Below the pieces are notes generated by a model. The model saw only the letters and a list, made by a program, of their open reading frames with translations, was not told where the DNA came from and ran no database searches. From the NCBI GenBank assembly GCA_007859745.1, contig SMLU01000001.1, forward strand, positions 744,001 to 808,000: a DNA stretch of 64,000 nt, written 5' to 3'. The position numbers and the translations under genes were made by a program. The stretch's first letter is position 1. Each line of letters starts with the position of its first letter. Source of the stretch: Phycisphaerae bacterium RAS1. Its GTDB lineage: Bacteria > Planctomycetota > Phycisphaerae > UBA1845 > Fen-1342. Below, piece by piece: positions 1 to 64,000 of this stretch.

Positions 1-110
1 CTGGGTATCAGCTCCGCCTGCACGCCGAGCTCCGCCTTGATTTCATCCGCCAAACTGGCGGCCTTGGGGAAATAGTTTCACTGCGTGCAGTAGGTGATGG
101 AAATCTTCAT
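1..110 (-). CDS. SelW/Rdx-family selenoprotein, C-terminal part beyond window edge
   Basis: From an ATG at 110 the frame reads MKISITYCTQ, then UGA at 80-78, then NYFPKAASLADEIKAELG, and stays open to base 1. Bacterial Rdx (SelT/SelW/SelH) thioredoxin-like redox proteins have CxxC or CxxU exactly here, and Cys forms read YCTQC. The UGA is therefore best read as selenocysteine in a CTQU motif. A hairpin of SECIS type follows (41-72), and selA lies at 52.6 kb in this window. A GGAG at 120-123 (9 nt before ATG) lies in the loop of a small hairpin, GACTG-TTGGAG-CAGTC. The exact substrate is unknown; the family does thiol redox work. Ordinary gene calling would miss it because of the UGA. Confidence 0.85.
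41..72 (-). promoter_or_regulatory. Putative bacterial SECIS element
   Basis: On the minus strand, 16 nt after the UGA (80-78), a perfect 6-bp stem CCGCCA/TGGCGG with loop GTT is seen (61-47). It is extended by an outer TTTC/GAAA pairing (72-69 with 44-41). Bacterial SECIS hairpins lie just downstream of the UGA inside the coding sequence, with a G at the start of the loop; the loop G here is 23 nt after the UGA. Function is inferred from position and shape. Confidence 0.65.
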
Positions 111-130
111 AACGGACTGCTCCAACAGTC

Positions 131-163
131 AGAAGAAAGAAGGCCGGATTTCACAAGCCGGCC
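131..163 (-). terminator. Rho-independent terminator of the minus-strand cytochrome operon
   Basis: On the minus strand GGCCGG (163-158), a 10-nt loop and CCGGCC (147-142) form a stem, followed at once by TTCTTTCTTCT (141-131). It lies just past the stop of the triheme cytochrome gene and before the selenoprotein start at 110. Confidence 0.6.
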
Positions 164-193
164 CGGAGATTATAGCTTTCGCCGCGAATGGAG

Positions 194-1351
194 TCACCGC
201 GGCCGTGACGCGGGCTGGCTGGCCGGCGCGGGCGAACGGACGAAAGAAGGAAGATAGAACGGACGTCCTTGCGAGATGTGGTCGATCATGTCAAAGATCG
301 CCGGCGACAGGAGGTCGGTGATCCGCGCCGCCGGGTAGCCCGCGGCCGAAAAATCCACCTGCGACCCCTGCTCGCGGTGGCAGGCGCTGCACGTCAGCGG
401 CGTGGATCGTTTCAACGGATGGACGCGCGCCAACATCTCCTTTCGCTGCGCCTCGCCGACATCCCGGAACAGGGCGAGGTAGGCCCGAATCGCCTCCGAC
501 GTTCCGGGGTGAGCCAGCATCGGACGACCGTCGCTCGCGCGAATCGCGAGCTTCGCTCCGTAGAGTCCGCGAAGCGACTTCTGGACCAGCTCGCGCGCCA
601 CGGTCACCAGCCGCAGCAACTGATCGCTGCCGGGCGTCACCGCCGCCATGTGCGCCGCCATGCGCTGCAGGTTGGCGTCGCCGTCGGCGCGCTGCGCCGC
701 GGCGCGCAACAGCGTCACGATCTCGCGCTGCTGCTCGATGTTCAGCGACGCTATCGGCGGCGCCTGGCCCTGCGGCCGCTCCTCCGCCTTGAGCAGAAAC
801 GCCAGCGCCTCCAGCAGCGGCGGCGGTTCGCAGGCTTTCCCGGTCTGAAGGTCATACCAGGTCAGCGGCAGCGGCTGGGCTTCCGATTCAAAGTGGCACA
901 CGCCGCAGTGCATCGTGGTGGCGTGCATGTTCAGAAACGCCCGCACTTCCTTGCGCTTGGCGTGCGGTAGCGGGGCGTGGCAGCCGCTGCGGGCGCAGTC
1001 GTTGAACTTGTCGGCCTGAATCCAGTTGTCAAAGCGGTGGTAATGGCTGGGCGGCGTGCGCGGGTTTTCGGTCGCCTGCAGGCCGACCCAGTCGGGCCGC
1101 GATCCGTGCAGCAGGCTTTCATCCAGCCGCTTGGGAAACTGGGTGACCGCCTTGGGGGCCGGCGCCGGGCGCAGCAGCGATTCGAGCAGGTACGAAAAGG
1201 CGTTCCAACTCACCCACAAAATGAGCAGCGCGAACGCGGCGGCGTACACGCGCTCGCCCACGTTGAGAGCGGCGCGGCCAACGCGCGCGGCGACTCGGGC
1301 GGCGAACTTCCCGAAGCTCTCGGGCGGCAGCTTGACGGGTTGGCTACTCAT
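194..1351 (-). CDS. Membrane-anchored triheme cytochrome c
   Basis: 385 aa. One N-terminal transmembrane segment (about residues 37-56) leaves a large periplasmic part. Three c-type haem motifs are visible: CARSGCH (CX4CH, about residue 119), CGVCH (149) and CSACH (321). The long stretch between the second and third motif has no haem site. The start overlaps the end of the upstream octaheme cytochrome gene by 8 bp, so the two are co-transcribed. It is likely an electron-transfer subunit that works with the octaheme-b protein. I do not recognise a named family. It ends with an Ala/Pro/Ser-rich tail. A terminator follows at 163-131. Confidence 0.85.
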   Translation of the reverse strand: MSSQPVKLPPESFGKFAARVAARVGRAALNVGERVYAAAFALLILWVSWNAFSYLLESLLRPAPAPKAVTQFPKRLDESLLHGSRPDWVGLQATENPRTPPSHYHRFDNWIQADKFNDCARSGCHAPLPHAKRKEVRAFLNMHATTMHCGVCHFESEAQPLPLTWYDLQTGKACEPPPLLEALAFLLKAEERPQGQAPPIASLNIEQQREIVTLLRAAAQRADGDANLQRMAAHMAAVTPGSDQLLRLVTVARELVQKSLRGLYGAKLAIRASDGRPMLAHPGTSEAIRAYLALFRDVGEAQRKEMLARVHPLKRSTPLTCSACHREQGSQVDFSAAGYPAARITDLLSPAIFDMIDHISQGRPFYLPSFVRSPAPASQPASRPR

Positions 1352-3371
1352 GGTGCGCCCCCTCGACGCGGACGCCCAGCTCCGCCGCAGCGGCCGCCAC
1401 CTGCTCCCCGTGCGCTTCGGCCATCTCGGCCTTGGGCGTCTGACCGGTGAACATGGCGGGAGAGAGCGGGAAGACGCCGGGCGCGAAGATGACGTTGAAG
1501 ATGTGCAGGATGCCGACGTGAATGACGGCCAGGAACGCCTCGTACGTGTGGGCGATCAGAGCCAGATTGAGGATGCGGCCGCTGAACAGGTGCGTGGCGA
1601 GCTGCTCGCCCCAGAGCATCAGCCCGGTGATGCCCAGCAGCGTCGTACCCCAGAAGACGCCGATGTACTCCAGCTTCTCCTTGAAGCTGAAACGCCCGAA
1701 CGTCGGCGGGTCGCGCCGCAGCAGGAGCAGGTACTTAAACAGTTGCAGCGCCTTGCGCCCGTCCTCCGGCGAGACCCACAGCGGCAGCGTCAGGATGGCC
1801 GTGAACCAGCTCATCGGCTGACCCTCGCGGCGGGCGGTCTTCATCCGCTTGCGCATGGTCCGCAGGACGTAGAGCATGTGCACCGCGAAGCCGGCGCACA
1901 GACAGATGCCGGCCCAGTGGTGAATGATCCGCGCCGTGCCCAGCCCGCCGAACCAGTCCACCAGCGTGCGGGCCCAATCGCGATCCACGAATTTCATCGG
2001 GAAGCCGGTCAGCACCAGCAACACGAACAGGATCACCAGCACCCAGTGCTGCAGGCGCTGCGAAACCGTGAATCGCTTCAGACGCTGCCGGCCCTGCGGA
2101 TGGGCCATGACCGCGTCGGTCAGCCGCTCGTAGTACTCCTCGTGGCGATGCGTCACGCCGATGACGATGTGCACCAGCTCCAGCACGACGATGACCATCG
2201 AGGGGCCGAACGAAAAGAGCGTCAGCAGGATGAACGCCGCGACGAGCACGTATTCGAGCAGGGCCTGCTCTTTCTGCAGATTCAGGTGCACCGCCGTCTG
2301 CGCGATGGACTTGTCCGCGCCGGGATGGCAGGCCGTGGAGCGGCAGGAATCCGGCGCGCGGGCCGGGCTGACCGACGACAGCGGGTTCGACGGCGGGAGC
2401 ATCAGGTGCGCGTTTTCGCCTGCGCCGGCGTGGCACGAGATGCAGTTAGCCGTGCTGTTGTCGCCCAGCAGCGCGGCCTTGCCGTGGAAGCTGCGAACGA
2501 AGCTTGCCACCGCGTCGTGCAACTGATGCGTCTCGACGAACTTCGGGTCGCTGTGGCACACGCCGCAAACTTGCGCGATTTCGAGCGTCGGCCGGGCCGG
2601 GGCGAGCCGGGCGGCGACGTGCTTCAGGTAGTAGTGCACGTCAACCTGAAGCTGCGTCCCATGGCACGTGTCGCAACGGTCGAAGACGCGCCCCTCCAAC
2701 GCCCGCATCGCCGGCAGGAACCCGCCCGGGTCGCGGAACTTCGGTTCGTCGTGGCAGCTCAGACACAGCGATTGCCCCGGCTCCAGGATCGGACCGGTGG
2801 ACAGCTCGACGCTCGAAAGCACTTCCGGCGTGTGCGCGCTGCGCTCCAGCATCGCCGCGATCGGCGCGTGCGAGAATCGCCGCTCGTTGCCGCTCGAGTC
2901 GACCAGGTGGCATTGCCGCGTGCAGTCCACCCGTCCGGCCGGCTCGTGCGGAATGACCGCGACCTCGCTCGGCTCGTGGCAGTCGGTGCACGCCAGCCGC
3001 GCGTGCGGACCGCTCAGCTCATGAACGTATGATGGATCGACGTAATAAAGCCGCACACGGCCGGAGGCGGAGTCGAGCCGGCTGAGGCCGGGGAACTGGT
3101 GGCAGTAGAGGCAGTTGTCGCGATCATCGGCAGCCGCGCGGGCGGAGAACAGGCTCGCGGCGAGGAGCGCAGCGCGAACTCCGCGGCCGGGGCGGGCGCC
3201 ATGGACACGCCGGATGCGCGGGGATTCGGGTGCAAATCTTGCCGGGATGGCGCGCCGCGGGTCACAGACGGTCGGCACGGGACCGGGCAACCGGGTGGGA
3301 TCGGGGTCCGACAAACGCGGCTGGAGCATCGTCATTTTCCGCAGCGGGTGCGGAAAATTCCGCAGCCGCAC
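1344..3371 (-). CDS. Octaheme cytochrome c fused to a b-type membrane cytochrome domain
   Basis: 675 aa in the longest reading (GTG at 3371). Eight haem-c motifs lie between residue 87 and about 350: CLYCH, CTDCH, CTRQCH (CX3CH), CLSCH, CDTCH, CGVCH, CISCH and CRSTACH (CX4CH). From about residue 371 the protein is membrane-embedded, with histidines in QRLQHWV, RIIHHWAG, GFAVHML, LIAHTYEA and AVIHVG. This is typical of di-haem b561/hydrogenase-type cytochrome b domains that exchange electrons with quinone. A signal-like segment (about 66-80) precedes the first haem. The true start is unsure: ATGs at 3335 and 3329 lie in a perfect inverted repeat (3334-3358). It heads a two-gene operon, divergent from the nonaheme lipoprotein gene. 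Confidence 0.85.
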   Translation of the reverse strand: MRLRNFPHPLRKMTMLQPRLSDPDPTRLPGPVPTVCDPRRAIPARFAPESPRIRRVHGARPGRGVRAALLAASLFSARAAADDRDNCLYCHQFPGLSRLDSASGRVRLYYVDPSYVHELSGPHARLACTDCHEPSEVAVIPHEPAGRVDCTRQCHLVDSSGNERRFSHAPIAAMLERSAHTPEVLSSVELSTGPILEPGQSLCLSCHDEPKFRDPGGFLPAMRALEGRVFDRCDTCHGTQLQVDVHYYLKHVAARLAPARPTLEIAQVCGVCHSDPKFVETHQLHDAVASFVRSFHGKAALLGDNSTANCISCHAGAGENAHLMLPPSNPLSSVSPARAPDSCRSTACHPGADKSIAQTAVHLNLQKEQALLEYVLVAAFILLTLFSFGPSMVIVVLELVHIVIGVTHRHEEYYERLTDAVMAHPQGRQRLKRFTVSQRLQHWVLVILFVLLVLTGFPMKFVDRDWARTLVDWFGGLGTARIIHHWAGICLCAGFAVHMLYVLRTMRKRMKTARREGQPMSWFTAILTLPLWVSPEDGRKALQLFKYLLLLRRDPPTFGRFSFKEKLEYIGVFWGTTLLGITGLMLWGEQLATHLFSGRILNLALIAHTYEAFLAVIHVGILHIFNVIFAPGVFPLSPAMFTGQTPKAEMAEAHGEQVAAAAAELGVRVEGAHHE
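3334..3358. promoter_or_regulatory. Perfect 10-bp inverted repeat in the divergent region
   Basis: ATTTTCCGCA-GCGGG-TGCGGAAAAT is perfectly symmetrical with a 5-nt centre. It lies near the 5' end of the octaheme cytochrome gene, in the divergent region of the two cytochrome operons. It could be an operator, or an mRNA hairpin. If it is an operator, translation of the octaheme gene must begin downstream of it. No clear -10/-35 pair was found between 3372 and 3594. Confidence 0.35.
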
Positions 3372-3594
3372 CCGTTTCCACGGTGTTCCCGACGGCCGCC
3401 GACAGCCTAGGGGATGCAGAAAGGGGATTCAACGGCCCTGGAGGAGAAATCGGGAGGGCCGGGCAGTTGGCGCGCGGATTGCTTGTGGTTAGCTTGTTGG
3501 CACGAAGGGGCGGGTCGAAAGACCTGCGCAGGTTCGGGCCAATCGTGTTCGAAGCAGTCGCATCATCAGTTTTTCTTGCAGAATGGAGGCACGC

Positions 3595-5148
3595 GTGTTC
3601 TCGCGAAATGGTTCGACAAGGCGATGGCTCCGGTTTCTTGCGTCGTTCGCACCGCTGGTCTGCATGCTCGTCTTCCTCACGGCCTGCCCCGAGTTGTTGG
3701 ACGCGCTCAACAACCTCGGGAACAACAACGCCAACGTGAACGACAACAACGCGAACGATAATAACGCCAACGACAACAACGCCAACGACAACAACGCCAA
3801 CGACAACAACGGAAACGACAACAACTCGAACGACAACAACGGAAACGACAACAACTCGAACGACAACGACAACGGCGGCGACTCCGGCTTGACCGGTAAG
3901 TTCGTCGGCTCCGAGCGCTGCTCGCTCTGCCACGTCCGCACGCACGGCGACTGGTCCGAGACGCTGCACGCTCGCGCCTACGAGACGCTCAAGGACATCG
4001 GCCAGAACACCAACGCCGTCTGCCTGCCCTGCCACACGGTCGGCTTCGGCGAAGACGGCGGTTTCGTCGACATCGCCACGACCAAGTCGCTGGCCGGCGT
4101 CGGCTGCGAGAGCTGCCACGAGGGCGCCCGCGACCACGTCGAGAACATCGAGGACGAGTCGCTCTACCCCACGATCAGCATCAAGGCCGAACTCTGCGGC
4201 CGCTGCCATACCGGCGAGCGTCATCCCAACTTCGATGACTGGATGACCTCCGGCCACGCCGCCGTCACCGAAGGCCCGGCGGAGGACTTCACGGCCGGTG
4301 AAGCCCTGACCCGCTGCGGTGTCTGCCATTCCGGCGACTTCCGCTACCGCGCGTACATCCGCGGCGACGAGGTCGCGGACGCCGACCTGGCCGGCGTTCC
4401 GGCGGAGGAGCTCACGCCGGTGACCTGCGCGATCTGCCACGACCCGCACTCTCGCACGCAGAACGCGCCCGAGGCCGAGGACGGCCGCGACTATCAGTTG
4501 CGATTCCCCGAAGTCGTCTTCCCGTTCCCGACCAACACCGTTGAAGCGACCACGAATCCTGAGCGCTTCAATATCTGCGGTCAGTGCCACCACGACCGCG
4601 GCCGCACCTGGGTGGAAGGCAGCCGTCCGCCGCATCACAGCGTGCAGGCCAACTTCTACACCGGCGAAATGCCGACGCCCGTCGACGAAGGCGACACGGT
4701 CGACCCGATCGTGGACAGCGTGGCGTCCGTCCACCTGCGGGCGACGGAGCAGTGCGCCACCTGCCACCTCTATCGCCAGGACTTCCTGAGCGAAGAGGCC
4801 CCGGCCGTCTCCGGACACACCTTCCAGGTCAACCTGGCGGGCTGCGTTTCGTCCGGCTGCCACACTTCGGCGAACGAAATCACCATCCGCAAGGACACGT
4901 TCCAGGCGAACGTGCAGGCGCGGCTCGACGCGATCGCCGACCGCCTGGGCGATCCGGCCACCTGGGAGTACAAGAGCAACGGCGGTCCCGACGATGACGG
5001 TCAGGATGCGCTTGCGGACAACATCAAGAAGATCCGGTTCCTCTACTACTATCTGGGCAACGACGGTAGCGGCGGAATCCACAACCCCGGCTACGCGCGA
5101 GCGATCCTCGACGAAGCCGAACGGCTCCTGGACGTGGCCGGTTTGTAG
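3595..5148 (+). CDS. Nonaheme cytochrome c lipoprotein (cytochrome c554-like), first copy
   Basis: 517 aa from a GTG at 3595, preferred over the ATG at 3583 because GGAGG (3585-3589) lies 5 nt before it. A signal peptide ends in the lipobox LTAC, so the protein is lipid-anchored. An Asn/Asp-rich linker of about 50 residues follows. Nine haem motifs come next: CSLCH, CLPCH, CESCH, CGRCH, CGVCH, CAICH, CGQCH, CATCH and CVSSGCH (CX4CH). The stretch KFVGSERCSLCH with a following W and H resembles the cytochrome c554/c-prime domain. It is a close paralogue of the protein at 8453-9871, with the same haem order. Likely a periplasmic electron carrier for the Rieske/cytochrome b pair between the two copies. 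Confidence 0.88.
   Translation: MFSRNGSTRRWLRFLASFAPLVCMLVFLTACPELLDALNNLGNNNANVNDNNANDNNANDNNANDNNANDNNGNDNNSNDNNGNDNNSNDNDNGGDSGLTGKFVGSERCSLCHVRTHGDWSETLHARAYETLKDIGQNTNAVCLPCHTVGFGEDGGFVDIATTKSLAGVGCESCHEGARDHVENIEDESLYPTISIKAELCGRCHTGERHPNFDDWMTSGHAAVTEGPAEDFTAGEALTRCGVCHSGDFRYRAYIRGDEVADADLAGVPAEELTPVTCAICHDPHSRTQNAPEAEDGRDYQLRFPEVVFPFPTNTVEATTNPERFNICGQCHHDRGRTWVEGSRPPHHSVQANFYTGEMPTPVDEGDTVDPIVDSVASVHLRATEQCATCHLYRQDFLSEEAPAVSGHTFQVNLAGCVSSGCHTSANEITIRKDTFQANVQARLDAIADRLGDPATWEYKSNGGPDDDGQDALADNIKKIRFLYYYLGNDGSGGIHNPGYARAILDEAERLLDVAGL
3721..3872 (+). repeat. In-gene tandem repeats coding an Asn/Asp linker
   Basis: Short tandem units of AACGACAACAAC type, mostly of 12 bp, encode runs such as NDNNANDNN. 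They follow the lipobox of the nonaheme lipoprotein. Two other lipoproteins here (8453-9871 and 15036-17684) have shorter linkers of the same type (NGNDNTND, NGNDNTNGNSN). The linker probably spaces the haem domain from the membrane. Slippage at the repeats may vary its length. Confidence 0.85.
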
Positions 5149-5194
5149 ACCGCGGACCCGTTCAATCAGAGTCTGTTGACCGGTGAATCGTTGC

Positions 5195-5222
5195 GGGCGC
5201 GCCGCCTTCGGGCGGCGCGCCC
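5195..5222 (+). terminator. 12-bp GC hairpin with TTCG loop between cytochrome genes
   Basis: GGGCGCGCCGCC-TTCG-GGCGGCGCGCCC is a perfect 12-bp stem with a TTCG tetraloop. It lies in the 95-bp gap between the nonaheme lipoprotein and the haem-Rieske gene. No T tract follows, so it is more likely a partial terminator or an mRNA-stability hairpin that sets the level of downstream genes. Confidence 0.5.
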
Positions 5223-5243
5223 CCTCCCTGGAGGGCTGCACGA

Positions 5244-7172
5244 TTGCCGAGCCCCCATCGCAGGCGCCATCTCCACGTCCAGCTCTATCCCGTCATCGCT
5301 GCGCTGACGTTTCGATTCTGTGCCGGCGCTGCGGCGCAATCGCTCCCGACAACGGCCTGCGCCGACTGCCACCCCGCCCAATCAAAACAGCTCTCTGAGT
5401 CGATCCACGCCGCCGCCCTGCGCTGCCCCGATTGCCACGGCGGCGAGCAGAACTATGCCCTTCCGGATGAGCAGCGGCGGCTGTACATACCGCCGCCGTC
5501 CAATGACGCCGGCACGCGGCCCGCGTTCGATCACGGCCCGTCCTTCCGCGGCAAGGCTTCGCGCGCCCAGGTTCCGGAGCGCTGCGGAACGTGCCATTCC
5601 GATGTCGAGCGCATGAACCCCTACGGCCTGCGAACCGACCAGCTCGCATCCTACTGGACCAGCGGGCACGGAAAGCGGCTGCAGCGATTTGGCGACGATC
5701 GCGTCGCCGTCTGCACCGACTGCCACGGCTCGCACGACGTGCTCGCCAAGAGCAACGCCCACAGCCGCACCAACCACGCCAACGTCCCGCAGACCTGTGC
5801 CCACTGCCACGCCGACGCGCGGCTGATGCAGCCGTACGGCCTCTCGCCCGACGTTGTCGAGCAGTATCGTCACAGCATCCACGGCCGCGGCGTGCTGGAG
5901 CGCGGCGACCCCGGCTCGCCCAATTGTGCCACGTGTCACGGCAGCCACACCGCCGCCCCGCCGGGGTTCGCCGACGTGCGGCACGTGTGCGGCCGCTGTC
6001 ATCAGCAGATCGACGCCTATCTGTCGGAGGGCGTTCACGGTCGCGTGCCGGGCATTTCGCGCTGCACCGGCTGCCACGGTGACGCCGGCAACCCGCGGAA
6101 CCACCACATTCAGGAGGCGAGCCTTTCGCTGGAGCAGGTGCTGGCGACTTACACGGCGTTGCGCACGGAGCTGCCGGACTCGACGCCGGCGCTGCGGGAG
6201 CGCTTCGCCGCGCAGATTCAGTCGCAGTCCGGATCTCTGCCGATCGACGCGGTCTGCCTGAATTGCCATGGTGGGAAAAGAGCCGATCCTCACGCCCAAT
6301 TTTTCGTCGCCAACGACGCGGTGGCCCGTGACCGCGGGCACGAGTTCGCCCGGGCCATCCTCGATGCGCAGTGGGAGTACGCCCGGCTGGCCGACCGCGT
6401 GTCCCGCGCCGCTCGCGGCGTGCTGCTGGTGAAAGAGGAGGGCCTGCGGGTCGAAGACGCCAAGACCGAGGTGATGGGGCTGTACGCCTTTCTGCACACG
6501 TTCAAGGCGCCCGAGGTTCACGAGCGCCTCGCAAAGCTGACCCAAATCTGCCGCGAAACGCACGCATCGCTGGACGCCAAGGAAACATCACTGACGCGCC
6601 GCCGCCAGATGGTCGCCCTGATCTGGGCGGTCATCGCCCTGTTTTCGGTGCTGATGTACCGCAAGTACCTGCTGCTCAAGCACGCCTGGGTCGCGCCCGC
6701 GGCGGCCGCCGCCGGCCCGGTCGCGCCGGTGTCGCTCCCCATCGTCGTCACCCGCCGACGAGCGCTGGATCTGGCGCTGCAGGCCCTGGGCGCGGTCGGC
6801 GCGGCGACGCTGCTCTGGCCCGCGCTCGCCTATATCCTGCCGGCCCGCAAGCGCGGCGGCGCCGCCGAGCGCGTCAGCGCCGGAAAGGAAGCCGACTGGG
6901 CGGTGTGGACCGTCCGCAAGCTCTCGGTCAACGGCAAGCCCGCGGCCGTCATCCGGACCGACAAGGGCTACCGCGCCTTCTCGCTGATCTGCACGCACCT
7001 GGGCTGCATCGTCTACTGGGATGTCCCCAAGCGTGAGTTTCTCTGCCCCTGCCACGCGGCCCGATTCGACGCCGCCGGCAAAGTGCTCGGCGGCCCGCCG
7101 CCCAAGCCGCTGCCGGAGTACAACGTCTCAGTGGTTCAGGGCGAGGTCATCGTGAGCGCCGCCGCCGCCTGA
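5244..7172 (+). CDS. Nonaheme cytochrome c - Rieske iron-sulfur fusion protein
   Basis: 642 aa from a TTG start at 5244 with GGAGG 9 nt upstream. A signal-like segment (about 14-32) is followed by nine haem motifs (CADCH, CPDCH, CGTCH, CTDCH, CAHCH, CATCH, CGRCH, CTGCH, CLNCH). Then come a transmembrane segment (about 455-475), a second hydrophobic segment (about 515-540) and a C-terminal Rieske domain. Rieske ligands are C583/H585 in CTHLGC and C601/H604 in CPCH, with the disulfide cysteines C588 and C603. The usual CHGS is CHAARF here, so the Ser that raises cluster potential is absent. It is followed after 14 bp by cytochrome b, so it is the Rieske subunit of a bc/b6f-type complex with its own haem chain. 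Confidence 0.9.
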   Translation: MPSPHRRRHLHVQLYPVIAALTFRFCAGAAAQSLPTTACADCHPAQSKQLSESIHAAALRCPDCHGGEQNYALPDEQRRLYIPPPSNDAGTRPAFDHGPSFRGKASRAQVPERCGTCHSDVERMNPYGLRTDQLASYWTSGHGKRLQRFGDDRVAVCTDCHGSHDVLAKSNAHSRTNHANVPQTCAHCHADARLMQPYGLSPDVVEQYRHSIHGRGVLERGDPGSPNCATCHGSHTAAPPGFADVRHVCGRCHQQIDAYLSEGVHGRVPGISRCTGCHGDAGNPRNHHIQEASLSLEQVLATYTALRTELPDSTPALRERFAAQIQSQSGSLPIDAVCLNCHGGKRADPHAQFFVANDAVARDRGHEFARAILDAQWEYARLADRVSRAARGVLLVKEEGLRVEDAKTEVMGLYAFLHTFKAPEVHERLAKLTQICRETHASLDAKETSLTRRRQMVALIWAVIALFSVLMYRKYLLLKHAWVAPAAAAAGPVAPVSLPIVVTRRRALDLALQALGAVGAATLLWPALAYILPARKRGGAAERVSAGKEADWAVWTVRKLSVNGKPAAVIRTDKGYRAFSLICTHLGCIVYWDVPKREFLCPCHAARFDAAGKVLGGPPPKPLPEYNVSVVQGEVIVSAAAA

Positions 7173-7186
7173 TCTGGAAAGAACTC

Positions 7187-8380
7187 ATGGCGAATTTCCT
7201 CGTGCGCCATTGCCGTGCGTTCCTCGACCAGCGGGTCGCCTTCGCGACGCTGCGCGAGTTCTTCCACAAGCAGCTTCACAAGCGCCTGCCGCCGCACACC
7301 GGCTGGGCGCACGTCTTCGGCAGCCTGGCGCTGCTGACGTTTGTCAGCCAGTTTGTCACGGGCATTCTGCTGCTGCTTTACTACCGCCCGACCGTGAAGG
7401 AGGCGCACGAGTCGATCCAGTACATCACCGCTGAAGTGTCCTTCGGCTGGCTGTTCCGCCAGGTGCATGCCTGGGGCGCCACACTGATGATGGCCACCGT
7501 GCTGCTGCACATGATCCGCACGTTCTTCATGGGCTCCTTCAAGAAGCCGCGCGAACTGACGTGGATCATCGGCGTGGTCATCCTGATCGTAACCATGCTG
7601 TTCGGCTTCACCGGCTACCTGCTGCCGTGGAACCAGCTTTCCTACTGGGCGACCACGGTCGGCACGGAAGTCGTCGGCGCCGTGCCCTGGTTCGGCGAAG
7701 ACCTGAAGCAGATTCTTCTCGGCGGTCCGTCCGTCGGGCAGGAAGCGCTCTCTCGCTTCTTCGTGTTTCATGTGGCCATCCTGCCGTGGGTGCTCGTGAT
7801 TCTCGTGACGCTGCACCTGATCCTCATGCGCCTGCACAATCTCGCGACGCTCGAGGACGTCGGGCGCGAAAAGCGCTTCCCGCCCGAAACAGGGGTGCCC
7901 TTCTGGCCGGTCCACATGGCCAAGGAAGCCTGCGTGGCGGCCGTGTGCTTCGGCGTGCTGTTCGCCCTTTCGGTCTTCTCGCCGTGGGAAATCGGTGAGC
8001 CGGCCGACCCGCTTGAAACGCCGCACGGCATCAAGCCGGAATGGTATTTCCTTCCGACCTACCAGCTTCTCAAGTACTTCACCGGGCCGGTCGGCAAGGT
8101 GGTCGGCATCGGCGTTTCAGGCGTACCGTTTCTGCTGCTGCTGGCGTGGCCGTTCATCGAGCGCGGCCCGGCCCGCCATCCGCGAAGACGAAAATGGGCG
8201 GTCCGGCTCGGCTCAGCCGCCATCCTGCTGGCGCTCGTCTTCGGATTCCTGGGCCACATCTCGGAGACGACCGTCCGCGTTTTCGGGCGAACGTACGAAA
8301 TCGACATGTATGGAATTCCGCACGCGATGCACGAACCGCCGCCCAGCGCTGGACAAACGCAGCCGGCCGGCGAACATTGA
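7187..8380 (+). CDS. Cytochrome b subunit of a bc/b6f-type complex
   Basis: 397 aa, a single-chain cytochrome b. Haem-ligand pairs are visible: QVHAWGA...LLHMIR (13 residues between His) and FHVAIL...TLHLIL (14 between). The 14-residue spacing of the second pair is that of cytochrome b6 rather than mitochondrial cytochrome b. The quinol-site motif PEWYFLP is present near residue 285. About eight transmembrane segments are expected. It follows the haem-Rieske fusion directly, and the next gene is a nonaheme lipoprotein, so these form one complex that passes electrons from quinol to multihaem cytochromes. No cytochrome c1 gene is present, and the multihaem proteins presumably replace it. Confidence 0.93.
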   Translation: MANFLVRHCRAFLDQRVAFATLREFFHKQLHKRLPPHTGWAHVFGSLALLTFVSQFVTGILLLLYYRPTVKEAHESIQYITAEVSFGWLFRQVHAWGATLMMATVLLHMIRTFFMGSFKKPRELTWIIGVVILIVTMLFGFTGYLLPWNQLSYWATTVGTEVVGAVPWFGEDLKQILLGGPSVGQEALSRFFVFHVAILPWVLVILVTLHLILMRLHNLATLEDVGREKRFPPETGVPFWPVHMAKEACVAAVCFGVLFALSVFSPWEIGEPADPLETPHGIKPEWYFLPTYQLLKYFTGPVGKVVGIGVSGVPFLLLLAWPFIERGPARHPRRRKWAVRLGSAAILLALVFGFLGHISETTVRVFGRTYEIDMYGIPHAMHEPPPSAGQTQPAGEH

Positions 8381-8452
8381 GTGTCCGCATACGGCAGGAC
8401 CGGCATGCGCCGCTCTTCCTGCACCCGGTGTTATCGAGGCTCGGAGCTTTCT

Positions 8453-9871
8453 GTGCCGACGTCCCTGACCTGTCTTTCAACTCGTCTGCTGCCGGCCGCC
8501 GCCCTGACCGCGCTGCTGCTGATTCCTGCCTGCTTCGTCCCCGTCCTGCCACCGTCGGACAACGGAAACGGCAACGACAATACGAATGACAACACCTCGC
8601 CCCCTCCCGGCGACAGCGGCCTGACGGGTGCGTTCATCGGCTCGGATCGCTGCTCGCTGTGTCACTCGCGGCTGCACGCGCGCTGGGAGAACACGGCCCA
8701 CGGCCAGGCGTTCACCGCGCTGAAAGCCATGGGTCAGGAGCGGAACGCTGTTTGTCTGCCCTGCCACACGGTCGGCTTCGGTCAACCGGGCGGCTTCAAG
8801 GACACGAGCACAACCGCCTCGCTGGCCGCCGTCGGTTGCGAGGCCTGCCACGGACCGCAGCGTGAGCACGCGCAGAACGCCGCGGACGACACGCTTTTCC
8901 CCAAGCCGGACATTTCGGCGGAGGTCTGCGGCGTCTGCCACACCGGAACCACCCAGCCGCACTACGACCAGTGGGCGGACTCGAAACACGCCGAAGTCAC
9001 GCCTTTGCTGGCGACGCGCTTCGAGGCCGGCATGTCGCTGAGCACGTGTGGCGACTGTCACTCAGGAGAATTCTTCCATCTGGCCGTGCTGGAACAGCAG
9101 GACGTTTCGGACGACGAGCTCGCGGGCGTCCCGGCGGATCAGCAGAATGCCGTGGTCTGCGGGACGTGCCACGCCCCGCACGACCGCACCCGCAACGCGG
9201 TCGCCCCGACCGATGGTCGCGACTACCAGCTTCGCTTCCCCGAGATCGCGAGCCCCACCGCCACGAACACGATCGAAGCCGTCACCAACGCGGCGCGGTT
9301 CAATCTCTGCGGCCAGTGCCATCACGATCGCGGCACAACCTGGGAAGATTCAGCCCGCCCGCCGCATCCCTCGAATCAGTCCAACGTGTACGTGGGCGAA
9401 ATGCCGGCGCCGGAGGGGATGGCTCCGCTGGTGCTGAGCCGCTCATCGGTCCATGCCCTGTTCATGCCGGCCCAGTGCGCCACCTGTCACATGCACCGCA
9501 GCGACCCGCGTTCGCCAATCGCCCCGGTGCTGTCCGAGCACACCTTTGCGGTCAACAACTCGAGTTGCGCGACCGCCGGCTGCCACCCATCGGTCGCCGC
9601 GGCCGAGTCCTTCCGCGCCACGCTGGAGGCCGAGATCCAGGCCAAGCTGGATTGCATCGCGGCCGCGCTGGGCGAGCCGGCGACGTGGGAATACGAGAGC
9701 AACGGCGGCCCCGACGCCGCCGGCCAGCAGGCGCTGCCCGACACGACCAGGCAGGCTCGCTATCTCTACTACTATGTGCGTGGCGACGGGAGCCTTGGCC
9801 TGCACAACCCCGATTACGTTCGAAACATCCTGGAGCGCGCCCTGGCGCTGCTCAACGCGGATTGTCCGTAA
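8453..9871 (+). CDS. Nonaheme cytochrome c lipoprotein (cytochrome c554-like), second copy
   Basis: 472 aa from a GTG at 8453 with GGAG 6 nt before it; the frame is open back to 8381, right after the cytochrome b stop. The signal peptide ends in the lipobox IPAC. A short Asn/Asp linker (NGNGNDNTNDN) follows, then nine haem motifs: CSLCH, CLPCH, CEACH, CGVCH, CGDCH, CGTCH, CGQCH, CATCH and CATAGCH. Motif order and flanks (CLPCHTVGFG, CGQCHHDRG, TWEYESNGGPD) match the first copy at 3595-5148, so the pair arose by duplication. It is the last gene of the plus-strand operon and is followed by a hairpin at 9893-9930. Confidence 0.88.
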   Translation: MPTSLTCLSTRLLPAAALTALLLIPACFVPVLPPSDNGNGNDNTNDNTSPPPGDSGLTGAFIGSDRCSLCHSRLHARWENTAHGQAFTALKAMGQERNAVCLPCHTVGFGQPGGFKDTSTTASLAAVGCEACHGPQREHAQNAADDTLFPKPDISAEVCGVCHTGTTQPHYDQWADSKHAEVTPLLATRFEAGMSLSTCGDCHSGEFFHLAVLEQQDVSDDELAGVPADQQNAVVCGTCHAPHDRTRNAVAPTDGRDYQLRFPEIASPTATNTIEAVTNAARFNLCGQCHHDRGTTWEDSARPPHPSNQSNVYVGEMPAPEGMAPLVLSRSSVHALFMPAQCATCHMHRSDPRSPIAPVLSEHTFAVNNSSCATAGCHPSVAAAESFRATLEAEIQAKLDCIAAALGEPATWEYESNGGPDAAGQQALPDTTRQARYLYYYVRGDGSLGLHNPDYVRNILERALALLNADCP

Positions 9872-9892
9872 CACGCCGGCCGAGAAAAGAAA

Positions 9893-9930
9893 CGACGCGA
9901 GGACCGAACGATTGTCCGATCCTCGCGTCG
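9893..9930. terminator. Hairpin between convergent genes
   Basis: CGACGCGAGGACCG (9893-9906) pairs with CGATCCTCGCGTCG (9917-9930) with one mismatch. It sits between the stops of the nonaheme gene (9871) and the Tyr-rich protein gene (9959) and can act in both directions. It has no strong T tract. Confidence 0.55.
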
Positions 9931-9958
9931 CTGTCTGCCCCGTCAAGTCGTCGAAGAA

Positions 9959-10411
9959 CTACCGCCGGCGATGATGAGAATTCCCGCCGAAGCTGCGGCC
10001 GCCATCGCGCCAACCGCCGCCGCGATTGTAGTACGCCCCGCCCCGACCACCGTATCCGCCGCGATACACCGGGGCCGTGTACACCGGCCGGCTGTACACC
10101 GGGCGCGGCGCCACCACCGTCCGGCGATAATACTCGCGGCGATGCACGGTCGGTCCGTACGAGCTGTACACCACCGGCGGGTAGGGGTTAACGACCACCG
10201 GCGGCGCATAGGTGCTCCCGTAAACAGGCGGGGCGCAGCCTGAGACGTAGGTCGGTGTGATGTACGGCGTCGAGTAGGCATACGAATCGACAAAGCCGCG
10301 ATCATAGTATCGCGGGCCGCTGTCGAAGCTGAAGCCGAAGCCGAAATCATCCGCCAGCGCCGGGGCCGTCGCCACCATCAGGCCAAGTGTCGCAATGATC
10401 CGACGAAACAT
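9959..10411 (-). CDS. Small secreted Tyr/Pro/Gly-rich protein
   Basis: 150 aa from an ATG at 10411 with AGGAG 8 nt upstream. The start MFRRIIATLGLMVATAPALA is a clear signal peptide. The mature part is low in complexity: YY, PVY and VYT repeats in the middle, then a Gly/Arg/Tyr-rich tail ending HHRRR. There are almost no acidic residues after residue 50. I recognise no enzyme domain. Possible roles are a cell-surface or matrix-binding protein, but function is unknown. It stands alone, with convergent and unrelated neighbours. Confidence 0.65.
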   Translation of the reverse strand: MFRRIIATLGLMVATAPALADDFGFGFSFDSGPRYYDRGFVDSYAYSTPYITPTYVSGCAPPVYGSTYAPPVVVNPYPPVVYSSYGPTVHRREYYRRTVVAPRPVYSRPVYTAPVYRGGYGGRGGAYYNRGGGWRDGGRSFGGNSHHRRR

Positions 10412-10560
10412 GTCTTGATCTCCTGCCGGCCGGTTGCGGCCGTTCTCCGAGGTCTCGTCCAAGAGTGTAGACACTCGCTGCGGCGCGCGGTTTGTCGGAA
10501 CTGGGCGAAAAAAGGCCGACGGTTATAGGACGATGAACGTTCTCAAACGCGCGGCAATTC

Positions 10561-10588
10561 GGGTGGGACGGGTGTCTCGTCCGTCACC
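10561..10588. repeat. Palindrome family R7, copy 1
   Basis: GGTGGGACGGGTGTCTCG followed by TCCGTCACC forms a short imperfect hairpin in the gap between 10412 and 10626. The same motif is seen inverted at 17731-17755. Confidence 0.5.
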
Positions 10589-10626
10589 GCGTTCTAAGGA
10601 ACAGACAAGATGCCCGTTCGAACGTC

Positions 10627-12063
10627 CTATGCATCGAGCAGCAGCGGGCCGCCGAAGCTGATCCGGCGCTCACCCAGGCGTTCGGCGAGGTCGGCGGCGT
10701 CCAGCGCGAGTCGCGGCGTGATCTCGATCGGATGCAACGGCTTGCCGTGTGTGTCGCGCGGGACGTTGCGACCGCAGGATTCGAGCCAGCCGGCCGCGCG
10801 GCGGATCATGTCGCGGCGCGCGGTGGCCGGCGAATCGACGCCGTCGGCGTTCTTGATCGGGCTGAATTCCTCCGCCCGCGACGTGTAGAGCACCAGCGGG
10901 TTTCGCGCCAGCGGGATTGCGTCGAAGACGAACATCTCCAGCTTCACGGCGTTGGGCGACGTCGGCACGATGCGGTTTCCGTGCGCGTCGATGGTCTCGA
11001 CCTTTTTGTCGGCGCGATGCCACGGCAGGCGGATGTCCGAGCCGGCAGCCGTCAGGCGCTGCACAAAATCGCGCGACAGCATGTGAATCGCGATGCTTCC
11101 GGCGTCGAGGCGGCGCGTGCCGTCGGGGTTCTTCGAGCGCGCCAGTGAGTCGGGCAAATCGCTGTACTCGATGATCTGAATTCTGCCCCCGGCGCGGCAG
11201 AAGTTGCCGACGCGTTCGAGGTCGTCGGCCTTTGTCACGGCTTTGCTCGACATTTCGGAGCCGGTGACGATGTGCAGGCCGATGAAAAGAGGATCGAGCA
11301 CGCGCACGAGCGGGTTGTCGACCTGGAAATAACTGATGAACTCGACGCCGTCGCACTGCATTTCGGCCAGCGCGCCGCTCGCCGCCAGCGCCCGCAGGCT
11401 TCCGCCGTGGCCGTCCGGCGAGAGAGCCAGGCGGTGCTTTTCGGCCAGGGCAATCCGCCCGTCGGGCAGGAATGCCGGCATCTGTCCCTGCCGGAAAAAG
11501 CGTACGTCGCCTCGGGGGAATCCGAAATAGTCGTGCTCGTCGAAGAACGACCGCGTGGCGGCGTCGTTTTGCGGGCTGGTCATGATGTACCAGCGCGGCG
11601 ACCGGCCGTAGCGCTCCCCGGATCGCGTAAGCGCCTCGGCGAAGATCTGGAAGAGCGGCGCTGAGCGAATCGGCGTGGCGCGAAACGCCCCCTTGGGGCC
11701 GTCGAACCCCAACCGTGTGCCTTGCCCGCCCGCCACCATGAATGCCGCGACCTGGCCGGCGCGAAGCGCGGCTCGGCCGGCATCGGCGGCGTCGGTGTAG
11801 AGCTTCTCCTGTCCCGGTCGTGGCTGAATTGGGTGGATCGGAGCGGGCTCGATGTCCGCCGGAACATCACACACCGGGCGCCGGCGCACGAATCCCTCGA
11901 TCTGCTCCGGCAGCGCGGACCAATTCACCTGCTCGAGATCGTCGAGGAGTTCGGCCCGCGGGGCTGCGGGCAGTTCGTTCCAGAACGCCAGCAGGTGGCT
12001 CTGGCCGGTCTGGTTCAGAGCGTTGCGAAAAGCCGCGGCGCGCGTGTCGAGGTCATTACTCAT
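10627..12063 (-). CDS. UDP-sugar pyrophosphorylase (UAP1-like)
   Basis: 478 aa. The nucleotide-binding motif VAGGQGTRLGFDGPKG (about residues 110-125) is diagnostic of the eukaryote-type UDPGP family, which makes UDP-GlcNAc or UDP-hexose from UTP and sugar 1-phosphate. VDNPL (metal and substrate site) and the C-terminal AVKLEMFVFD and EEFSPIKNADG motifs match UAP1. Length is as expected for the family. It differs from the bacterial GlmU type. It likely feeds envelope polysaccharide synthesis. ATG at 12063 is followed by an N-terminal helical domain. Substrate (GlcNAc-1-P or another sugar) cannot be settled from sequence alone. Confidence 0.88.
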   Translation of the reverse strand: MSNDLDTRAAAFRNALNQTGQSHLLAFWNELPAAPRAELLDDLEQVNWSALPEQIEGFVRRRPVCDVPADIEPAPIHPIQPRPGQEKLYTDAADAGRAALRAGQVAAFMVAGGQGTRLGFDGPKGAFRATPIRSAPLFQIFAEALTRSGERYGRSPRWYIMTSPQNDAATRSFFDEHDYFGFPRGDVRFFRQGQMPAFLPDGRIALAEKHRLALSPDGHGGSLRALAASGALAEMQCDGVEFISYFQVDNPLVRVLDPLFIGLHIVTGSEMSSKAVTKADDLERVGNFCRAGGRIQIIEYSDLPDSLARSKNPDGTRRLDAGSIAIHMLSRDFVQRLTAAGSDIRLPWHRADKKVETIDAHGNRIVPTSPNAVKLEMFVFDAIPLARNPLVLYTSRAEEFSPIKNADGVDSPATARRDMIRRAAGWLESCGRNVPRDTHGKPLHPIEITPRLALDAADLAERLGERRISFGGPLLLDA

Positions 12064-12186
12064 AGGTTCACCGGATGGGGAGCCGGCGATGGTAGCGGCT
12101 CGCCTTGCGCTGGGTCAAAGCGGTTCTTAGTCCTATAAACAACACTGCCGGGCCGGTCTTTCAGGACCCGCCGTGCCTGGGCGCTT

Positions 12187-12293
12187 TCCGAACCCGCCGC
12201 ACCAAGCGGCGGGGTGACGATCGGACGCGATGGGAGCCGCACAGCCTCACCGGCCCCGGAAGGTAACCCGCCGCTTGGCGCGGCGGGTTCGGA
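12187..12293. repeat. Palindromic element family R1, copy a
   Basis: The left arm holds the hairpin CCCGCCGC-ACCAA-GCGGCGGG and the right arm the inverted copy CCCGCCGC-TTGGC-GCGGCGGG. Both are bounded by TCCGAA/TTCGGA. The two arms are about 45 bp apart and their hairpin loops are complementary. Six copies are found in the window. Confidence 0.9.
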
Positions 12294-12347
12294 CGGACAG
12301 GCCAGCGGTCGGCTCGGAAAGAAACCTTTCAAACGCGGATTCTGCGA

Positions 12348-12375
12348 TTGACATGCGCGTGGATGGCGTTATCTT
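12348..12375 (+). promoter_or_regulatory. Sigma-70 type promoter
   Basis: TTGACA (12348-12353), 16 bp, TATCTT (12370-12375). The -35 box is a perfect match. It points to the pseudopilin gene at 12818, about 435 nt downstream, which would give a long leader. Confidence 0.5.
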
Positions 12376-12817
12376 TACATTGTGTAGATGAGACGTCGGG
12401 ATCGGATACTGGGTCAGGCGAGTACGTAAGCTATCATCGATTTCATAAGATTCCGCATCGATCCGCCTGCCTGCCCACCTTTCGATCTTCCGTAACGCTC
12501 CCGTCGAGGCATTTGCGCTTCCGCTCTCGGACTGCGCAAGCGTCTGGCGATCTCCGGATCGTCCCCATCTGCCCATCGAAACTTCTCGCGGGATATCCGC
12601 ACGGCTCGCGCGTCCCTGCGCGGGCAGACGGTGCGCGCCGGTGTAGGTGCGCAATGGTCGCGTGCGGCGGATGGCCCTTTTTTGCGGCCTCCGGCGGCGG
12701 CGTTTGTTGCGCGGCGGCCGGGTCGAATGTGCGGCTTATTGCATACCTAACTGGCATGATGGCCGCGGCAGAGGCTGATCCGGGAATGCAGTCAGGGACC
12801 GATTCAGGAGAATCGCA

Positions 12818-13747
12818 GTGCTCAAGAAGAAGGCGGCCTTTACGCTGATCGAACTACTCGTCGTAGTTGCGATCATCGCCCTGCTGATCTCGATTCTGCT
12901 GCCGAGCTTGTCTCGCGCGCGTGAACTGGCCAAGCGCTCGGTTTGCGCCTCGAACATGCGCGGCCTGGCGCAGGGCGCCACGATCTACTCGAACGACAAC
13001 GAAGAGTACTTCCCGACGTCGAATTTCCAGGCTCCGACCGGCTCGATCTCGACCAACACGCACAGCGTGAGTTTCGAGACCCGGCTGAGCGTGATGTACA
13101 CGGACGCACGCTCGGGCATCTCGGTGACCGACGTTCACGCCAGCCGCTCGATGTTCCTGCTGGTCATCACCGGCGCGTCGACTCCCAAGCAGTTCACCTG
13201 CCCCAGCTCGGGCGACGCCGAAGACGACCTGCGCAACCGCAACGGCACCACGCAGATCGCCTCGCAGCCGGGCGTGAACCGCTTCGACTTCCGCGGCTAC
13301 CCGCTGCTGAGCTACGCCTACCAGATGCCGTTCGGCAAGCGCGGCAAGCCGCGCACGGACCTCGATCCGCGCATGGCGATCATGGCGGACAAGGGCCCGT
13401 ACTTTGATTCGCAGGGCGAGAATCCCTCGGATGGCTCGAACCCGGACGCGGTGGTCCCCAGCCTGATGGCCCCGGACTTCGGCTCGACCAACGCGGCCGA
13501 CATCCTGCGCGTCTCGACCGACCGCTGGCGGCCCTACAACAGCCGCAACCACAGCGGTGAAGGCCAGACCATCGCTTACGCCGATGGCCACGCCGACTTC
13601 CAGAAGAAGCCGATTGCCGGCGTGAACAACGACAACATCTACACCGAGACGCAGACGATCACGGATCTGCACACGTCGCTGCTGGGCATCCGTCCGCGCA
13701 ACCAGCGCGGCCCGCTGCACGACACCGACAACATCCTGATTCCGTAG
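12818..13747 (+). CDS. Prepilin-type N-terminal methylation protein (type II pseudopilin-like)
   Basis: 309 aa from a GTG at 12818, with AGGAGA 6 nt upstream. The N-terminus [20 protein letters not shown] is a class III signal, cut by prepilin peptidase before F and followed by a hydrophobic helix. The C-terminal YADGHADF is the DG-H type motif common in the very expanded planctomycete pseudopilin families. The middle is polar and Asn/Ser-rich. It is exported and probably assembled into pseudopili or attached to the surface. No secretion machinery genes are adjacent. A strong hairpin terminator follows at 13772. Confidence 0.9.
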
Positions 13748-13771
13748 TCGGCTGCCTTTTCGCTGGTCTTT

Positions 13772-13806
13772 GTCGCGGCCGGGTTTCTCTGAAGCCCGGC
13801 CGCGAC
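13772..13806 (+). terminator. Hairpin terminator after the pseudopilin gene
   Basis: GTCGCGGCCGGG, an 11-nt loop and CCCGGCCGCGAC form a 12-bp perfect stem. GCGTTTATT follows. It lies 25 bp past the stop. Confidence 0.65.
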
Positions 13807-13822
13807 GCGTTTATTGCCGGGT

Positions 13823-13845
13823 CATTCAGCATTCAGCATTCAGCG
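13823..13845. repeat. CATTCAG tandem repeat (family R6), copy 1
   Basis: Three tandem CATTCAG units in the gap before the SolA-like gene. Read on the minus strand, the GCTGAATG unit supplies the TGA stop codon of that gene (13842-13840). A related tract is at 46880-46985. Confidence 0.6.
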
Positions 13846-14973
13846 TTCCGACAGGCGCTGTAACGATAGGAACCCAATCGGCGCCGCACTACGGCCGGTC
13901 TCCGCAAGATCGGCGAGCACGCTGCCGATCAGCGGCGCAAACTTGAACCCATGTCCGCTGAAGCCGGCCGCGACGAACACGCCTGCGTGCTTCGGATGGC
14001 GGTCGATGATGAAATGGCCGTCGGGGGTCATCGTGTACATGCAGACCGATGACGCGACGACTTGGTCGGTCGCGCCGGGCAGGTGTCGCTCGATGAACGG
14101 CGCCATGTGCGCAACGTCGGCCGGCCGCAGCTCGCGGCCCGGCTCGTCCGGGTCGCCCACCAACGTCCGTTCCAGGTGCTCGGCGATCTTCATCCTCCCG
14201 CTCTCGATCGCCGGAAAGCCATAGTAGAAGCAGCCCACCGTGTGATAGCCGAAGACGGGAAAGCCGCGCGACTCGGCGTACAGCGCATCGTCGCAGGCGA
14301 ACCACATCTGCATCTTCCGCCGGATTTCGAGCGGCGCTCGCAGGTCGGCCAGCAGCCGCCCGGCCCACGCCCCGCCGCAGATGACGAGCCGAGAAGCACG
14401 GTAGTCGGCGTTGGCGGTGGCGACGCTCGCGCCGGTTCCCTCGACCGACCAGCCGATCACGGGCGTGTTGAAGAGCGTCGCCGCGCCGCCTCGCTGCGCC
14501 ACTTCCAGGAACGCCCGGATGCAGGCCTCGGGGCGCAAGTAGCCGGCGTCTTCCTCGAAGAGCGCCACATGCTCAGGGTCGACGCGCAGGCCGGGAAAGC
14601 GCTCGATGGTCTCCGCAGGCGTCAGCGCCTGAATCGGCAGGGAGTGAATCTGCGCCGCGGCGCGTGTGCCCGCGATGATCTCGCCGTCGGCCGGCCCGGC
14701 CAGAAGCAGGCCGACCCGGTGCAGCAGCCGCTGGCCGACTTCCTTCTCCAGGTCCGACCAGAGCGCATAAGCCTGGTGCAGCAGCGGAACGTAGTCGGGA
14801 TGCTCGAAGTACGCCTTGCGGATGATCCGCGTCTGGCCGTGCGAGCTGCCGCGGTCGTGGGCCGGCGAGAACTGCTCCAACCCGAGCACACGGTGGCCGC
14901 GGCGGGCAAGCTCGCAAAGAGCCGCCGATCCCATCGCCCCCAGGCCGATGACGATGACGTCGTAGGAATCCAT
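13840..14973 (-). CDS. solA: FAD-dependent amine oxidase, SolA/sarcosine oxidase family
   Basis: 377 aa from an ATG at 14973; length fits monomeric sarcosine oxidase/N-methyltryptophan oxidase. The N-terminal dinucleotide-binding motif VIVIGLGAMGSAALCELARR is followed by GSSHGQTRIIRKAYFEHPDY, typical of MTOX/SolA. The Cys in VCMYTMTPD is at the position that holds FAD covalently in this family. GFSGHGFKFAP is the C-terminal FAD motif. It oxidises N-methyl amino acids to the amino acid, formaldehyde and H2O2. The exact substrate (sarcosine, N-methyltryptophan or other) is open. The stop codon lies in a CATTCAG repeat. Confidence 0.85.
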   Translation of the reverse strand: MDSYDVIVIGLGAMGSAALCELARRGHRVLGLEQFSPAHDRGSSHGQTRIIRKAYFEHPDYVPLLHQAYALWSDLEKEVGQRLLHRVGLLLAGPADGEIIAGTRAAAQIHSLPIQALTPAETIERFPGLRVDPEHVALFEEDAGYLRPEACIRAFLEVAQRGGAATLFNTPVIGWSVEGTGASVATANADYRASRLVICGGAWAGRLLADLRAPLEIRRKMQMWFACDDALYAESRGFPVFGYHTVGCFYYGFPAIESGRMKIAEHLERTLVGDPDEPGRELRPADVAHMAPFIERHLPGATDQVVASSVCMYTMTPDGHFIIDRHPKHAGVFVAAGFSGHGFKFAPLIGSVLADLAETGRSAAPIGFLSLQRLSER

Positions 14974-15035
14974 GCCGGCGATGATAACCGCCGCCGCCGG
15001 ATCGCCTCTCGCCGGCGATCGGAACGGAGAAGCAT

Positions 15036-17684
15036 CTACCGCGGGGTCATGGTGAAGTCCACTTCCAGGTAGCTGCCGTGCTCGATGGGCAGAGTCGATG
15101 ACGGCGCGATCCGGTATTTCCACTGCACGCGATTGCGGGCCGTGATGAACTCGGCCATGTTCGGCGAGTGCACGCTCCGCGCAACCAGCGGGGCCCAGCC
15201 CATCACGTCGGTTCCGTGGTTGGGGCCCAGACAGGGATCATCAATCTCGCTGTCCGAGTGGTGCCGGTAGAACGGCTCCTTTTCGCGGATCACGATCCCT
15301 GGCGGGCCGCCGACGTTGCAGGTGAACTCGCCCTCGAAGTTCATCGCTTCACGATCGAGGGGAGCGTAGACGTACGTAATCTGCCGCGGCTCCGGGCATT
15401 GCGGAGGAGCCGGACCGGAGCTCACGACGCTCTGCGATTCAATCATAATTTTCCATGACCCGGTCAGTTTCCGATTTGTGCCGGTCTGCAGGTCAAAATC
15501 GTCGTCGATGTGTCGGTAATACAATCGGAACGGCTGTTCATCGCGCTCGAGGTAGCTGCGGATCGTCCCGACGATCTTGCGACGGTCGTCGGCCGAGTCG
15601 TACGGATCCGATTCGCCTTTGTCCGGTTCGATCTTTCCGTTCTGATTGAGGTCTTCCACGAAGTCAGACAGGCCGCCGCCATCGGTGTCCAGCGTCAGCT
15701 CCGGAGCGTTGCGGGCCCGCGCCCGGCCGTCGCCGTGGAGCGTTGTGCGATACACGCCGACGCCGTGCCTCTCATCCAGGACGCTGAGCTTGATCTCGTT
15801 GTAGTCGGAGATGCAGTCGCCGTCGGTGTCGCGTGATGCGGGCGCGTTCGGCTGCCGCTTCGTTCTGAAACGCATGTCCTCGTCGAAGTCGTAGACCTGG
15901 TCCTGGTCCGTATCCACGCCGATGCCGGCTTCCTGCTTCCGGCCCGCGTGAGAGCCGGCGTCGAGCAGGTAGTAGGCGTACACCTGCCAGTAGAATTCTG
16001 AGAATTCGACGAAGCTTCGCTTGGCGGCGGCCTGGCCTTCGTTGCCGGGGTCGTTGACCAGGAAGCGATGAATCGGCTCCACGCCGGGGCGGCGCGCATC
16101 GACCTGGTAGCCGATGATCACCACGGTATGCGTTCCGCCGGCGCGGCGCGTGACGGCGACGACCACCGGCCGCCCGCCGTCGATCGCATCCTCGACGTTT
16201 TTCCAGAGCGTGCTGGGCGGAAGCTCGACGCGCGCCCCGGCGCCATAAACCGGGTTGACCCGCGCGCCCCCGAGCGCCCACGCGAGCGGCCGGTCGGGCG
16301 TATTGCCCTCGCCGTAGTTGAGGTCGGTCTCCGGCCCCGGCGCGTCGTCCTTGTGAAGCTCGTAGCCGGTGCGATCCTGAGTCAGGTCGCCGCCGTAGTA
16401 GTGATTCACCATCTTCACCGCCGCCAGCGTGCAGTTGAGGTTGTCGGCGAAGTCAGCCAGGTGAAAAACGGGGTGCGGGCGGTCCCATTCGAAGCCCTCA
16501 TCTTCGCGGTTGGATTCGAGCAGCAGCATGTGCGAGTCTTTGCGCTGCGATTCGCTGGGAAAGCGGCCGCCGGGGGAGCGCGCGTCGAGCGTCCTCGTCA
16601 CCAGCTTGCCGGCGACCTGCGACCGTCGCAGCGGCTTGGCGGCTCCGTCGTCGGGCGTCGCCTCCGTATCGACCTGCGCTTCGACAATCAGGCGATTCGC
16701 CGGCGAGAAGTCGGCCGTCGAACCGTCGGCCGCGACGGGCGCGACGCGCCAGAAATACGTTCCGACCTCAAGCATCACCGTGACGCTGGGCTGATCGATG
16801 GTGATGTCTTCGGCGGGGCTTTCGAACGCCGGCTCGACCGCGACCTGGAAACGATATTCCAGCGCGTTGGCGGTCGGATAGCAGGCCAGCACGACCGGTC
16901 CGGCCTCTTCGATGAACCCGCTCATCGGTAGCAGCACCGAGACGCCCGCGTTGGGGTTGGAGGCCCCCGGCGTGGCCCAGGTCGGCGGGTAGGCGGACCA
17001 GTTCTGCGGCCCTGGCAGCAGCGACTCAGGAGGCCGGGCGATGACCTGGCCGGGCAGCTCGATCTCGTTTCCCAGGCCGCCGCCCGAATCAGCGGCCACG
17101 GCGTCCGGCTGCTGCGCGCCCCAGGCCACGTCGTCCAGCCGATCGCCGGCGGCATCGCTGAGCGTGATTCGGCCGGATGTCGGGTTGAGGAAGCTCGCGG
17201 CGGAAAGGTGCAGTTCGCCGGGCGGTCCATCGCTCTGGCCGTCGAACAGGATCAGATAGAACCCGGTTGGGCCGGCGCTGGCGCCGACAGGTAGTTCCAG
17301 TGAATCCGCGTTCTCGTTGGCAACCACCAACCCCGACAGCTCGGCGCCGGGCGCCGCTTTCAGCTCGATGAAGGCGGCGTCATCGCCGGCGGGATTGAAT
17401 CGCACCTCGTTCAGCAGCGCCGAAGCGCCGACCGCTGACGGCGGCGGCGGTGTCTTCGGTTTCGCAACGTCCGGCGTCAGTCCGGGCGCCTTGTCCTGCG
17501 TCGGCGAGACGATGGGCAACACGGCGGAATCGTCGTTGCTGCCTGATCCGTTGTCGTTCACATTTGCGTTTGAGTTGCCGTTCGTGTTGTCGTTGCCGTT
17601 GGCGCCGTTGTCATCACCGGTCGGTACGGTCGGGCAGCCGACCAGCAGCAAAATGAGCAACGCCGGCAGAATTCGTCCGCCCAT
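15036..17684 (-). CDS. Large lipoprotein with lamin-tail and C39-like peptidase domains
   Basis: 882 aa from an ATG at 17684 with AGGAG 7 nt upstream; the frame is open much farther up but only this start gives a signal peptide. Lipobox LVGC is followed by an Asn/Asp/Gly linker. Next come a lamin-tail-like domain (ALLNEVRFNPAGDDAAFIEL...DDVAWG), a fibronectin-like beta domain (YRFQVAVEPAFE...GTYFWRVAP), and a papain-like C39-type domain. The last has Cys in NLNCTLAAVKMVNHYYGG, His in GGTHTVVIIGY and Asp/Asn in FLVNDPGNEG. Asp-rich calcium-loop motifs (DTDQDQVYDFDED, DTDGDCISDYNE, DTDGGGLSDFVED) follow. The last 150 residues are unrecognised. Probably surface-anchored; substrate unknown. Confidence 0.75.
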   Translation of the reverse strand: MGGRILPALLILLLVGCPTVPTGDDNGANGNDNTNGNSNANVNDNGSGSNDDSAVLPIVSPTQDKAPGLTPDVAKPKTPPPPSAVGASALLNEVRFNPAGDDAAFIELKAAPGAELSGLVVANENADSLELPVGASAGPTGFYLILFDGQSDGPPGELHLSAASFLNPTSGRITLSDAAGDRLDDVAWGAQQPDAVAADSGGGLGNEIELPGQVIARPPESLLPGPQNWSAYPPTWATPGASNPNAGVSVLLPMSGFIEEAGPVVLACYPTANALEYRFQVAVEPAFESPAEDITIDQPSVTVMLEVGTYFWRVAPVAADGSTADFSPANRLIVEAQVDTEATPDDGAAKPLRRSQVAGKLVTRTLDARSPGGRFPSESQRKDSHMLLLESNREDEGFEWDRPHPVFHLADFADNLNCTLAAVKMVNHYYGGDLTQDRTGYELHKDDAPGPETDLNYGEGNTPDRPLAWALGGARVNPVYGAGARVELPPSTLWKNVEDAIDGGRPVVVAVTRRAGGTHTVVIIGYQVDARRPGVEPIHRFLVNDPGNEGQAAAKRSFVEFSEFYWQVYAYYLLDAGSHAGRKQEAGIGVDTDQDQVYDFDEDMRFRTKRQPNAPASRDTDGDCISDYNEIKLSVLDERHGVGVYRTTLHGDGRARARNAPELTLDTDGGGLSDFVEDLNQNGKIEPDKGESDPYDSADDRRKIVGTIRSYLERDEQPFRLYYRHIDDDFDLQTGTNRKLTGSWKIMIESQSVVSSGPAPPQCPEPRQITYVYAPLDREAMNFEGEFTCNVGGPPGIVIREKEPFYRHHSDSEIDDPCLGPNHGTDVMGWAPLVARSVHSPNMAEFITARNRVQWKYRIAPSSTLPIEHGSYLEVDFTMTPR

Positions 17685-17893
17685 GTGCACACTCCTGCTT
17701 GGGCGCGTCGGGAACTGAGGCTGTGAATCTGGACGGGCGAGACGCCCGTCCCACCCAAATCCACCCACCCAAGTCTCACCCGAATCTCGGGCACAGCGGC
17801 CCGCTCTCTTGACTCGACCCGACCACTCCAATGATAGCTGCCCTACCGGCCCCGGCGTGAGCACATTTTCGGCATGGTTCCGGCTTACTCGGC
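17685..17893. other. Gap upstream of the C39-like lipoprotein gene
   Basis: It holds the R7 hairpin and the AGGAG ribosome site of the lipoprotein gene. It separates that gene from the permease that lies upstream on the same strand. No clear promoter was seen. Confidence 0.4.
17731..17755. repeat. Palindrome family R7, copy 2
   Basis: GGACGGGCG-AGA-CGCCCGTCC is a perfect 9-bp hairpin, followed by CACCC. On the minus strand it reads GGTGGGACGGGCGTCTCG, matching copy 1 at 10561. Confidence 0.6.
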
Positions 17894-19249
17894 TCAAACC
17901 GCCCGCCGAACGCGCATCCATCCCATGACGCTGAACAAAACGTAGCAACTGGCCGCCAGCGCGATGGACGCGATGGCCGCCACGGTCGGGTAAGGGCGCT
18001 CGCCCAATGACCAGAACAGCGACAGCCCGACGCCTCCGATGTAGATCGCCGGAATGACCGGGAATCCTGGAACGCGAAAGCCGGATCGGTCGTGTCCGCC
18101 GGGGCGTTTGCGCAGAATAAAAAGTCCTGCGACCGCGACCGCCGAGAGGATCGACAGCGCCGCGCCGATGTAGGTAATGAGCGTGTCGAACGCGCCTGAC
18201 AAGGCCAGCAGGATCGCGGCCCCGCCCTGCACATAAAGCGCCCGCGCCGGTGCGTGCGTGTGCGTGCCGAGGCCGGCGAGCACGTGCGGGGCCACGCCGT
18301 CGCGGGCCATGGCGAAGAGAATCCGCGGACCGGCGGCGATCATCGCACTCGTCGCACCGATGATGATGAACGCGATGATCAGGCTGATCACCGACGCCCC
18401 GCTCTTCCCGAACAGTTGCATCGCGGCGACCGTGCCCACGGCCGTCTCGGCGGTCCATTGGCCGGGCGGAACGGCGTAGAAGAAGAGGACGTTCAGCCCG
18501 AAATACGCCGCCGTGACCAGGATCGTCCCGCCGATCAGCGCCCGGGGCAGTGTTCGCGGTGCGTCGCGCGTTTCGCCGGCAAGATAGGCGGCCGCGTTCC
18601 AGCCGCTGTAGGCGAAGCTGGCCTCGATCAAGGCCGTGCCGAAGTGTCCGGTCGGCTTGCTGGTAACCGAAAGCCAGCGCCAGTCTCCGTTTCCGCCGGA
18701 GAACCCGGCGACCAGGAGAAGCAGAATCGTGCCCAGTGCGCCGACCGAGAGCGCGGTCTGCAGCCCGCCGCTGGCGCGGATGCCGGCGGCGTGATAGACC
18801 GTCAGGCCCGCCATGAGGAGGATCGCCCAGAAGCGCAGCGCAACGGGCGTCGGCGAGTATCCGAAGACGGCGTGCGCATAGGACACGCAGACCAGCGAGA
18901 CTGAGGCGATGGACGCGGAGAAGCCGGCCAGCAACGTGATCCAGCCGCCGATGAAACCGGTCATCGGCCCCCAGCAGCGCGAGAGATACTGGTAGTCGCC
19001 GCCGGCCAGCGGCAGGCGCGCCCCCAGCTCCGCGTAGCTGAGCGCTCCGCACAGGGCCAGCAGACCGCCGCCGAGCCAGATCAGAAGCGAAACGGACGGG
19101 TTGCCGGTGGAGACGTGCACCAGCGCCGGGACGGTCCAGATGCCGGCCCCGACCATGTTGCCGATGACGAACGCGGTGGCGGCGGGCGTGCCCAGGGCGC
19201 GCTGCAATCCGCCGTCGCCGAGTTCAATTGTGATTCGCGGAGCGTCCAT
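17894..19249 (-). CDS. APC-family amino acid permease
   Basis: 451 aa with 12 predicted transmembrane segments. The first helix has the APC signature VIGNMVGAGIWTVPALV, and FAYSGWNAAAYLAGE in helix 6 and the ARDGVAPHVLAGLG loop are typical of the LAT/APC superfamily. It imports amino acids or amines with a cation, or exchanges them. The substrate is not predictable. It is one of three APC permeases in the window (see 23738 and 25187). It is followed on the same strand by the C39-like lipoprotein gene after a 209-bp gap. Confidence 0.88.
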   Translation of the reverse strand: MDAPRITIELGDGGLQRALGTPAATAFVIGNMVGAGIWTVPALVHVSTGNPSVSLLIWLGGGLLALCGALSYAELGARLPLAGGDYQYLSRCWGPMTGFIGGWITLLAGFSASIASVSLVCVSYAHAVFGYSPTPVALRFWAILLMAGLTVYHAAGIRASGGLQTALSVGALGTILLLLVAGFSGGNGDWRWLSVTSKPTGHFGTALIEASFAYSGWNAAAYLAGETRDAPRTLPRALIGGTILVTAAYFGLNVLFFYAVPPGQWTAETAVGTVAAMQLFGKSGASVISLIIAFIIIGATSAMIAAGPRILFAMARDGVAPHVLAGLGTHTHAPARALYVQGGAAILLALSGAFDTLITYIGAALSILSAVAVAGLFILRKRPGGHDRSGFRVPGFPVIPAIYIGGVGLSLFWSLGERPYPTVAAIASIALAASCYVLFSVMGWMRVRRAV

Positions 19250-19278
19250 GCGCGCCCCCGGGGAAAAGGAGCTGGACT

Positions 19279-19761
19279 CTATCGACGCGATTTCTGGCCG
19301 CGGGCGTACAGGCCATGCTCACACGCGACCACGAAGGCCTCCGCCTGCGATTTGAGCCGTTCCCAGGACTGGCGAATGCGGTCCGCCTCGCTGGGAATGA
19401 TCTCACCGTCGTTCTCAATGCTGGTGCTGATGTCGGACAGCAGCATGCCGAAGTCCTGGACGAAGCGTTGCGTGGCATTCAGCAGATTCTCTTCGTGCTC
19501 GCCGGGGTCGACTTTCGGATTCGGGACGAAAAACCCGTCGGCGGCGTGGCACAGCCAGTTGACGATGCGTCCGTCGCGCGTCAGCTCGTAAACGACTTTG
19601 AGGCGATCAAGCGGGTTCCGCGCACCGGAGCCTTCCGGGTCGTCCGCGGCGGTCTCCTGGCACCACTTGTACACGAGCGCAGTGCTCAATCCGAGTTTCG
19701 CGGCGATCACCTTCACGCCGACCGGATCGATCGCCTCGCGGAGCACTTCCCAGGACTTCAC
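19279..19761 (-). CDS. Helix-turn-helix protein resembling phage CII-type regulators
   Basis: 160 aa from a GTG at 19761, with GAGGA 5 nt upstream. The frame is open farther but that part has other-frame character. Residues 10-32 (GVKVIAAKLGLSTALVYKWC) form a helix-turn-helix, and NPLDRLKVVYELTRDGRIVNWLC and GGFFVPNP match a conserved bacterial family related to the phage CII/CP76 fold. The C-terminal half is helical (QSWERLKSQAEAFVVACEHGL). It is the last gene in the purA-uppS-cdsA direction. Likely a DNA-binding regulator, target unknown. No phage genes are nearby, so it is not prophage evidence. Confidence 0.65.
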   Translation of the reverse strand: MKSWEVLREAIDPVGVKVIAAKLGLSTALVYKWCQETAADDPEGSGARNPLDRLKVVYELTRDGRIVNWLCHAADGFFVPNPKVDPGEHEENLLNATQRFVQDFGMLLSDISTSIENDGEIIPSEADRIRQSWERLKSQAEAFVVACEHGLYARGQKSRR

Positions 19762-19856
19762 CGGATTCCTCAAGAAGAAGAGAGCGCGAATTGTTGCGCG
19801 GGGATGGGCCAGCGTCAACTCAGGCCGATGGCGCGAGGCCGCGCAATCGCTGGCCT

Positions 19857-20822
19857 TCAACCAAACGCCGCCAGCCGCGTCCAGAAGAACCACGCCACCG
19901 GCGCCGCCAGCAGCGGCGAGTCCATGACATCGAGCACGCCTCCCAGTCCCGGCAGCGACGTACCCGAGTCCTTCACCGCCGCATCGCGTTTCAACAGCGA
20001 GGCGCACAGGTCGCCGGCGACGGAAGCCACGCCCATCAGCAGCCCGAACAGCAGGAAGCCCCACGGCCACGCCAGCCATTCCGCCCGCATCAGCGGAGCG
20101 CCGTCTCGCGCCAGCAGCCCGCCGCGTTGCAGGAGCGGCCCGATCAGAAGGGAGAGCGCCGTCGCCACCGCCAGCCCGCCGACGAAGCCCTCCCAGGTCT
20201 TCTTGGGGCTGAGCCACTCGATCATCTTGTGACGGCCGGCGATCCGGCCCACGAAGAAGGCCCCGGTATCGGTCATCTTCACGATGAAGTTACTGAAAAG
20301 CAGGACGGCCACACCCGCCTGGCCGCCGACCTCCATGCGCAGCTTGGTCATGTACCCCGCCAGCCCGCCGGTGTAGACGAGAATGAACGTCGTCATCGCC
20401 AGGTTGATCATCACCTGTTGCGTGCCGCGGCGGACCGCCTGCAGGAAGAACGTCACCCCCAGGGCCACCGCGATGGCGAGCATCGCCCAGGATTCGTCGT
20501 GCGAGCCCCAGGCTCGCTCGATGTTGAACGCGAAGTAGGGGCCCGTCACCATCAGCGTCGAAAAGAGCATGACCGAAAAGCCGAACGGCCGGTAGCCGAG
20601 ATAGCCCGCGAAACGAAGCAGTTCGCGTGCGGTGAAGAGCGTCAGCGCCAGCACGCAGAGCGTCGAAAGCAGCCCGTTGTAGAGGAACAGATTCAGATCC
20701 AGGTTCATGAACTGGATCGGATGGCGCGGATGGGGCTGGGCCGCGAAGTGCCCGTCCAGCAGCAGCAGCGCAATGATCGCCGCCGACAGCGAGAGGCCGA
20801 AGATCAGCCGGAGTCGTAGCAT
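19857..20822 (-). CDS. cdsA: Phosphatidate cytidylyltransferase
   Basis: 321 aa integral membrane protein with about eight helices. It makes CDP-diacylglycerol from phosphatidate and CTP. The family signature is present near the C-terminus as SLLKRDAAVKDSG followed by PGLGGVLDVMDS; consensus is S-KR-KD-PGHGG-DR-DS, so His and Arg are Leu and Val here. SPKKTWEGFVGG is another family block. It follows uppS across a gap that is entirely an R3 palindrome, the usual uppS-cdsA order of bacteria. Confidence 0.88.
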   Translation of the reverse strand: MLRLRLIFGLSLSAAIIALLLLDGHFAAQPHPRHPIQFMNLDLNLFLYNGLLSTLCVLALTLFTARELLRFAGYLGYRPFGFSVMLFSTLMVTGPYFAFNIERAWGSHDESWAMLAIAVALGVTFFLQAVRRGTQQVMINLAMTTFILVYTGGLAGYMTKLRMEVGGQAGVAVLLFSNFIVKMTDTGAFFVGRIAGRHKMIEWLSPKKTWEGFVGGLAVATALSLLIGPLLQRGGLLARDGAPLMRAEWLAWPWGFLLFGLLMGVASVAGDLCASLLKRDAAVKDSGTSLPGLGGVLDVMDSPLLAAPVAWFFWTRLAAFG

Positions 20823-20846
20823 CGATTGCCTTGCTGCACGCGTCTT

Positions 20847-20920
20847 ATCCGAGCCGCGACCGTAAGGGAGCGGGGGCGCTCACCCGCCGCCGACCGCTCC
20901 CTCACGGTTGCGGCTCGGAT
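20847..20920. repeat. Palindromic element family R3, copy a
   Basis: ATCCGAGCCGCGACCGTAAG on the left pairs with the inverted copy CTCACGGTTGCGGCTCGGAT on the right. It fills the cdsA-uppS gap, and its right arm encodes the last residues and the stop codon (20904-20902) of uppS. Confidence 0.85.
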
Positions 20921-21732
20921 TGAGGTGGTGCGGGCGTGTCGCCCGCATTCGACACGCGCGGCATGCTCGTCCCGTCCGCGGGTCCGACATCGCCAAAGCG
21001 CCGCTCGCGCCGGCCAAACGCGCGAATCGCCTCGTTCAGGTCCGCCGCCGAAAAATCCGGCCAGAGAACGGGCGTCACGTACAACTCGGCATAGCTGATC
21101 TGCCACAGCAGGAAGTTGCTGACGCGCATCTCGCCCGCGGTGCGGATCAGCAGGTCCGGGTCGGGCAGTCCGGCGGTGTAAAGCGAGCCGCTCAGCAGCG
21201 CTTCGTCGATCTGCTCCGGCGCGAGCTCGCCGCGCTGCACGCGCCCGGCGATGGCGCGAACCGCGTCGACGATCTCGGCCCGTGAGCCGTAATTGAGCGC
21301 CAGGCACAGCCGCAAGCCGCGGTTGCCCGCGCTCAGGGAGACCGTCTGATCCAGCTCGCGCAGCACCTCAGCCGGCAGCCCCTGGCGCCGGCCTACCTGC
21401 ACCACGCGCACGTCGTTGTCCATGATCTGCCGCCGCTCGGCGACCAGGAACTCGGCATAGAGCGCCATTAGCGCATCGACTTCCAGCTTGGGCCGCCTCC
21501 AGTTTTCAAGGCTGAAGCTGTACAGCGTCAGGCAGCCGATCCCCAGGCGCGCCGCCTGCGTCACCGTCTCGCGCACGGCGGCCGCGCCCTGGCGGTGGCC
21601 CTGGATGCGCGGCAGGCCGCGCTGCTGCGCCCAGCGGCCGTTGCCATCCATGATGACGGCCACGTGCGCCGGCAGGGCGCCGCGCGGCAGGCCGAGCGTC
21701 TCGAGCGAATCCAGTGCGGAAAGCGTCGGCAT
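20902..21732 (-). CDS. uppS: Isoprenyl (undecaprenyl) diphosphate synthase
   Basis: 276 aa from an ATG at 21732. It condenses isopentenyl diphosphate onto farnesyl diphosphate to make the lipid carrier for peptidoglycan and polysaccharides. Motifs: HVAVIMDGNGRWAQQRGLPR with the catalytic Asp, GHRQGA, LTLYSFSLENWRRP and LLIRTAGEMRVSNFLLWQ (usual form RTSGE). The last residues QSEPQP and the stop are encoded by the R3 palindrome, so the C-terminus was probably altered by that element. It lies between purA and cdsA. Confidence 0.93.
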   Translation of the reverse strand: MPTLSALDSLETLGLPRGALPAHVAVIMDGNGRWAQQRGLPRIQGHRQGAAAVRETVTQAARLGIGCLTLYSFSLENWRRPKLEVDALMALYAEFLVAERRQIMDNDVRVVQVGRRQGLPAEVLRELDQTVSLSAGNRGLRLCLALNYGSRAEIVDAVRAIAGRVQRGELAPEQIDEALLSGSLYTAGLPDPDLLIRTAGEMRVSNFLLWQISYAELYVTPVLWPDFSAADLNEAIRAFGRRERRFGDVGPADGTSMPRVSNAGDTPAPPQSEPQP

Positions 21733-21743
21733 TCGGATTGCCC

Positions 21744-23178
<1,435 letters not shown>

Positions 23179-23363
23179 TCAGTAAACCAAGCAGCCCCCG
23201 GCCGGGCCGTCCGCACGCCGCGGCGTCCGAAACCCGGCGAGCGGCGTGCCGGGCGGTTTTGTAGCATTTCCGCCGCGAGTCGGCAACGCTACGAACGGGG
23301 CGCCGCGGCGAGACACAGCGCGCCGTTTGGCTCTGGGTGCATTCGGTTTCCGGTGACGATCCG

Positions 23364-23461
23364 TCCGAACCCGCCGCGCCAAGCGGCGGGCTGACGTCCG
23401 GGGCCTTGGGGCGTTGATCGCTCACGACGGTCAACCCGCCGCTTGGCGCGGCGGGTTCGGA
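23364..23461. repeat. Palindromic element family R1, copy b
   Basis: TCCGAACCCGCCGCGCCAAG on the left is matched by the inverted copy ending GGCGGGTTCGGA on the right. Intergenic. Confidence 0.9.
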
Positions 23462-23534
23462 AAGACGCCGCCATTCACGACCCGTGTCGGGGCGCCCGTA
23501 GCGCACGAGATGCGCCGTTCGGACTCGTCCCATC

Positions 23535-23646
23535 GGGTACTGCTCACGTTTGACTCCCGGCGCGGGGAGCATCGGCGTCCCGCCGGTGCGAGTGCAGAAT
23601 TGCACCGGCGGGACGCCGATGCTCCCCGCAAACTTGACCAGTACCT
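23535..23646. repeat. Nested palindrome family R5
   Basis: The inner perfect inverted repeat begins CGGGGAGCATCGGCGTCCCG (23563) and ends at 23628, with a 12-nt centre. It lies inside an outer pair, GGTACTGCTCACGTTTG (about 23536-23552) and CAAACTTGACCAGTACC (23629-23645), which match except at two positions. Confidence 0.85.
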
Positions 23647-23737
23647 CCCATCGTACACTCATTGAATTTTTCGGCAGCGGCTTCTATCCTGCCCGCTCCG
23701 TTCGCCGGCGCGATCCGATCCAGTAGCCGAGCTCTTC

Positions 23738-25186
23738 GTGGCTTCCCTTCCACGCACTGAAAACCCCTTTGCCCCCGCGTCCAGCGCGCCGGGCGCCGCG
23801 CACCTGGTGCGCGGGCTCGGACCGTTCGCTGCCACGATGCTGATCGTCGGCAGCGTCATCGGATCTGGCATTTTTGTCGCGCCGTCGCTGATGGCGACCT
23901 ACCTCGCATCGCCGGGCCTGCTGATGGGTTTGTGGATTCTCGGCGGGCTGCTGACGCTCTCCGGGGCACTGGCGTGCGCGGAGCTGGCGGCCGCCTTTCC
24001 CCGCGCCGGCGGCCAGTACGTCTTTCTCTCCGAAGCGTTCGGACCGCTCTGGGGGTTCCTTTACGGCTGGACGTTTCTCCTGGCGATCAACACCGGCTTC
24101 ATCGCCGCCGTCGGCGTCGCCTTCGCGATTTACCTGGGCGTCTTCATTCCCTCGATCAGTGAGACGCGCGTTCTGTTCAGTCTGGCCGGGAAGTCATTTT
24201 CCACCGCCCAGGCCGTCGGGTTGGTCGTCATCGCCGCGCTGACCTGGCTGAATGTCCGCGGTCTGCGCGAAGGGGCGATCGTCCAGAATCTTTTCACGAT
24301 CGCAAAAATCTCCGCCGTGGCGGTGCTGGTCGTCATGGCGCTGGCGCTGGCGGGCGGTTCGCTCAGCCATTTTTCCCCCATCGCCTCGACTCAGCTCGGG
24401 CCTGAAGGGCTGAAGCTGGGCCTCTTCGCCGCAATCGCCGTGGCGATGAGCAAGGCGCTTTTCGCGTACGACGCGTGGAATTCCGTCACGTTCGCGGCCG
24501 AGGAAATCAAGGACCCGCAGAAGAACATGCCGCGGGCGCTGATCCTCGGCACGCTGCTCATCACCGCCGTCTACTGCTCGGCCGTCGCGGTCTATCTCTA
24601 CATGGTGCCGATCGGCGAAATGGGGAGCGTCACCGGCAACCGGATTGCGGCGGAAACATCCCGGCGACTGATGGGGCCGGCGGGCGAGACGTTCATCGCG
24701 ATCGCGATCATGGTCTCGACCTTCGGCTGCGTGAACGGGCTGATCCTCTCGGGGGCGCGCGTGGTCTACGCCATGGCCCGCGACCGGCTTTTCTTCCCCA
24801 GCGCGGCCGCCGTACATCCGACGCATCGCACGCCCGCCAACGCGCTGATGCTGCAGGGGGCGATCGCGGCGGTGCTGACGCTGACCGGCAGCTACAGCGA
24901 CCTGCTGACGCTGACGGCGTTTTCGTCGCTGATGTTCAACGTCCTGTGCGTCGTGGGCCTGTTCGTGCTGCGCGCCCGCCGGCCGGAGTTGCCGCGGCCC
25001 TTCCGGGCGTGGGGTTATCCGCTGCTGCCGGCGCTTTACGTGGCGGTGGCGCTCTTTTTCTTGTGCTACATTCTGATCGGCGATCCGCGCAATTCGGGAT
25101 TGGGTCTGGTTCTCACGGCAGTCGGTCTGCCGGCCTATGTCTATTGGAACGCCGGCCGTCCGGCTGCACAGCGTCTGGAGGCATGA
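23738..25186 (+). CDS. APC-family amino acid permease (LAT-like)
   Basis: 482 aa from a GTG at 23738. Twelve transmembrane helices are expected. Helix 1 has VIGSGIFVAPSLMA, and FPRAGGQYVFLSEAFGPLWGF, FAYDAWNSVTFAAEEIKDP and ARDRLFFPSAAAVHPTHRTP are typical blocks of the L-type/SteT-like branch of the APC superfamily. Likely an amino acid exchanger or importer. The next permease starts at the base right after its stop, so both are co-transcribed. The first 20 residues are polar and Pro/Ala-rich. Confidence 0.88.
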   Translation: MASLPRTENPFAPASSAPGAAHLVRGLGPFAATMLIVGSVIGSGIFVAPSLMATYLASPGLLMGLWILGGLLTLSGALACAELAAAFPRAGGQYVFLSEAFGPLWGFLYGWTFLLAINTGFIAAVGVAFAIYLGVFIPSISETRVLFSLAGKSFSTAQAVGLVVIAALTWLNVRGLREGAIVQNLFTIAKISAVAVLVVMALALAGGSLSHFSPIASTQLGPEGLKLGLFAAIAVAMSKALFAYDAWNSVTFAAEEIKDPQKNMPRALILGTLLITAVYCSAVAVYLYMVPIGEMGSVTGNRIAAETSRRLMGPAGETFIAIAIMVSTFGCVNGLILSGARVVYAMARDRLFFPSAAAVHPTHRTPANALMLQGAIAAVLTLTGSYSDLLTLTAFSSLMFNVLCVVGLFVLRARRPELPRPFRAWGYPLLPALYVAVALFFLCYILIGDPRNSGLGLVLTAVGLPAYVYWNAGRPAAQRLEA

Positions 25187-26683
25187 ATGGCTAGTCCGCT
25201 TTTCGCCCGCAAACCGCTGAGCCTGCTGCTGAAGGAAATGGAGGGCGCCGACCGGCTGAAACGCGTGCTGGGGCCGGTGTCGTTGACGGCCCTGGGCGTC
25301 GGCGCGGTGATCGGGGCCGGCATCTTTGTGGCGACGGGCAAGGCGGCGAGTACCACGGCCGGCCCCTCGCTCATGGTGTCGTACCTGTTCGTTGGTCTGA
25401 CCTGTATATTCGCGGCACTTTGCTACGCGGAGTTCGCCTCGATGGCGCCGATCGCGGGCAGCGCGTACACGTATGCCTACGCAACGCTCGGTGAGTTATT
25501 CGCATGGATCATCGGTTGGGATTTGATACTCGAGTACGCGGTGGGCTCAGCCACCGTCGCCAACGGATGGTCGTCCTACTTTCAAACGGTGCTCAAGAAA
25601 TTCAGCATCACTCTTCCTGAAGCCATACAGGGGGCCGCGCTGAAATACAACGAGACGAGCGGCCATTTCGAATGGACGAATTCCTTCATCAACTTGCCCG
25701 CTGTGATCATCGTCGCCATCGTGACGATCGTGCTGGTCAAGGGCATCAGCGAAAGCGCCAATTTCAACGCGATCATGGTCGCGATAAAGGTCAGCGCCGT
25801 GCTGTTTGTCATCATGGTCGGTGCGTTCTACGTCAACCCCGAAAACTGGAAGCCGTTCGCTCCGTTCGGTTGGACCGGAATCTCTTTCTTCGGATATCAC
25901 CTCGCCGGACAACAAACGCCGGCCGGCGATCCGCTTGGCATGCTGGCTGGAGCGTCGATCATCTTCTTCGCCTACATCGGATTCGATGCGGTCTCGACGC
26001 AGGCGGAAGAAGCCCGCCGCCCCGAACGCGACGTGCCCATAGGAATCATCGCGTCACTTCTGATTTGCACCGTTCTGTACGTCGGCGTCGTCGCCGTGCT
26101 CACCGGCATGGTGCCTTACCAGAAAATCGACATCAACGCCGGTGTCGCCACCGCGTTCAGCCAGGCCGGCATGCCATGGGCTGAGTTTATCATCGCCGCG
26201 GCCGGCGTCGCGGGCATCACATCCGTCTTGCTGGTGATGATGCTAAGCGCTCCGCGCGTGTTCCTGGCGATGGCCCGCGACGGACTGGTGCCCAAGGCCT
26301 TCTTTTCAGCGATTCACCCGAAGTTCAAAACGCCCTGGAAAAGCTCGATCGCCATCGGCATCTTCGTTGGAATCATGGCCGGCCTGCTTCCGATCGACGC
26401 CCTGCTGCACCTTACGAATATTGGCACGATGTTTGCGTTCGTCATCGTCTGCGCAGCGATTCTCGTGATGCGCCGCACCGATCCGGATGCGAAGCGTCCG
26501 TTCAGGTGCCCGCTGGTTCCCGTGGTGCCGATTCTCGGGATTCTCTGCTGCCTCCTCCTGATGTTCTCACTGCCCGCAGCGAATTGGTACCGCCTCTTCG
26601 GCTGGCTCGCGCTGGGCCTAGTGATCTACTTCTCGTACAGCAGATACAACAGCGTCATGGCCAAACAACGCGCCGCGGCGTAA
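25187..26683 (+). CDS. APC-family cationic amino acid transporter-like permease
   Basis: 498 aa from an ATG at 25187, directly after the stop of the previous gene, with GGAGG 5 nt upstream. Helix 1 is VGAVIGAGIFVATGKAAS; SVFYAEFA-like CYAEFASMAPIAGSAYTYAY, the IIGWDLILEY block and FAYIGFDAVSTQAEEARRPE are signatures of the CAT/YfnA branch. ARDGLVPKAFFSAIHPKFKTP is the usual loop. About 12-14 helices. It probably imports amino acids. Together with the preceding gene it forms a two-permease operon. Codon use is slightly less GC-biased than its neighbours. Confidence 0.88.
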   Translation: MASPLFARKPLSLLLKEMEGADRLKRVLGPVSLTALGVGAVIGAGIFVATGKAASTTAGPSLMVSYLFVGLTCIFAALCYAEFASMAPIAGSAYTYAYATLGELFAWIIGWDLILEYAVGSATVANGWSSYFQTVLKKFSITLPEAIQGAALKYNETSGHFEWTNSFINLPAVIIVAIVTIVLVKGISESANFNAIMVAIKVSAVLFVIMVGAFYVNPENWKPFAPFGWTGISFFGYHLAGQQTPAGDPLGMLAGASIIFFAYIGFDAVSTQAEEARRPERDVPIGIIASLLICTVLYVGVVAVLTGMVPYQKIDINAGVATAFSQAGMPWAEFIIAAAGVAGITSVLLVMMLSAPRVFLAMARDGLVPKAFFSAIHPKFKTPWKSSIAIGIFVGIMAGLLPIDALLHLTNIGTMFAFVIVCAAILVMRRTDPDAKRPFRCPLVPVVPILGILCCLLLMFSLPAANWYRLFGWLALGLVIYFSYSRYNSVMAKQRAAA

Positions 26684-26686
26684 CAC

Positions 26687-26761
26687 ATCCGAGGCGCGAC
26701 CATGAGGGAGTGGTGATTCGCCGCGGCGCTCCATGACTGTCCCTGGCGACCGCGGCTCTGA
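26687..26761. repeat. Degenerate palindrome of family R3, copy b
   Basis: ATCCGAGGCGCGACCATGAG on the left and GGCGACCGCGGCTCTG on the right match R3 with several changes. It follows the permease stop. Confidence 0.55.
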
Positions 26762-26775
26762 ACCGCGCTACCAGC

Positions 26776-26898
26776 CCGTTGAAAAACGCCTGTAGCGTCG
26801 GACCTCCGTGTCCGACGGCGTGAAAACCGCTGAAACACCGTCGGACGCGGAGGTTCGACGCTACGATCGGTCAAGCACGCCCTATTTCAACGGCCTGC
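26776..26898. repeat. Outer palindrome enclosing an R2 element
   Basis: CCCGTTGAAAAACG near 26776-26788 and TATTTCAACGGCCTGCTA near 26881-26898 are inverted partners (core CCGTTGAAA/TTTCAACGG). They flank the R2 element at 26790-26865 on both sides. Confidence 0.65.
26790..26865. repeat. Palindromic element family R2, copy b
   Basis: TGTAGCGTCGGACCTCCGTG opens it, and the inverted copy closes it with GAGGTTCGACGCTAC. It has the hairpin type GTCGGAC-6 nt-GTCCGAC. Confidence 0.88.
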
Positions 26899-27584
26899 TA
26901 CGGACCGGCTGCGCGCGCGTCGCCCCGATTCCACTGCAACACCGCCGCCAGCGGCTTGCGCACCAGGTCCGGCACGGTCGCATCATCCGCCGGGTAGCCC
27001 GCCGGAATCAGCAGGTACGGCTTCTCCCCTTCCGGCCGGCGGCAGATCTCGCGCAGGAAACCCATCGGACTGGGCGTGTGCGTCAGCGTCGCCAGCCCGA
27101 GCATGTGCGCCGCCATTAGAAAAAAACCGCTGGCGATGCCGGTGCTTTCGCTCGGGTAGTAGTTCTTGACGCGCCGCCCCTGCGCCTCCTCCCAGTCCAC
27201 CCGAAACACCACCACCAGCCACGGGGCAATTTCCAGGAACGGCTTGCGCCAGTCGGTGCCGATCGGCTCGAGCGCGTCCAGCCACTCCGGCGGCATGCGA
27301 TGCTCGTAGCTTTCCTTCTCCTCCGCCTCCGCCGCGATGCGAATCTCCCGCTTCAGGGCCGGATCATCGATCGCGACGAATCTCCACGGCCGTCGGTTGG
27401 CACCGCTGGGGGCGGTGTGGGCCACGGCCAGGGCGGATTCGATTAGCTCGCGCGGCACCGGGCGATCGGAGAAGAATCGGCAACTCCGCCGGCCGTTCAT
27501 CTCGTCGAGCAGGGCCGCGGCGCGCTGCATCTGCCAGGCGTAATCGCGCGACGGCAGCGTGTAGGGAAGCGTGGACGCGGGCAT
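26898..27584 (-). CDS. Nitroreductase-fold flavoprotein resembling iodotyrosine deiodinase
   Basis: 228 aa. RRSCRFFSDRPVP is the FMN-binding start of the nitroreductase fold, and AHTAPSGANRRPWRFV and IPAGYPADDATVPDLVRKPL are typical of the IYD branch. In human IYD, Glu157, Tyr161 and Lys182 hold the amino-acid part of the halotyrosine. Here EEKESYEHRM and DWRKPFLE supply Glu, Tyr and Lys at the same spacing (Glu 4 before Tyr, Lys 21 after). This points to reductive dehalogenation of halotyrosines, although a general FMN reductase cannot be excluded. It stands alone, 19 bp ahead of an alkaline phosphatase gene upstream on the same strand. Confidence 0.78.
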   Translation of the reverse strand: MPASTLPYTLPSRDYAWQMQRAAALLDEMNGRRSCRFFSDRPVPRELIESALAVAHTAPSGANRRPWRFVAIDDPALKREIRIAAEAEEKESYEHRMPPEWLDALEPIGTDWRKPFLEIAPWLVVVFRVDWEEAQGRRVKNYYPSESTGIASGFFLMAAHMLGLATLTHTPSPMGFLREICRRPEGEKPYLLIPAGYPADDATVPDLVRKPLAAVLQWNRGDARAAGP

Positions 27585-27603
27585 CGCGGCTCCGAAAGTC
27601 GGC

Positions 27604-29157
27604 TCAGACCCAGTGCGGGCGCTGCGCGGCGGGCGCCGCGGCGAATTTCCGTGCTGCCTCGCGGGTCATCTCGGGATTTCGATGCGAAATCCCCATGAAG
27701 CGTGACATGACTTCGAAGGCCTGCGTATTTCGCAACAGCCCAGCCAGCGCGGCCTGCCCCGGGCCGATCGCCAGCGTCGTGACCAGGTCGGCCGTGTGCG
27801 AGATGCCCGTCCAGCCCACGCCGTTGTAGTTGCTCAATATGTCGCCCACGGCGCCCTCGACGTTGGCGTGCTGCCGGTTCAGCACATTGGGGCGCTCGCC
27901 GGCCAAGGCCCGCGCGACCGCCGCGGCCTCATCCGCGGTGACCTCGACTCCCGCGCCCTCGCGAAGCACGGAGACGACCGCTTCCTTCGGCGACGCGCCG
28001 TCCTTCCGCACGCGCTTGATGAACTCCTTCATCATGACGTCGTGCGAGGCTGTCGCCGCGGCAAGCCGCTCGAAACAGCGGTCGGACTCGACGTAGTTGG
28101 CGCCCATTCCGTTGAGCCCCGGGTTGCTGTTGCCGTGGTCGCTGGTAATGACCACCAGCGTGTCATCGCGGCGGCGGGCAAATTCCAGCGCGACGCCGAT
28201 CGCGTCGTCGAACGCCAGTTGTTCCCAGACAATCGCCGCAGCGTCGTTGTTATGCGCCGCGTGATCAACGCGGCCGCCCTCGATCTGCAGCAGGAACCCG
28301 CCGGCGTGCCGCGACAGGATCTTCAGCGCCGCGGCGCTCATCTCCGCCAGGGTGGGGACGCGCTGCTGCAACTCCGCGTTCTTGTTGCGATCGATCGTGA
28401 ACGGCAGATGTCCTTTGTCGAAAATTCCCAGCACCTTGTCCGGGAGCGACTCGGCGGGCAGCGGCTCGGCCGACACCTCGCTGCGCTGCGTCCAGCACGA
28501 ATAGCCGCGAGCGGAGAACTCAGCGAAAAGATCACGCCGATCGCCGCGGATCTTCGAATCGAAATACTCCACGCCGCCGCCCATCAGCACATCGACCGCG
28601 TCCAGGTACTGAGGCGCGATGAGGTGCTGATCGTCGCGGTTGGCCTGCGCCGCGGCGAAGCCAGCCGGCGTCGCGTGCGTGATGGTCGTCGTCGTAACCA
28701 GGCCGACCCTGCGCCCGGCGCCGCGCGCCAGCGGCCCGATCGGCGTGAGCTTCGTCCCGTCGGGCAGCATGTTGACGGCGTTGTTGAAGATGCGCACGCC
28801 GCTGGCCCAGGATGAGGAGGCCGCGGACGAGTCGGTCACCAGCGAGTTGAGCGAGCCCATCTCAAAAAAACCGAGCGTCGTTTCCGGACTTAGCGTCAGC
28901 TCGGTCCAGTTCGTCCCGCGGCTGCGCACCAGGCGCGAAAAGGGCTCGGCCAGCGACGGCACGCCCAGGCTCATCCCGTCCGCGACCATGAAGACGATGT
29001 TCCGCGGAACCGCGCCGCGATCGGTCGCACGGCGCACAGCCGGCGCCCCGCCGCCCGGTTCATCGGCGAGCAGGCGGGCCGGCAAGCCGGCCGCCGCCCC
29101 GCCCGCCAGCGCCAGTCGAACCAGCTCACGACGAGATAGATTACTGCCCGCTTTCAT
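27604..29157 (-). CDS. Alkaline phosphatase (PhoA-type) with Tat-like signal
   Basis: 517 aa from an ATG at 29157. N-terminus LSRRELVRLALAGGAAAGLP has a twin-arginine signal, consistent with export of a folded metalloenzyme. VFMVADGMS (metal-binding Asp), VTDSSAASSSWASG (catalytic Ser), HATPAGFAAAQANRDDQHLIA, EGGRVDHAAHNNDAA and ITSDHGNSNPG (metal-binding His and Asp) are the alkaline phosphatase core. It releases phosphate from organic esters in the periplasm. The nitroreductase gene follows after 19 bp. Confidence 0.92.
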   Translation of the reverse strand: MKAGSNLSRRELVRLALAGGAAAGLPARLLADEPGGGAPAVRRATDRGAVPRNIVFMVADGMSLGVPSLAEPFSRLVRSRGTNWTELTLSPETTLGFFEMGSLNSLVTDSSAASSSWASGVRIFNNAVNMLPDGTKLTPIGPLARGAGRRVGLVTTTTITHATPAGFAAAQANRDDQHLIAPQYLDAVDVLMGGGVEYFDSKIRGDRRDLFAEFSARGYSCWTQRSEVSAEPLPAESLPDKVLGIFDKGHLPFTIDRNKNAELQQRVPTLAEMSAAALKILSRHAGGFLLQIEGGRVDHAAHNNDAAAIVWEQLAFDDAIGVALEFARRRDDTLVVITSDHGNSNPGLNGMGANYVESDRCFERLAAATASHDVMMKEFIKRVRKDGASPKEAVVSVLREGAGVEVTADEAAAVARALAGERPNVLNRQHANVEGAVGDILSNYNGVGWTGISHTADLVTTLAIGPGQAALAGLLRNTQAFEVMSRFMGISHRNPEMTREAARKFAAAPAAQRPHWV

Positions 29158-29220
29158 CGCCCCAATCGTATGAATTCCGGCGGGGCGTCGCAACGGTCGA
29201 CTGCGTGATGGACGGCCCGA

Positions 29221-31155
29221 TCAGCTTTCCGACGTCATCGATAGCATTCGAATCAGCTCGCCCGTGGACCAGGCCTGAAACGGGCAACCGCGCGGTGCGT
29301 GCGGAGGCTCGGCGTCGGCAATTTCAGAAACGTGCCCCAGTCCTGCCTCTTCCAGGTGATCGAGCAGCGGCTCCACGAAGCGCTGGCGCGCCTCGGCGCG
29401 TGCCGCCGAAGTGTCGCCGCGCGTTCGGAGCCACGCCTGCACGAAGGCGCCCGCCAGCCACGGCCAGACCGTGCCGTTGTGGTAAGCCGCGTCGCGCTGC
29501 GCCGCGTCGCCGACGTAGGCCGGCCGGTAGTCGCGATGGTCCGGATCGAGCGAGCGCGGCCCCAGCGGCGTCCAAAGCTGCTCCTCAACCACCGCGACGA
29601 CGCGGACCGCCCGCGGGCCTTTCAGTATCTGCAGCGGCAACCCGCCCACCGCGAAGATCTGGTTGGGCCGGATTTCCCCGCTGACCGCGCCGTCCACGTG
29701 GCCGCAATCGACTACGTCATAAAGGCACCGCGCCTTGTCATTCCAGAAGCGCCGCTCGAACGCGTCCAATCCCCTCTCAACCAGCGGCGCCCAGTGCGAG
29801 TCGTTCCCGGACGCCAGATGCAGGGCACTGAGCCACAGCGCTTGTATCTCCACCGGTTTCCCGATTCGCGGCGTGACCACCCAGTCCCCCAGCTTCACGT
29901 CCATCCAGGTGAGCTGCACGCCGGGGCCGCCCGCCGCAAGCAAACCGTCCGCAGTCATGCGGATGCCGTAGCGCGTCCCGGCTGAATAGCCGCGGAGAAT
30001 CGTGCCGACGGCGGCGTGCAGTGCCCGCACATCGGACTTCGACAGCACGCGCGGCTTGCCCTCAGCGGCCTGAATCAGCTCGTGTGCCGCGATGATGAAC
30101 CACAGCGACGCGTCCACCGAGTTGTAGTCCGGAGTATCGCCGCGGTCGGGGAAGCGGTTCGGCAGCATGCCCTCAGACACGACCTGGGTCCACTGCATGA
30201 GAACATCGCGCGCGTCGCGCAACCGGCCGCTGCTCAGGCACAGGCCGCGCACCGCAATAAACGTGTCGCGGCCCCAGTCGGCAAACCACGGATAGCCCGC
30301 GATGATCGTTCGGCCATCGCCGCGGCTGACGATGTACGCATCCGCCGCCCGCTGAAGCGGAGCGCCCAAGTCCCTTCGGCGCCGCAGCTCGCGCGCCCGG
30401 GCCTTTTTCGCCGCCTGCGCCGCGCTCTCGCAGCTCCGCATCAGCGCGTCGGCCGCTTCGTCGCCCGCCGCGAGAATGAGCGTCGCCGGCTGCTCCCCGA
30501 GCGCAAACGAGAACACACCGGGCGTGGCGAGGTCTTCGACGAAATCCTGCCCGCGCTGCCGCTCTTCTTCGTAGACAAACTGGCGATACCAGAGCGGCTC
30601 GTGCGTGTACTCGCCGTTGTGCAACGCCACGACTTTCGGCAGCGCCGCGTGCGTCTGCCACGCCGCACGGCCGGAACGAATCTCGGCGTCAAGCCGGGCG
30701 GCGGCGTTTTCGTGATAGAGCGCGTGAAAATCGCGCCCCGAAAGGAACGGTCGAACCAGCAGCCGTGCGGATTGACCCAACTCGCTGCCGCGCCAACCCA
30801 GCACAATCGCCGCCAGACCGCGCGGCACGAAAAGCTCGAATTCAATCTCCGCCCCGCCCGGCAACCGGAATCGCCAGGTGGGCCACGGTTCGTGCTCGAA
30901 GTGAACCGCGCCCGCGACGCTCGGCGGATGAACGACGCCCGGCGCGTAGCGCTGCTGACTCAGCGGCATGAGACCGTCGGGCGTCCGAAGCCACCCCTCG
31001 ATCCCGTTCACCAGCATCACGCGCTCGGTCGGTGGACGCAGCGCGCTGAGCAGCAGCCCGTGATAGCGCCGCGTGCGAATGCCCGAGGCGGTGCCCGACG
31101 CGAAACCGCCCAGACCGTCCGCTTCGAGCCACTCGCGCGCTTCAAGCTCGTTCAA
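29221..31155 (-). CDS. Glycogen debranching enzyme, GH133-type amylo-alpha-1,6-glucosidase
   Basis: 644 aa with a TTG start at 31155, chosen because AGGAG lies 6 nt upstream and the protein then begins LNELEAREWLEADGLGGFAS, the usual N-terminus of this family; ATG at 31239 is the longer alternative. Motifs include GIRTRRYHGLLLSA, AGYPWFADWGRDTFIAVRGL, PNRFPDRGDTPDYNSVDASL, LTWMDVKLGDWVVTPRIGKP and AYHNGTVWPWLAGAF, which form the (alpha/alpha)6 catalytic barrel with Asp and Glu acids. It removes the alpha-1,6 branches of glycogen in the cytoplasm. No glycogen synthase or phosphorylase is nearby. Confidence 0.9.
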   Translation of the reverse strand: MNELEAREWLEADGLGGFASGTASGIRTRRYHGLLLSALRPPTERVMLVNGIEGWLRTPDGLMPLSQQRYAPGVVHPPSVAGAVHFEHEPWPTWRFRLPGGAEIEFELFVPRGLAAIVLGWRGSELGQSARLLVRPFLSGRDFHALYHENAAARLDAEIRSGRAAWQTHAALPKVVALHNGEYTHEPLWYRQFVYEEERQRGQDFVEDLATPGVFSFALGEQPATLILAAGDEAADALMRSCESAAQAAKKARARELRRRRDLGAPLQRAADAYIVSRGDGRTIIAGYPWFADWGRDTFIAVRGLCLSSGRLRDARDVLMQWTQVVSEGMLPNRFPDRGDTPDYNSVDASLWFIIAAHELIQAAEGKPRVLSKSDVRALHAAVGTILRGYSAGTRYGIRMTADGLLAAGGPGVQLTWMDVKLGDWVVTPRIGKPVEIQALWLSALHLASGNDSHWAPLVERGLDAFERRFWNDKARCLYDVVDCGHVDGAVSGEIRPNQIFAVGGLPLQILKGPRAVRVVAVVEEQLWTPLGPRSLDPDHRDYRPAYVGDAAQRDAAYHNGTVWPWLAGAFVQAWLRTRGDTSAARAEARQRFVEPLLDHLEEAGLGHVSEIADAEPPHAPRGCPFQAWSTGELIRMLSMTSES

Positions 31156-31271
31156 TCTTCGCTCCTCGCAGGTTGGATGCAGGACGCAACACGCGGATCG
31201 TCCGACGTCGGAATGCGACCATACCGAGGCTGCGAGCATCCTACGCTGGAATTGAGTAGAATTTCGCCGCC

Positions 31272-31607
31272 ATGGCACTGCTGTCATCCGACGACCTGGA
31301 CCGCGTGCTTTCCGTCGTGAAGGTACGTCTCCGTGAGGCCTTGTCGCCGGTCGCCGTCTATTTTTTCGGCTCGTATGTCTATGGCACGCCGACGAACGAC
31401 AGCGATCTGGACCTGATCGTGGTGGTTGAGAGCAGCGACTTGCCGCCGCATGAGCGCGATGCGCGTGCCTACCGCGCGCTTCGCGGGCTGGGCGTGCCCA
31501 AGGATGTAATGGTCTACACGCGCGCGGAGTTCGAAGAGCGCGCCGCACTACCCGTCTCGTTCGAGCGAACGGTCAAAACGCGTGGACGCCTGATCTATGC
31601 GGCCTGA
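31272..31607 (+). CDS. Minimal nucleotidyltransferase (MNT), antitoxin of HEPN-MNT pair
   Basis: 111 aa. FFGSYVYGTPTNDSDLDLIV has the polymerase-beta-fold motif GS-x10-DxD. In HEPN-MNT systems the MNT protein blocks the HEPN toxin, in known cases by AMPylation. The next gene overlaps by 11 bp, as is usual for these pairs. A -10-like TAGAAT lies 10 nt before the ATG, without a good -35. It is divergent from the debranching enzyme gene. Confidence 0.85.
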   Translation: MALLSSDDLDRVLSVVKVRLREALSPVAVYFFGSYVYGTPTNDSDLDLIVVVESSDLPPHERDARAYRALRGLGVPKDVMVYTRAEFEERAALPVSFERTVKTRGRLIYAA

Positions 31608-31998
31608 AGACATCGAGATTCGGGAATGGCTGCGCAAGGCCGCCAACGACCTGCTGACGGCGAAAGCCGGACTCGAGTTACAGCCGCCGGTGACCGACAC
31701 GGCTGCCTTCCATTGCCAGCAGGCCGTTGAGAAGTACCTGAAAGCCTACCTGCTCTTCCGATCTGCGCCGTTTGAGAAAACGCATGACCTGGAGATATTG
31801 GTCGATCGATGCGCACGATTGGACCCAGATTGGGAAGCACTGCGGGACGCGATCGAGCCGCTTACGGCCTACGCCGTCCGCTTCCGTTATCCGGGACCAT
31901 CCGACCCGGCGGTCGATGCGGTTCTCTCCGCCCTCGCGACGGCCGAGTGTGTGGGCAAATTTCTGAAAGCACGCCTGCCTGGCCACCTGTTCAACTGA
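31597..31998 (+). CDS. HEPN-domain protein of HEPN-MNT pair
   Basis: 133 aa, all-helical. EWLRKAANDLLTA, HCQQAVEKYLKAYL, KTHDLEILVDRC and YAVRFRYPG are the typical blocks of MNT-linked HEPN proteins. The RNase motif R-x4-6-H of active HEPN toxins is not found: the only Arg-His spacings are R-x7-H (RSAPFEKTH) and R-x3-H (RLPGH). Either the toxin is not a metal-independent RNase, or the pair has another role such as nucleotide binding. It overlaps the MNT gene by 11 bp. Confidence 0.85.
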   Translation: MRPEDIEIREWLRKAANDLLTAKAGLELQPPVTDTAAFHCQQAVEKYLKAYLLFRSAPFEKTHDLEILVDRCARLDPDWEALRDAIEPLTAYAVRFRYPGPSDPAVDAVLSALATAECVGKFLKARLPGHLFN

Positions 31999-32150
31999 AT
32001 CCATCGCCGACGGCGCAGCACGAGTCGCACCAGCCAGCGACGACTTGTACCATACCGATCAATCGGAATTGTCGCGCCCGGCACCGGGCCTGCGGCGCAA
32101 ACGCAAGACTGCTTCCGCGCGGCGCCGCCGCCCGGCAACGGAACAACGTC

Positions 32151-32936
32151 ATGTTCGATCTTTCCGGCCGTCACGCCCTCGTCTGCGGCAGCTCGCAAGG
32201 CATCGGCCGCGCGTCGGCCGAGCTGCTGGCCCGCTGCGGCGCGCGAATCACGCTGCTGGCCCGCGACGAAGCCGCGCTTGCCGAGGTCTGCCGCGGACTG
32301 CACGCGGTGAAGGGAACCGCGCACGCCTTTCGGGCCGCCGACTTTCGCCGCCCCGAAGACGTCCGTCGCACCGCCGCCGAGATCGTCGAGCAGGTCGGCC
32401 CGGTCGAAATCCTGGTGAACAACACCGGCGGCCCGTCGAGCGGGCCGATTCTCGACGCCCGGCCCGAGGCGTTCCTCGAAGCCGCCACCATGCACATCGC
32501 CTGCAACCAGTTGCTGGTGCAGACCTGCGTGCCCGGCATGAGGCAGCGCGGCTACGGACGGATTATCAACATCATCTCAACCTCCGTGAAACAGCCGATC
32601 CCGGGCCTGGGCGTGTCCAACACCACCCGCTGGGCCGTCGCGGCATGGGCCAAGACGCTCGCCGGCGAGCTGGGGCCGTTCGGCATCACGGTGAACAACG
32701 TACTGCCCGGCTTTACCTCGACCGCCCGGCTGCGCTCGCTCTTCGAAGCGCGCTCCAGACGCGAAGGCATCCCGGTCGAGCAGATCGAGGCCACCGCGAA
32801 AGCCGAGATCCCGTTGCGGCGGTTTGCCACGCCGGAGGAAATCGCCGCCGGAGTCGTCTTCCTCGCCTCGCCGGCGGCGTCGTACGTGAATGGAATTAAC
32901 CTGCCGGTCGACGGCGGGAGGCTGAGCACGCTGTGA
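32151..32936 (+). CDS. Atypical short-chain dehydrogenase/reductase without Tyr-Lys pair
   Basis: 261 aa from an ATG at 32151. The NAD(P) motif CGSSQGIGRASAELLARCGA and NNTGGP (usual NNAG) are clear. The region that carries Ser, Tyr-x3-Lys in active SDRs reads STSVKQPIPGLGVSNTTRWA: Ser is there but no Tyr or Lys. This variant is found in a group of FabG-like SDR proteins annotated as oxidoreductases. ELGPFGITVNNVLPGFTSTAR and ASYVNGINLPVDGG are normal. The reaction is unknown. It is followed by an R1 palindrome and then the aldehyde dehydrogenase gene. Confidence 0.82.
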   Translation: MFDLSGRHALVCGSSQGIGRASAELLARCGARITLLARDEAALAEVCRGLHAVKGTAHAFRAADFRRPEDVRRTAAEIVEQVGPVEILVNNTGGPSSGPILDARPEAFLEAATMHIACNQLLVQTCVPGMRQRGYGRIINIISTSVKQPIPGLGVSNTTRWAVAAWAKTLAGELGPFGITVNNVLPGFTSTARLRSLFEARSRREGIPVEQIEATAKAEIPLRRFATPEEIAAGVVFLASPAASYVNGINLPVDGGRLSTL

Positions 32937-32957
32937 GTGCAGAATGGCGAATATCCG

Positions 32958-33056
32958 TCCGAACCCGCCGCGCCGAGCGGCGGGGTGACGTCAGCGGCCC
33001 GGGGGGCGCCGATCGCTAACGACCGTTAACCCGCCGCTTGGCGCGGCGGGTTCGGA
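32958..33056. repeat. Palindromic element family R1, copy c
   Basis: TCCGAACCCGCCGCGCCGAG opens it, and it ends GCGCGGCGGGTTCGGA. It lies between the SDR and aldehyde dehydrogenase genes. Confidence 0.9.
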
Positions 33057-33131
33057 AAAACGCCGCCGATCGCAACGTCTATCGGGATGCGCCCGGCGGC
33101 GCCCGCGGACGGCTGAAGATGAGGAACCCGC

Positions 33132-34583
33132 ATGCAGACCATCGGCAATTACATCAACGGCGAAATCGTCGCTCCTGCGGGCGGGGCGTTTCTCGATAAC
33201 GTTGAACCCGCGACCGGACAGGTCTACTCGCAAGTACCTGACAGCGACGAACGCGACGTCTCGGCGGCGATCGAGGCTGCGCAAGCCGCCTTCGCGACAT
33301 GGTCCACGACGCCCGCCGAGAAACGCTGCGCCGCGCTGCTGCGCATCGCCGACCTGCTCGAAGCCAACCTGGAAGCTTTCGCCCGCGCCGAATCAGTGGA
33401 TACCGGCAAGCCCATCACTCGCGCCCGCGTGCTCGAAATCCCGCGCGCCGTGAAAAACTTCCGTTTCTTCGCCAGCGCCATCCTGCACGAACGCTCTGAC
33501 CTGCACGTGATGGATCGCGACGCGATCAACTACACGCTTCGCCGCCCGCGCGGCGTCTGCGGCCTGATCTCGCCCTGGAACCTGCCGCTCTACCTGCTGA
33601 CGTGGAAGGTCGCACCCGCCCTGGCGGTCGGCGCCACCGCGGTCGCCAAGCCGTCGGAACTCACGCCGATGACCGCCCATCTGCTGGCGCAGATCTGCAT
33701 GCAGGCCGGATTGCCGCCCGGCGTCCTGAACATCGTCCACGGCAACGGCCCCAGGGCCGGCGCCGCCCTGGTCGCCGACCCGCGCGTCAGCACGATCAGC
33801 TTCACCGGCGGCACGCGCACCGGCGGCGACATCGCGCGCGTCGCGGCGCCGCTGCTGAAAAAGCTATCACTCGAGCTCGGCGGAAAAAACCCGACCATCG
33901 TCTTCGCCGACGCCGACCCGGACGCCATCGACGGCAGCGTGCAGGCCGCCTTTTCGAACCAGGGCCAGATCTGCCTGTGCGGCTCGCGGCTGTTTGTTGA
34001 GGAAGCGATCTACCGTGCGTTCGTTGAGCGCTTTGTCGAGAAGACGCGGCAGTTGCGCCTCGGCGATCCGCTGGACGAGGCCACGCAGCAGGGTGCGCTG
34101 GTCTCCGCCGCTCACCGGGACAAGGTCGAGTCCTACGTGCAGCTCGCCCGCGCCGAGCGCGGCCGCATTCTCTGCGGCGGCCATCGCCCGACCGACCTGA
34201 GCGACCGCTGCGGCGGCGGCTACTTCTTCGAGCCGACCGTCATTGTCGATCTGCCGGCGTCGTGCCGCGTGAATCAGGAGGAAATCTTCGGCCCGGTCGT
34301 CTCGATCATTCCGTTCGTCGACGAGCGCGACGTGATCACCGCCGCCAACGGCGTTCCGTACGGCCTGTCGGCCTCGATCTGGACCAGCAACCTGTCGCGC
34401 GCCCACCGTGTCGCGGACCAGCTCGCGGCGGGAACGGTATGGGTGAATTGCTGGCTGGTGCGCGACCTGCGCGTGCCCTTCGGCGGCACGAAGCAAAGCG
34501 GCGTCGGCCGCGAAGGCGGCGACGAGGCGCTGCGGTTCTTCACCGAGCCGAAAAACGTGTGCATCCGCACGCCGTCGAATTGA
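33132..34583 (+). CDS. NAD-dependent aldehyde dehydrogenase (muconic-semialdehyde type)
   Basis: 483 aa, full length. ISPWNLPLYLLTWKVAPAL, KPSELTPMTA, ISFTGGTRTGG, LELGGKNPTIVF (catalytic Glu) and NQGQICLCGSRLFVEE (catalytic Cys) are ALDH family motifs. The SPWNLPLYLLTWK and GQICLCGSR forms are those of 2-aminomuconate or 2-hydroxymuconate semialdehyde dehydrogenases (ALDH8/DmpC-like). It oxidises an aldehyde with NAD in the cytoplasm. Flanked by the SDR and by tryptophanase, it may serve aromatic amino-acid breakdown; no ring-cleavage dioxygenase is visible. Confidence 0.88.
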   Translation: MQTIGNYINGEIVAPAGGAFLDNVEPATGQVYSQVPDSDERDVSAAIEAAQAAFATWSTTPAEKRCAALLRIADLLEANLEAFARAESVDTGKPITRARVLEIPRAVKNFRFFASAILHERSDLHVMDRDAINYTLRRPRGVCGLISPWNLPLYLLTWKVAPALAVGATAVAKPSELTPMTAHLLAQICMQAGLPPGVLNIVHGNGPRAGAALVADPRVSTISFTGGTRTGGDIARVAAPLLKKLSLELGGKNPTIVFADADPDAIDGSVQAAFSNQGQICLCGSRLFVEEAIYRAFVERFVEKTRQLRLGDPLDEATQQGALVSAAHRDKVESYVQLARAERGRILCGGHRPTDLSDRCGGGYFFEPTVIVDLPASCRVNQEEIFGPVVSIIPFVDERDVITAANGVPYGLSASIWTSNLSRAHRVADQLAAGTVWVNCWLVRDLRVPFGGTKQSGVGREGGDEALRFFTEPKNVCIRTPSN

Positions 34584-34720
34584 ACCACGGAGGCACGGAG
34601 ACACGGAGACGTAGCGTCGGCCCTCAGTGGCTGACGAGACGTCAATGCGTCTTTCCATGCATCGTCGGCCACTGAGGGCCGACGCTACGGTTTTCTCCGT
34701 GACTGCGTGACTCCGTGGTT
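34583..34720. repeat. Outer palindrome enclosing an R2 element
   Basis: AACCACGGAGGCACGGAGAC on the left (34583) and GACTGCGTGACTCCGTGGTT on the right (ending 34720) are inverted partners. The R2 element at 34610-34689 sits exactly between the two arms. Confidence 0.85.
34610..34689. repeat. Palindromic element family R2, copy c
   Basis: CGTAGCGTCGGCCCTCAGTG opens it, and it closes CACTGAGGGCCGACGCTACG. The variant has GGCC for GGAC in the hairpin stem. Confidence 0.88.
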
Positions 34721-34745
34721 GTCCTGGAATTGACGAGCAAGCCCC

Positions 34746-36128
34746 ATGAAAACCATCATCGAACCCTTCCGCATCAAGGTCGTCGAGCCCATCCGGATGA
34801 CGACGCGCGCGGAGCGCGAGCAGCTCCTGAAAGCCGCCTTCTTCAACGTGTTCCTCATCCACGCCGACGACGTCCTCATCGACCTGCTGACGGACTCCGG
34901 CACGGGCGCCATGAGCAGCCTGCAATGGGCGGGCGTGATGCGCGGCGACGAGTCCTACGCCGGCGCCCGAAGCTGGTTTGCCCTCGAATCGAAGATCCGC
35001 GAGCTGACCGGATTCCAGCACATTCTCCCCACGCACCAGGGACGCGCCAGCGAGCGCATTCTCTTCGAGCTGGTCGGCGGACCCGGCAAGATCGTCCCCA
35101 ACAACAGCCACTTCGACACCACGCGCGCCAACGTCGAGCACTCCGGCGCCAAGGCCGTCGACCTCGTCATCGAGGAGGGCCGCCACCCGCGCACGCGCCA
35201 CCCGTTCAAGGGAAACATGGATTTGGCGGCGCTCGAACGCCTGATTGTCGAAAACGGCGGCGGCTCGGCTTCGGCCGAGACGCTGCGGCGGCGCATCCCG
35301 CTGGTCATGCTCACCGTCACGAACAACAGCGGCGGCGGCCAGCCGGTCAGCCTGGAGAACATCCGCGCGGTCCGCGCTCTGTGCGATCGCTACAAGCTGC
35401 CTTTTTTTCTCGACGCCTGCCGCTTCGCCGAGAATGCCTATTTCATCAAGCTGCGCGAGCCCGGCCAGCAGGACCGCTCCGTCCGCGACATCGTGCGCGA
35501 GATGTTCGACCTGTGCGACGGTGCGACGATCAGCGCCAAGAAAGACGGCCTGGTGAACATCGGCGGCCTGCTCCTGCTGCGCGACGCCGACCTGGTCCGC
35601 CGCGCGGACGAGCTCCTGATCCTCACTGAGGGCTTCCTGACCTACGGCGGGCTGGCGGGCCGCGACCTGGAAGCCATGGCGCAGGGATTTGAGGAAGTCG
35701 TTCACGAAGACTATCTGCAATACCGCATTCGCAGCACGGCCTACCTCGGCGAGCGGCTGCTATCGGCCGGCGTGCAGATTGTCGAGCCGCCCGGCGGGCA
35801 CGCGATCTACATCGACGCGGCGGCGTTCTGCCCGCATATTCCGCCGGAGCAATTTCCGGGGCAGGCGCTGGTCTGCGGCCTGTACCGGCAGGCCGGGATC
35901 CGTGCGGTCGAGATCGGCAGCGTGATGTTCGGCAAAGGCGGCCGGCGTCCGCCGATGGAACTGGTGCGGTTGGCCATCCCGCGGCGCGTATACACGCAAA
36001 GCCACATTGACTACGTGATCGAGGCGATCCACGAGCTATTCGACCAGCGGCACACGCTCCGCGGGCTGGAAATCGTCGAGGAGCCGCCCTCGCTGCGGCA
36101 TTTCACCGCCCGCTTTCGCGAGCTGTAG
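34746..36128 (+). CDS. tnaA: Tryptophanase (tryptophan indole-lyase), beta-eliminating lyase family
   Basis: 460 aa. EPFRIKVVEPIRMTTRAERE, IDLLTDSGTGAMSSLQWAG, PTHQGRASE and the PLP lysine in ATISAKKDGLVNIGG place it in the tryptophanase/tyrosine phenol-lyase family. At three places that split the two enzymes it follows E. coli TnaA: FDTT (Asp137; Thr in TPL), AVEIGS (Arg381 site of TPL absent) and LRHFTA (His463; Phe in TPL). It is TPL-like in AGRDLEAMA. Expected reaction: Trp to indole, pyruvate and ammonia. No tnaC-type leader or TnaB permease is adjacent. Confidence 0.85.
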   Translation: MKTIIEPFRIKVVEPIRMTTRAEREQLLKAAFFNVFLIHADDVLIDLLTDSGTGAMSSLQWAGVMRGDESYAGARSWFALESKIRELTGFQHILPTHQGRASERILFELVGGPGKIVPNNSHFDTTRANVEHSGAKAVDLVIEEGRHPRTRHPFKGNMDLAALERLIVENGGGSASAETLRRRIPLVMLTVTNNSGGGQPVSLENIRAVRALCDRYKLPFFLDACRFAENAYFIKLREPGQQDRSVRDIVREMFDLCDGATISAKKDGLVNIGGLLLLRDADLVRRADELLILTEGFLTYGGLAGRDLEAMAQGFEEVVHEDYLQYRIRSTAYLGERLLSAGVQIVEPPGGHAIYIDAAAFCPHIPPEQFPGQALVCGLYRQAGIRAVEIGSVMFGKGGRRPPMELVRLAIPRRVYTQSHIDYVIEAIHELFDQRHTLRGLEIVEEPPSLRHFTARFREL

Positions 36129-36147
36129 GAGCTATCCCCAAGCTCTT

Positions 36148-36252
36148 TCCGAGCCGCGACCCGCCGCGCCAAGCGGCGGGTTGACGATCGTAGGCGAGGG
36201 GCGCCGCACAGGGCCGGACGTCACCCCGCCGCTTGGCGCGGCGGGTTCTGAA
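36148..36252. repeat. Palindromic element family R1, copy d, hybrid with R3
   Basis: The left end reads TTTCCGAGCCGCGACCCGCC, so the R3 start (CCGAGCCGCGAC) runs straight into the R1 arm CCGCCGCGCCAAGCGGCGG. The right arm is normal R1, ending GGCGGGTTCTGAA. Confidence 0.85.
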
Positions 36253-36264
36253 GGGCAGCCTACG

Positions 36265-36927
36265 TCACCTTGCTACGGTTAGAAGCTCGTTCACGAGAGC
36301 GGGCTGAATCTCAGCGAGCCGCGAAACGACCCGATGAGCGCCGGCGGCGGCCAGCGTGGCTGGTGCGTGCGTTCCGGCCAGCGCCGCCACGCGCATGCCG
36401 GCCGCCAGGGCCGCCTCGACCCCGACGGGCGCGTCTTCGATCACCAGGCACTGGCGCGGCGGGACACCGAGCCGCTCCGCCGCCCCGAGGAACACGTCCG
36501 GCGCCGGCTTGCCGCGCGGGACGTCGAAGCTGTTCACGGCGGCTGCGAAGAAGGGCCGCAGGCGCGTCTCATCCAGCACCAGGTTCATGTTCGCCGGCGG
36601 TCCGGACGTGGCGACAGCCAGGACGAACGCGGCCTGCGCCAGAGCGGCCAGCACCTCGCGCGCGCCGATCATGAGCGGCACCATGCCGGTGATCAGCTCG
36701 CGGTAGATCGCCTCCTTCTCGTCGTCGAGCGCGCTGACGCGGTCCGGGCTGACGTCTCCCCAGAGCTGCCGGATGATCTCGCGGCTGGCCATGCCGAACG
36801 TGCCGGAAAACTGCTGGTCGCTGATGTTCAGGCCGTGGCGGCGGGCGAGCATCTGCCAGCTTGCCTTGTGCGCCGGGCCGCTGGCCACGAGCACGCCGTC
36901 CATATCAAAGATCACCGCCTGCTTCAT
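36265..36927 (-). CDS. HAD-superfamily hydrolase, beta-phosphoglucomutase/phosphatase type
   Basis: 220 aa from an ATG at 36927. FDMDGVLVASGPAH has the nucleophile Asp and acid Asp of HAD enzymes, ATSGPP is motif II, RGKPAPDVF has the Lys and VIEDAPVGVEAALAAGM gives the metal-binding Asp. The helical cap after residue 15 puts it in the beta-PGM/phosphoglycolate phosphatase subgroup. Likely a sugar-phosphate phosphatase or mutase. The start overlaps the end of the upstream YwaF-like gene by 4 bp (ATGA). Confidence 0.87.
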   Translation of the reverse strand: MKQAVIFDMDGVLVASGPAHKASWQMLARRHGLNISDQQFSGTFGMASREIIRQLWGDVSPDRVSALDDEKEAIYRELITGMVPLMIGAREVLAALAQAAFVLAVATSGPPANMNLVLDETRLRPFFAAAVNSFDVPRGKPAPDVFLGAAERLGVPPRQCLVIEDAPVGVEAALAAGMRVAALAGTHAPATLAAAGAHRVVSRLAEIQPALVNELLTVAR

Positions 36928-37685
36928 CGCGTCTCCTCTCGCGGGCAATGAGCCGTCCGGATGGCGCGGCTGACGCCGATAGGTGCGTAGCATGCCGCCA
37001 TCATCAGCCAGCCGACGGCGCCCATCGTCAGCAGCGACAGCGGCCAGGGGCCGAAATAGTCGTACAGCGACGCCCGTTTCGGCGGGCCGCAAAGATACAT
37101 GTAGTTGGCGTCCAGGAGCCAGTCGGCCGCGGCCACGGGAACGGCGGCGAAAATGGTAATGACAAAGCAGCGGGTGGCCGACCCGGGTCGCGGCCGCAGG
37201 CCCAATCCGAAGGTCATCGCCAGCACGGCGACGACGATGCCGCCGTGCATGATGAAGAAGTGGAAGAACTCCGGCGTCGGAAACGGGTCGGTGATTTCAG
37301 GCGTAATCAGTCCCTGCGACGTGCCGGCCAGCCCCCAGTAGTAGGCAAGCTCGAAGGCGGCCGGGCGCGGCCGGGCGCGGGACGATTCGACCAGCGCCCA
37401 CGCCGTCGCGTAAACCGCGAGATCGCAGAGATGGAGCGGCAGCGAGGTCCTGATGTCGAAGACGCCGCGGGTGAGCTCCCCCGCCGTGCCGGAGACATCG
37501 TTGACGACCAGGAGCGCGGCCAGACCGCCGCACAGGGCGCGCCGCAGGTTCACTCCGGCGTCACCCGGCGTGCGGCCGACGGCCCGAAGCACCAGGCACA
37601 ACGCCGCCGCCACCGACGCGACGGCGAGCAGCACGCCGACGTGGTCGCGTCCGAATACGGTCAGCGGCGAGGGGTTTGCAGGCAT
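36924..37685 (-). CDS. YwaF/TIGR02206-like membrane protein
   Basis: 253 aa with six or seven transmembrane segments. SLPLHLCDLAVY, PEITDPFPTPEFFHFFIMHG and DANYMYLCGPPKRASLYDYF are typical of the TIGR02206 (YwaF) family of unknown function. Start ATG at 37685. It is translationally coupled to the HAD gene. No function is known for the family. Confidence 0.85.
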   Translation of the reverse strand: MPANPSPLTVFGRDHVGVLLAVASVAAALCLVLRAVGRTPGDAGVNLRRALCGGLAALLVVNDVSGTAGELTRGVFDIRTSLPLHLCDLAVYATAWALVESSRARPRPAAFELAYYWGLAGTSQGLITPEITDPFPTPEFFHFFIMHGGIVVAVLAMTFGLGLRPRPGSATRCFVITIFAAVPVAAADWLLDANYMYLCGPPKRASLYDYFGPWPLSLLTMGAVGWLMMAACYAPIGVSRAIRTAHCPREETR

Positions 37686-37821
37686 TGCGCTCAGAATAGT
37701 CGCCGGACCGGGCGCGTGCGACGCTTCGCCGCCGATGCTCGTTGCGGTTGTTGATGTCCCTCGCGCGGCTGCCCGATATACACGACGAAATGGGGCGCAC
37801 TCTCGCGCAAGGACTGCCGGT

Positions 37822-38439
37822 ATGAACGTTCAGGATGCGATCTTCCGTTGGGCGGCCGTTCAGCCGGCGCTGGTCGGGCTGGTCATTTTCGGCGCGGGGA
37901 CGGCGTATGCGTTCTTCGGTTGCTATCTTTACCCGGCGCTGCTGGCCGTGTCGTGCGGACTGATCGGCTGGATTGGCGGGGGCCTGGGCGCGGAAGCGTT
38001 GCAGGCGCCGCATGACGTGGTGGGTATCGTCGCCGGCGTGGTCTTCGCGGGAATGGCGATCGGCTGGCAGAAGCCGATGACGGCGTTGGCCAGCACGGTG
38101 ACATGGGGGCTGCTCGCGCACTACCTGACTTACCAGTTTCGCGTGCCGCCGATGGGCGTGCTGATTGCGGCGGGGCTGTTTGCCGCGCTTGGATTGACGC
38201 TCTCGGTGCTCTGTTTCCGGACGATGCGCGTGGTGCTCACCGTGCTGCACGGCGCCGCGCTGCTCGTGGTGGGGTTCGTTTCACTGTCGTCGCAGTTGCT
38301 GCCGTCGCTGGGTTCCACGTTCCGCGGCATTGCGTCCAGCGAGGCCTTCGTGGTGCCAATGCTGATGGGCATGGTGGTTGCGGCCGCGTACTCATACCAG
38401 GCGATGTGTCAGCAGGGCGGCATTCGCACCGGGACCTAA
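37822..38439 (+). CDS. Polytopic membrane protein, possibly TM198/DUF4203-like
   Basis: 205 aa from an ATG at 37822. About seven hydrophobic segments separated by short loops are rich in Gly and Ala (for example GTAYAFFGCYLYPALLAVSCG). The layout resembles DUF4203/TMEM198-like proteins, but I cannot confirm it by motif. There is no clear ribosome site. A palindrome fills the gap to the convergent DUF5658 gene. Function unknown. Confidence 0.65.
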   Translation: MNVQDAIFRWAAVQPALVGLVIFGAGTAYAFFGCYLYPALLAVSCGLIGWIGGGLGAEALQAPHDVVGIVAGVVFAGMAIGWQKPMTALASTVTWGLLAHYLTYQFRVPPMGVLIAAGLFAALGLTLSVLCFRTMRVVLTVLHGAALLVVGFVSLSSQLLPSLGSTFRGIASSEAFVVPMLMGMVVAAAYSYQAMCQQGGIRTGT

Positions 38440-38457
38440 CAGGTCGCTAATCAGCCA

Positions 38458-38535
38458 TAGCGTCGGCCCTCTGTGGCCGACGGCGTGTCGAAAACTCACT
38501 TGAGTACACCGTCGGCCGCGGAGTGCCGACGCTAC
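38458..38535. repeat. Palindromic element family R2, copy d
   Basis: ATAGCGTCGGCCCTCTGTGG opens it, and GAGTGCCGACGCTACAC closes it. It fills the gap between two convergent genes. Confidence 0.88.
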
Positions 38536-38537
38536 AC

Positions 38538-39029
38538 TCAACAGACCAGCAGGATGTTGAGCACGCGGCGCAGCAGAAACGTGCACGCCAGCACCACGGG
38601 GAAGGCGGTCACGGCCACGGCCCACTTGGCCAGGCGCAGCCCGCGCTGCGGGTGACGACGGCCGATGAACTCGCAGATGCACACGACGAGACTCACCAAC
38701 CCGCCCTTGTAGATCGCCGACCCGGCGACGCCGAATCGCTGAATGACCCAATCGGCCAGGATGTTCACCTCGCGTCCGCCGTCGAGATGCAGGATGACCC
38801 AGGTCAGCAGCAGGTCCAGCCCGGCGAGGAACACGAACCAGGTATAGGGCCCCGGGTAGAGCACGGGGCTCCAGAGCATGTCGGGGGTGAAACCGCGCTC
38901 GGTGTCGGTGAGGGCGGCGCCGTCGCCGGCGGCGAGCGGAACGAGCGGTCCGGGATTGTCCGTGCGCAATTCCACGCGACGCAGCCCCTGTAGACGCCTG
39001 TATTGTAACGACGAGTGTGAAGGGGCCAT
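38538..39029 (-). CDS. DUF5658-like membrane protein
   Basis: 163 aa. The N-terminal 55 residues are polar. GPYTWFVFLAGLDLLLTWVILH, IYKGGLVSLVVCICEFI and the C-terminal WAVAVTAFPVVLACTFLL are three membrane segments with the DUF5658 layout (LDLLLTW, E-N-L near the second segment). The stop lies next to an R2 palindrome. A second DUF5658-like protein is at 49200-49574. Function unknown. Confidence 0.7.
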   Translation of the reverse strand: MAPSHSSLQYRRLQGLRRVELRTDNPGPLVPLAAGDGAALTDTERGFTPDMLWSPVLYPGPYTWFVFLAGLDLLLTWVILHLDGGREVNILADWVIQRFGVAGSAIYKGGLVSLVVCICEFIGRRHPQRGLRLAKWAVAVTAFPVVLACTFLLRRVLNILLVC

Positions 39030-39083
39030 GGCGTCAATTATTCCGGCGAGTTTCCTGTCGAATTTCGTCGAGTGCGGCGATTG

Positions 39084-39201
39084 TCCGAACCCGCCGCGCC
39101 AAGCGGCGGGGTGACGTCCGGGGGCGTTTGCGGCGGCGCGTCGTGGATGGCGTCGGCCGCCGTACGCACATCACCCCGCCGCTTGGCGCGGCGGGTTCGG
39201 A
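39084..39201. repeat. Palindromic element family R1, copy e
   Basis: TCCGAACCCGCCGCGCCAAG opens it, and it ends GCGCGGCGGGTTCGGA. It lies in the 282-bp divergent gap before polX. Confidence 0.9.
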
Positions 39202-39311
39202 AATCAAAAACCGCCCGCTCGGAAAACACAGGCACTCAGGGCAGCTGTCGCCGGATCGATCGCTCGCGATTCCGCAGCGCTCGGCATACGATCGCGGCGC
39301 TGGAGCGGATC

Positions 39312-41042
39312 ATGACCAACGCCGACGTCGCACGGGTTTTCACCGAAGTCGCCGACCTGATGGAGATCAAGGGTGAGGACGGTTTCCGCGTCAACTCATA
39401 TCGCCGAGTCGCTCGCACGATCGACGGCCTGACCACGGAAGTCCGCGAACTGGCCGCCCGGCCGGGGGAGCTGGAGAAGCTGCCCGGCATCGGCAAGGGC
39501 TCCGCGACCAAGATCCAGGAGCTGCTCAAGACCGGCCGGCTGACGCTGCGCGATGAGCTCACCGCCGAGGTGCCCGAGTCGCTGCTGACGCTGCGCGCGA
39601 TTCCCGGCGTCGGCCCGAAGAAGATCGCCATGCTGTGGCGCGAGCGCGGCGTGACGACGCTGGAGCAGCTCAAAGCCGCGATTGACGGCGGACAACTGGC
39701 GGGCATCAAAGGCGTAGGCGACAAGATGATCGAGCAGATGCGGCGCGGGCTGGAATTCGCCGCGACCGCCGGCCGCCGGACGCGGCTGGGGCGGGCGTGG
39801 GAACTGGCAGAAGAGCTGAAATTCGCGGTCGCCGAGCTTGCGGGCGTGAAGCGCGTCGAGCACGCCGGCTCGCTGCGGCGCGGGGTCGAGACCGTTGGAG
39901 ACCTCGATCTGCTGTGCGTGGCGGACGACGGCGGAGCGGTGGTTGCGGGGTTTGTAAAGCTGTCGCAGGTGTCGCAGGTGCTCGTCGCCGGGGAAACGAA
40001 GGGGTCCGTGGTGATTGAGTACCGGCCGGGGCGGCAGATTCAGGTCGATCTGCGCGTCGTGCCGGGTGAATCCTTTGGGGCGGCGTGGCAGTATTTCACG
40101 GGCAGCAAGGAGCACAACGTCCGCCTGCGCGAGCGGGCGCAGAAGCGCGCCTGGAGCCTCAATGAGTACGGTCTGACCGACGGGAAGAAGGTGATCGCCT
40201 CGCGCAGCGAGGAGGAAATCTACGCCGCGCTCGATCTGCCGTGGATTCCGCCGGAGCTGCGCGAGGACCGCGGCGAGCTGGATCTGAAGAAAGTCCCGGA
40301 GGACCTGCTGAAGTTGAGCGATATCCGCGGCGATCTGCACATGCACACGAGCGCCAGCGACGGCACGCTGTCGATCGAGGAGACCATCGCCGCCGCCAAG
40401 GCGCGCGGCTATGAGTACATCTGCATCACGGACCACTCGCAAAGCAGCGTCGTGGCCAACGGGCTGACGCCGCAGCGGCTGGAGGCGCACGTGGCCGCGG
40501 TGCGGACCGCGGCGAAAAAGGTCCGCGGCATCACCGTGTGGGTCGGGGCGGAGGTGGACATTTTGAAGGACCGGCTGGACTACTCCGACGAACTGCTGGA
40601 GAAGCTGGATTTCGTGGTCGCCTCGGTCCACGCCGGCATGAGCCACGATGCAGCCGCCAACACGCGCCGCACGCTGACGGCGATTGAAAACCGGTTCGTC
40701 AATCTCATCGCGCATCCCACGGGCCGGCTGATCAACCGCCGCGAGCCGATGCCGTTGGAGATGGATACGGTGATTGCGGCGGCGGTGCGCACGGGCACGG
40801 CGCTGGAGATCAACGCCAACCCGCTGCGGCTGGACCTGAAGGATCATCACGTGCGGATGGCGCGCGAGGCCGGCGCGACGATCTGCATAGACTGCGACGC
40901 GCACAGCACGCCGGACTTTGACAACATGCACTTCGGCGTGACGACGGCGCGGCGGGCGTGGACGCGCAAGGGAGAAGTGCTGAATGCGCGCGGGGCGGAC
41001 GAGGTGCGCGAGTTTGTGAAACGCAAGCGCCGCCGGACATGA
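39312..41042 (+). CDS. polX: DNA polymerase X family protein with PHP domain
   Basis: 576 aa from an ATG at 39312 with GGAG 6 nt upstream. Order: helix-hairpin-helix repeats ([39 protein letters not shown]), palm domain [18 protein letters not shown] with the two catalytic Asp and VDLRVV with the third, then a PHP domain. The PHP metal ligands are in [41 protein letters not shown] and IDCDAHS. This is the standard bacterial PolX, used in gap filling and base-excision repair, with PHP 3'-exonuclease activity. It stands alone. Confidence 0.93.
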
Positions 41043-41061
41043 GGGGCGGCGCGAGTAAGCA

Positions 41062-41125
41062 ATCCGAGCCGCGCGCGTAAGCAAGCGGTTCTTGAGCCTC
41101 CGCTCGCTCACGGTCGCGGCTCGGA
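41062..41125. repeat. Palindromic element family R3, copy c
   Basis: ATCCGAGCCGCGCGCGTAAG on the left and CTCACGGTCGCGGCTCGGA on the right. It lies between the stops of polX and the DUF1579 gene. The left arm shares 26 bp with the half element at 61781. Confidence 0.8.
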
Positions 41126-41144
41126 AAGAGCCCTGGGATAGCTA

Positions 41145-41852
41145 CTACTGCTCGCGCGTGTAGATGATCTCGAACTGCTTCTTTTCCTTGCCGCCTTCGC
41201 CGATTTCGTACATCGCGAACGTGTGCTTGTCGGGGCCCTCGAGCTTCAGCACGCTCTTGGACTTCTTGGGCTTGCCGGTCATCGGGTCGTCGCATTCACC
41301 GGTCATGGTCCAGGTCTTGGTGGCCTCGTCGTACGTGCCCAGTTCGACGTAGGCGCAGGTCGACATGTTGTCGATCCAGACCGAGTTGTACTTCTTCTTC
41401 ATGTTGTCGTAGCCCATGATGCCCATGCCCTTGAACGGCATGCCGCCGAACTCGCACGAGAATTCCTGGGCCAGGAAGCGGCCGTCGAGGATCCACTCGC
41501 GCGAGCACATGCCGCTGATCTTCTGCGGCTCCGGCCCGGTCAGGTCCGTCATGGCGCATTTCCAGTTGCCGGCCATCGGCTCGAGCTTCTTGTGCGCGTC
41601 GCCCGGCGTGCCGGCCTTCATCATGGCCTCCATCATCGGGTCCATGCCGCCGCCGGCCTTTTCGTCGGCCTTGGCCGCGGGTTTGTCGGCGGCCGGCTTG
41701 TCGGCCGGCTTGGCGGGCGGATCGGCCGGCTTGGCGGCCGCCGGCTTGTCGGCGGGCTTGGCGGGTTTGTCGTCGGCGGTGGCGCGCGGGGTCAGCGCGA
41801 GGACCAGCCCGAGCGTCAGCACGGTCGTCAGCGAGGCGCGGAGCGTTCTCAT
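41145..41852 (-). CDS. Secreted DUF1579 protein, second of two tandem paralogues
   Basis: 235 aa from an ATG at 41852 with AGGAG 8 nt upstream. A signal peptide ends near TPRATA. A Lys/Pro/Ala-rich linker (about 45 residues, repeats of AKPAD) follows, then the DUF1579 domain: HKKLEPMAGNWKC, DGRFLAQEFSCEFGGMPFKG, MGYDNMKKKYNSVWIDN. The family has a beta-barrel fold and unknown function. It lies 45 bp after its paralogue (41898-42578). Confidence 0.85.
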   Translation of the reverse strand: MRTLRASLTTVLTLGLVLALTPRATADDKPAKPADKPAAAKPADPPAKPADKPAADKPAAKADEKAGGGMDPMMEAMMKAGTPGDAHKKLEPMAGNWKCAMTDLTGPEPQKISGMCSREWILDGRFLAQEFSCEFGGMPFKGMGIMGYDNMKKKYNSVWIDNMSTCAYVELGTYDEATKTWTMTGECDDPMTGKPKKSKSVLKLEGPDKHTFAMYEIGEGGKEKKQFEIIYTREQ

Positions 41853-41897
41853 GCCAGGGTCTCCTGAGAGAAAAGGGTTGTCAGAGCGCAAGCCACA

Positions 41898-42578
41898 TTA
41901 GCCTGCCGCACGTGTATACACGATCTCCATGGTCTTCTTTTCGCCTTCGGGCTCGGTCTGGTGCCACTCGAAGACGTGCTTGTCCTTGTCGACGATCCTG
42001 ATCACCATGCGGATCTTCATCTTCTGCCCGCCGGGCATGACCAGATCGCCGCGGTAGGTGAATTCCTTCGACTTGGCGTCATAGTCGCCGATGCTCATGA
42101 AGATGCCTGTGCTGGCGCTGTCGATCCAGGTGTTGACGAACTTCTTCTGCAGATTGTCGTAGCCCGTAACGCCCATCCCTTCGAAGGGCGCGCCCATCAT
42201 GCTACCCTTGACTTCGTCGACGAAGTAACGCCCGCCCATGATCGGCTTCACCGTGGACGTGCCCGACGTGACATCCGGTTCGCCCGGCCCCATCATGGAC
42301 TTCACTTCCATCTTCCAGTTGCCGACGAAAGCCTCCAACAGCTTGTGATTCTCGCCCGGCTCGCCCGCCTTCGCGAACTCATCCATCATCTCCTGCGTCA
42401 TGCCGCCGGCGGCCTTTTCGTCCGGCTTGGCCGCCTTGTCGTCGCCCTTGGCGGCGGGCTTGGGCGGGTCGCCGGGCTTGGCGGCCGGCTTATCCGCTTT
42501 CTTGTCGTCGGCGAGCGCGATGAACGCCAGTCCACAAATCAAGGCGGGGGCAAGCAGCCGAGTGATCCACGAACGCAT
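41898..42578 (-). CDS. Secreted DUF1579 protein, first of two tandem paralogues
   Basis: 226 aa. A signal peptide (LLAPALICGLAFIALA) is followed by a Lys/Pro/Asp-rich linker and a DUF1579 domain: HKLLEAFVGNWKMEVKSM, GGRYFVDEVKGSMMGAPFEG, GVTGYDNLQKKFVNTWIDS. The domain order is the same as in the next gene, so they arose by tandem duplication. Function unknown. The tRNA gene lies upstream on the same strand. Confidence 0.85.
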   Translation of the reverse strand: MRSWITRLLAPALICGLAFIALADDKKADKPAAKPGDPPKPAAKGDDKAAKPDEKAAGGMTQEMMDEFAKAGEPGENHKLLEAFVGNWKMEVKSMMGPGEPDVTSGTSTVKPIMGGRYFVDEVKGSMMGAPFEGMGVTGYDNLQKKFVNTWIDSASTGIFMSIGDYDAKSKEFTYRGDLVMPGGQKMKIRMVIRIVDKDKHVFEWHQTEPEGEKKTMEIVYTRAAG

Positions 42579-42718
42579 GCGTAGTTCTCCCTAGTCAATG
42601 ACCATGCGCAGCAGGCGCGGGCCGCCCATCGGCCCGATTTCCGCGGCGTAGTCTAGCACCGTACCGTTTCCCGAACAAGTACCAAACACGCAATTTCTGG
42701 TGGTCGCCCATCCAGAAA

Positions 42719-42791
42719 TAGGCCAGGCGGGAGTCGAACCCGCACTTGAGGGATTTTAAGTCCCTTGCCTCTGCCATTGGGCTACTGGCCC
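42719..42791 (-). tRNA. Class I tRNA with anticodon UAA (Leu codons UUA/UUG by sequence)
   Basis: 73 nt cloverleaf: acceptor GGGCCAG/CTGGCCT with discriminator A, D stem GCC/GGC with GG in the loop, anticodon stem AGGGA/TCCCT with loop CTTAAAA (U33, anticodon UAA), variable loop CAAGT, and T arm GCGGG-TTCGACT-CCCGC. CCA is not encoded. Bacterial tRNA-Leu has a long variable arm, and this one has only 5 nt; its ends look like tRNA-Trp. Its true amino acid is therefore open. Confidence 0.85.
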
Positions 42792-43250
42792 GCTCGAACA
42801 GGGCCGGGGGCCGGCCGCGCCGCCGCCGCGAGTCGCGTGACACCTGAACCCGGACGCCGGAAAGGCGTACACAGGACAGTTCGGCGCGGGCGCGTCCCGG
42901 TGCAGGTTGCGATTGGCGGCGTTTTTCGGAACCCGCTGCGCCAAGCGGCGGGTTGACCTTGTGTTAGAGGCAGCTTTGACCTACCCGGGACGTCAGCCCG
43001 CCGCTTGGCGCGGCGGGTTCGGTCGGATCGCAACGTGAAACCGGGCGCACCCGTTCGGCGCCCGTTGGCTCGGCCGAGTTTGCCGCCAGAACGCGGGTAG
43101 GGTAGCATAACTCGCTTGATTTTTCAGTCGCCCGTGACGACTCCCCGCATCGCGGGTCCGCGATGGGGGCGCGACGCACATACGACGTACGGCCCTTGCC
43201 GGCGCTGAGCCGTGCAGCCGCCGGACGAACCATACATCGAGGATTTCCTC
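42792..43250. other. 459-bp region between tRNA and glutamine synthetase
   Basis: It contains the R1 copy at 42925-43023. I see no gene in the rest. The ribosome site GAGGA of the glutamine synthetase gene is at its end. Confidence 0.5.
42925..43023. repeat. Palindromic element family R1, copy f
   Basis: TTCGGAACCCGCTGCGCCAA opens it, and it ends GCGCGGCGGGTTCGG. One change in the left stem (CGCTGCG for CGCCGCG). Confidence 0.88.
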
Positions 43251-45485
<2,235 letters not shown>

Positions 45486-45540
45486 GCTGCGGGGCGCGTG
45501 CGAAATGGTGGGCACGGCGGACCCCGCATGGCCAGACCCA

Positions 45541-45614
45541 ATCCGAGCCGCGACCGTGAGGGAGCGGTCTTCGACGACCGAACGCCCTCCGCTCCCTCAC
45601 GGTCGCGGCTCGGA
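45541..45614. repeat. Palindromic element family R3, copy d
   Basis: ATCCGAGCCGCGACCGTGAG on the left and CCCTCACGGTCGCGGCTCGG on the right, nearly perfect. It lies between the convergent stops of the glutamine synthetase and DUF1501 genes. Confidence 0.88.
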
Positions 45615-45642
45615 CAAGAGGCAAACAGCGTGACGAACAACG

Positions 45643-46848
45643 CTATCGGAAGAGGCTGGAACCCACGCTCTCGTTGTACGTCTCGCCCTCCAGCTTGAAG
45701 ATCGGCCGCGGGTCGAAGCCCAGCCAGTCGCGGATGCACGAGCTGAAAACCGCGCGGAAATCCACATACGTCGGCAGGTTATCCGCCTGAATGTCCGACG
45801 ACGTGACGCGCTGCCCGTGCAGACCGGCGTTCACGCCCGGGCCGGCCAGGATCACGTGCCCGCCCTCGCCGTGGTCGGTGCCGGGGCTGCCGTTCTCCTC
45901 GTTGCGCCGGCCGAACTCGCTGTAGAACACGACTGTGGTCCGCTCCCACATGCCGCGCGCCTTCAGGTCATTCACAAACTGGCGGAATTCCTGGTCCAGC
46001 GTGGGGAACAGGTAGTTCTGCGCCTCCGGCTGCGAGCCGTGCGTGTCGAAGCCGCCGTAGGTCAGCTTCAGAATCTGCGTGCCCAGGTCGGCCGAGGCGA
46101 GCTGCGCGGCGCGGTAGAACTCGCCGCGGGCCTCGCCGGTGGATTCGAAGTCGGCCGTGCGCTCGCGGAGCTGGGCGCCCAGCGCGTTGATTTTCTTGTA
46201 GGAATCGAGGACCGACTGCTGCATGGGCGTGCGGTTGTTCTTCATCTCCGGCAGCCGGCTGAAAGCGTCCTGGGCCGCGCCGCGATAGGTCTGGTCGGGA
46301 TAGCCGTAGCGTTGCGGATCGCCGATTGTGCGCGTGTTCATGACGCCGAACGGCTCGTCGAAATAGGACTTGCGCAGCCTCTCGTACCAGCTTGTCTGCG
46401 TGCCGACGCCGCTGCCCAGGTTCCGCACGCCGAAGTCCCAGATTTCCTGGCTTTCGAAGTGCGAGCCGTTGGCGTTGGGGTAGCCGACCTGCTGGACGAC
46501 GGCGAGCTGACGCGCCGCGTAGAGCTCGGCCATGAAGCTGAACTGCGTGTTGATGCCGTATTCGGGATGGTCCGAGAGCGGCGCCACCTGCTGTTGCGCC
46601 AGGGCGAGCTGCGGGCGCTTCTGGCGGTAGGCGCTGTTGGTGAACGGCGCCAGGAAACTCAGCGCATCGAAGCCGCCGTCGAGCTGGCAGAGAACCAGCA
46701 TGTTCCGTGTGCCGCCCGCTGCCTGAGCGTAGGTCGAGGCGACCACGCGCAGGAGCGGGTCGGCGAAGGCCAGCGCCCCCGCGCCCAGGGAGAGATTCCG
46801 CAGAAACGCCCGCCGCGACAGTTCACGACATTCCAGGCAGCCGTTCAT
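45643..46848 (-). CDS. DUF1501 protein with Tat signal
   Basis: 401 aa from an ATG at 46848. ELSRRAFLRNLSLGAGALAF is a twin-arginine signal. LCQLDGGFDALSFLAPF, LKLTYGGFDTHGSQ, YSEFGRRNEENGSPGTDHGE and GHVILAGPGVNAG are the DUF1501 motifs, a sulfatase/phosphatase-like fold common in planctomycetes. The DUF1800 gene lies directly upstream on the same strand, and these two are an almost constant pair. The reaction is unknown. Confidence 0.9.
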   Translation of the reverse strand: MNGCLECRELSRRAFLRNLSLGAGALAFADPLLRVVASTYAQAAGGTRNMLVLCQLDGGFDALSFLAPFTNSAYRQKRPQLALAQQQVAPLSDHPEYGINTQFSFMAELYAARQLAVVQQVGYPNANGSHFESQEIWDFGVRNLGSGVGTQTSWYERLRKSYFDEPFGVMNTRTIGDPQRYGYPDQTYRGAAQDAFSRLPEMKNNRTPMQQSVLDSYKKINALGAQLRERTADFESTGEARGEFYRAAQLASADLGTQILKLTYGGFDTHGSQPEAQNYLFPTLDQEFRQFVNDLKARGMWERTTVVFYSEFGRRNEENGSPGTDHGEGGHVILAGPGVNAGLHGQRVTSSDIQADNLPTYVDFRAVFSSCIRDWLGFDPRPIFKLEGETYNESVGSSLFR

Positions 46849-46862
46849 GATCGCTCCCGTAG

Positions 46863-47005
46863 GGTCCGCTGTGCGGACCAATGCTTCAACGCCGAATGGC
46901 GAATGGCGAATATCGAATGGCGCCGAGCGCCGGCGTTGAGGTCTGGAGATTTCGACATTCAGCATTCGACATTCGACCTTTCGACCCTCGACCTTTCGCC
47001 TTCGG
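46863..47005. repeat. Compound palindrome (family R6 and GGTCCGC hairpin)
   Basis: It starts with the perfect hairpin GGTCCGC-TGT-GCGGACC. Tandem GAATGGC units follow (GCCGAATGGCGAATGGCG), then inverted ATTCGAC units (GACATTCAGCATTCGACATT). The gap between the DUF1501 start and the DUF1800 stop is made of these. Confidence 0.7.
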
Positions 47006-47012
47006 CGGCGCT

Positions 47013-48884
47013 TCAACGCCCGATCACGCGTTCATCCATCGCCATCAGCCGGATCAGCTCGAACACCTGCCGCGGCTGGTAATCCGGTTCGGTCAGGTGA
47101 AACGCCTGCCAGCCGTTCTGGTCGAGCACTTCGACATAGACATCGTGCTCTTCCTCTGTCAGCGGCAGGTGGAATGCGGCGGCCATCGCGTCGACGATGC
47201 GATCGCGCACCTCGCGCTCCACCCATTCGCCGGTCGGCGGCAGCAGGTGATAGGGCAGGTCGGGCGTGCGCTGCGGTCCGTATTCCATCGTGCGCGACAG
47301 GGCGAAGATGCGGCTGATGATCCACTGATCCTGGAGCCAGCCCTTGTCTTCGTCCCAGCCGTTGACGCCCGGCGGGTTCATCAGGTCCTGCCCGGCGTCG
47401 CGCAGGTCCTGGGCGAGCTGCCAGAGCACGTAACCTTGCGAATCTTCGCTCTGAATGTGCATGTCGAGCGTGCGGGCCACGCCGACAACGTGCTCTACGG
47501 GCGAGGTGATCTGGTTGCCGCGGGCGTCGGTGGAGAAGAAGGCCTGCGACGTCAGGATCGCCCGCACGACCGGGGCGATGTCGAAGTCGGACTCGACCAG
47601 CAGATCGGCCAGCTCCTGCACGGCCTGGTCGGAGGGATGATCGTGAATGAAGCACTTGAAGAGATTGCGGGCGACGTAGCGCGGCGCTTCGGGCTGGCTG
47701 AGCGTGAGCTGAATGACCGTGCGGTACGTGTGATTGGCCGGGTCGGCCCGGTCCGGAAAGACGCTCTTGTTGGTTTCGTCGTGGTTGATGATGTCGAAGA
47801 TCGGGCGGGCGTCCAGATCGTCTTCGCGCAGCAGCGTGATACCGGTGAAGGCGCGGGCGCCTTCGCGGATGTCGGCCTCGGTGTAGAGCGCGTCGCGGCC
47901 GAGCGTGAAAAGCTCCCAGAACTCGCGCGTGTAGTTTTCGTTCGGGTTGTCCTTGGGGCTGTCGGCGCCGTTGAGCCACAGCAGCATCAGCGGGTCAAGC
48001 GTCAGCGCTTCCAGAAAGGCGCGGTAGTTTCCCAGGGCGTTGCTGCGCAGCATTTCCCAGTGCAGCACCGACAGGTTGCGGTCGCGCCATTCCAGCCCGC
48101 GCCGCGACGTGGCGAAGCGATCGTGCCAGAACATGGCCATGCGCTCATGCAGCGGGTTGGGCGACTCGATCAGGTGCACCAGCCAGCGGCGCGGCATGTC
48201 GTCTTCGTAGAGCGCCGCAAGGTCATTCACGGCCGTCGGAACGGTCTTCCGCGTGAGCAGCGACTGCACCGTCTTGCTCAAGCCGTTCTTCACGGCGTCC
48301 TGCACCTGCTTGGGCGTTGCGCCGAAGGCCGCCCGCCGCAGCAGGTGATAAGCCTCATCCGGCGTCAGGACATCGCGGTAGGGAAGCGTGGACTGGGCGT
48401 AGCCGGCGAATTCGTCGCCGACCTGCACGACGGCGGTTGAGTCCGCCCCGGCCTCGCCGCCGCGGCCATCCTTGACGACGACGCGTACTTCGACGGTGCT
48501 GGTCTCGAGCGCCAGCGGGGCGACGAATTTCACGACGCTGCCGGTCGTGGCTGAAAAGACGCCGGTCGGACCGTTGGTTTGCATCCATTCGAAGCTGAGC
48601 TCATCGCCGTCGGGATCGGAGGAGCCGGAGGCGTCGAGCGTGATTTCGGTCGCGGGCGTGATGCCCGAGCTGGGCGAGATGCTGAGGCTGGCGGTCGGCG
48701 CGGCATTGGATCCGTCTCCGACGCCCAGCAGACCACCCAGCACGCCGCCCACGCCGCCGTCGCCGCCGGCAGGCGCGTTGGGATCGCCCGGGCAACCGCC
48801 GACCAGCGTACACGTGAGCAGGGTCGCCACGAGCGAGAGGGCGCGGGCGGCGGAGCGGGCGCGGAGAGGATCGACGGGCTTCAT
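47013..48884 (-). CDS. DUF1800 lipoprotein with PKD-like domain
   Basis: 623 aa. The signal ends in the lipobox LVGGC, so this is a lipoprotein. A PKD/Ig-like domain follows (about residues 60-155; LDASGSSDPDGDELSFEW), then DUF1800: AYHLLRRAAFGATPKQVQDA, MAMFWHDRFATS, NENYTREFWELFTLG, GARAFTGITL and NPPGVNGWDEDKGW. It is the partner of the DUF1501 protein downstream. Function unknown; the pair is thought to act at the cell surface. Confidence 0.9.
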   Translation of the reverse strand: MKPVDPLRARSAARALSLVATLLTCTLVGGCPGDPNAPAGGDGGVGGVLGGLLGVGDGSNAAPTASLSISPSSGITPATEITLDASGSSDPDGDELSFEWMQTNGPTGVFSATTGSVVKFVAPLALETSTVEVRVVVKDGRGGEAGADSTAVVQVGDEFAGYAQSTLPYRDVLTPDEAYHLLRRAAFGATPKQVQDAVKNGLSKTVQSLLTRKTVPTAVNDLAALYEDDMPRRWLVHLIESPNPLHERMAMFWHDRFATSRRGLEWRDRNLSVLHWEMLRSNALGNYRAFLEALTLDPLMLLWLNGADSPKDNPNENYTREFWELFTLGRDALYTEADIREGARAFTGITLLREDDLDARPIFDIINHDETNKSVFPDRADPANHTYRTVIQLTLSQPEAPRYVARNLFKCFIHDHPSDQAVQELADLLVESDFDIAPVVRAILTSQAFFSTDARGNQITSPVEHVVGVARTLDMHIQSEDSQGYVLWQLAQDLRDAGQDLMNPPGVNGWDEDKGWLQDQWIISRIFALSRTMEYGPQRTPDLPYHLLPPTGEWVEREVRDRIVDAMAAAFHLPLTEEEHDVYVEVLDQNGWQAFHLTEPDYQPRQVFELIRLMAMDERVIGR

Positions 48885-49199
48885 GCAACGGCTCCCGTGA
48901 AGACAGCGCGTCCGCGTGGGCGCGGACTCGAGTTCCAGTCGCTTTCTAGAATGTTCGGGAAGCTGGTCGGGCCGGGGCGCGCAGTTCGTGCCCGGCTGGG
49001 ATGAGCTTTCAATACGGCATGATCGAAGTCAATCGGCGAGCCCGATGGCGTCCCGACGTACTTACCCGCTTTCCGGAATTAACATTTCGGAAATTGGCAA
49101 ATTCGGACGATCAGGTGGAATACGCCCGTTGGTTGCGAATAATCTCTTAACAAAAGTCTGTCGCGGTCGGGCGCGGACAGGCTGCCGGGAGCGTCCGAG
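48885..49199. other. 315-bp divergent region between DUF1800 and DUF5658 genes
   Basis: It has an AT-richer stretch near 49075-49155 (for example TTCCGGAATTAACATTTCGG), which likely holds the promoters. I found no -10/-35 pair good enough to call and no palindrome of families R1-R7. Confidence 0.4.
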
Positions 49200-49574
49200 A
49201 TGTCCGCGATTGTCCGACCCGACCATCGACCGCAGCGTGTGCTGCTGATCCTGGCCGTCGTCTGGGTCTTCGGGTGTTTTGATCTGGCCTATACGCAGTC
49301 CAACCTGATGCGGGGCAATTTCATCGAGCTCAATCCGCTGGCCGCGCTGGTCGCCGAGCATGCCGCCGGCGGACTGGCAACATTCAAGCTCACTCTGCTC
49401 GCATTGGGATCAGGGCTTCTCTACCGGCTGCGGCAGAAATGGAGCGCCGAAGCCGGCACGTGGTTGCTGTTGGGGCTTCACGGCGGGTTGATGGTGTGGT
49501 GGTCGATGTATCACGACGCCGTCGCCATCTGCGTCAATGACCCGACCGTCAACGCGAGCACGTTCTCTTACTGA
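49200..49574 (+). CDS. DUF5658-like small membrane protein
   Basis: 124 aa with three or four membrane segments: LLILAVVWVFGCFDLAYTQ, the NPLAALV turn, TFKLTLLALGSGLLYRL and WLLLGLHGGLMVWWSMYH. FDLAYTQ, then E-NPLA, then FK match the DUF5658 layout (FDLIYT, E-NPL-FK). It is a second member next to the one at 38538-39029. Its 3' end overlaps the convergent mutM by 26 bp. Confidence 0.72.
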   Translation: MSAIVRPDHRPQRVLLILAVVWVFGCFDLAYTQSNLMRGNFIELNPLAALVAEHAAGGLATFKLTLLALGSGLLYRLRQKWSAEAGTWLLLGLHGGLMVWWSMYHDAVAICVNDPTVNASTFSY

Positions 49575-50403
49575 CGCGGCGCCGGGGGGCGGCGGATGCC
49601 GGGCGGCGGCGTGGCTGGCAGCGCGGGCAGATGTGCGTTCCGCGCCCTCCGACCCGCAGGGCCAGGATCGGCGTGCCGCACACGTCGCACGGCTGGCCGG
49701 CGCGGCCGTACACGCGGAACATCTCCTGCATCGACCCCCCGGGATAGACCCAGTCAATCGACGCGCCGTTGCGACGAACGCCGTCACGCAGGACGGCGCG
49801 GATGGCCGTGTGAAGCCGGCGCAACTCGACCTTGCTCAGCGAGTCGGACCGCCGCAGCGGGTGAATGCCGGCGCGAAACAGCGATTCGTCGGTGTAGATG
49901 TTTCCCAATCCGGCGACGACCGATTGATCCAGCAGAAGCGGTTTGATCCGCCGGGCGCGCGACGTCAACAGCGCACCAAGCCGTGCGGGCGTAAAGCCAC
50001 GGTCGAGCGGCTCCGCGCCCAGTTTCGCTGAAAATGAGTCATAGTCCGCCGTGTAGATGATCCTGCCGAACTTGCGCGCATCGCAGAAGAGCAGCCGGCT
50101 GCCGTCGTCCAGCGAGAAGACGGCGCGGAGGTGTGCAACGGCTGGTCCGCCGTCATCCCACGCGAGCCGTCCGCTCATCCGCAGGTGAATCAGCACGAAC
50201 CCGCCGTCGTGCAGCCGCATCGCGATGAACTTGCCGCGACGGGAGAGCGCATCAACCCGCCGGCCGACGACGGCCGCCGTGAGCGAGGCGGCGTCGGGCG
50301 AGACCTGTCGCGGCCAGCAGGACTCAAAACCGACGATTCGACGACCGACGAGCCTGTCGCGCGTGGCGCGGACGACGGTTTCGACTTCCGGCAATTCGGG
50401 CAT
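49549..50403 (-). CDS. mutM: Formamidopyrimidine-DNA glycosylase
   Basis: 284 aa. The N-terminus PELPEVETVV has the catalytic Pro2 and Glu3. GKFIAMRL has the beta-hairpin Lys, and LLLDQSVVAGLGNIYTDESL the helix-two-turn-helix. The zinc finger is CDVC-x16-CPRC. It removes 8-oxoguanine and nicks the AP site. The tail after the finger (about 25 residues, Arg-rich) is longer than usual; its coding end overlaps the convergent DUF5658 gene. Divergence in the tail may reflect that overlap. Confidence 0.93.
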   Translation of the reverse strand: MPELPEVETVVRATRDRLVGRRIVGFESCWPRQVSPDAASLTAAVVGRRVDALSRRGKFIAMRLHDGGFVLIHLRMSGRLAWDDGGPAVAHLRAVFSLDDGSRLLFCDARKFGRIIYTADYDSFSAKLGAEPLDRGFTPARLGALLTSRARRIKPLLLDQSVVAGLGNIYTDESLFRAGIHPLRRSDSLSKVELRRLHTAIRAVLRDGVRRNGASIDWVYPGGSMQEMFRVYGRAGQPCDVCGTPILALRVGGRGTHICPRCQPRRRPASAAPRRRVSKRTCSR

Positions 50404-50506
50404 GGCGTCAGGCTAGGGCAATCCGGCGGCAGGCGAAACCCGCGCGTCGCGCGGGAGCTGCGCTCCGCGTGGGCGCGCTGTATCCCAAGAAGACGCGGGC
50501 CCGACT

Positions 50507-50558
50507 GAACCCGCCGCGGAAGTGGGGTGAGCAGATCCCGCACTTCCGTGCGGGGTTC
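50507..50558. repeat. Palindrome of R1-like ends with different core
   Basis: GAACCCGCCGCGGAAGTGGG on the left and CGCACTTCCGTGCGGGGTTC on the right are inverted partners. The ends look like R1 but the core (GGAAGTG) is different. It lies between mutM and murG. Confidence 0.65.
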
Positions 50559-50582
50559 TGATTCGAGTTCGCAGCCCCCAAC

Positions 50583-51680
50583 CTACGCCCCCATCCAGCG
50601 CGCCACCTCGTCCGCCGCCGTCGGCCGACCCAGTTTCGCGGCGGCGCTGGCCATCGTCGTGCGCCGCTCCGCGCCTGCCGCGCGCCGCAACGCTTCGAGC
50701 AGCGGTCCGCGGTTCCGCGCCGCATCTTTCCAGTCTTCCAGCAGTATCGCCGCCCCGGCGTCGCTAAGCACCCGGGCGTTGGCGTGCTGGTGGCGGTCGC
50801 GATGATACGGGTAGGGCAGGAGAATCGACGGGCGTCCGATCGCCGTCAGCTCGGCCAGGGTCGAGGCGCCCGCCCGTGAAACGACCAGGTCGGCCGCGGC
50901 GATGGCCAGGTGCATCTCGTGCGTGAACGCCAGCACCTGCGCGGCGGCGCCGCAGCGGCGATAGCCCTCGCGCAGCGCCTCGTCGTTACCCACGCCGCTC
51001 AGGTGCAGGAGTTGCCACTCGGGGTGCTCACGAAAAAAGTCGGGCCACCCGGCCAGCGCGGCCTCGTTCACGGTTCGCGCCCCCTGCGACGCGCCGGTCA
51101 CGAGCAGCAGCGGCCGGTCCGCATCCAGCTTGAAAAATGCCCGGCCCGCGGCGCGATCGGCGGTTGCGAACGTCGAACGAATCGGGCATCCGCACGCCAC
51201 GCAGGGCGCCCCGGCTGGAAAATTTCGCCGCGACGCCTCCCATTGCATGAAAACCCGGTCGCAGTAGCGCGCCAGGAAGCGGTTCGCCCGGCCGGGGATC
51301 GCGTCCGGGTTCAGAATCGCCGTGCGAATGCCGAGTTTGCGCGCCGCGACGACCGGCGGGCCGGCCGCATATCCACCCAGCCCCAACACCGCGGCCGGCC
51401 GATGCTCCTGAAACGCGCGCCGCGCCGCCGAAACGCTCTTCGACCACGCCAGCCAGAACGCCGGCCAGTGCCACGGTCGTGACGAGAATGGCCGCACCGG
51501 CTGCGGCGCTTGGTGGTAGGTCGTCTTGCCGAGCAGCTCGCGATCCAGGGCGCGATCGGTGGTGAAGAACGTGATGTCCGCGTCCGGCTGTAAACGCCGC
51601 AGGGCGTCCGCCACAGCCAGCCCCGGATAAAGGTGGCCGCCGGTGCCGCCGCCGGCGAATACGAAGCGGGGCGCTGGCAT
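50583..51680 (-). CDS. murG: UDP-GlcNAc:lipid-linked N-acetylglucosaminyltransferase
   Basis: 365 aa, GT28 fold. FAGGGTGGHLYPGLAVADAL binds the lipid substrate face, VLGLGGYAAGP is the second Gly loop, and VSRAGASTLAELTAIGRPSILLPYP is the UDP-GlcNAc site. It makes lipid II from lipid I in peptidoglycan synthesis, which fits the finding that planctomycetes have peptidoglycan. It starts 6 bp after the yhhQ stop, so it is co-transcribed with it. No other mur or division genes are here, so the dcw cluster is broken up. Confidence 0.92.
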   Translation of the reverse strand: MPAPRFVFAGGGTGGHLYPGLAVADALRRLQPDADITFFTTDRALDRELLGKTTYHQAPQPVRPFSSRPWHWPAFWLAWSKSVSAARRAFQEHRPAAVLGLGGYAAGPPVVAARKLGIRTAILNPDAIPGRANRFLARYCDRVFMQWEASRRNFPAGAPCVACGCPIRSTFATADRAAGRAFFKLDADRPLLLVTGASQGARTVNEAALAGWPDFFREHPEWQLLHLSGVGNDEALREGYRRCGAAAQVLAFTHEMHLAIAAADLVVSRAGASTLAELTAIGRPSILLPYPYHRDRHQHANARVLSDAGAAILLEDWKDAARNRGPLLEALRRAAGAERRTTMASAAAKLGRPTAADEVARWMGA

Positions 51681-51686
51681 GCGGCG

Positions 51687-52484
51687 TCAGTCCTTGAGCG
51701 AGAACGGGGTGAAATTGGTCTGATGATCGAAGTAGTCCTCGTTCTCGGCGCGCTTGAGAAAATTGACAACGAGGTATGTCAGCGGCGTCATCACGACTTC
51801 GATGCCGACCTTGAAGGCCCAGTTGAAGGCGACCGTCCGCAGCATGGTATCCGGCGTCCAGCCGCCCTTGAGGAACTCCGGCGGCTCGATTCCCATGCTG
51901 CGCAGCGTTGCTTCGACGTTAAGGAACGCGAGCGGATAGAAGAGCAGGCTGTCGACCCCCTGGCCGACGATGGTGGAGCCGATGGTGCGCGTCCAGAGCA
52001 TCCGCCCGCGCGTCAGCACTTTCATCCTCGCCAGGACGTACGAATTGGCGAAGTCGCCGGCCCAGAAGGCGAGAATGGACGCGACCACGATGCGCGGCCC
52101 GGAGCTGAAGACGGTCTCGAGCGCCGGCTGAATCACCTGGTTGAACGGCTCATTTGGATTCAGCGGCAAGTTCAGGACGACCTGGCTCATCAGCACGTAG
52201 AAGAGCATGGCTCCGAAGCCGGCCCAGATCACTTTTCGCGCCCGGGCGTAGCCGTACACTTCGGTCAGCACGTCGCCGAAGATGTAGCTGATCGGAAAAA
52301 AGATGTTGCCTGCGCCGAAGACCAGCAGTGTGCCGAGGAACGGCAGCGAAAAAGGCAACTGAACGGCACAGGATTTCCCGGGTCCGATCAGGTTTGAGCA
52401 GAGCAGCACGGTGACAAACCCCGCCATGACGAGGTCGTAGTACTTGTAGTGCCGCGGGTTGGCGATCGTCTCGAGCTTGGTCAC
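51687..52484 (-). CDS. yhhQ: Queuosine precursor transporter, YhhQ family
   Basis: 265 aa from a GTG at 52484, with AAGGA 5 nt upstream. About six membrane segments. ISYIFGDVLTEVYGYARARKVIW is the diagnostic block of the vitamin uptake/VUT_1 (YhhQ) family, and ASILAFWAGDFANSYVLARMK and WTRTIGSTIVGQGVDSLLFYP are the other two. It imports queuosine precursors (preQ0/preQ1) for tRNA modification. A C-terminal cytoplasmic stretch (ENEDYFDHQTNFTPFSL) is usual. It is divergent from selA and leads into murG. Confidence 0.88.
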   Translation of the reverse strand: MTKLETIANPRHYKYYDLVMAGFVTVLLCSNLIGPGKSCAVQLPFSLPFLGTLLVFGAGNIFFPISYIFGDVLTEVYGYARARKVIWAGFGAMLFYVLMSQVVLNLPLNPNEPFNQVIQPALETVFSSGPRIVVASILAFWAGDFANSYVLARMKVLTRGRMLWTRTIGSTIVGQGVDSLLFYPLAFLNVEATLRSMGIEPPEFLKGGWTPDTMLRTVAFNWAFKVGIEVVMTPLTYLVVNFLKRAENEDYFDHQTNFTPFSLKD

Positions 52485-52594
52485 AGGCTTCCTTGCGGCC
52501 CCGCTCCGGACGCGGGAGTGAAGCTTCGGCTCGCACTCCCCAACCGTCCGCACCCAACCGACGGAAACGGGATGGGTGGAGATTGTGCGGTATC

Positions 52595-54157
52595 ATGACG
52601 CCCATGTCATCTCCTGCGCCCGATGCCGCGGCACGAAATCCGCTGCGCGATCTGCCCTCCGTGGACCAGCTCCTGCGCCACGCCGCCATTGCGACGCTGC
52701 TCGAGGAATTCCCACGCCACGAAGTGCTCACCGCGGTGCGAAATGTGATTGACGCCCGCCGTGCGGCGATTCAATCCGGCCGGCCGGCGGCGATCGACTC
52801 CGCCGCCCTGGCGCTCGGCGTGCGGGAGGAGATCTACCGCCGGGCGACGCCCAGTTTGCGGCGCGTCATCAACGCGACCGGCATCGTGCTCCACACCGGC
52901 CTGGGCCGGGCGCCGCTGGCGGCCGAGGCGGTCGCCGCGGTCGCGGAAGTCGCCGGGGGATACTGCAATCTCGAACTGGACCTCGCGACCGGCCGGCGCG
53001 GCGACCGGCACGAGCACTGCCGTGAGCTGCTGCGCGAGCTGACCGGCGCGGAGGACGCTCTGGTGGTGAACAACAACGCCGCCGCGACGTTTCTGGCGCT
53101 GCACGCCCTGGCGGGCGGCCGCGAGGCGATCGTCTCACGCGGCCAACTGGTCGAAATCGGCGGCTCCTACCGCATGCCCGACATTATGGCCGCCGCGGGT
53201 TGCCGCATGGTCGAGGTGGGCACGACCAACCGCACGCGCATCGGCGACTACGAGAAGGCGCTGACGCCGGAGACGGCGGTCCTGCTGCGCGTGCATGCGA
53301 GCAACTACCGGATCGAGGGCTTCGTGGAAAGCGCGTCGCTGGAGCAGCTCGCGGCGCTGGGGCGATCGCGCAGCCTCGTGGTCATCGACGACCTCGGCAG
53401 CGGCCTGATCGACCAGGCCGACGCGCTCCACGCCGATTCACGCCGCGCGCAGCCGGCGGTTCACTTCATCGGCGGCTTGCTCGATAACGGCACGGACGCC
53501 GACCAGGAAGCCACGGAGCGCGACGCGCCGCCGGTCGAATCCGGCCGCAGCACGGCCGCGGACTGGGACGAGCCGACCGTGAAGGGCAGCGTCGCCGGCG
53601 GGGCCGATATCACGCTCTTCTCTGGCGACAAGCTTTTGGGCGGGCCGCAGGCGGGCGTCGCGGTCGGCCGGGCCGAGCTGATCGCCCGCATGCGGCGCGA
53701 CCCGCTGATGCGCACGTTCCGGCCCGACAAGATGACGCTGGCCGCGCTCGAGGCGACGCTGAGGCTTTATCGCGATCCGGCCACGCTGGCGCAGCGCTGC
53801 CCGACGCTGCGCATGCTGCTGGCGCCTCCCGAGTCGCTCCAGCCGCTCGCAATGCGCCTGGCGGAGTTGACGCGCCGCAGCCTCCCCGATGCGACTGTTG
53901 ACGTTCTGGAGGATCGTTCCTATGCCGGCGGCGGATCGCTGCCGACGCTGGCGCTGCCGACCTGGGTGGTGCGCGTGCGCGTCGAAGGCGTCGCCGCGGC
54001 CGGCCTCGCTGCGGCTTTGCGCCGCGGCGATTCGCCCGTGGCGTGCCGCGTCCGCGACGAGTCGCTGCTGCTTGACTGCCGGACGCTGTCGGAGCCGGAG
54101 CTGTCGATCGTCGCGGCGGCGCTGGCCGAGTCTGTGCGTGAGGGGCTGTCTGAATGA
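52595..54157 (+). CDS. selA: L-seryl-tRNA(Sec) selenium transferase
   Basis: 520 aa from an ATG at 52595 (52604 is an alternative). LPSVDQLLRHAAIATLLEEF, INATGIVLHTGLGRAPLA, CNLELDLATGRRGDRHEHCR, VVNNNAAATFLAL and the PLP lysine in FSGDKLLGGPQAG are SelA signatures. It turns seryl-tRNA(Sec) into selenocysteyl-tRNA(Sec) with selenophosphate. It is longer than usual: between DDLGSGLIDQ and VAGGADITLFSGDK there are about 40 extra residues rich in Ala, Asp and Glu. selB, selC and selD are not adjacent. It agrees with the UGA-containing SelW gene at 1-110. The next gene overlaps by 4 bp (ATGA). Confidence 0.92.
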   Translation: MTPMSSPAPDAAARNPLRDLPSVDQLLRHAAIATLLEEFPRHEVLTAVRNVIDARRAAIQSGRPAAIDSAALALGVREEIYRRATPSLRRVINATGIVLHTGLGRAPLAAEAVAAVAEVAGGYCNLELDLATGRRGDRHEHCRELLRELTGAEDALVVNNNAAATFLALHALAGGREAIVSRGQLVEIGGSYRMPDIMAAAGCRMVEVGTTNRTRIGDYEKALTPETAVLLRVHASNYRIEGFVESASLEQLAALGRSRSLVVIDDLGSGLIDQADALHADSRRAQPAVHFIGGLLDNGTDADQEATERDAPPVESGRSTAADWDEPTVKGSVAGGADITLFSGDKLLGGPQAGVAVGRAELIARMRRDPLMRTFRPDKMTLAALEATLRLYRDPATLAQRCPTLRMLLAPPESLQPLAMRLAELTRRSLPDATVDVLEDRSYAGGGSLPTLALPTWVVRVRVEGVAAAGLAAALRRGDSPVACRVRDESLLLDCRTLSEPELSIVAAALAESVREGLSE

Positions 54158-55614
54158 GCTCCATAAAGCCGGCCGGCCGCGCGCCGCAACTGCTCGTCGC
54201 CCTCTACGCGGCCGCCCTGTTTCTGCCGTTTCTCGGCTCCGGCCGGACGCTGACGCATCACGAGGGCATGGTCACGGTTCCCGCGCTGCGCATGCTCGAA
54301 GACGGCGCGTGGATCGTGCCGCGCTACGCCGCCGGTTGGTGGCTCGACAAGCCGCCCCTGGCGAACTGGGTGACGGCCGGCGTGTTCGCGCTTTCGGGCG
54401 GGTTCAGCGAAACGGCCGCCCGGCTCCCGGCGGCGCTCAGCGCGGTCGGCCTCGCCGTGCTGATGGCGACGCTGGCGCGGCGTTTCTACGGCGACGCGAC
54501 CGGGCTGATGGCCGGGCTGGTGCAGGCGACGTGTGTCTATGCGCTGATGCAGGGCCGGCTGGGCGAGATCGACATGCTCTTCGCGCTGCTGATCGCGGCG
54601 GCTCATGTTGTGCTCGCGCTACAGTGGGGCCGCGGCGACCTGAAGCTGAGCCTCGCCGCCGGCGTCGCGTTTCACACGCTGGCGGGCTTGGCGGTGCTCA
54701 CCAAGGGGCTCGTCGCGGTTCCGCTGCTGGGGGCGACGATCATCGCGTTCGCGATCATCCGCCGCTCGTTCAAGCCGGTCGCGGCGGTGTTTCTGACGCC
54801 GGGAATCGTGAGCTTTCTGGCCGTCACAATCGCCTGGCACGTCGGGGCGTACGCGGTCGCGGGCGACGAAGCGATTGAGCAGTGGCGTTACAACTACCTG
54901 GAGCGTTTCGGCGGCAAGTTTCACCTGGTGAGCGAGCCGTGGTTCACGTACTTCACGTCGATTCCGTGGCTGATGGCGCCGTGGACCGTCGCGCTGCTCA
55001 TCGGCGCCAAGTGGCTCTGGCGGGACGCCCGCCGGCCCGACGCGCAACTTGAGAAGTTCCTGTGGTGCTGGTTCTTGGGGGGGCTGGTTTTCCTGTCGCT
55101 CTCCGCCTTTAAGCACAAGCACTACTGCCTGCCGATCCTGCCGCCGCTGGCGATCCTGACGGCCAAGGTTGTGCAAGTGCACCTGCAGCGCGTGCCGGTG
55201 CACGCGCCGCGCTTCTACGCGATCGTGTTCGCCGTGATCGTGATCGCGTTCGCCGTCGTGAACGCTTTTGTGATGCCCAAGCGCGATCCGCGCCGCCCGT
55301 TGGTCGATTTCGTTCGAACCCAAACATCGCGCCTGCCGGCGGAGGCGAAGTTGCTTGTCGTCGGCCTGGGCCAGCACGCGGCCTATCCCTACATTCAGCA
55401 CGCCTGCCGCTACGTGGACGACCCGCCGCAGGTCAAGGCGATCGTCAACGACCCGGCGCAGCAGCCGCTGTACGTGCTGACGCTCGCGGCGCACCTGGAC
55501 ACGGCGGAGAAGGAAGGCCTGGCGTTCGAGGTGGTGGCGACCGAACCAGAGAGCAAAAAGACGCCGCCGCCGAAGCGGCTGGTGCTGGTGAAGCCGCGCG
55601 CTACTTCTGACTGA
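54154..55614 (+). CDS. GT39/ArnT-like membrane glycosyltransferase
   Basis: 486 aa with about 11-12 membrane segments. Near the N-terminus THHEGMVTVPALRMLEDG gives the acidic residue of the first periplasmic loop, followed by WLDKPPLANWV, the typical substrate-binding block of ArnT/PMT-like (GT-C) enzymes. GEIDMLFALLIAAAH and LTKGLVAVPLL are further family blocks, and SAFKHKHYCLPILPPLAIL is the later HKHYYLLP-type motif. It moves a sugar from a polyprenyl-phosphate donor to a lipid or protein on the outer side of the membrane. It overlaps selA by 4 bp, which is probably only transcriptional linkage. Confidence 0.85.
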   Translation: MSSIKPAGRAPQLLVALYAAALFLPFLGSGRTLTHHEGMVTVPALRMLEDGAWIVPRYAAGWWLDKPPLANWVTAGVFALSGGFSETAARLPAALSAVGLAVLMATLARRFYGDATGLMAGLVQATCVYALMQGRLGEIDMLFALLIAAAHVVLALQWGRGDLKLSLAAGVAFHTLAGLAVLTKGLVAVPLLGATIIAFAIIRRSFKPVAAVFLTPGIVSFLAVTIAWHVGAYAVAGDEAIEQWRYNYLERFGGKFHLVSEPWFTYFTSIPWLMAPWTVALLIGAKWLWRDARRPDAQLEKFLWCWFLGGLVFLSLSAFKHKHYCLPILPPLAILTAKVVQVHLQRVPVHAPRFYAIVFAVIVIAFAVVNAFVMPKRDPRRPLVDFVRTQTSRLPAEAKLLVVGLGQHAAYPYIQHACRYVDDPPQVKAIVNDPAQQPLYVLTLAAHLDTAEKEGLAFEVVATEPESKKTPPPKRLVLVKPRATSD

Positions 55615-56107
55615 GGTTCCGGAGCGCGTCGCTGATCGGAAGAAACAGCATCAAGGGTGCGCTCTCGAACCGGCGAAATCCATGATGTTCGTAGAATTCA
55701 GCCGCTCGATCGTCCTTCGCGTCGACGATCACGGCGAAGGCGGCGATTTCGGCTCGGCACGTTCGCGCGATGGCGTCCATGAGCAGCGCGCCGCCCAGCC
55801 GCCGGCCCTGATCGCGCGCGTCTACCGCCAATCGGCCGATCCGGACCACCGGCACGGTTGGATACCGCGGCAGCTTTCGCACCGTGGCAGCCGGCAGGCC
55901 GTGAAGCGCCACGCTCCCGGCGGCGAGCGTGTAATAACCGGCGATGCGGTTGTCCACACAGTCGACGGCGACATAGCAGAAACTGACCCGACGCCGCATG
56001 TCCTGGCCGGCTTGAACACGCAGGTACTGGTCAAGGGCTTCGACGCCGCAGTGGAACCCGGTGCGCTCGTGCTGATCCAGAAGTTCTATTCGGAAAGGCG
56101 CCGTCAC
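55601..56107 (-). CDS. GNAT acetyltransferase toxin (TacT-like)
   Basis: 168 aa. The GNAT fold is shown by VRIGRLAVDARDQGRRLGGA (acetyl-CoA loop QGRRLG) and FYEHHGFRRF with the catalytic Tyr. FHCGVEALDQYLRVQAGQDM and YYTLAAGSVAL are typical of TacT/AtaT-class toxins, which acetylate the amino group of aminoacyl-tRNA and stop translation. The start overlaps the stop of the DUF1778 antitoxin gene (ATGA). The 3' end overlaps the convergent GT39 gene by 14 bp. Confidence 0.9.
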   Translation of the reverse strand: MTAPFRIELLDQHERTGFHCGVEALDQYLRVQAGQDMRRRVSFCYVAVDCVDNRIAGYYTLAAGSVALHGLPAATVRKLPRYPTVPVVRIGRLAVDARDQGRRLGGALLMDAIARTCRAEIAAFAVIVDAKDDRAAEFYEHHGFRRFESAPLMLFLPISDALRNLSQK

Positions 56108-56415
56108 GGCCGCCGAACCAGACGACGGTGCGCGGCGGCGGCTCGTTTCATTGCGGGCGCGGGCCTGGGCGGCTTGAGGATCGCCGCTGCGAACCGCTGT
56201 TGGTCATCGAACGATAGTCGCATCACGTCACTGCGCCCGATGGCCTCCTCGGCGGCCTGTTGCGCCGCGGTGACCACGAAATCGGACACGCTGCGGCCGT
56301 GCAGGGCGGCGGCGCGCTGCAATAGCGCGTAGATTGCGGGAGCGATCCGCGCTTCGAGTCGCGCGGTTCGCGTTCGCGCGGAGCGCCGGGACGCAGACAG
56401 GGACGTCTTCTTCAT
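56104..56415 (-). CDS. DUF1778 (TacA-like) antitoxin
   Basis: 103 aa from an ATG at 56415. TARLEARIAPAIYALLQRAA and GRSVSDFVVTAAQQAAEEAI form the ribbon-helix-helix DNA-binding domain of DUF1778/TacA antitoxins; the C-terminal part, Arg/Ala/Pro-rich, wraps the toxin. A longer frame (from 56445) would run through the promoter, so the ATG at 56415 is preferred. It is coupled to the GNAT toxin gene. Confidence 0.87.
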   Translation of the reverse strand: MKKTSLSASRRSARTRTARLEARIAPAIYALLQRAAALHGRSVSDFVVTAAQQAAEEAIGRSDVMRLSFDDQQRFAAAILKPPRPAPAMKRAAAAHRRLVRRP

Positions 56416-56421
56416 GGAGGT

Positions 56422-56449
56422 ATTGTACGGATACTTGCCGTACAATCAA
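56422..56449 (-). promoter_or_regulatory. Promoter and operator of the TacA-TacT-like operon
   Basis: On the minus strand TTGATT (56449-56444), 16 bp, TACAAT (56427-56422) is a good sigma-70 promoter. The perfect 9-bp inverted repeat ATTGTACGG/CCGTACAAT (56422-56430 and 56438-56446, 7-bp spacer) covers it. The antitoxin probably binds there to repress its own operon. The expected transcription start is at about 56415, the A of the ATG, so the mRNA would be leaderless. Confidence 0.65.
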
Positions 56450-56562
56450 ACCCGACCGCGTGAACCGCCGGCGGCATTACAATAAGCGGACAAACCGCCG
56501 GGCTGCACGCTAGCTCGGGCGGGCGATTGACGCTCCCGGGCAGGACAAGGTTCGTGTATCAA

Positions 56563-57552
56563 ATGAAAACCGTCTACATCACCGATTTCTGGACCGGCGC
56601 ACCCGACGTGGAGCAGGACGCGCTTGCCGGCGTCGCGGCGGTCGTCGCCCTCGGTGAGCACGACGAGAAGAAACTCCTGCCGCGCATCGCCGACGCCGAC
56701 GGTTTGCTGGTCTGGCACGACATCCGCATCTCCGCCGCGACGCTCGCCGCCCTGACGCGCTGCCGCGTGCTGGTGCGCATTGGCGTCGGCTTCGACAACG
56801 TCGATCTGGAGGCCGCCCGCAGCCGCGACATCGTCGTCTGCAACACGCCCGACTACGGCATCGAGGACGTCGCCGACCATGCGATCGCGATGATGCTCGC
56901 CTTGCTCAAGAACCTGCCGCAGTTCAACCACGACCTGAAGCAGGCCGCCCCGCTGCTGTGGAACGCCCGCCGCAACGCGCGCATGCCGCGGCTGCGCGGG
57001 ATGGTCTTCGGCGTGATCGGGTTGGGCCGGATCGGGTCGGCCACCGCACTTCGAGCGAAGGCGTTCGGCATGGACGTGGTCGCGTTCGATCCGTACATCC
57101 CCGACGGCCGCGACAAGGCGCTCGGCATCCGCATGGCGTACTGCCTCGATGAGCTGCTGCGCCAGAGTGATGTCGTGTCGATTCACACGCCGCTGAATGA
57201 GACGACGCGCGGCATGATCTCGGCCCCCGCTCTCGCGCAGTTCAAGCGCGGCGCGACGCTCATTAACACCGCCCGCGGGCCGGTGTGCGACACGACCGCC
57301 TTGCTGGCGGCGCTGGAATCCGGCCAGCTCGCGGGCGCCGGACTGGATGTGCTCCCGGTGGAGCCGCCGAACGCGGATGATCCGCTGATCATCGCGGTGC
57401 GCGATCCGTCGCACGTCGCCCACTATCGCTGCATTCTGTCGCCGCACGCCGCGTTCTACACTGAAGAGGGATTCATCGAGATGCGGCGAAAGGCGGCGCT
57501 GGAAGTGCGGCGAGCGCTGACCGGCGAGCGCGTCAGGAATCGGGTGAATTAG
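56563..57552 (+). CDS. D-2-hydroxyacid dehydrogenase, C-terminal binding protein-like
   Basis: 329 aa from an ATG at 56563. NAD motif MVFGVIGLGRIGSATALRAK, catalytic Arg in NTARGPVCDTTALLAALESG, Glu in LPVEPPN and His in LSPHAAFYTEEG. The long IEDVADHAIAMMLALLKNL helix and PHAAFYTEEGF are closest to the CtBP/phosphoglycerate dehydrogenase-like group. It reduces a 2-keto acid, or oxidises a D-2-hydroxy acid, with NAD(H). The substrate is not predictable, and no serine pathway gene is adjacent. Confidence 0.88.
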   Translation: MKTVYITDFWTGAPDVEQDALAGVAAVVALGEHDEKKLLPRIADADGLLVWHDIRISAATLAALTRCRVLVRIGVGFDNVDLEAARSRDIVVCNTPDYGIEDVADHAIAMMLALLKNLPQFNHDLKQAAPLLWNARRNARMPRLRGMVFGVIGLGRIGSATALRAKAFGMDVVAFDPYIPDGRDKALGIRMAYCLDELLRQSDVVSIHTPLNETTRGMISAPALAQFKRGATLINTARGPVCDTTALLAALESGQLAGAGLDVLPVEPPNADDPLIIAVRDPSHVAHYRCILSPHAAFYTEEGFIEMRRKAALEVRRALTGERVRNRVN

Positions 57553-57569
57553 GGCTGACGCGCGGGACC

Positions 57570-57717
57570 GTGGCGCCGGAACTGTGGCACCGGAACTGTG
57601 GCACCGGAACTGTGGCACCGGTTTGTAACCGGTGACTGTTTGCACGGGTTTCCAACCCGTGCAGCCAGCGGGCTGGAAACCCGCTGATACAATCACCGGT
57701 TACAAACCGGTGCCACA
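57570..57717. repeat. Palindrome family R4 with cloverleaf-like fold and tandem 14-mers
   Basis: Three tandem 14-bp units GTGGCACCGGAACT (first with one change) lead into a perfect 25-bp inverted repeat (57611-57635 with 57693-57717), which starts TGTGGCACCGGTTTGTAACC. Each arm is itself a hairpin, CACCGGTT-TGT-AACCGGTG. Two more hairpins lie between: GCACGGGTT-TCC-AACCCGTGC and CAGCGGGCTGGAAACCCGCTG. Confidence 0.88.
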
Positions 57718-57739
57718 TGACAGAGGAGTTCTGAGAGCA

Positions 57740-58306
57740 ATGTATCGAATCGCAATGTTGACACTGCTCGCCGCTGCAGCCGGCGGCTTCGCCGATGACA
57801 AGTCCGCCACAACCCAACCCGCCGCGAAGCCGCCAACCGCGGCGACGGCGAAACGCCCACTGGACAAGCCGACCCTGGAGAGAGCGTTTCAGGAGTCCCT
57901 GAACGACGTCGTCCTGCTCGGCAACTTTCAGGCCATGACCCCTGACGAGAAAACCGGCAAGATCGTCCTCAGCCCGCCGCGGGCCGAGCGCTACAGCATC
58001 GCCTCCGCCGCGCGGGCGGACGACGACCGCTGGCGGATCGACGCCCGTATTCAGTACGACGACCACGACGTGACTATTCCCGTGCTGGTGCGAGTGCTCT
58101 GGGCCGGCGACACGCCCGTCATCACGCTGGACGATGTCGCCTTGCCCGGGCTGGGAACCTACTCCGCGCGTGTCATGATCTACCGCGGTTACTACAGCGG
58201 CACCTGGTTCGGCCCCGATTGCGGCGGCGTGCTCAGCGGGCAGATTTTCAAAGCCGCCGACGTTCCGCCGCCCGCGGGCGCCAAGGCAAAACCGGACAAG
58301 GACTGA
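57740..58306 (+). CDS. Small secreted hypothetical protein
   Basis: 188 aa from an ATG at 57740. MYRIAMLTLLAAAAGGFADD is a signal peptide. A Thr/Ala/Pro/Lys-rich stretch of about 25 residues follows, then a domain with ERAFQESLNDVVLLGNFQAM, PRAERYSIASAARADDDRWR, TIPVLVRVLWAGDTPVITLDD and YRGYYSGTWFGPDCGGVLSG. The last reads like a substrate-binding turn but I cannot name the family. It resembles planctomycete secreted proteins of unknown function. It starts 22 bp after the R4 palindrome and is followed after 6 bp by the FtsX-like permease, so they may act together. Confidence 0.75.
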   Translation: MYRIAMLTLLAAAAGGFADDKSATTQPAAKPPTAATAKRPLDKPTLERAFQESLNDVVLLGNFQAMTPDEKTGKIVLSPPRAERYSIASAARADDDRWRIDARIQYDDHDVTIPVLVRVLWAGDTPVITLDDVALPGLGTYSARVMIYRGYYSGTWFGPDCGGVLSGQIFKAADVPPPAGAKAKPDKD

Positions 58307-58312
58307 TCCGGC

Positions 58313-61300
58313 GTGACCGCGTGGACGCTGATCCGTCGCAGCCTGAGCTACTACTGGCGGCAGAACCTGGCGGTCGTGCTGGGGACGGCAGTTGGGGCGG
58401 CGGTGCTGAGCGGGGCGCTGCTGGTGGGCGACTCGATGCGCGGCAGCCTGCGCGACCTGGCGCTGCGGCGGCTGGGACGAATCGAGAGCGCGGTCGTCGG
58501 CCAGCGGCTTTTTTCCACCCATGTAGCCGACTTGCTGCGCGGCGCCGCCGAGGACCACGAACCGAAGGGAACGGTTGCTGCCGTGCTGGCGCTGCGCGGT
58601 GCGGCGGTCCACGCGGGCAGCGGCGCGCGCGACGCCCGGGTCAACATCTACGGCATCGACAGTCACTTTTCGCGACTCGCCGGGGCTTCGCCATTCCCCA
58701 ATTCCGACGACGATCGCGGCGTCGTGCTCAGCGACAGCCTGGCGCTTGAGATAAACGCCCGCGTCGGAGACGACGTGCTGCTTTCTCCCGCGCGGCAGTC
58801 CACAATCTCGCCGGAGACGCTTCTTGGGAGGCGAGACGAAGCAGTCGTGAGCCTCCGCCTGACGGTGCGCGCCGTCTCGCCCGCCGCCGGACTGGGCGGC
58901 CTGGCGCTCGATTTGCGGCAGGCCGCGGCCCACAACGCCTTCGTCCCGCTCGAAACGCTGCAGCGCGCCATCGATCGATCGGGGCGGATTAACGCGGTCT
59001 TTCTCGACGCGGATGCCGCGCCGGCGCTTCCGGCCGGGACCGACCGGCTCAACGTCGCGCTCGAGGACTACGGCCTGCGGTTTCACGACTCGCTGCCGAG
59101 CTCGAATCTGATTATCGAGAGCGACGCGATGCTCCTGCCGCCGGCGGTCGAAACGGCCGTTGATCAGGTCGCCGGCGCGTTCTTCACGGCTCCGGTGGCG
59201 CGGCTTCTGACCTATCTTGCGAACGAAATCCGTCTAGTCCCGGCCCGGGCCGTGACGGAAGACGTCCGGGCCGTGCCTTACTCCACGGTCGTCGCAGTCG
59301 ATCCGCGCCTGCCGCACGTGGCGCCGCTGACGTTGCTGGATGGCGCGCCGGCGCCGCCGCTGGCCGCGGGCGACGCACTGCTGAATCGCTGGACGGCCGA
59401 CCAGTTGCGGGCCGAGCCGGGCGACGAAATCGAGATCGCGTACTACGCGACGCTGCCCTTCGGCCGGCTGGAGGAGCGGACGGCGCGGTTTCGCGTTGTG
59501 GGCATCGTCCGCATGGATGCCGTCGCGACCGACCCCGGCTTCACGCCGGAGTACAGGGGCGTGACCGATGCGGAGAGCCTGGCCGACTGGGATCCGCCCT
59601 TCCCCATGGATCTCAAGAAGATTCGGCCGCCGGATGAGGACTACTGGACTCGCTACAAAGCCGCGCCCAAGGTCTTCGTTTCGCTTGAGGATGGACGCGA
59701 GCTGTGGGCGCACGACGCCGGCCGGTTCGGTTCGCTCACGTCGATCCGGGTCCGCGCGGTTGACGAACCGATCGACCGCGTCGCGGCCCGCTGGAGGGAG
59801 GAGATCGGCCGGCGGCTGGCGCCCGAGGCGATGGGCGTTCGCATCGAGCCCATGCGCCGGCAGGCGATCGACGCGGCCTCCGGGAATACGGATTTCGGCC
59901 TGCTCTTTCTGGCCTTCAGCTTCTTCCTGATCGCGTCGGGGTTGATGCTGGTCACGCTGCTCTTTCGGCTGAGCCTCGAGCGCCGTAGCAGTGAAATCGG
60001 CCTGCTTGCCGCCCTCGGCGTCGACCCCCGCACCGTTTGGCTGAGCATGCTGGCGCAGGTACTGGCTCTGGCATCGGCGGGCGCCGCCATCGGACAGCTC
60101 GCGGCGCTTCTGTACGCCTGGCTGATGCTCGCCGGCCTGCGGACGCTCTGGTCGGCGGCCGTGCAGGCGCCGCTGCTCGAGCTGCACGTCGGCGGGCTGA
60201 CGCTCGTGATCGGATTCGTCGCTGCCACGCTTGCGTCGGTGTTCGCGATGATTCTCGGGCTGCGTGGACTCACGCGCCTTCCGCCGCGCGCTCTGCTTTC
60301 GGGCAACCTGTCGACCGCCGGGGGTCAAGAAAGATCACGCCGCCGAATCCTGCTTGCGGCGTGCGGCATGCTCGCGATTGCGGCCGCGGGACTTGCCCTT
60401 GCAAGTGTGCTCACGCGCGCCGTTCCGGCCGCCGGTGCGTTCTTCGGCGGTGGAGCGCTGGCTCTGGCGGCGGCGCTGTGCGCCGTGCGTGCATCGTGGA
60501 TGCAGCCGCCGCGCAGTCCGGTTCGCCGCCCCGGGCGGGCGGCCTGGATTCGCCTCGGGATCCGCAACGCCCCGCGCCACGCCGGCCGCAGCCTGCTCAC
60601 CGTCAGCCTGGTCGCGTCGGCCACGTTTCTGATCGGGTCGCTGCAGGCGTTCCGCCTCGATCCCGCGGACACGACCCGCCGCGAAAGCGGCAGCGGCGGA
60701 TACTCGCTGGTGGTCGAGTCCGCGTCGCCGCTGCTGGCGAACCTGAATGACGACGCGGATCGAAAGTCGCTGGGGCTATCCGATGCGGCGCAGCAGTTGC
60801 TGGCGCGGGCGCAGGTCGCGTCCATGCGGCTGCGGCCCGGCGACGAGGCCAGTTGCCTGAATCTGTATCGTCAGCAGCGGCCGCGCATCGTCGGGGCGCC
60901 GCAGAGTTTTCTGGAGCGCGGCGGATTCGCGCTGGCCGCCTGCATGGCCGGATCGGCGGCGGAATCGGCCAATCCGTGGCTGCTGCTGCATCGCCGCTTT
61001 GAAGACGGCGCCATCCCGGTCATCGGAGACGAAGCCGCGGTGCGCTGGCAGATGCATCGCGATCTCGGCCAGGACCTGGAGGTGATTAGCGAGACCGGCC
61101 GGCCGGCGCGGCTGCGCTTCGTCGCATTGCTGTCGGGAAGCGTGATGCAAGGCGAGCTGATCGTGGCCGAAGATTCGTTCAAGGGCCTCTTTCCCTCGAT
61201 CAGCGGATACAACTTCTTTCTGATCGACGCGCCGGCGGGCGAAGCGGCGAAGCTGGAAACCGTGCTGGAGCGCGATCTGGCGTCGCAGGGCTTCGACGCG

Positions 61301-61726
61301 GTGTCCTCCGCGCGGCGGATGGCCGAGTACTTCGCCGTGCAGAACACGTACCTCTCGACGTTTCAAATGCTTGGCGCGCTGGGATTGCTGCTGGGGGCGA
61401 TCGGGCTGGCGGTTGTCATGCTTCGCAACATCGTCGAGCGCCGCGGCGAGCTGGCGTTGCTGCGGGCGCTGGGTTTCAGGTCGCAGGCGGTCGGGACGGT
61501 CGTATTCGCGGAGAACGCGGCGCTCCTGGCGACGGGGCTGTTCATCGGCGTGGCGGCGGCGGGCGTGGCGGTCGCGCCGCAGGCGCTGGCCGGCGCCGCA
61601 CGGCTGTCGTGGACGGCGCTCTTGGTGACGCCGGTGGCGACGCTGCTGGCGGGGGCGGCCGCGGGCGCCTGGGCGCTGCGGACGGCGCTGCGCGCGCCGC
61701 TGATGGCGGCGCTGCGGCGAGAGTAG
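58313..61726 (+). CDS. Large FtsX/MacB-like ABC permease
   Basis: 1137 aa from a GTG at 58313. N-terminal LIRRSLSYYWRQNLAVVLGT is the entry helix of the FtsX superfamily; a large extracytoplasmic domain follows (about residues 40-530). A block of three or four helices (about 540-690, LLFLAFSFFLIASGLMLVTL) comes next, then a second unit (RLGIRNAPRHAGRSLLTVSL) with another soluble domain, and a last set of helices at about 1015-1130. This is the double-unit architecture of the LolCE/MacB-like, DUF214-type permeases. The cognate ATPase is not adjacent. Possibly an exporter of lipoproteins or peptides. Confidence 0.85.
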   Translation: MTAWTLIRRSLSYYWRQNLAVVLGTAVGAAVLSGALLVGDSMRGSLRDLALRRLGRIESAVVGQRLFSTHVADLLRGAAEDHEPKGTVAAVLALRGAAVHAGSGARDARVNIYGIDSHFSRLAGASPFPNSDDDRGVVLSDSLALEINARVGDDVLLSPARQSTISPETLLGRRDEAVVSLRLTVRAVSPAAGLGGLALDLRQAAAHNAFVPLETLQRAIDRSGRINAVFLDADAAPALPAGTDRLNVALEDYGLRFHDSLPSSNLIIESDAMLLPPAVETAVDQVAGAFFTAPVARLLTYLANEIRLVPARAVTEDVRAVPYSTVVAVDPRLPHVAPLTLLDGAPAPPLAAGDALLNRWTADQLRAEPGDEIEIAYYATLPFGRLEERTARFRVVGIVRMDAVATDPGFTPEYRGVTDAESLADWDPPFPMDLKKIRPPDEDYWTRYKAAPKVFVSLEDGRELWAHDAGRFGSLTSIRVRAVDEPIDRVAARWREEIGRRLAPEAMGVRIEPMRRQAIDAASGNTDFGLLFLAFSFFLIASGLMLVTLLFRLSLERRSSEIGLLAALGVDPRTVWLSMLAQVLALASAGAAIGQLAALLYAWLMLAGLRTLWSAAVQAPLLELHVGGLTLVIGFVAATLASVFAMILGLRGLTRLPPRALLSGNLSTAGGQERSRRRILLAACGMLAIAAAGLALASVLTRAVPAAGAFFGGGALALAAALCAVRASWMQPPRSPVRRPGRAAWIRLGIRNAPRHAGRSLLTVSLVASATFLIGSLQAFRLDPADTTRRESGSGGYSLVVESASPLLANLNDDADRKSLGLSDAAQQLLARAQVASMRLRPGDEASCLNLYRQQRPRIVGAPQSFLERGGFALAACMAGSAAESANPWLLLHRRFEDGAIPVIGDEAAVRWQMHRDLGQDLEVISETGRPARLRFVALLSGSVMQGELIVAEDSFKGLFPSISGYNFFLIDAPAGEAAKLETVLERDLASQGFDAVSSARRMAEYFAVQNTYLSTFQMLGALGLLLGAIGLAVVMLRNIVERRGELALLRALGFRSQAVGTVVFAENAALLATGLFIGVAAAGVAVAPQALAGAARLSWTALLVTPVATLLAGAAAGAWALRTALRAPLMAALRRE

Positions 61727-61780
61727 CTTCGCGTTCTGACGGGCGGTGCGTACGCCGGCGGCGGCGGCTCTGAACGAGCT

Positions 61781-61810
61781 TTGAGCCGCGCGCGTAAGCA
61801 AGCGGTTCTT
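61781..61810. repeat. Half element of family R3, copy e
   Basis: GAGCCGCGCGCGTAAGCAAG followed by CGGTTCTT matches the left arm of R3 copy c (41062) over 26 bp. The right arm is missing. Confidence 0.65.
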
Positions 61811-61811
61811 C

Positions 61812-63704
61812 CTATGGACACGACGCGCCACACGCGACCGTGACTTGGTTCGCGCAATCCCCCTGCACCAGTTCGAGAATCCCGCCAATGTCGCCGCAAA
61901 GGCAAATGTCCAGCGGATCTGCCGTCGCGTGACAACCGACAATGTAGACTGTCCCCTGCCATGCATTCGAGCCGCCCGGATTGACGCGGATGCGGACGTC
62001 GAACGTCACTGGCGGCAGCGGCGTCTCGATCGAAACGGGGCCGACATGGATCGTACCGCGCGACGTGGATGACAGACCGGGGATTTCGCTGATGCGGATT
62101 TCGCCGGTGGCGCCGAGCCCACCAGCGCGAACCAGGGAGAGCAACTGCGTCACGCCGCGTACATTGACAAGGCCGGCGCACTGCTGGTCGATGCGGACGC
62201 GCCCCGTCGACGTCAGCGCTGCGTCAATCACGATGGTCCCCGCATGCCCCGCCTTGGTGTGTATGTCGCCGGAACAGGTGCCATCGACGTCGATGCTTCC
62301 TTCAATGTCGTATTCCGACTCGATCAACCCGCTCAGATTCGCTCCGACGCTCACCGATCCCAGCAGTTTTCCGCCGACGCGAATGTCGCCAGGGCAATCG
62401 CCGAGCACGTCGATCGCGCCGGAAAGATCGCCCGCCACGAGCATGTCGCCGGGACACTGGCCGAGCACGGCAATTGAACCGATGACGCCTCCGCCGACGA
62501 CCATCTCTCCCTTCATGTTGCCGCCAATCTGCACGGTCCCGCGCGCGTCTCCGTCATACTGGTCGACGCGCGGCCACTCGAACCTGCCGCCCAGGTCTCC
62601 GTCGATGGTGATCTGTGCGGACGCCGCCATGTTGCCGCCGTGCGCGCCGACGAAGCCCCCCGTTGCAACGTCGCCGAGAACGGTCATCGACCCCGAGAAC
62701 ATTCCGCCGTGGGCGCGAAGCGCGCTCAACGCTCCGACGCTTTGAAACGTCGCATTGCCGGAGAACTCGCCCTCGGTGTTCAGCGTGACGAAACCGCCGT
62801 CCCGGATGTCCCCTCCATTCACAATCTCGCCCGTCGCATCGCCGGTTATCTCGAACCACCCAACCACGTCCGCGCCGAGCAGGTCGACCACCCCGGAGAG
62901 ATTGCCGACTTTCACCGTCTGACCCGCATCGACGCCGGTGTGAAGCAACAGTTGCCCGGCAAGATCTGACTCCGGAGAGCCTACCGCGAGTTCCAATTGG
63001 CACTTGCCGGGCATGCTCGCGATGTCGATGTTGACCTGAGAGTCAATCGATCCGCCGATGACGAAGTACGCGCCCGTTTCAACGTAGTTGGTGATCGCGA
63101 GGGCGGCGCGCAAGTCCCCGCTGAGTTGCAACCACTTGAGCACGGGCGCGCTGATCGCCGCCCCCGGCAGCACATCGCCGTCGATTGTCAGCGAGAGCTT
63201 CCCGCCGGCGCCATTGGCGTCGCTCTCAATCGTCAGCGGCCCGGTCAAGTCGCCGGCGATGTGCGAGCCTGAGCCGATTGACGAGTGGCCGGACCAGCTT
63301 CCGGCGTCGAGGTTGATCGTGCCCACGTCGGCGGCGCCGGCGCCGCCGTCTTTCGTGATTGCGACGGTGAAGTTTTGCGACGGTGAGCTCGGGTCGATCG
63401 TCAGAGACGCGATGTTGACGACGGTGTTCGTGGGCTGGCCGTCGACGAGCTCGACCGCGTAGACCTCCCAGCCCCCGTCGCCAGTCTTGAGCACGATATT
63501 CGGCTCGCCCCCGGCGTTGAACGTGACACGAAAATCGGTGTCGGGATCTGGGTTGGCTGCGAGGCTCCACTCGACGCAGGCGCGCACGCTTGTGCCGCTC
63601 ACGCACGCGGAGCCGCCTGCCCAGCAGGTCCCAGTGTGTGAAATCACGCACGTGAGCGCCAAAATCCCCACCAGGCAGGGCGGCTTCCCGAATTGCGTTG
63701 CCAT
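61812..63704 (-). CDS. Repetitive secreted protein, probable beta-solenoid
   Basis: 630 aa. A signal peptide (LVGILALTCVISHTGTCWAG) is followed by a long Gly/Asp/Val/Ile-rich part with short irregular repeats of the type GDLSGAIDVLGDCPGDIRVG, of about 15-20 residues. Such spacing suggests a right-handed beta-helix or bactofilin-like stack. The C-terminus has several Cys (YIVGCHATADPLDICLCGDI; VACGASCP) that may form disulfides. I do not recognise a family. It looks like a surface or extracellular protein of the planctomycete hypothetical type. The stop is close to the R3 half element at 61810. Confidence 0.7.
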   Translation of the reverse strand: MATQFGKPPCLVGILALTCVISHTGTCWAGGSACVSGTSVRACVEWSLAANPDPDTDFRVTFNAGGEPNIVLKTGDGGWEVYAVELVDGQPTNTVVNIASLTIDPSSPSQNFTVAITKDGGAGAADVGTINLDAGSWSGHSSIGSGSHIAGDLTGPLTIESDANGAGGKLSLTIDGDVLPGAAISAPVLKWLQLSGDLRAALAITNYVETGAYFVIGGSIDSQVNIDIASMPGKCQLELAVGSPESDLAGQLLLHTGVDAGQTVKVGNLSGVVDLLGADVVGWFEITGDATGEIVNGGDIRDGGFVTLNTEGEFSGNATFQSVGALSALRAHGGMFSGSMTVLGDVATGGFVGAHGGNMAASAQITIDGDLGGRFEWPRVDQYDGDARGTVQIGGNMKGEMVVGGGVIGSIAVLGQCPGDMLVAGDLSGAIDVLGDCPGDIRVGGKLLGSVSVGANLSGLIESEYDIEGSIDVDGTCSGDIHTKAGHAGTIVIDAALTSTGRVRIDQQCAGLVNVRGVTQLLSLVRAGGLGATGEIRISEIPGLSSTSRGTIHVGPVSIETPLPPVTFDVRIRVNPGGSNAWQGTVYIVGCHATADPLDICLCGDIGGILELVQGDCANQVTVACGASCP

Positions 63705-63790
63705 GTGCTGCTCCTTTGGCTAAAATAGACCTAGTTCTGGCGCGCCGACGACCGGCGCGTGCAAGCTCTTAGCAATCGGCGTACCAACGC
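63705..63790. other. Short divergent gap with a hairpin
   Basis: A short hairpin CGCGCCG-ACGAC-CGGCGCG is seen at about 63740-63758. It separates the beta-solenoid gene (minus) from the partial ORF at 63791. No promoter was called. Confidence 0.3.
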
Positions 63791-64000
63791 ATGCTCCGTC
63801 AAGGACTCTTTTTCGCAGTTTCTTGTCAGGCCGCATTGGCCGGAGTGTTTGTGTACGAGTGTGACCAGACTCCGGCCAACGCTGGATGGGATGTTCTACA
63901 GGTCTGGTGCGCCCCGTTGGAGTGGGTCGTCCAGGGCTGGCTCTACCAACACGTCGAGCTCTGCCCAGGATACGATGAGCCCAACGGCCAAACGGCTAGC
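63791..64000 (+). CDS. Partial ORF of unknown function, cut by window end
   Basis: An ATG at 63791 opens a frame of 70 codons that has no stop to the end of the window; a stop (TAG) lies seven codons upstream. The start MLRQGLFFAVSCQAALAGVF is hydrophobic and could be a signal or membrane anchor. It goes on WDVLQVWCAPLEWVVQGWLY and then CPGYDEPNGQTAS. There is no clear ribosome site and no known family. It may be a membrane protein, but only the first part is seen. Confidence 0.4.
   Translation, partial: MLRQGLFFAVSCQAALAGVFVYECDQTPANAGWDVLQVWCAPLEWVVQGWLYQHVELCPGYDEPNGQTAS

Follow-up and report, generated by a model that had tools for sequence, protein, structure and literature searches.

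A SelW-like (Rdx) gene of Phycisphaerae bacterium RAS1 with an in-frame UGA predicted to encode selenocysteine

Is the in-frame UGA at the active site of a small Rdx gene of the planctomycete Phycisphaerae bacterium RAS1 a stop, or is it a codon for selenocysteine (Sec)? The question arises at the very edge of the stretch of 64,000 nucleotides that was analysed (the window, 744001-808000 of G000:C1 in the assembly), whose base 1 falls inside the gene. A sequence-only reading had proposed a selenoprotein of the SelW/Rdx family, with UGA where CxxC has its second Cys and a SECIS-like hairpin behind it, and all the checks that it had suggested came out in its favour. In this work we describe the structure of the gene, its homology, the conservation of its TGA and of its hairpin, and the full set of Sec machinery genes of this genome. 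We are close to certain that the gene encodes a SelW-like (Rdx) selenoprotein, in which a hairpin read by SelB would insert Sec11 and so give a CxxU site with a redox role shared with Cys8.

The reading frame through the UGA

The minus-strand frame opens at base 110 with ATG AAG ATT, reaches TGC ACG CAG TGA AAC TAT TTC, and its translation begins MKISITYCTQ-UGA-NYFPKAASLADEIKAELGVQAELIPS. A break in the frame to the left of the window, which would have spoken against a gene open on both sides of the UGA, was looked for; the 124 further bases keep the frame open to a TAG, and the frame as a whole has no other internal stop but the TGA. The complete product has 77 aa (MKISITYCTQUNYFPKAASLADEIKAELGVQAELIPSGGGIFDVKANGKLIFSKHEVGRFPEDDEVLGKLEAMKRPK), with the CxxU motif near its N terminus (C8-T-Q-U11) aligned with the CxxC or CxxU of its relatives and U at the second Cys of CxxC. 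It matches the Pfam Rdx family PF10262 (5.5e-19, 68.6 bits; cut-off 22.6), and a whole-genome search found Rdx over the cut-off at this locus only. From the homology to solved Rdx chains, we infer a thioredoxin-like fold. The coordinates of the features are collected in Table 1.

Table 1. Positions of selW, its elements and the other genes discussed (window positions unless a contig or locus is given)
Feature	Position	Strand	Remarks
selW/Rdx gene, 5' part	1..110	(-)	36 codons + 2 nt; ATG 110..108
selW/Rdx, whole gene	G000:C1 743877-744110		remaining codons and TAG stop left of the window
In-frame UGA, predicted Sec11 of CxxU (CTQU)	78..80	(-)	tca on the + strand
Bacterial SECIS-like hairpin	47..61	(-)	arms 61..56 / 52..47; loop 55..53 (GUU)
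selA, selenocysteine synthase	52595..54157	(+)	NCBIfam TIGR00474, 533 bits; Pfam PF03841, PF12390
selD	L016 1480-2530; G000:C2 about 159516-160570		in-frame TGA
AhpC-TSA/TlpA-like gene L172	G000:C5:261-602		in-frame TGA
AhpC-TSA/TlpA-like gene L173	G000:C1:1616643-1616996		in-frame TGA
NAD-dependent epimerase	L004 8924-9829		just left of the window

The epimerase gene begins about 50 bases past the selW stop, and in a gene-neighbourhood test on 7 same-family relatives it adjoins selW in 3. None of the cytochrome genes was found beside selW in this test, which speaks against any conserved operon of selW and the cytochromes.

A TGA near a Cys codon, with the frame open on both sides, means little in itself. 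Such an arrangement occurs at 124 places, at modest lengths, in this GC-rich window, and the criterion is therefore weak alone and meaningless without homology. With so many TGA-interrupted frames arising by chance, and with a lone TGA in a short gene resembling a nonsense change, the TGA could be taken as a true stop, left by a pseudogene or by a sequencing error in a former Cys-type Rdx gene. Conservation refutes this, and we assign it a negligible probability. Rdx was found in 34 of the 198 genomes of the class, and each of the 36 copies has a single internal TGA; in the phylum, Rdx was present in 143 of 392 sampled genomes, with one TGA in all but 11 of the matches listed. The protein is conserved on both sides of the TGA among these relatives, and the genome holds the whole Sec machinery (see below). 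With the single SelW protein as query, the named close relatives, from Phycisphaerae and other planctomycete metagenome genomes, have 66-74% identity and the same TGA; matches in Rhizobiales and Actinomycetota fall to 33-43% identity, and the one alphaproteobacterial example that was read has Cys at the Sec position. The survey shows that SelW in Planctomycetota is overwhelmingly a Sec protein. The internal UGA of selW is almost certainly a selenocysteine codon and not a stop, since homology to Rdx extends through the TGA, dozens of relatives share it, and the hairpin that follows is conserved and covaries.

The hairpin past the UGA

Folding recovered the stem that the sequence-only reading had pointed out, CCGCCA-GUU-UGGCGG, with 6 bp, a loop starting with G, a spacer of 16 nt after the UGA and a folding energy of -9.9 kcal/mol. 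It is, as a bacterial SECIS would be, a stem-loop inside the coding sequence shortly past the UGA, with a small apical loop and a G near its start. A search of the selW region against Rfam gave no family match, which is no argument against a bacterial SECIS.

Taken as a single sequence, the hairpin is weak by itself and not significant (P ~0.09): when its 14 codons are recoded synonymously, a stem of equal length at a permitted position arises in 8.7% of the recodings, and in 25% the fold is as stable or more so. Given this and the frequency of TGA codons near Cys, it is homology, conservation and machinery that carry the case. The 8.7% also leaves room for the view that codon choice in an Ala-rich helix produced the hairpin by accident and that some other element directs Sec insertion. 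We consider this very unlikely, in view of how the hairpin behaves across relatives. In a set of 24 selected distinct Sec sequences, 97.9% of the hairpin cells are paired, against 86.1% in shuffles, and three pairs have changed on both sides, one of them appearing in four types (CG 15, GC 4, UA 3, AU 2); these changes are compensatory. The covariation score is 0.455, against a shuffled mean of 0.202, and none of 500 shuffles reaches it; control hairpins slid along the alignment fall apart and score far lower. The loop is marked by rare codons that are nearly fixed: Gly is encoded there by GGT in 24 of 24 cases, against 32 of 282 (11%) elsewhere in the same genes, and Ser by AGT in 19 of 23, against 5 of 190 (3%). 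Under a fixed rule, a stem of at least 5 is present in 49 of 49 Sec forms, where about 56% would be expected by synonymous recoding with the codon usage of this window, and in 1 of 4 Cys forms; the sequences behind these counts are related and so are not independent events. These counts exclude one Cys-type locus, L071, which proved to have been taken in a wrong frame.

The loops AGUUU and GGUCU both retain GU, and a similar GU is found in the SECIS loop of E. coli fdhF. Judged from these alignments, the conserved hairpin is a putative SECIS of the ordinary bacterial kind, which would be read by SelB.

Selenocysteine machinery and further genes with an in-frame TGA

The presence of selA in the window had been taken as a sign that Sec is used here, and a genome search for selB, selC and selD had been proposed. 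The selA gene was verified and the other three were found, so that selA, selB, selC (tRNA-Sec) and selD, the bacterial Sec-decoding trait, are all in the genome. The tRNA-Sec scores 67.8 bits with the Rfam model and is confirmed by ARAGORN, with anticodon tca; a second match to the model (C2:137673) is a tRNA-Ser by ARAGORN. The selB gene scores 322 bits over two segments and selD 380 bits. For selA an ATG start, chosen from the translation, is likely, the ORF tool giving an upstream TTG at 52493. SelA has an apparent insertion of roughly 40 residues just ahead of its SGDKLLGGPQAG motif, and its match to the family models is split into two segments.

Three further genes carry an in-frame TGA. 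That of selD gives CAGU (...YASCAGUAGK), and SelD is likely to be a selenoprotein itself; within the order, almost every selD gene likewise has one TGA. In the two AhpC-TSA/TlpA-like genes, the redox motif has TGA in place of its first Cys (UxxC), as WATW-U-PPC in L172 and WGFW-U-GGC in L173, and their thioredoxin/peroxiredoxin-like products are probably further selenoproteins. With SelW, this makes at least four likely selenoproteins in the genome.

As the decoding of UGA is deduced here, the codon might stand for a residue other than Sec, with a suppressor supplying Trp or Cys or with UGA recoded. We give this almost no credence: the genome has a tRNA-Sec(UCA) with selA, selB and selD, in SelW, SelD and the two thioredoxin-like proteins the UGA marks a catalytic redox position, and a SelB-type hairpin is conserved in the Sec forms. 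Within the class, selB is present in 34 of the 34 genomes with Rdx, against 69 of 198 overall (hypergeometric P 3e-19, uncorrected for shared ancestry), and selD in 33 of these 34.

A genome search for formate dehydrogenase gave only matches below the cut-off, which lack a TGA, and hence no Sec formate dehydrogenase. With this in mind, we tentatively raise the possibility that SelW of Planctomycetota was ancestrally a Sec protein and is almost obligatorily so, and that the Sec machinery may be kept in the order by the demand for SelW, for SelD and for a small number of thioredoxin-like proteins with UxxC.

Proposed function and relation to known SelW proteins

For the SelW-like selenoprotein, we propose that SelB carrying Sec-tRNA(Sec) would recognise the hairpin just past the UGA, a predicted binding, and that the Sec inserted as residue 11 would complete a CxxU active site in a small thioredoxin-fold protein. 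Together with Cys8, the selenolate probably serves as a small thiol redox partner, and exchange may proceed via a selenenyl-sulfide or by a glutathione/thioredoxin-linked route. Sec insertion in RAS1 is deduced from the genome; both the redox role and the identity of the partner we infer from the family, for which an interaction with glutathione has been cited (PMC1088965).

With these results, a phylum in which few selenoproteins have been described gains a well-supported one, from a kind of gene, containing UGA, that standard gene callers tend to miss or truncate. To the sequence-only reading, descriptions of planctomycete selenoproteins had seemed rare. This stands in part: some were described in 2016 (PMC4807772), and most of the Rdx genes that we found in the phylum carry UGA. 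The biology itself is known, the family since 2005-2006 and planctomycete selenoproteins since at least 2016. Among selenoprotein families, the bacterial SelW-like proteins ranked first in abundance both in the Sargasso Sea (PMC1088965) and in the Global Ocean Sampling data, with 427 Sec against 56 Cys forms in the latter (PMC2398784), and Sec-using bacteria have been noted to have almost no Cys forms of them (PMC1794560).

Mammalian selenoprotein W (PDB 2npb) is homologous to the RAS1 protein (profile search, 1.8e-7), but its SECIS, as in other eukaryotic SelW, lies in the 3'-UTR (PMC1088965). The Cys-form Rdx protein Atu0228 (2fa8) is also homologous (profile search, 1.8e-17), with Cys at the Sec position. 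The planctomycetes P1 and P2 from Porphyra have, according to the main text of their description, the full set of Sec insertion genes and several selenoproteins, as here, and that main text makes no mention of SelW (PMC4807772). Compared by description, SelW of Campylobacter jejuni (CJnc60; PMC11955535, PMC4607533), which belongs to another phylum, is likewise small (80 aa) and was also missed in annotation, and read-through of its UGA has been seen by Ribo-seq and mass spectrometry (PMC11955535). The closest parallel is with the bacterial SelW-like family (Rdx; PMC1088965, PMC1794560, PMC2398784), listed in a 2022 review as pfam10262 with CxxU (PMC9312934): RAS1 SelW is of the same family, with the same CxxU and a SECIS-like hairpin just past the UGA, and differs only in the organism, a member of the Planctomycetota.
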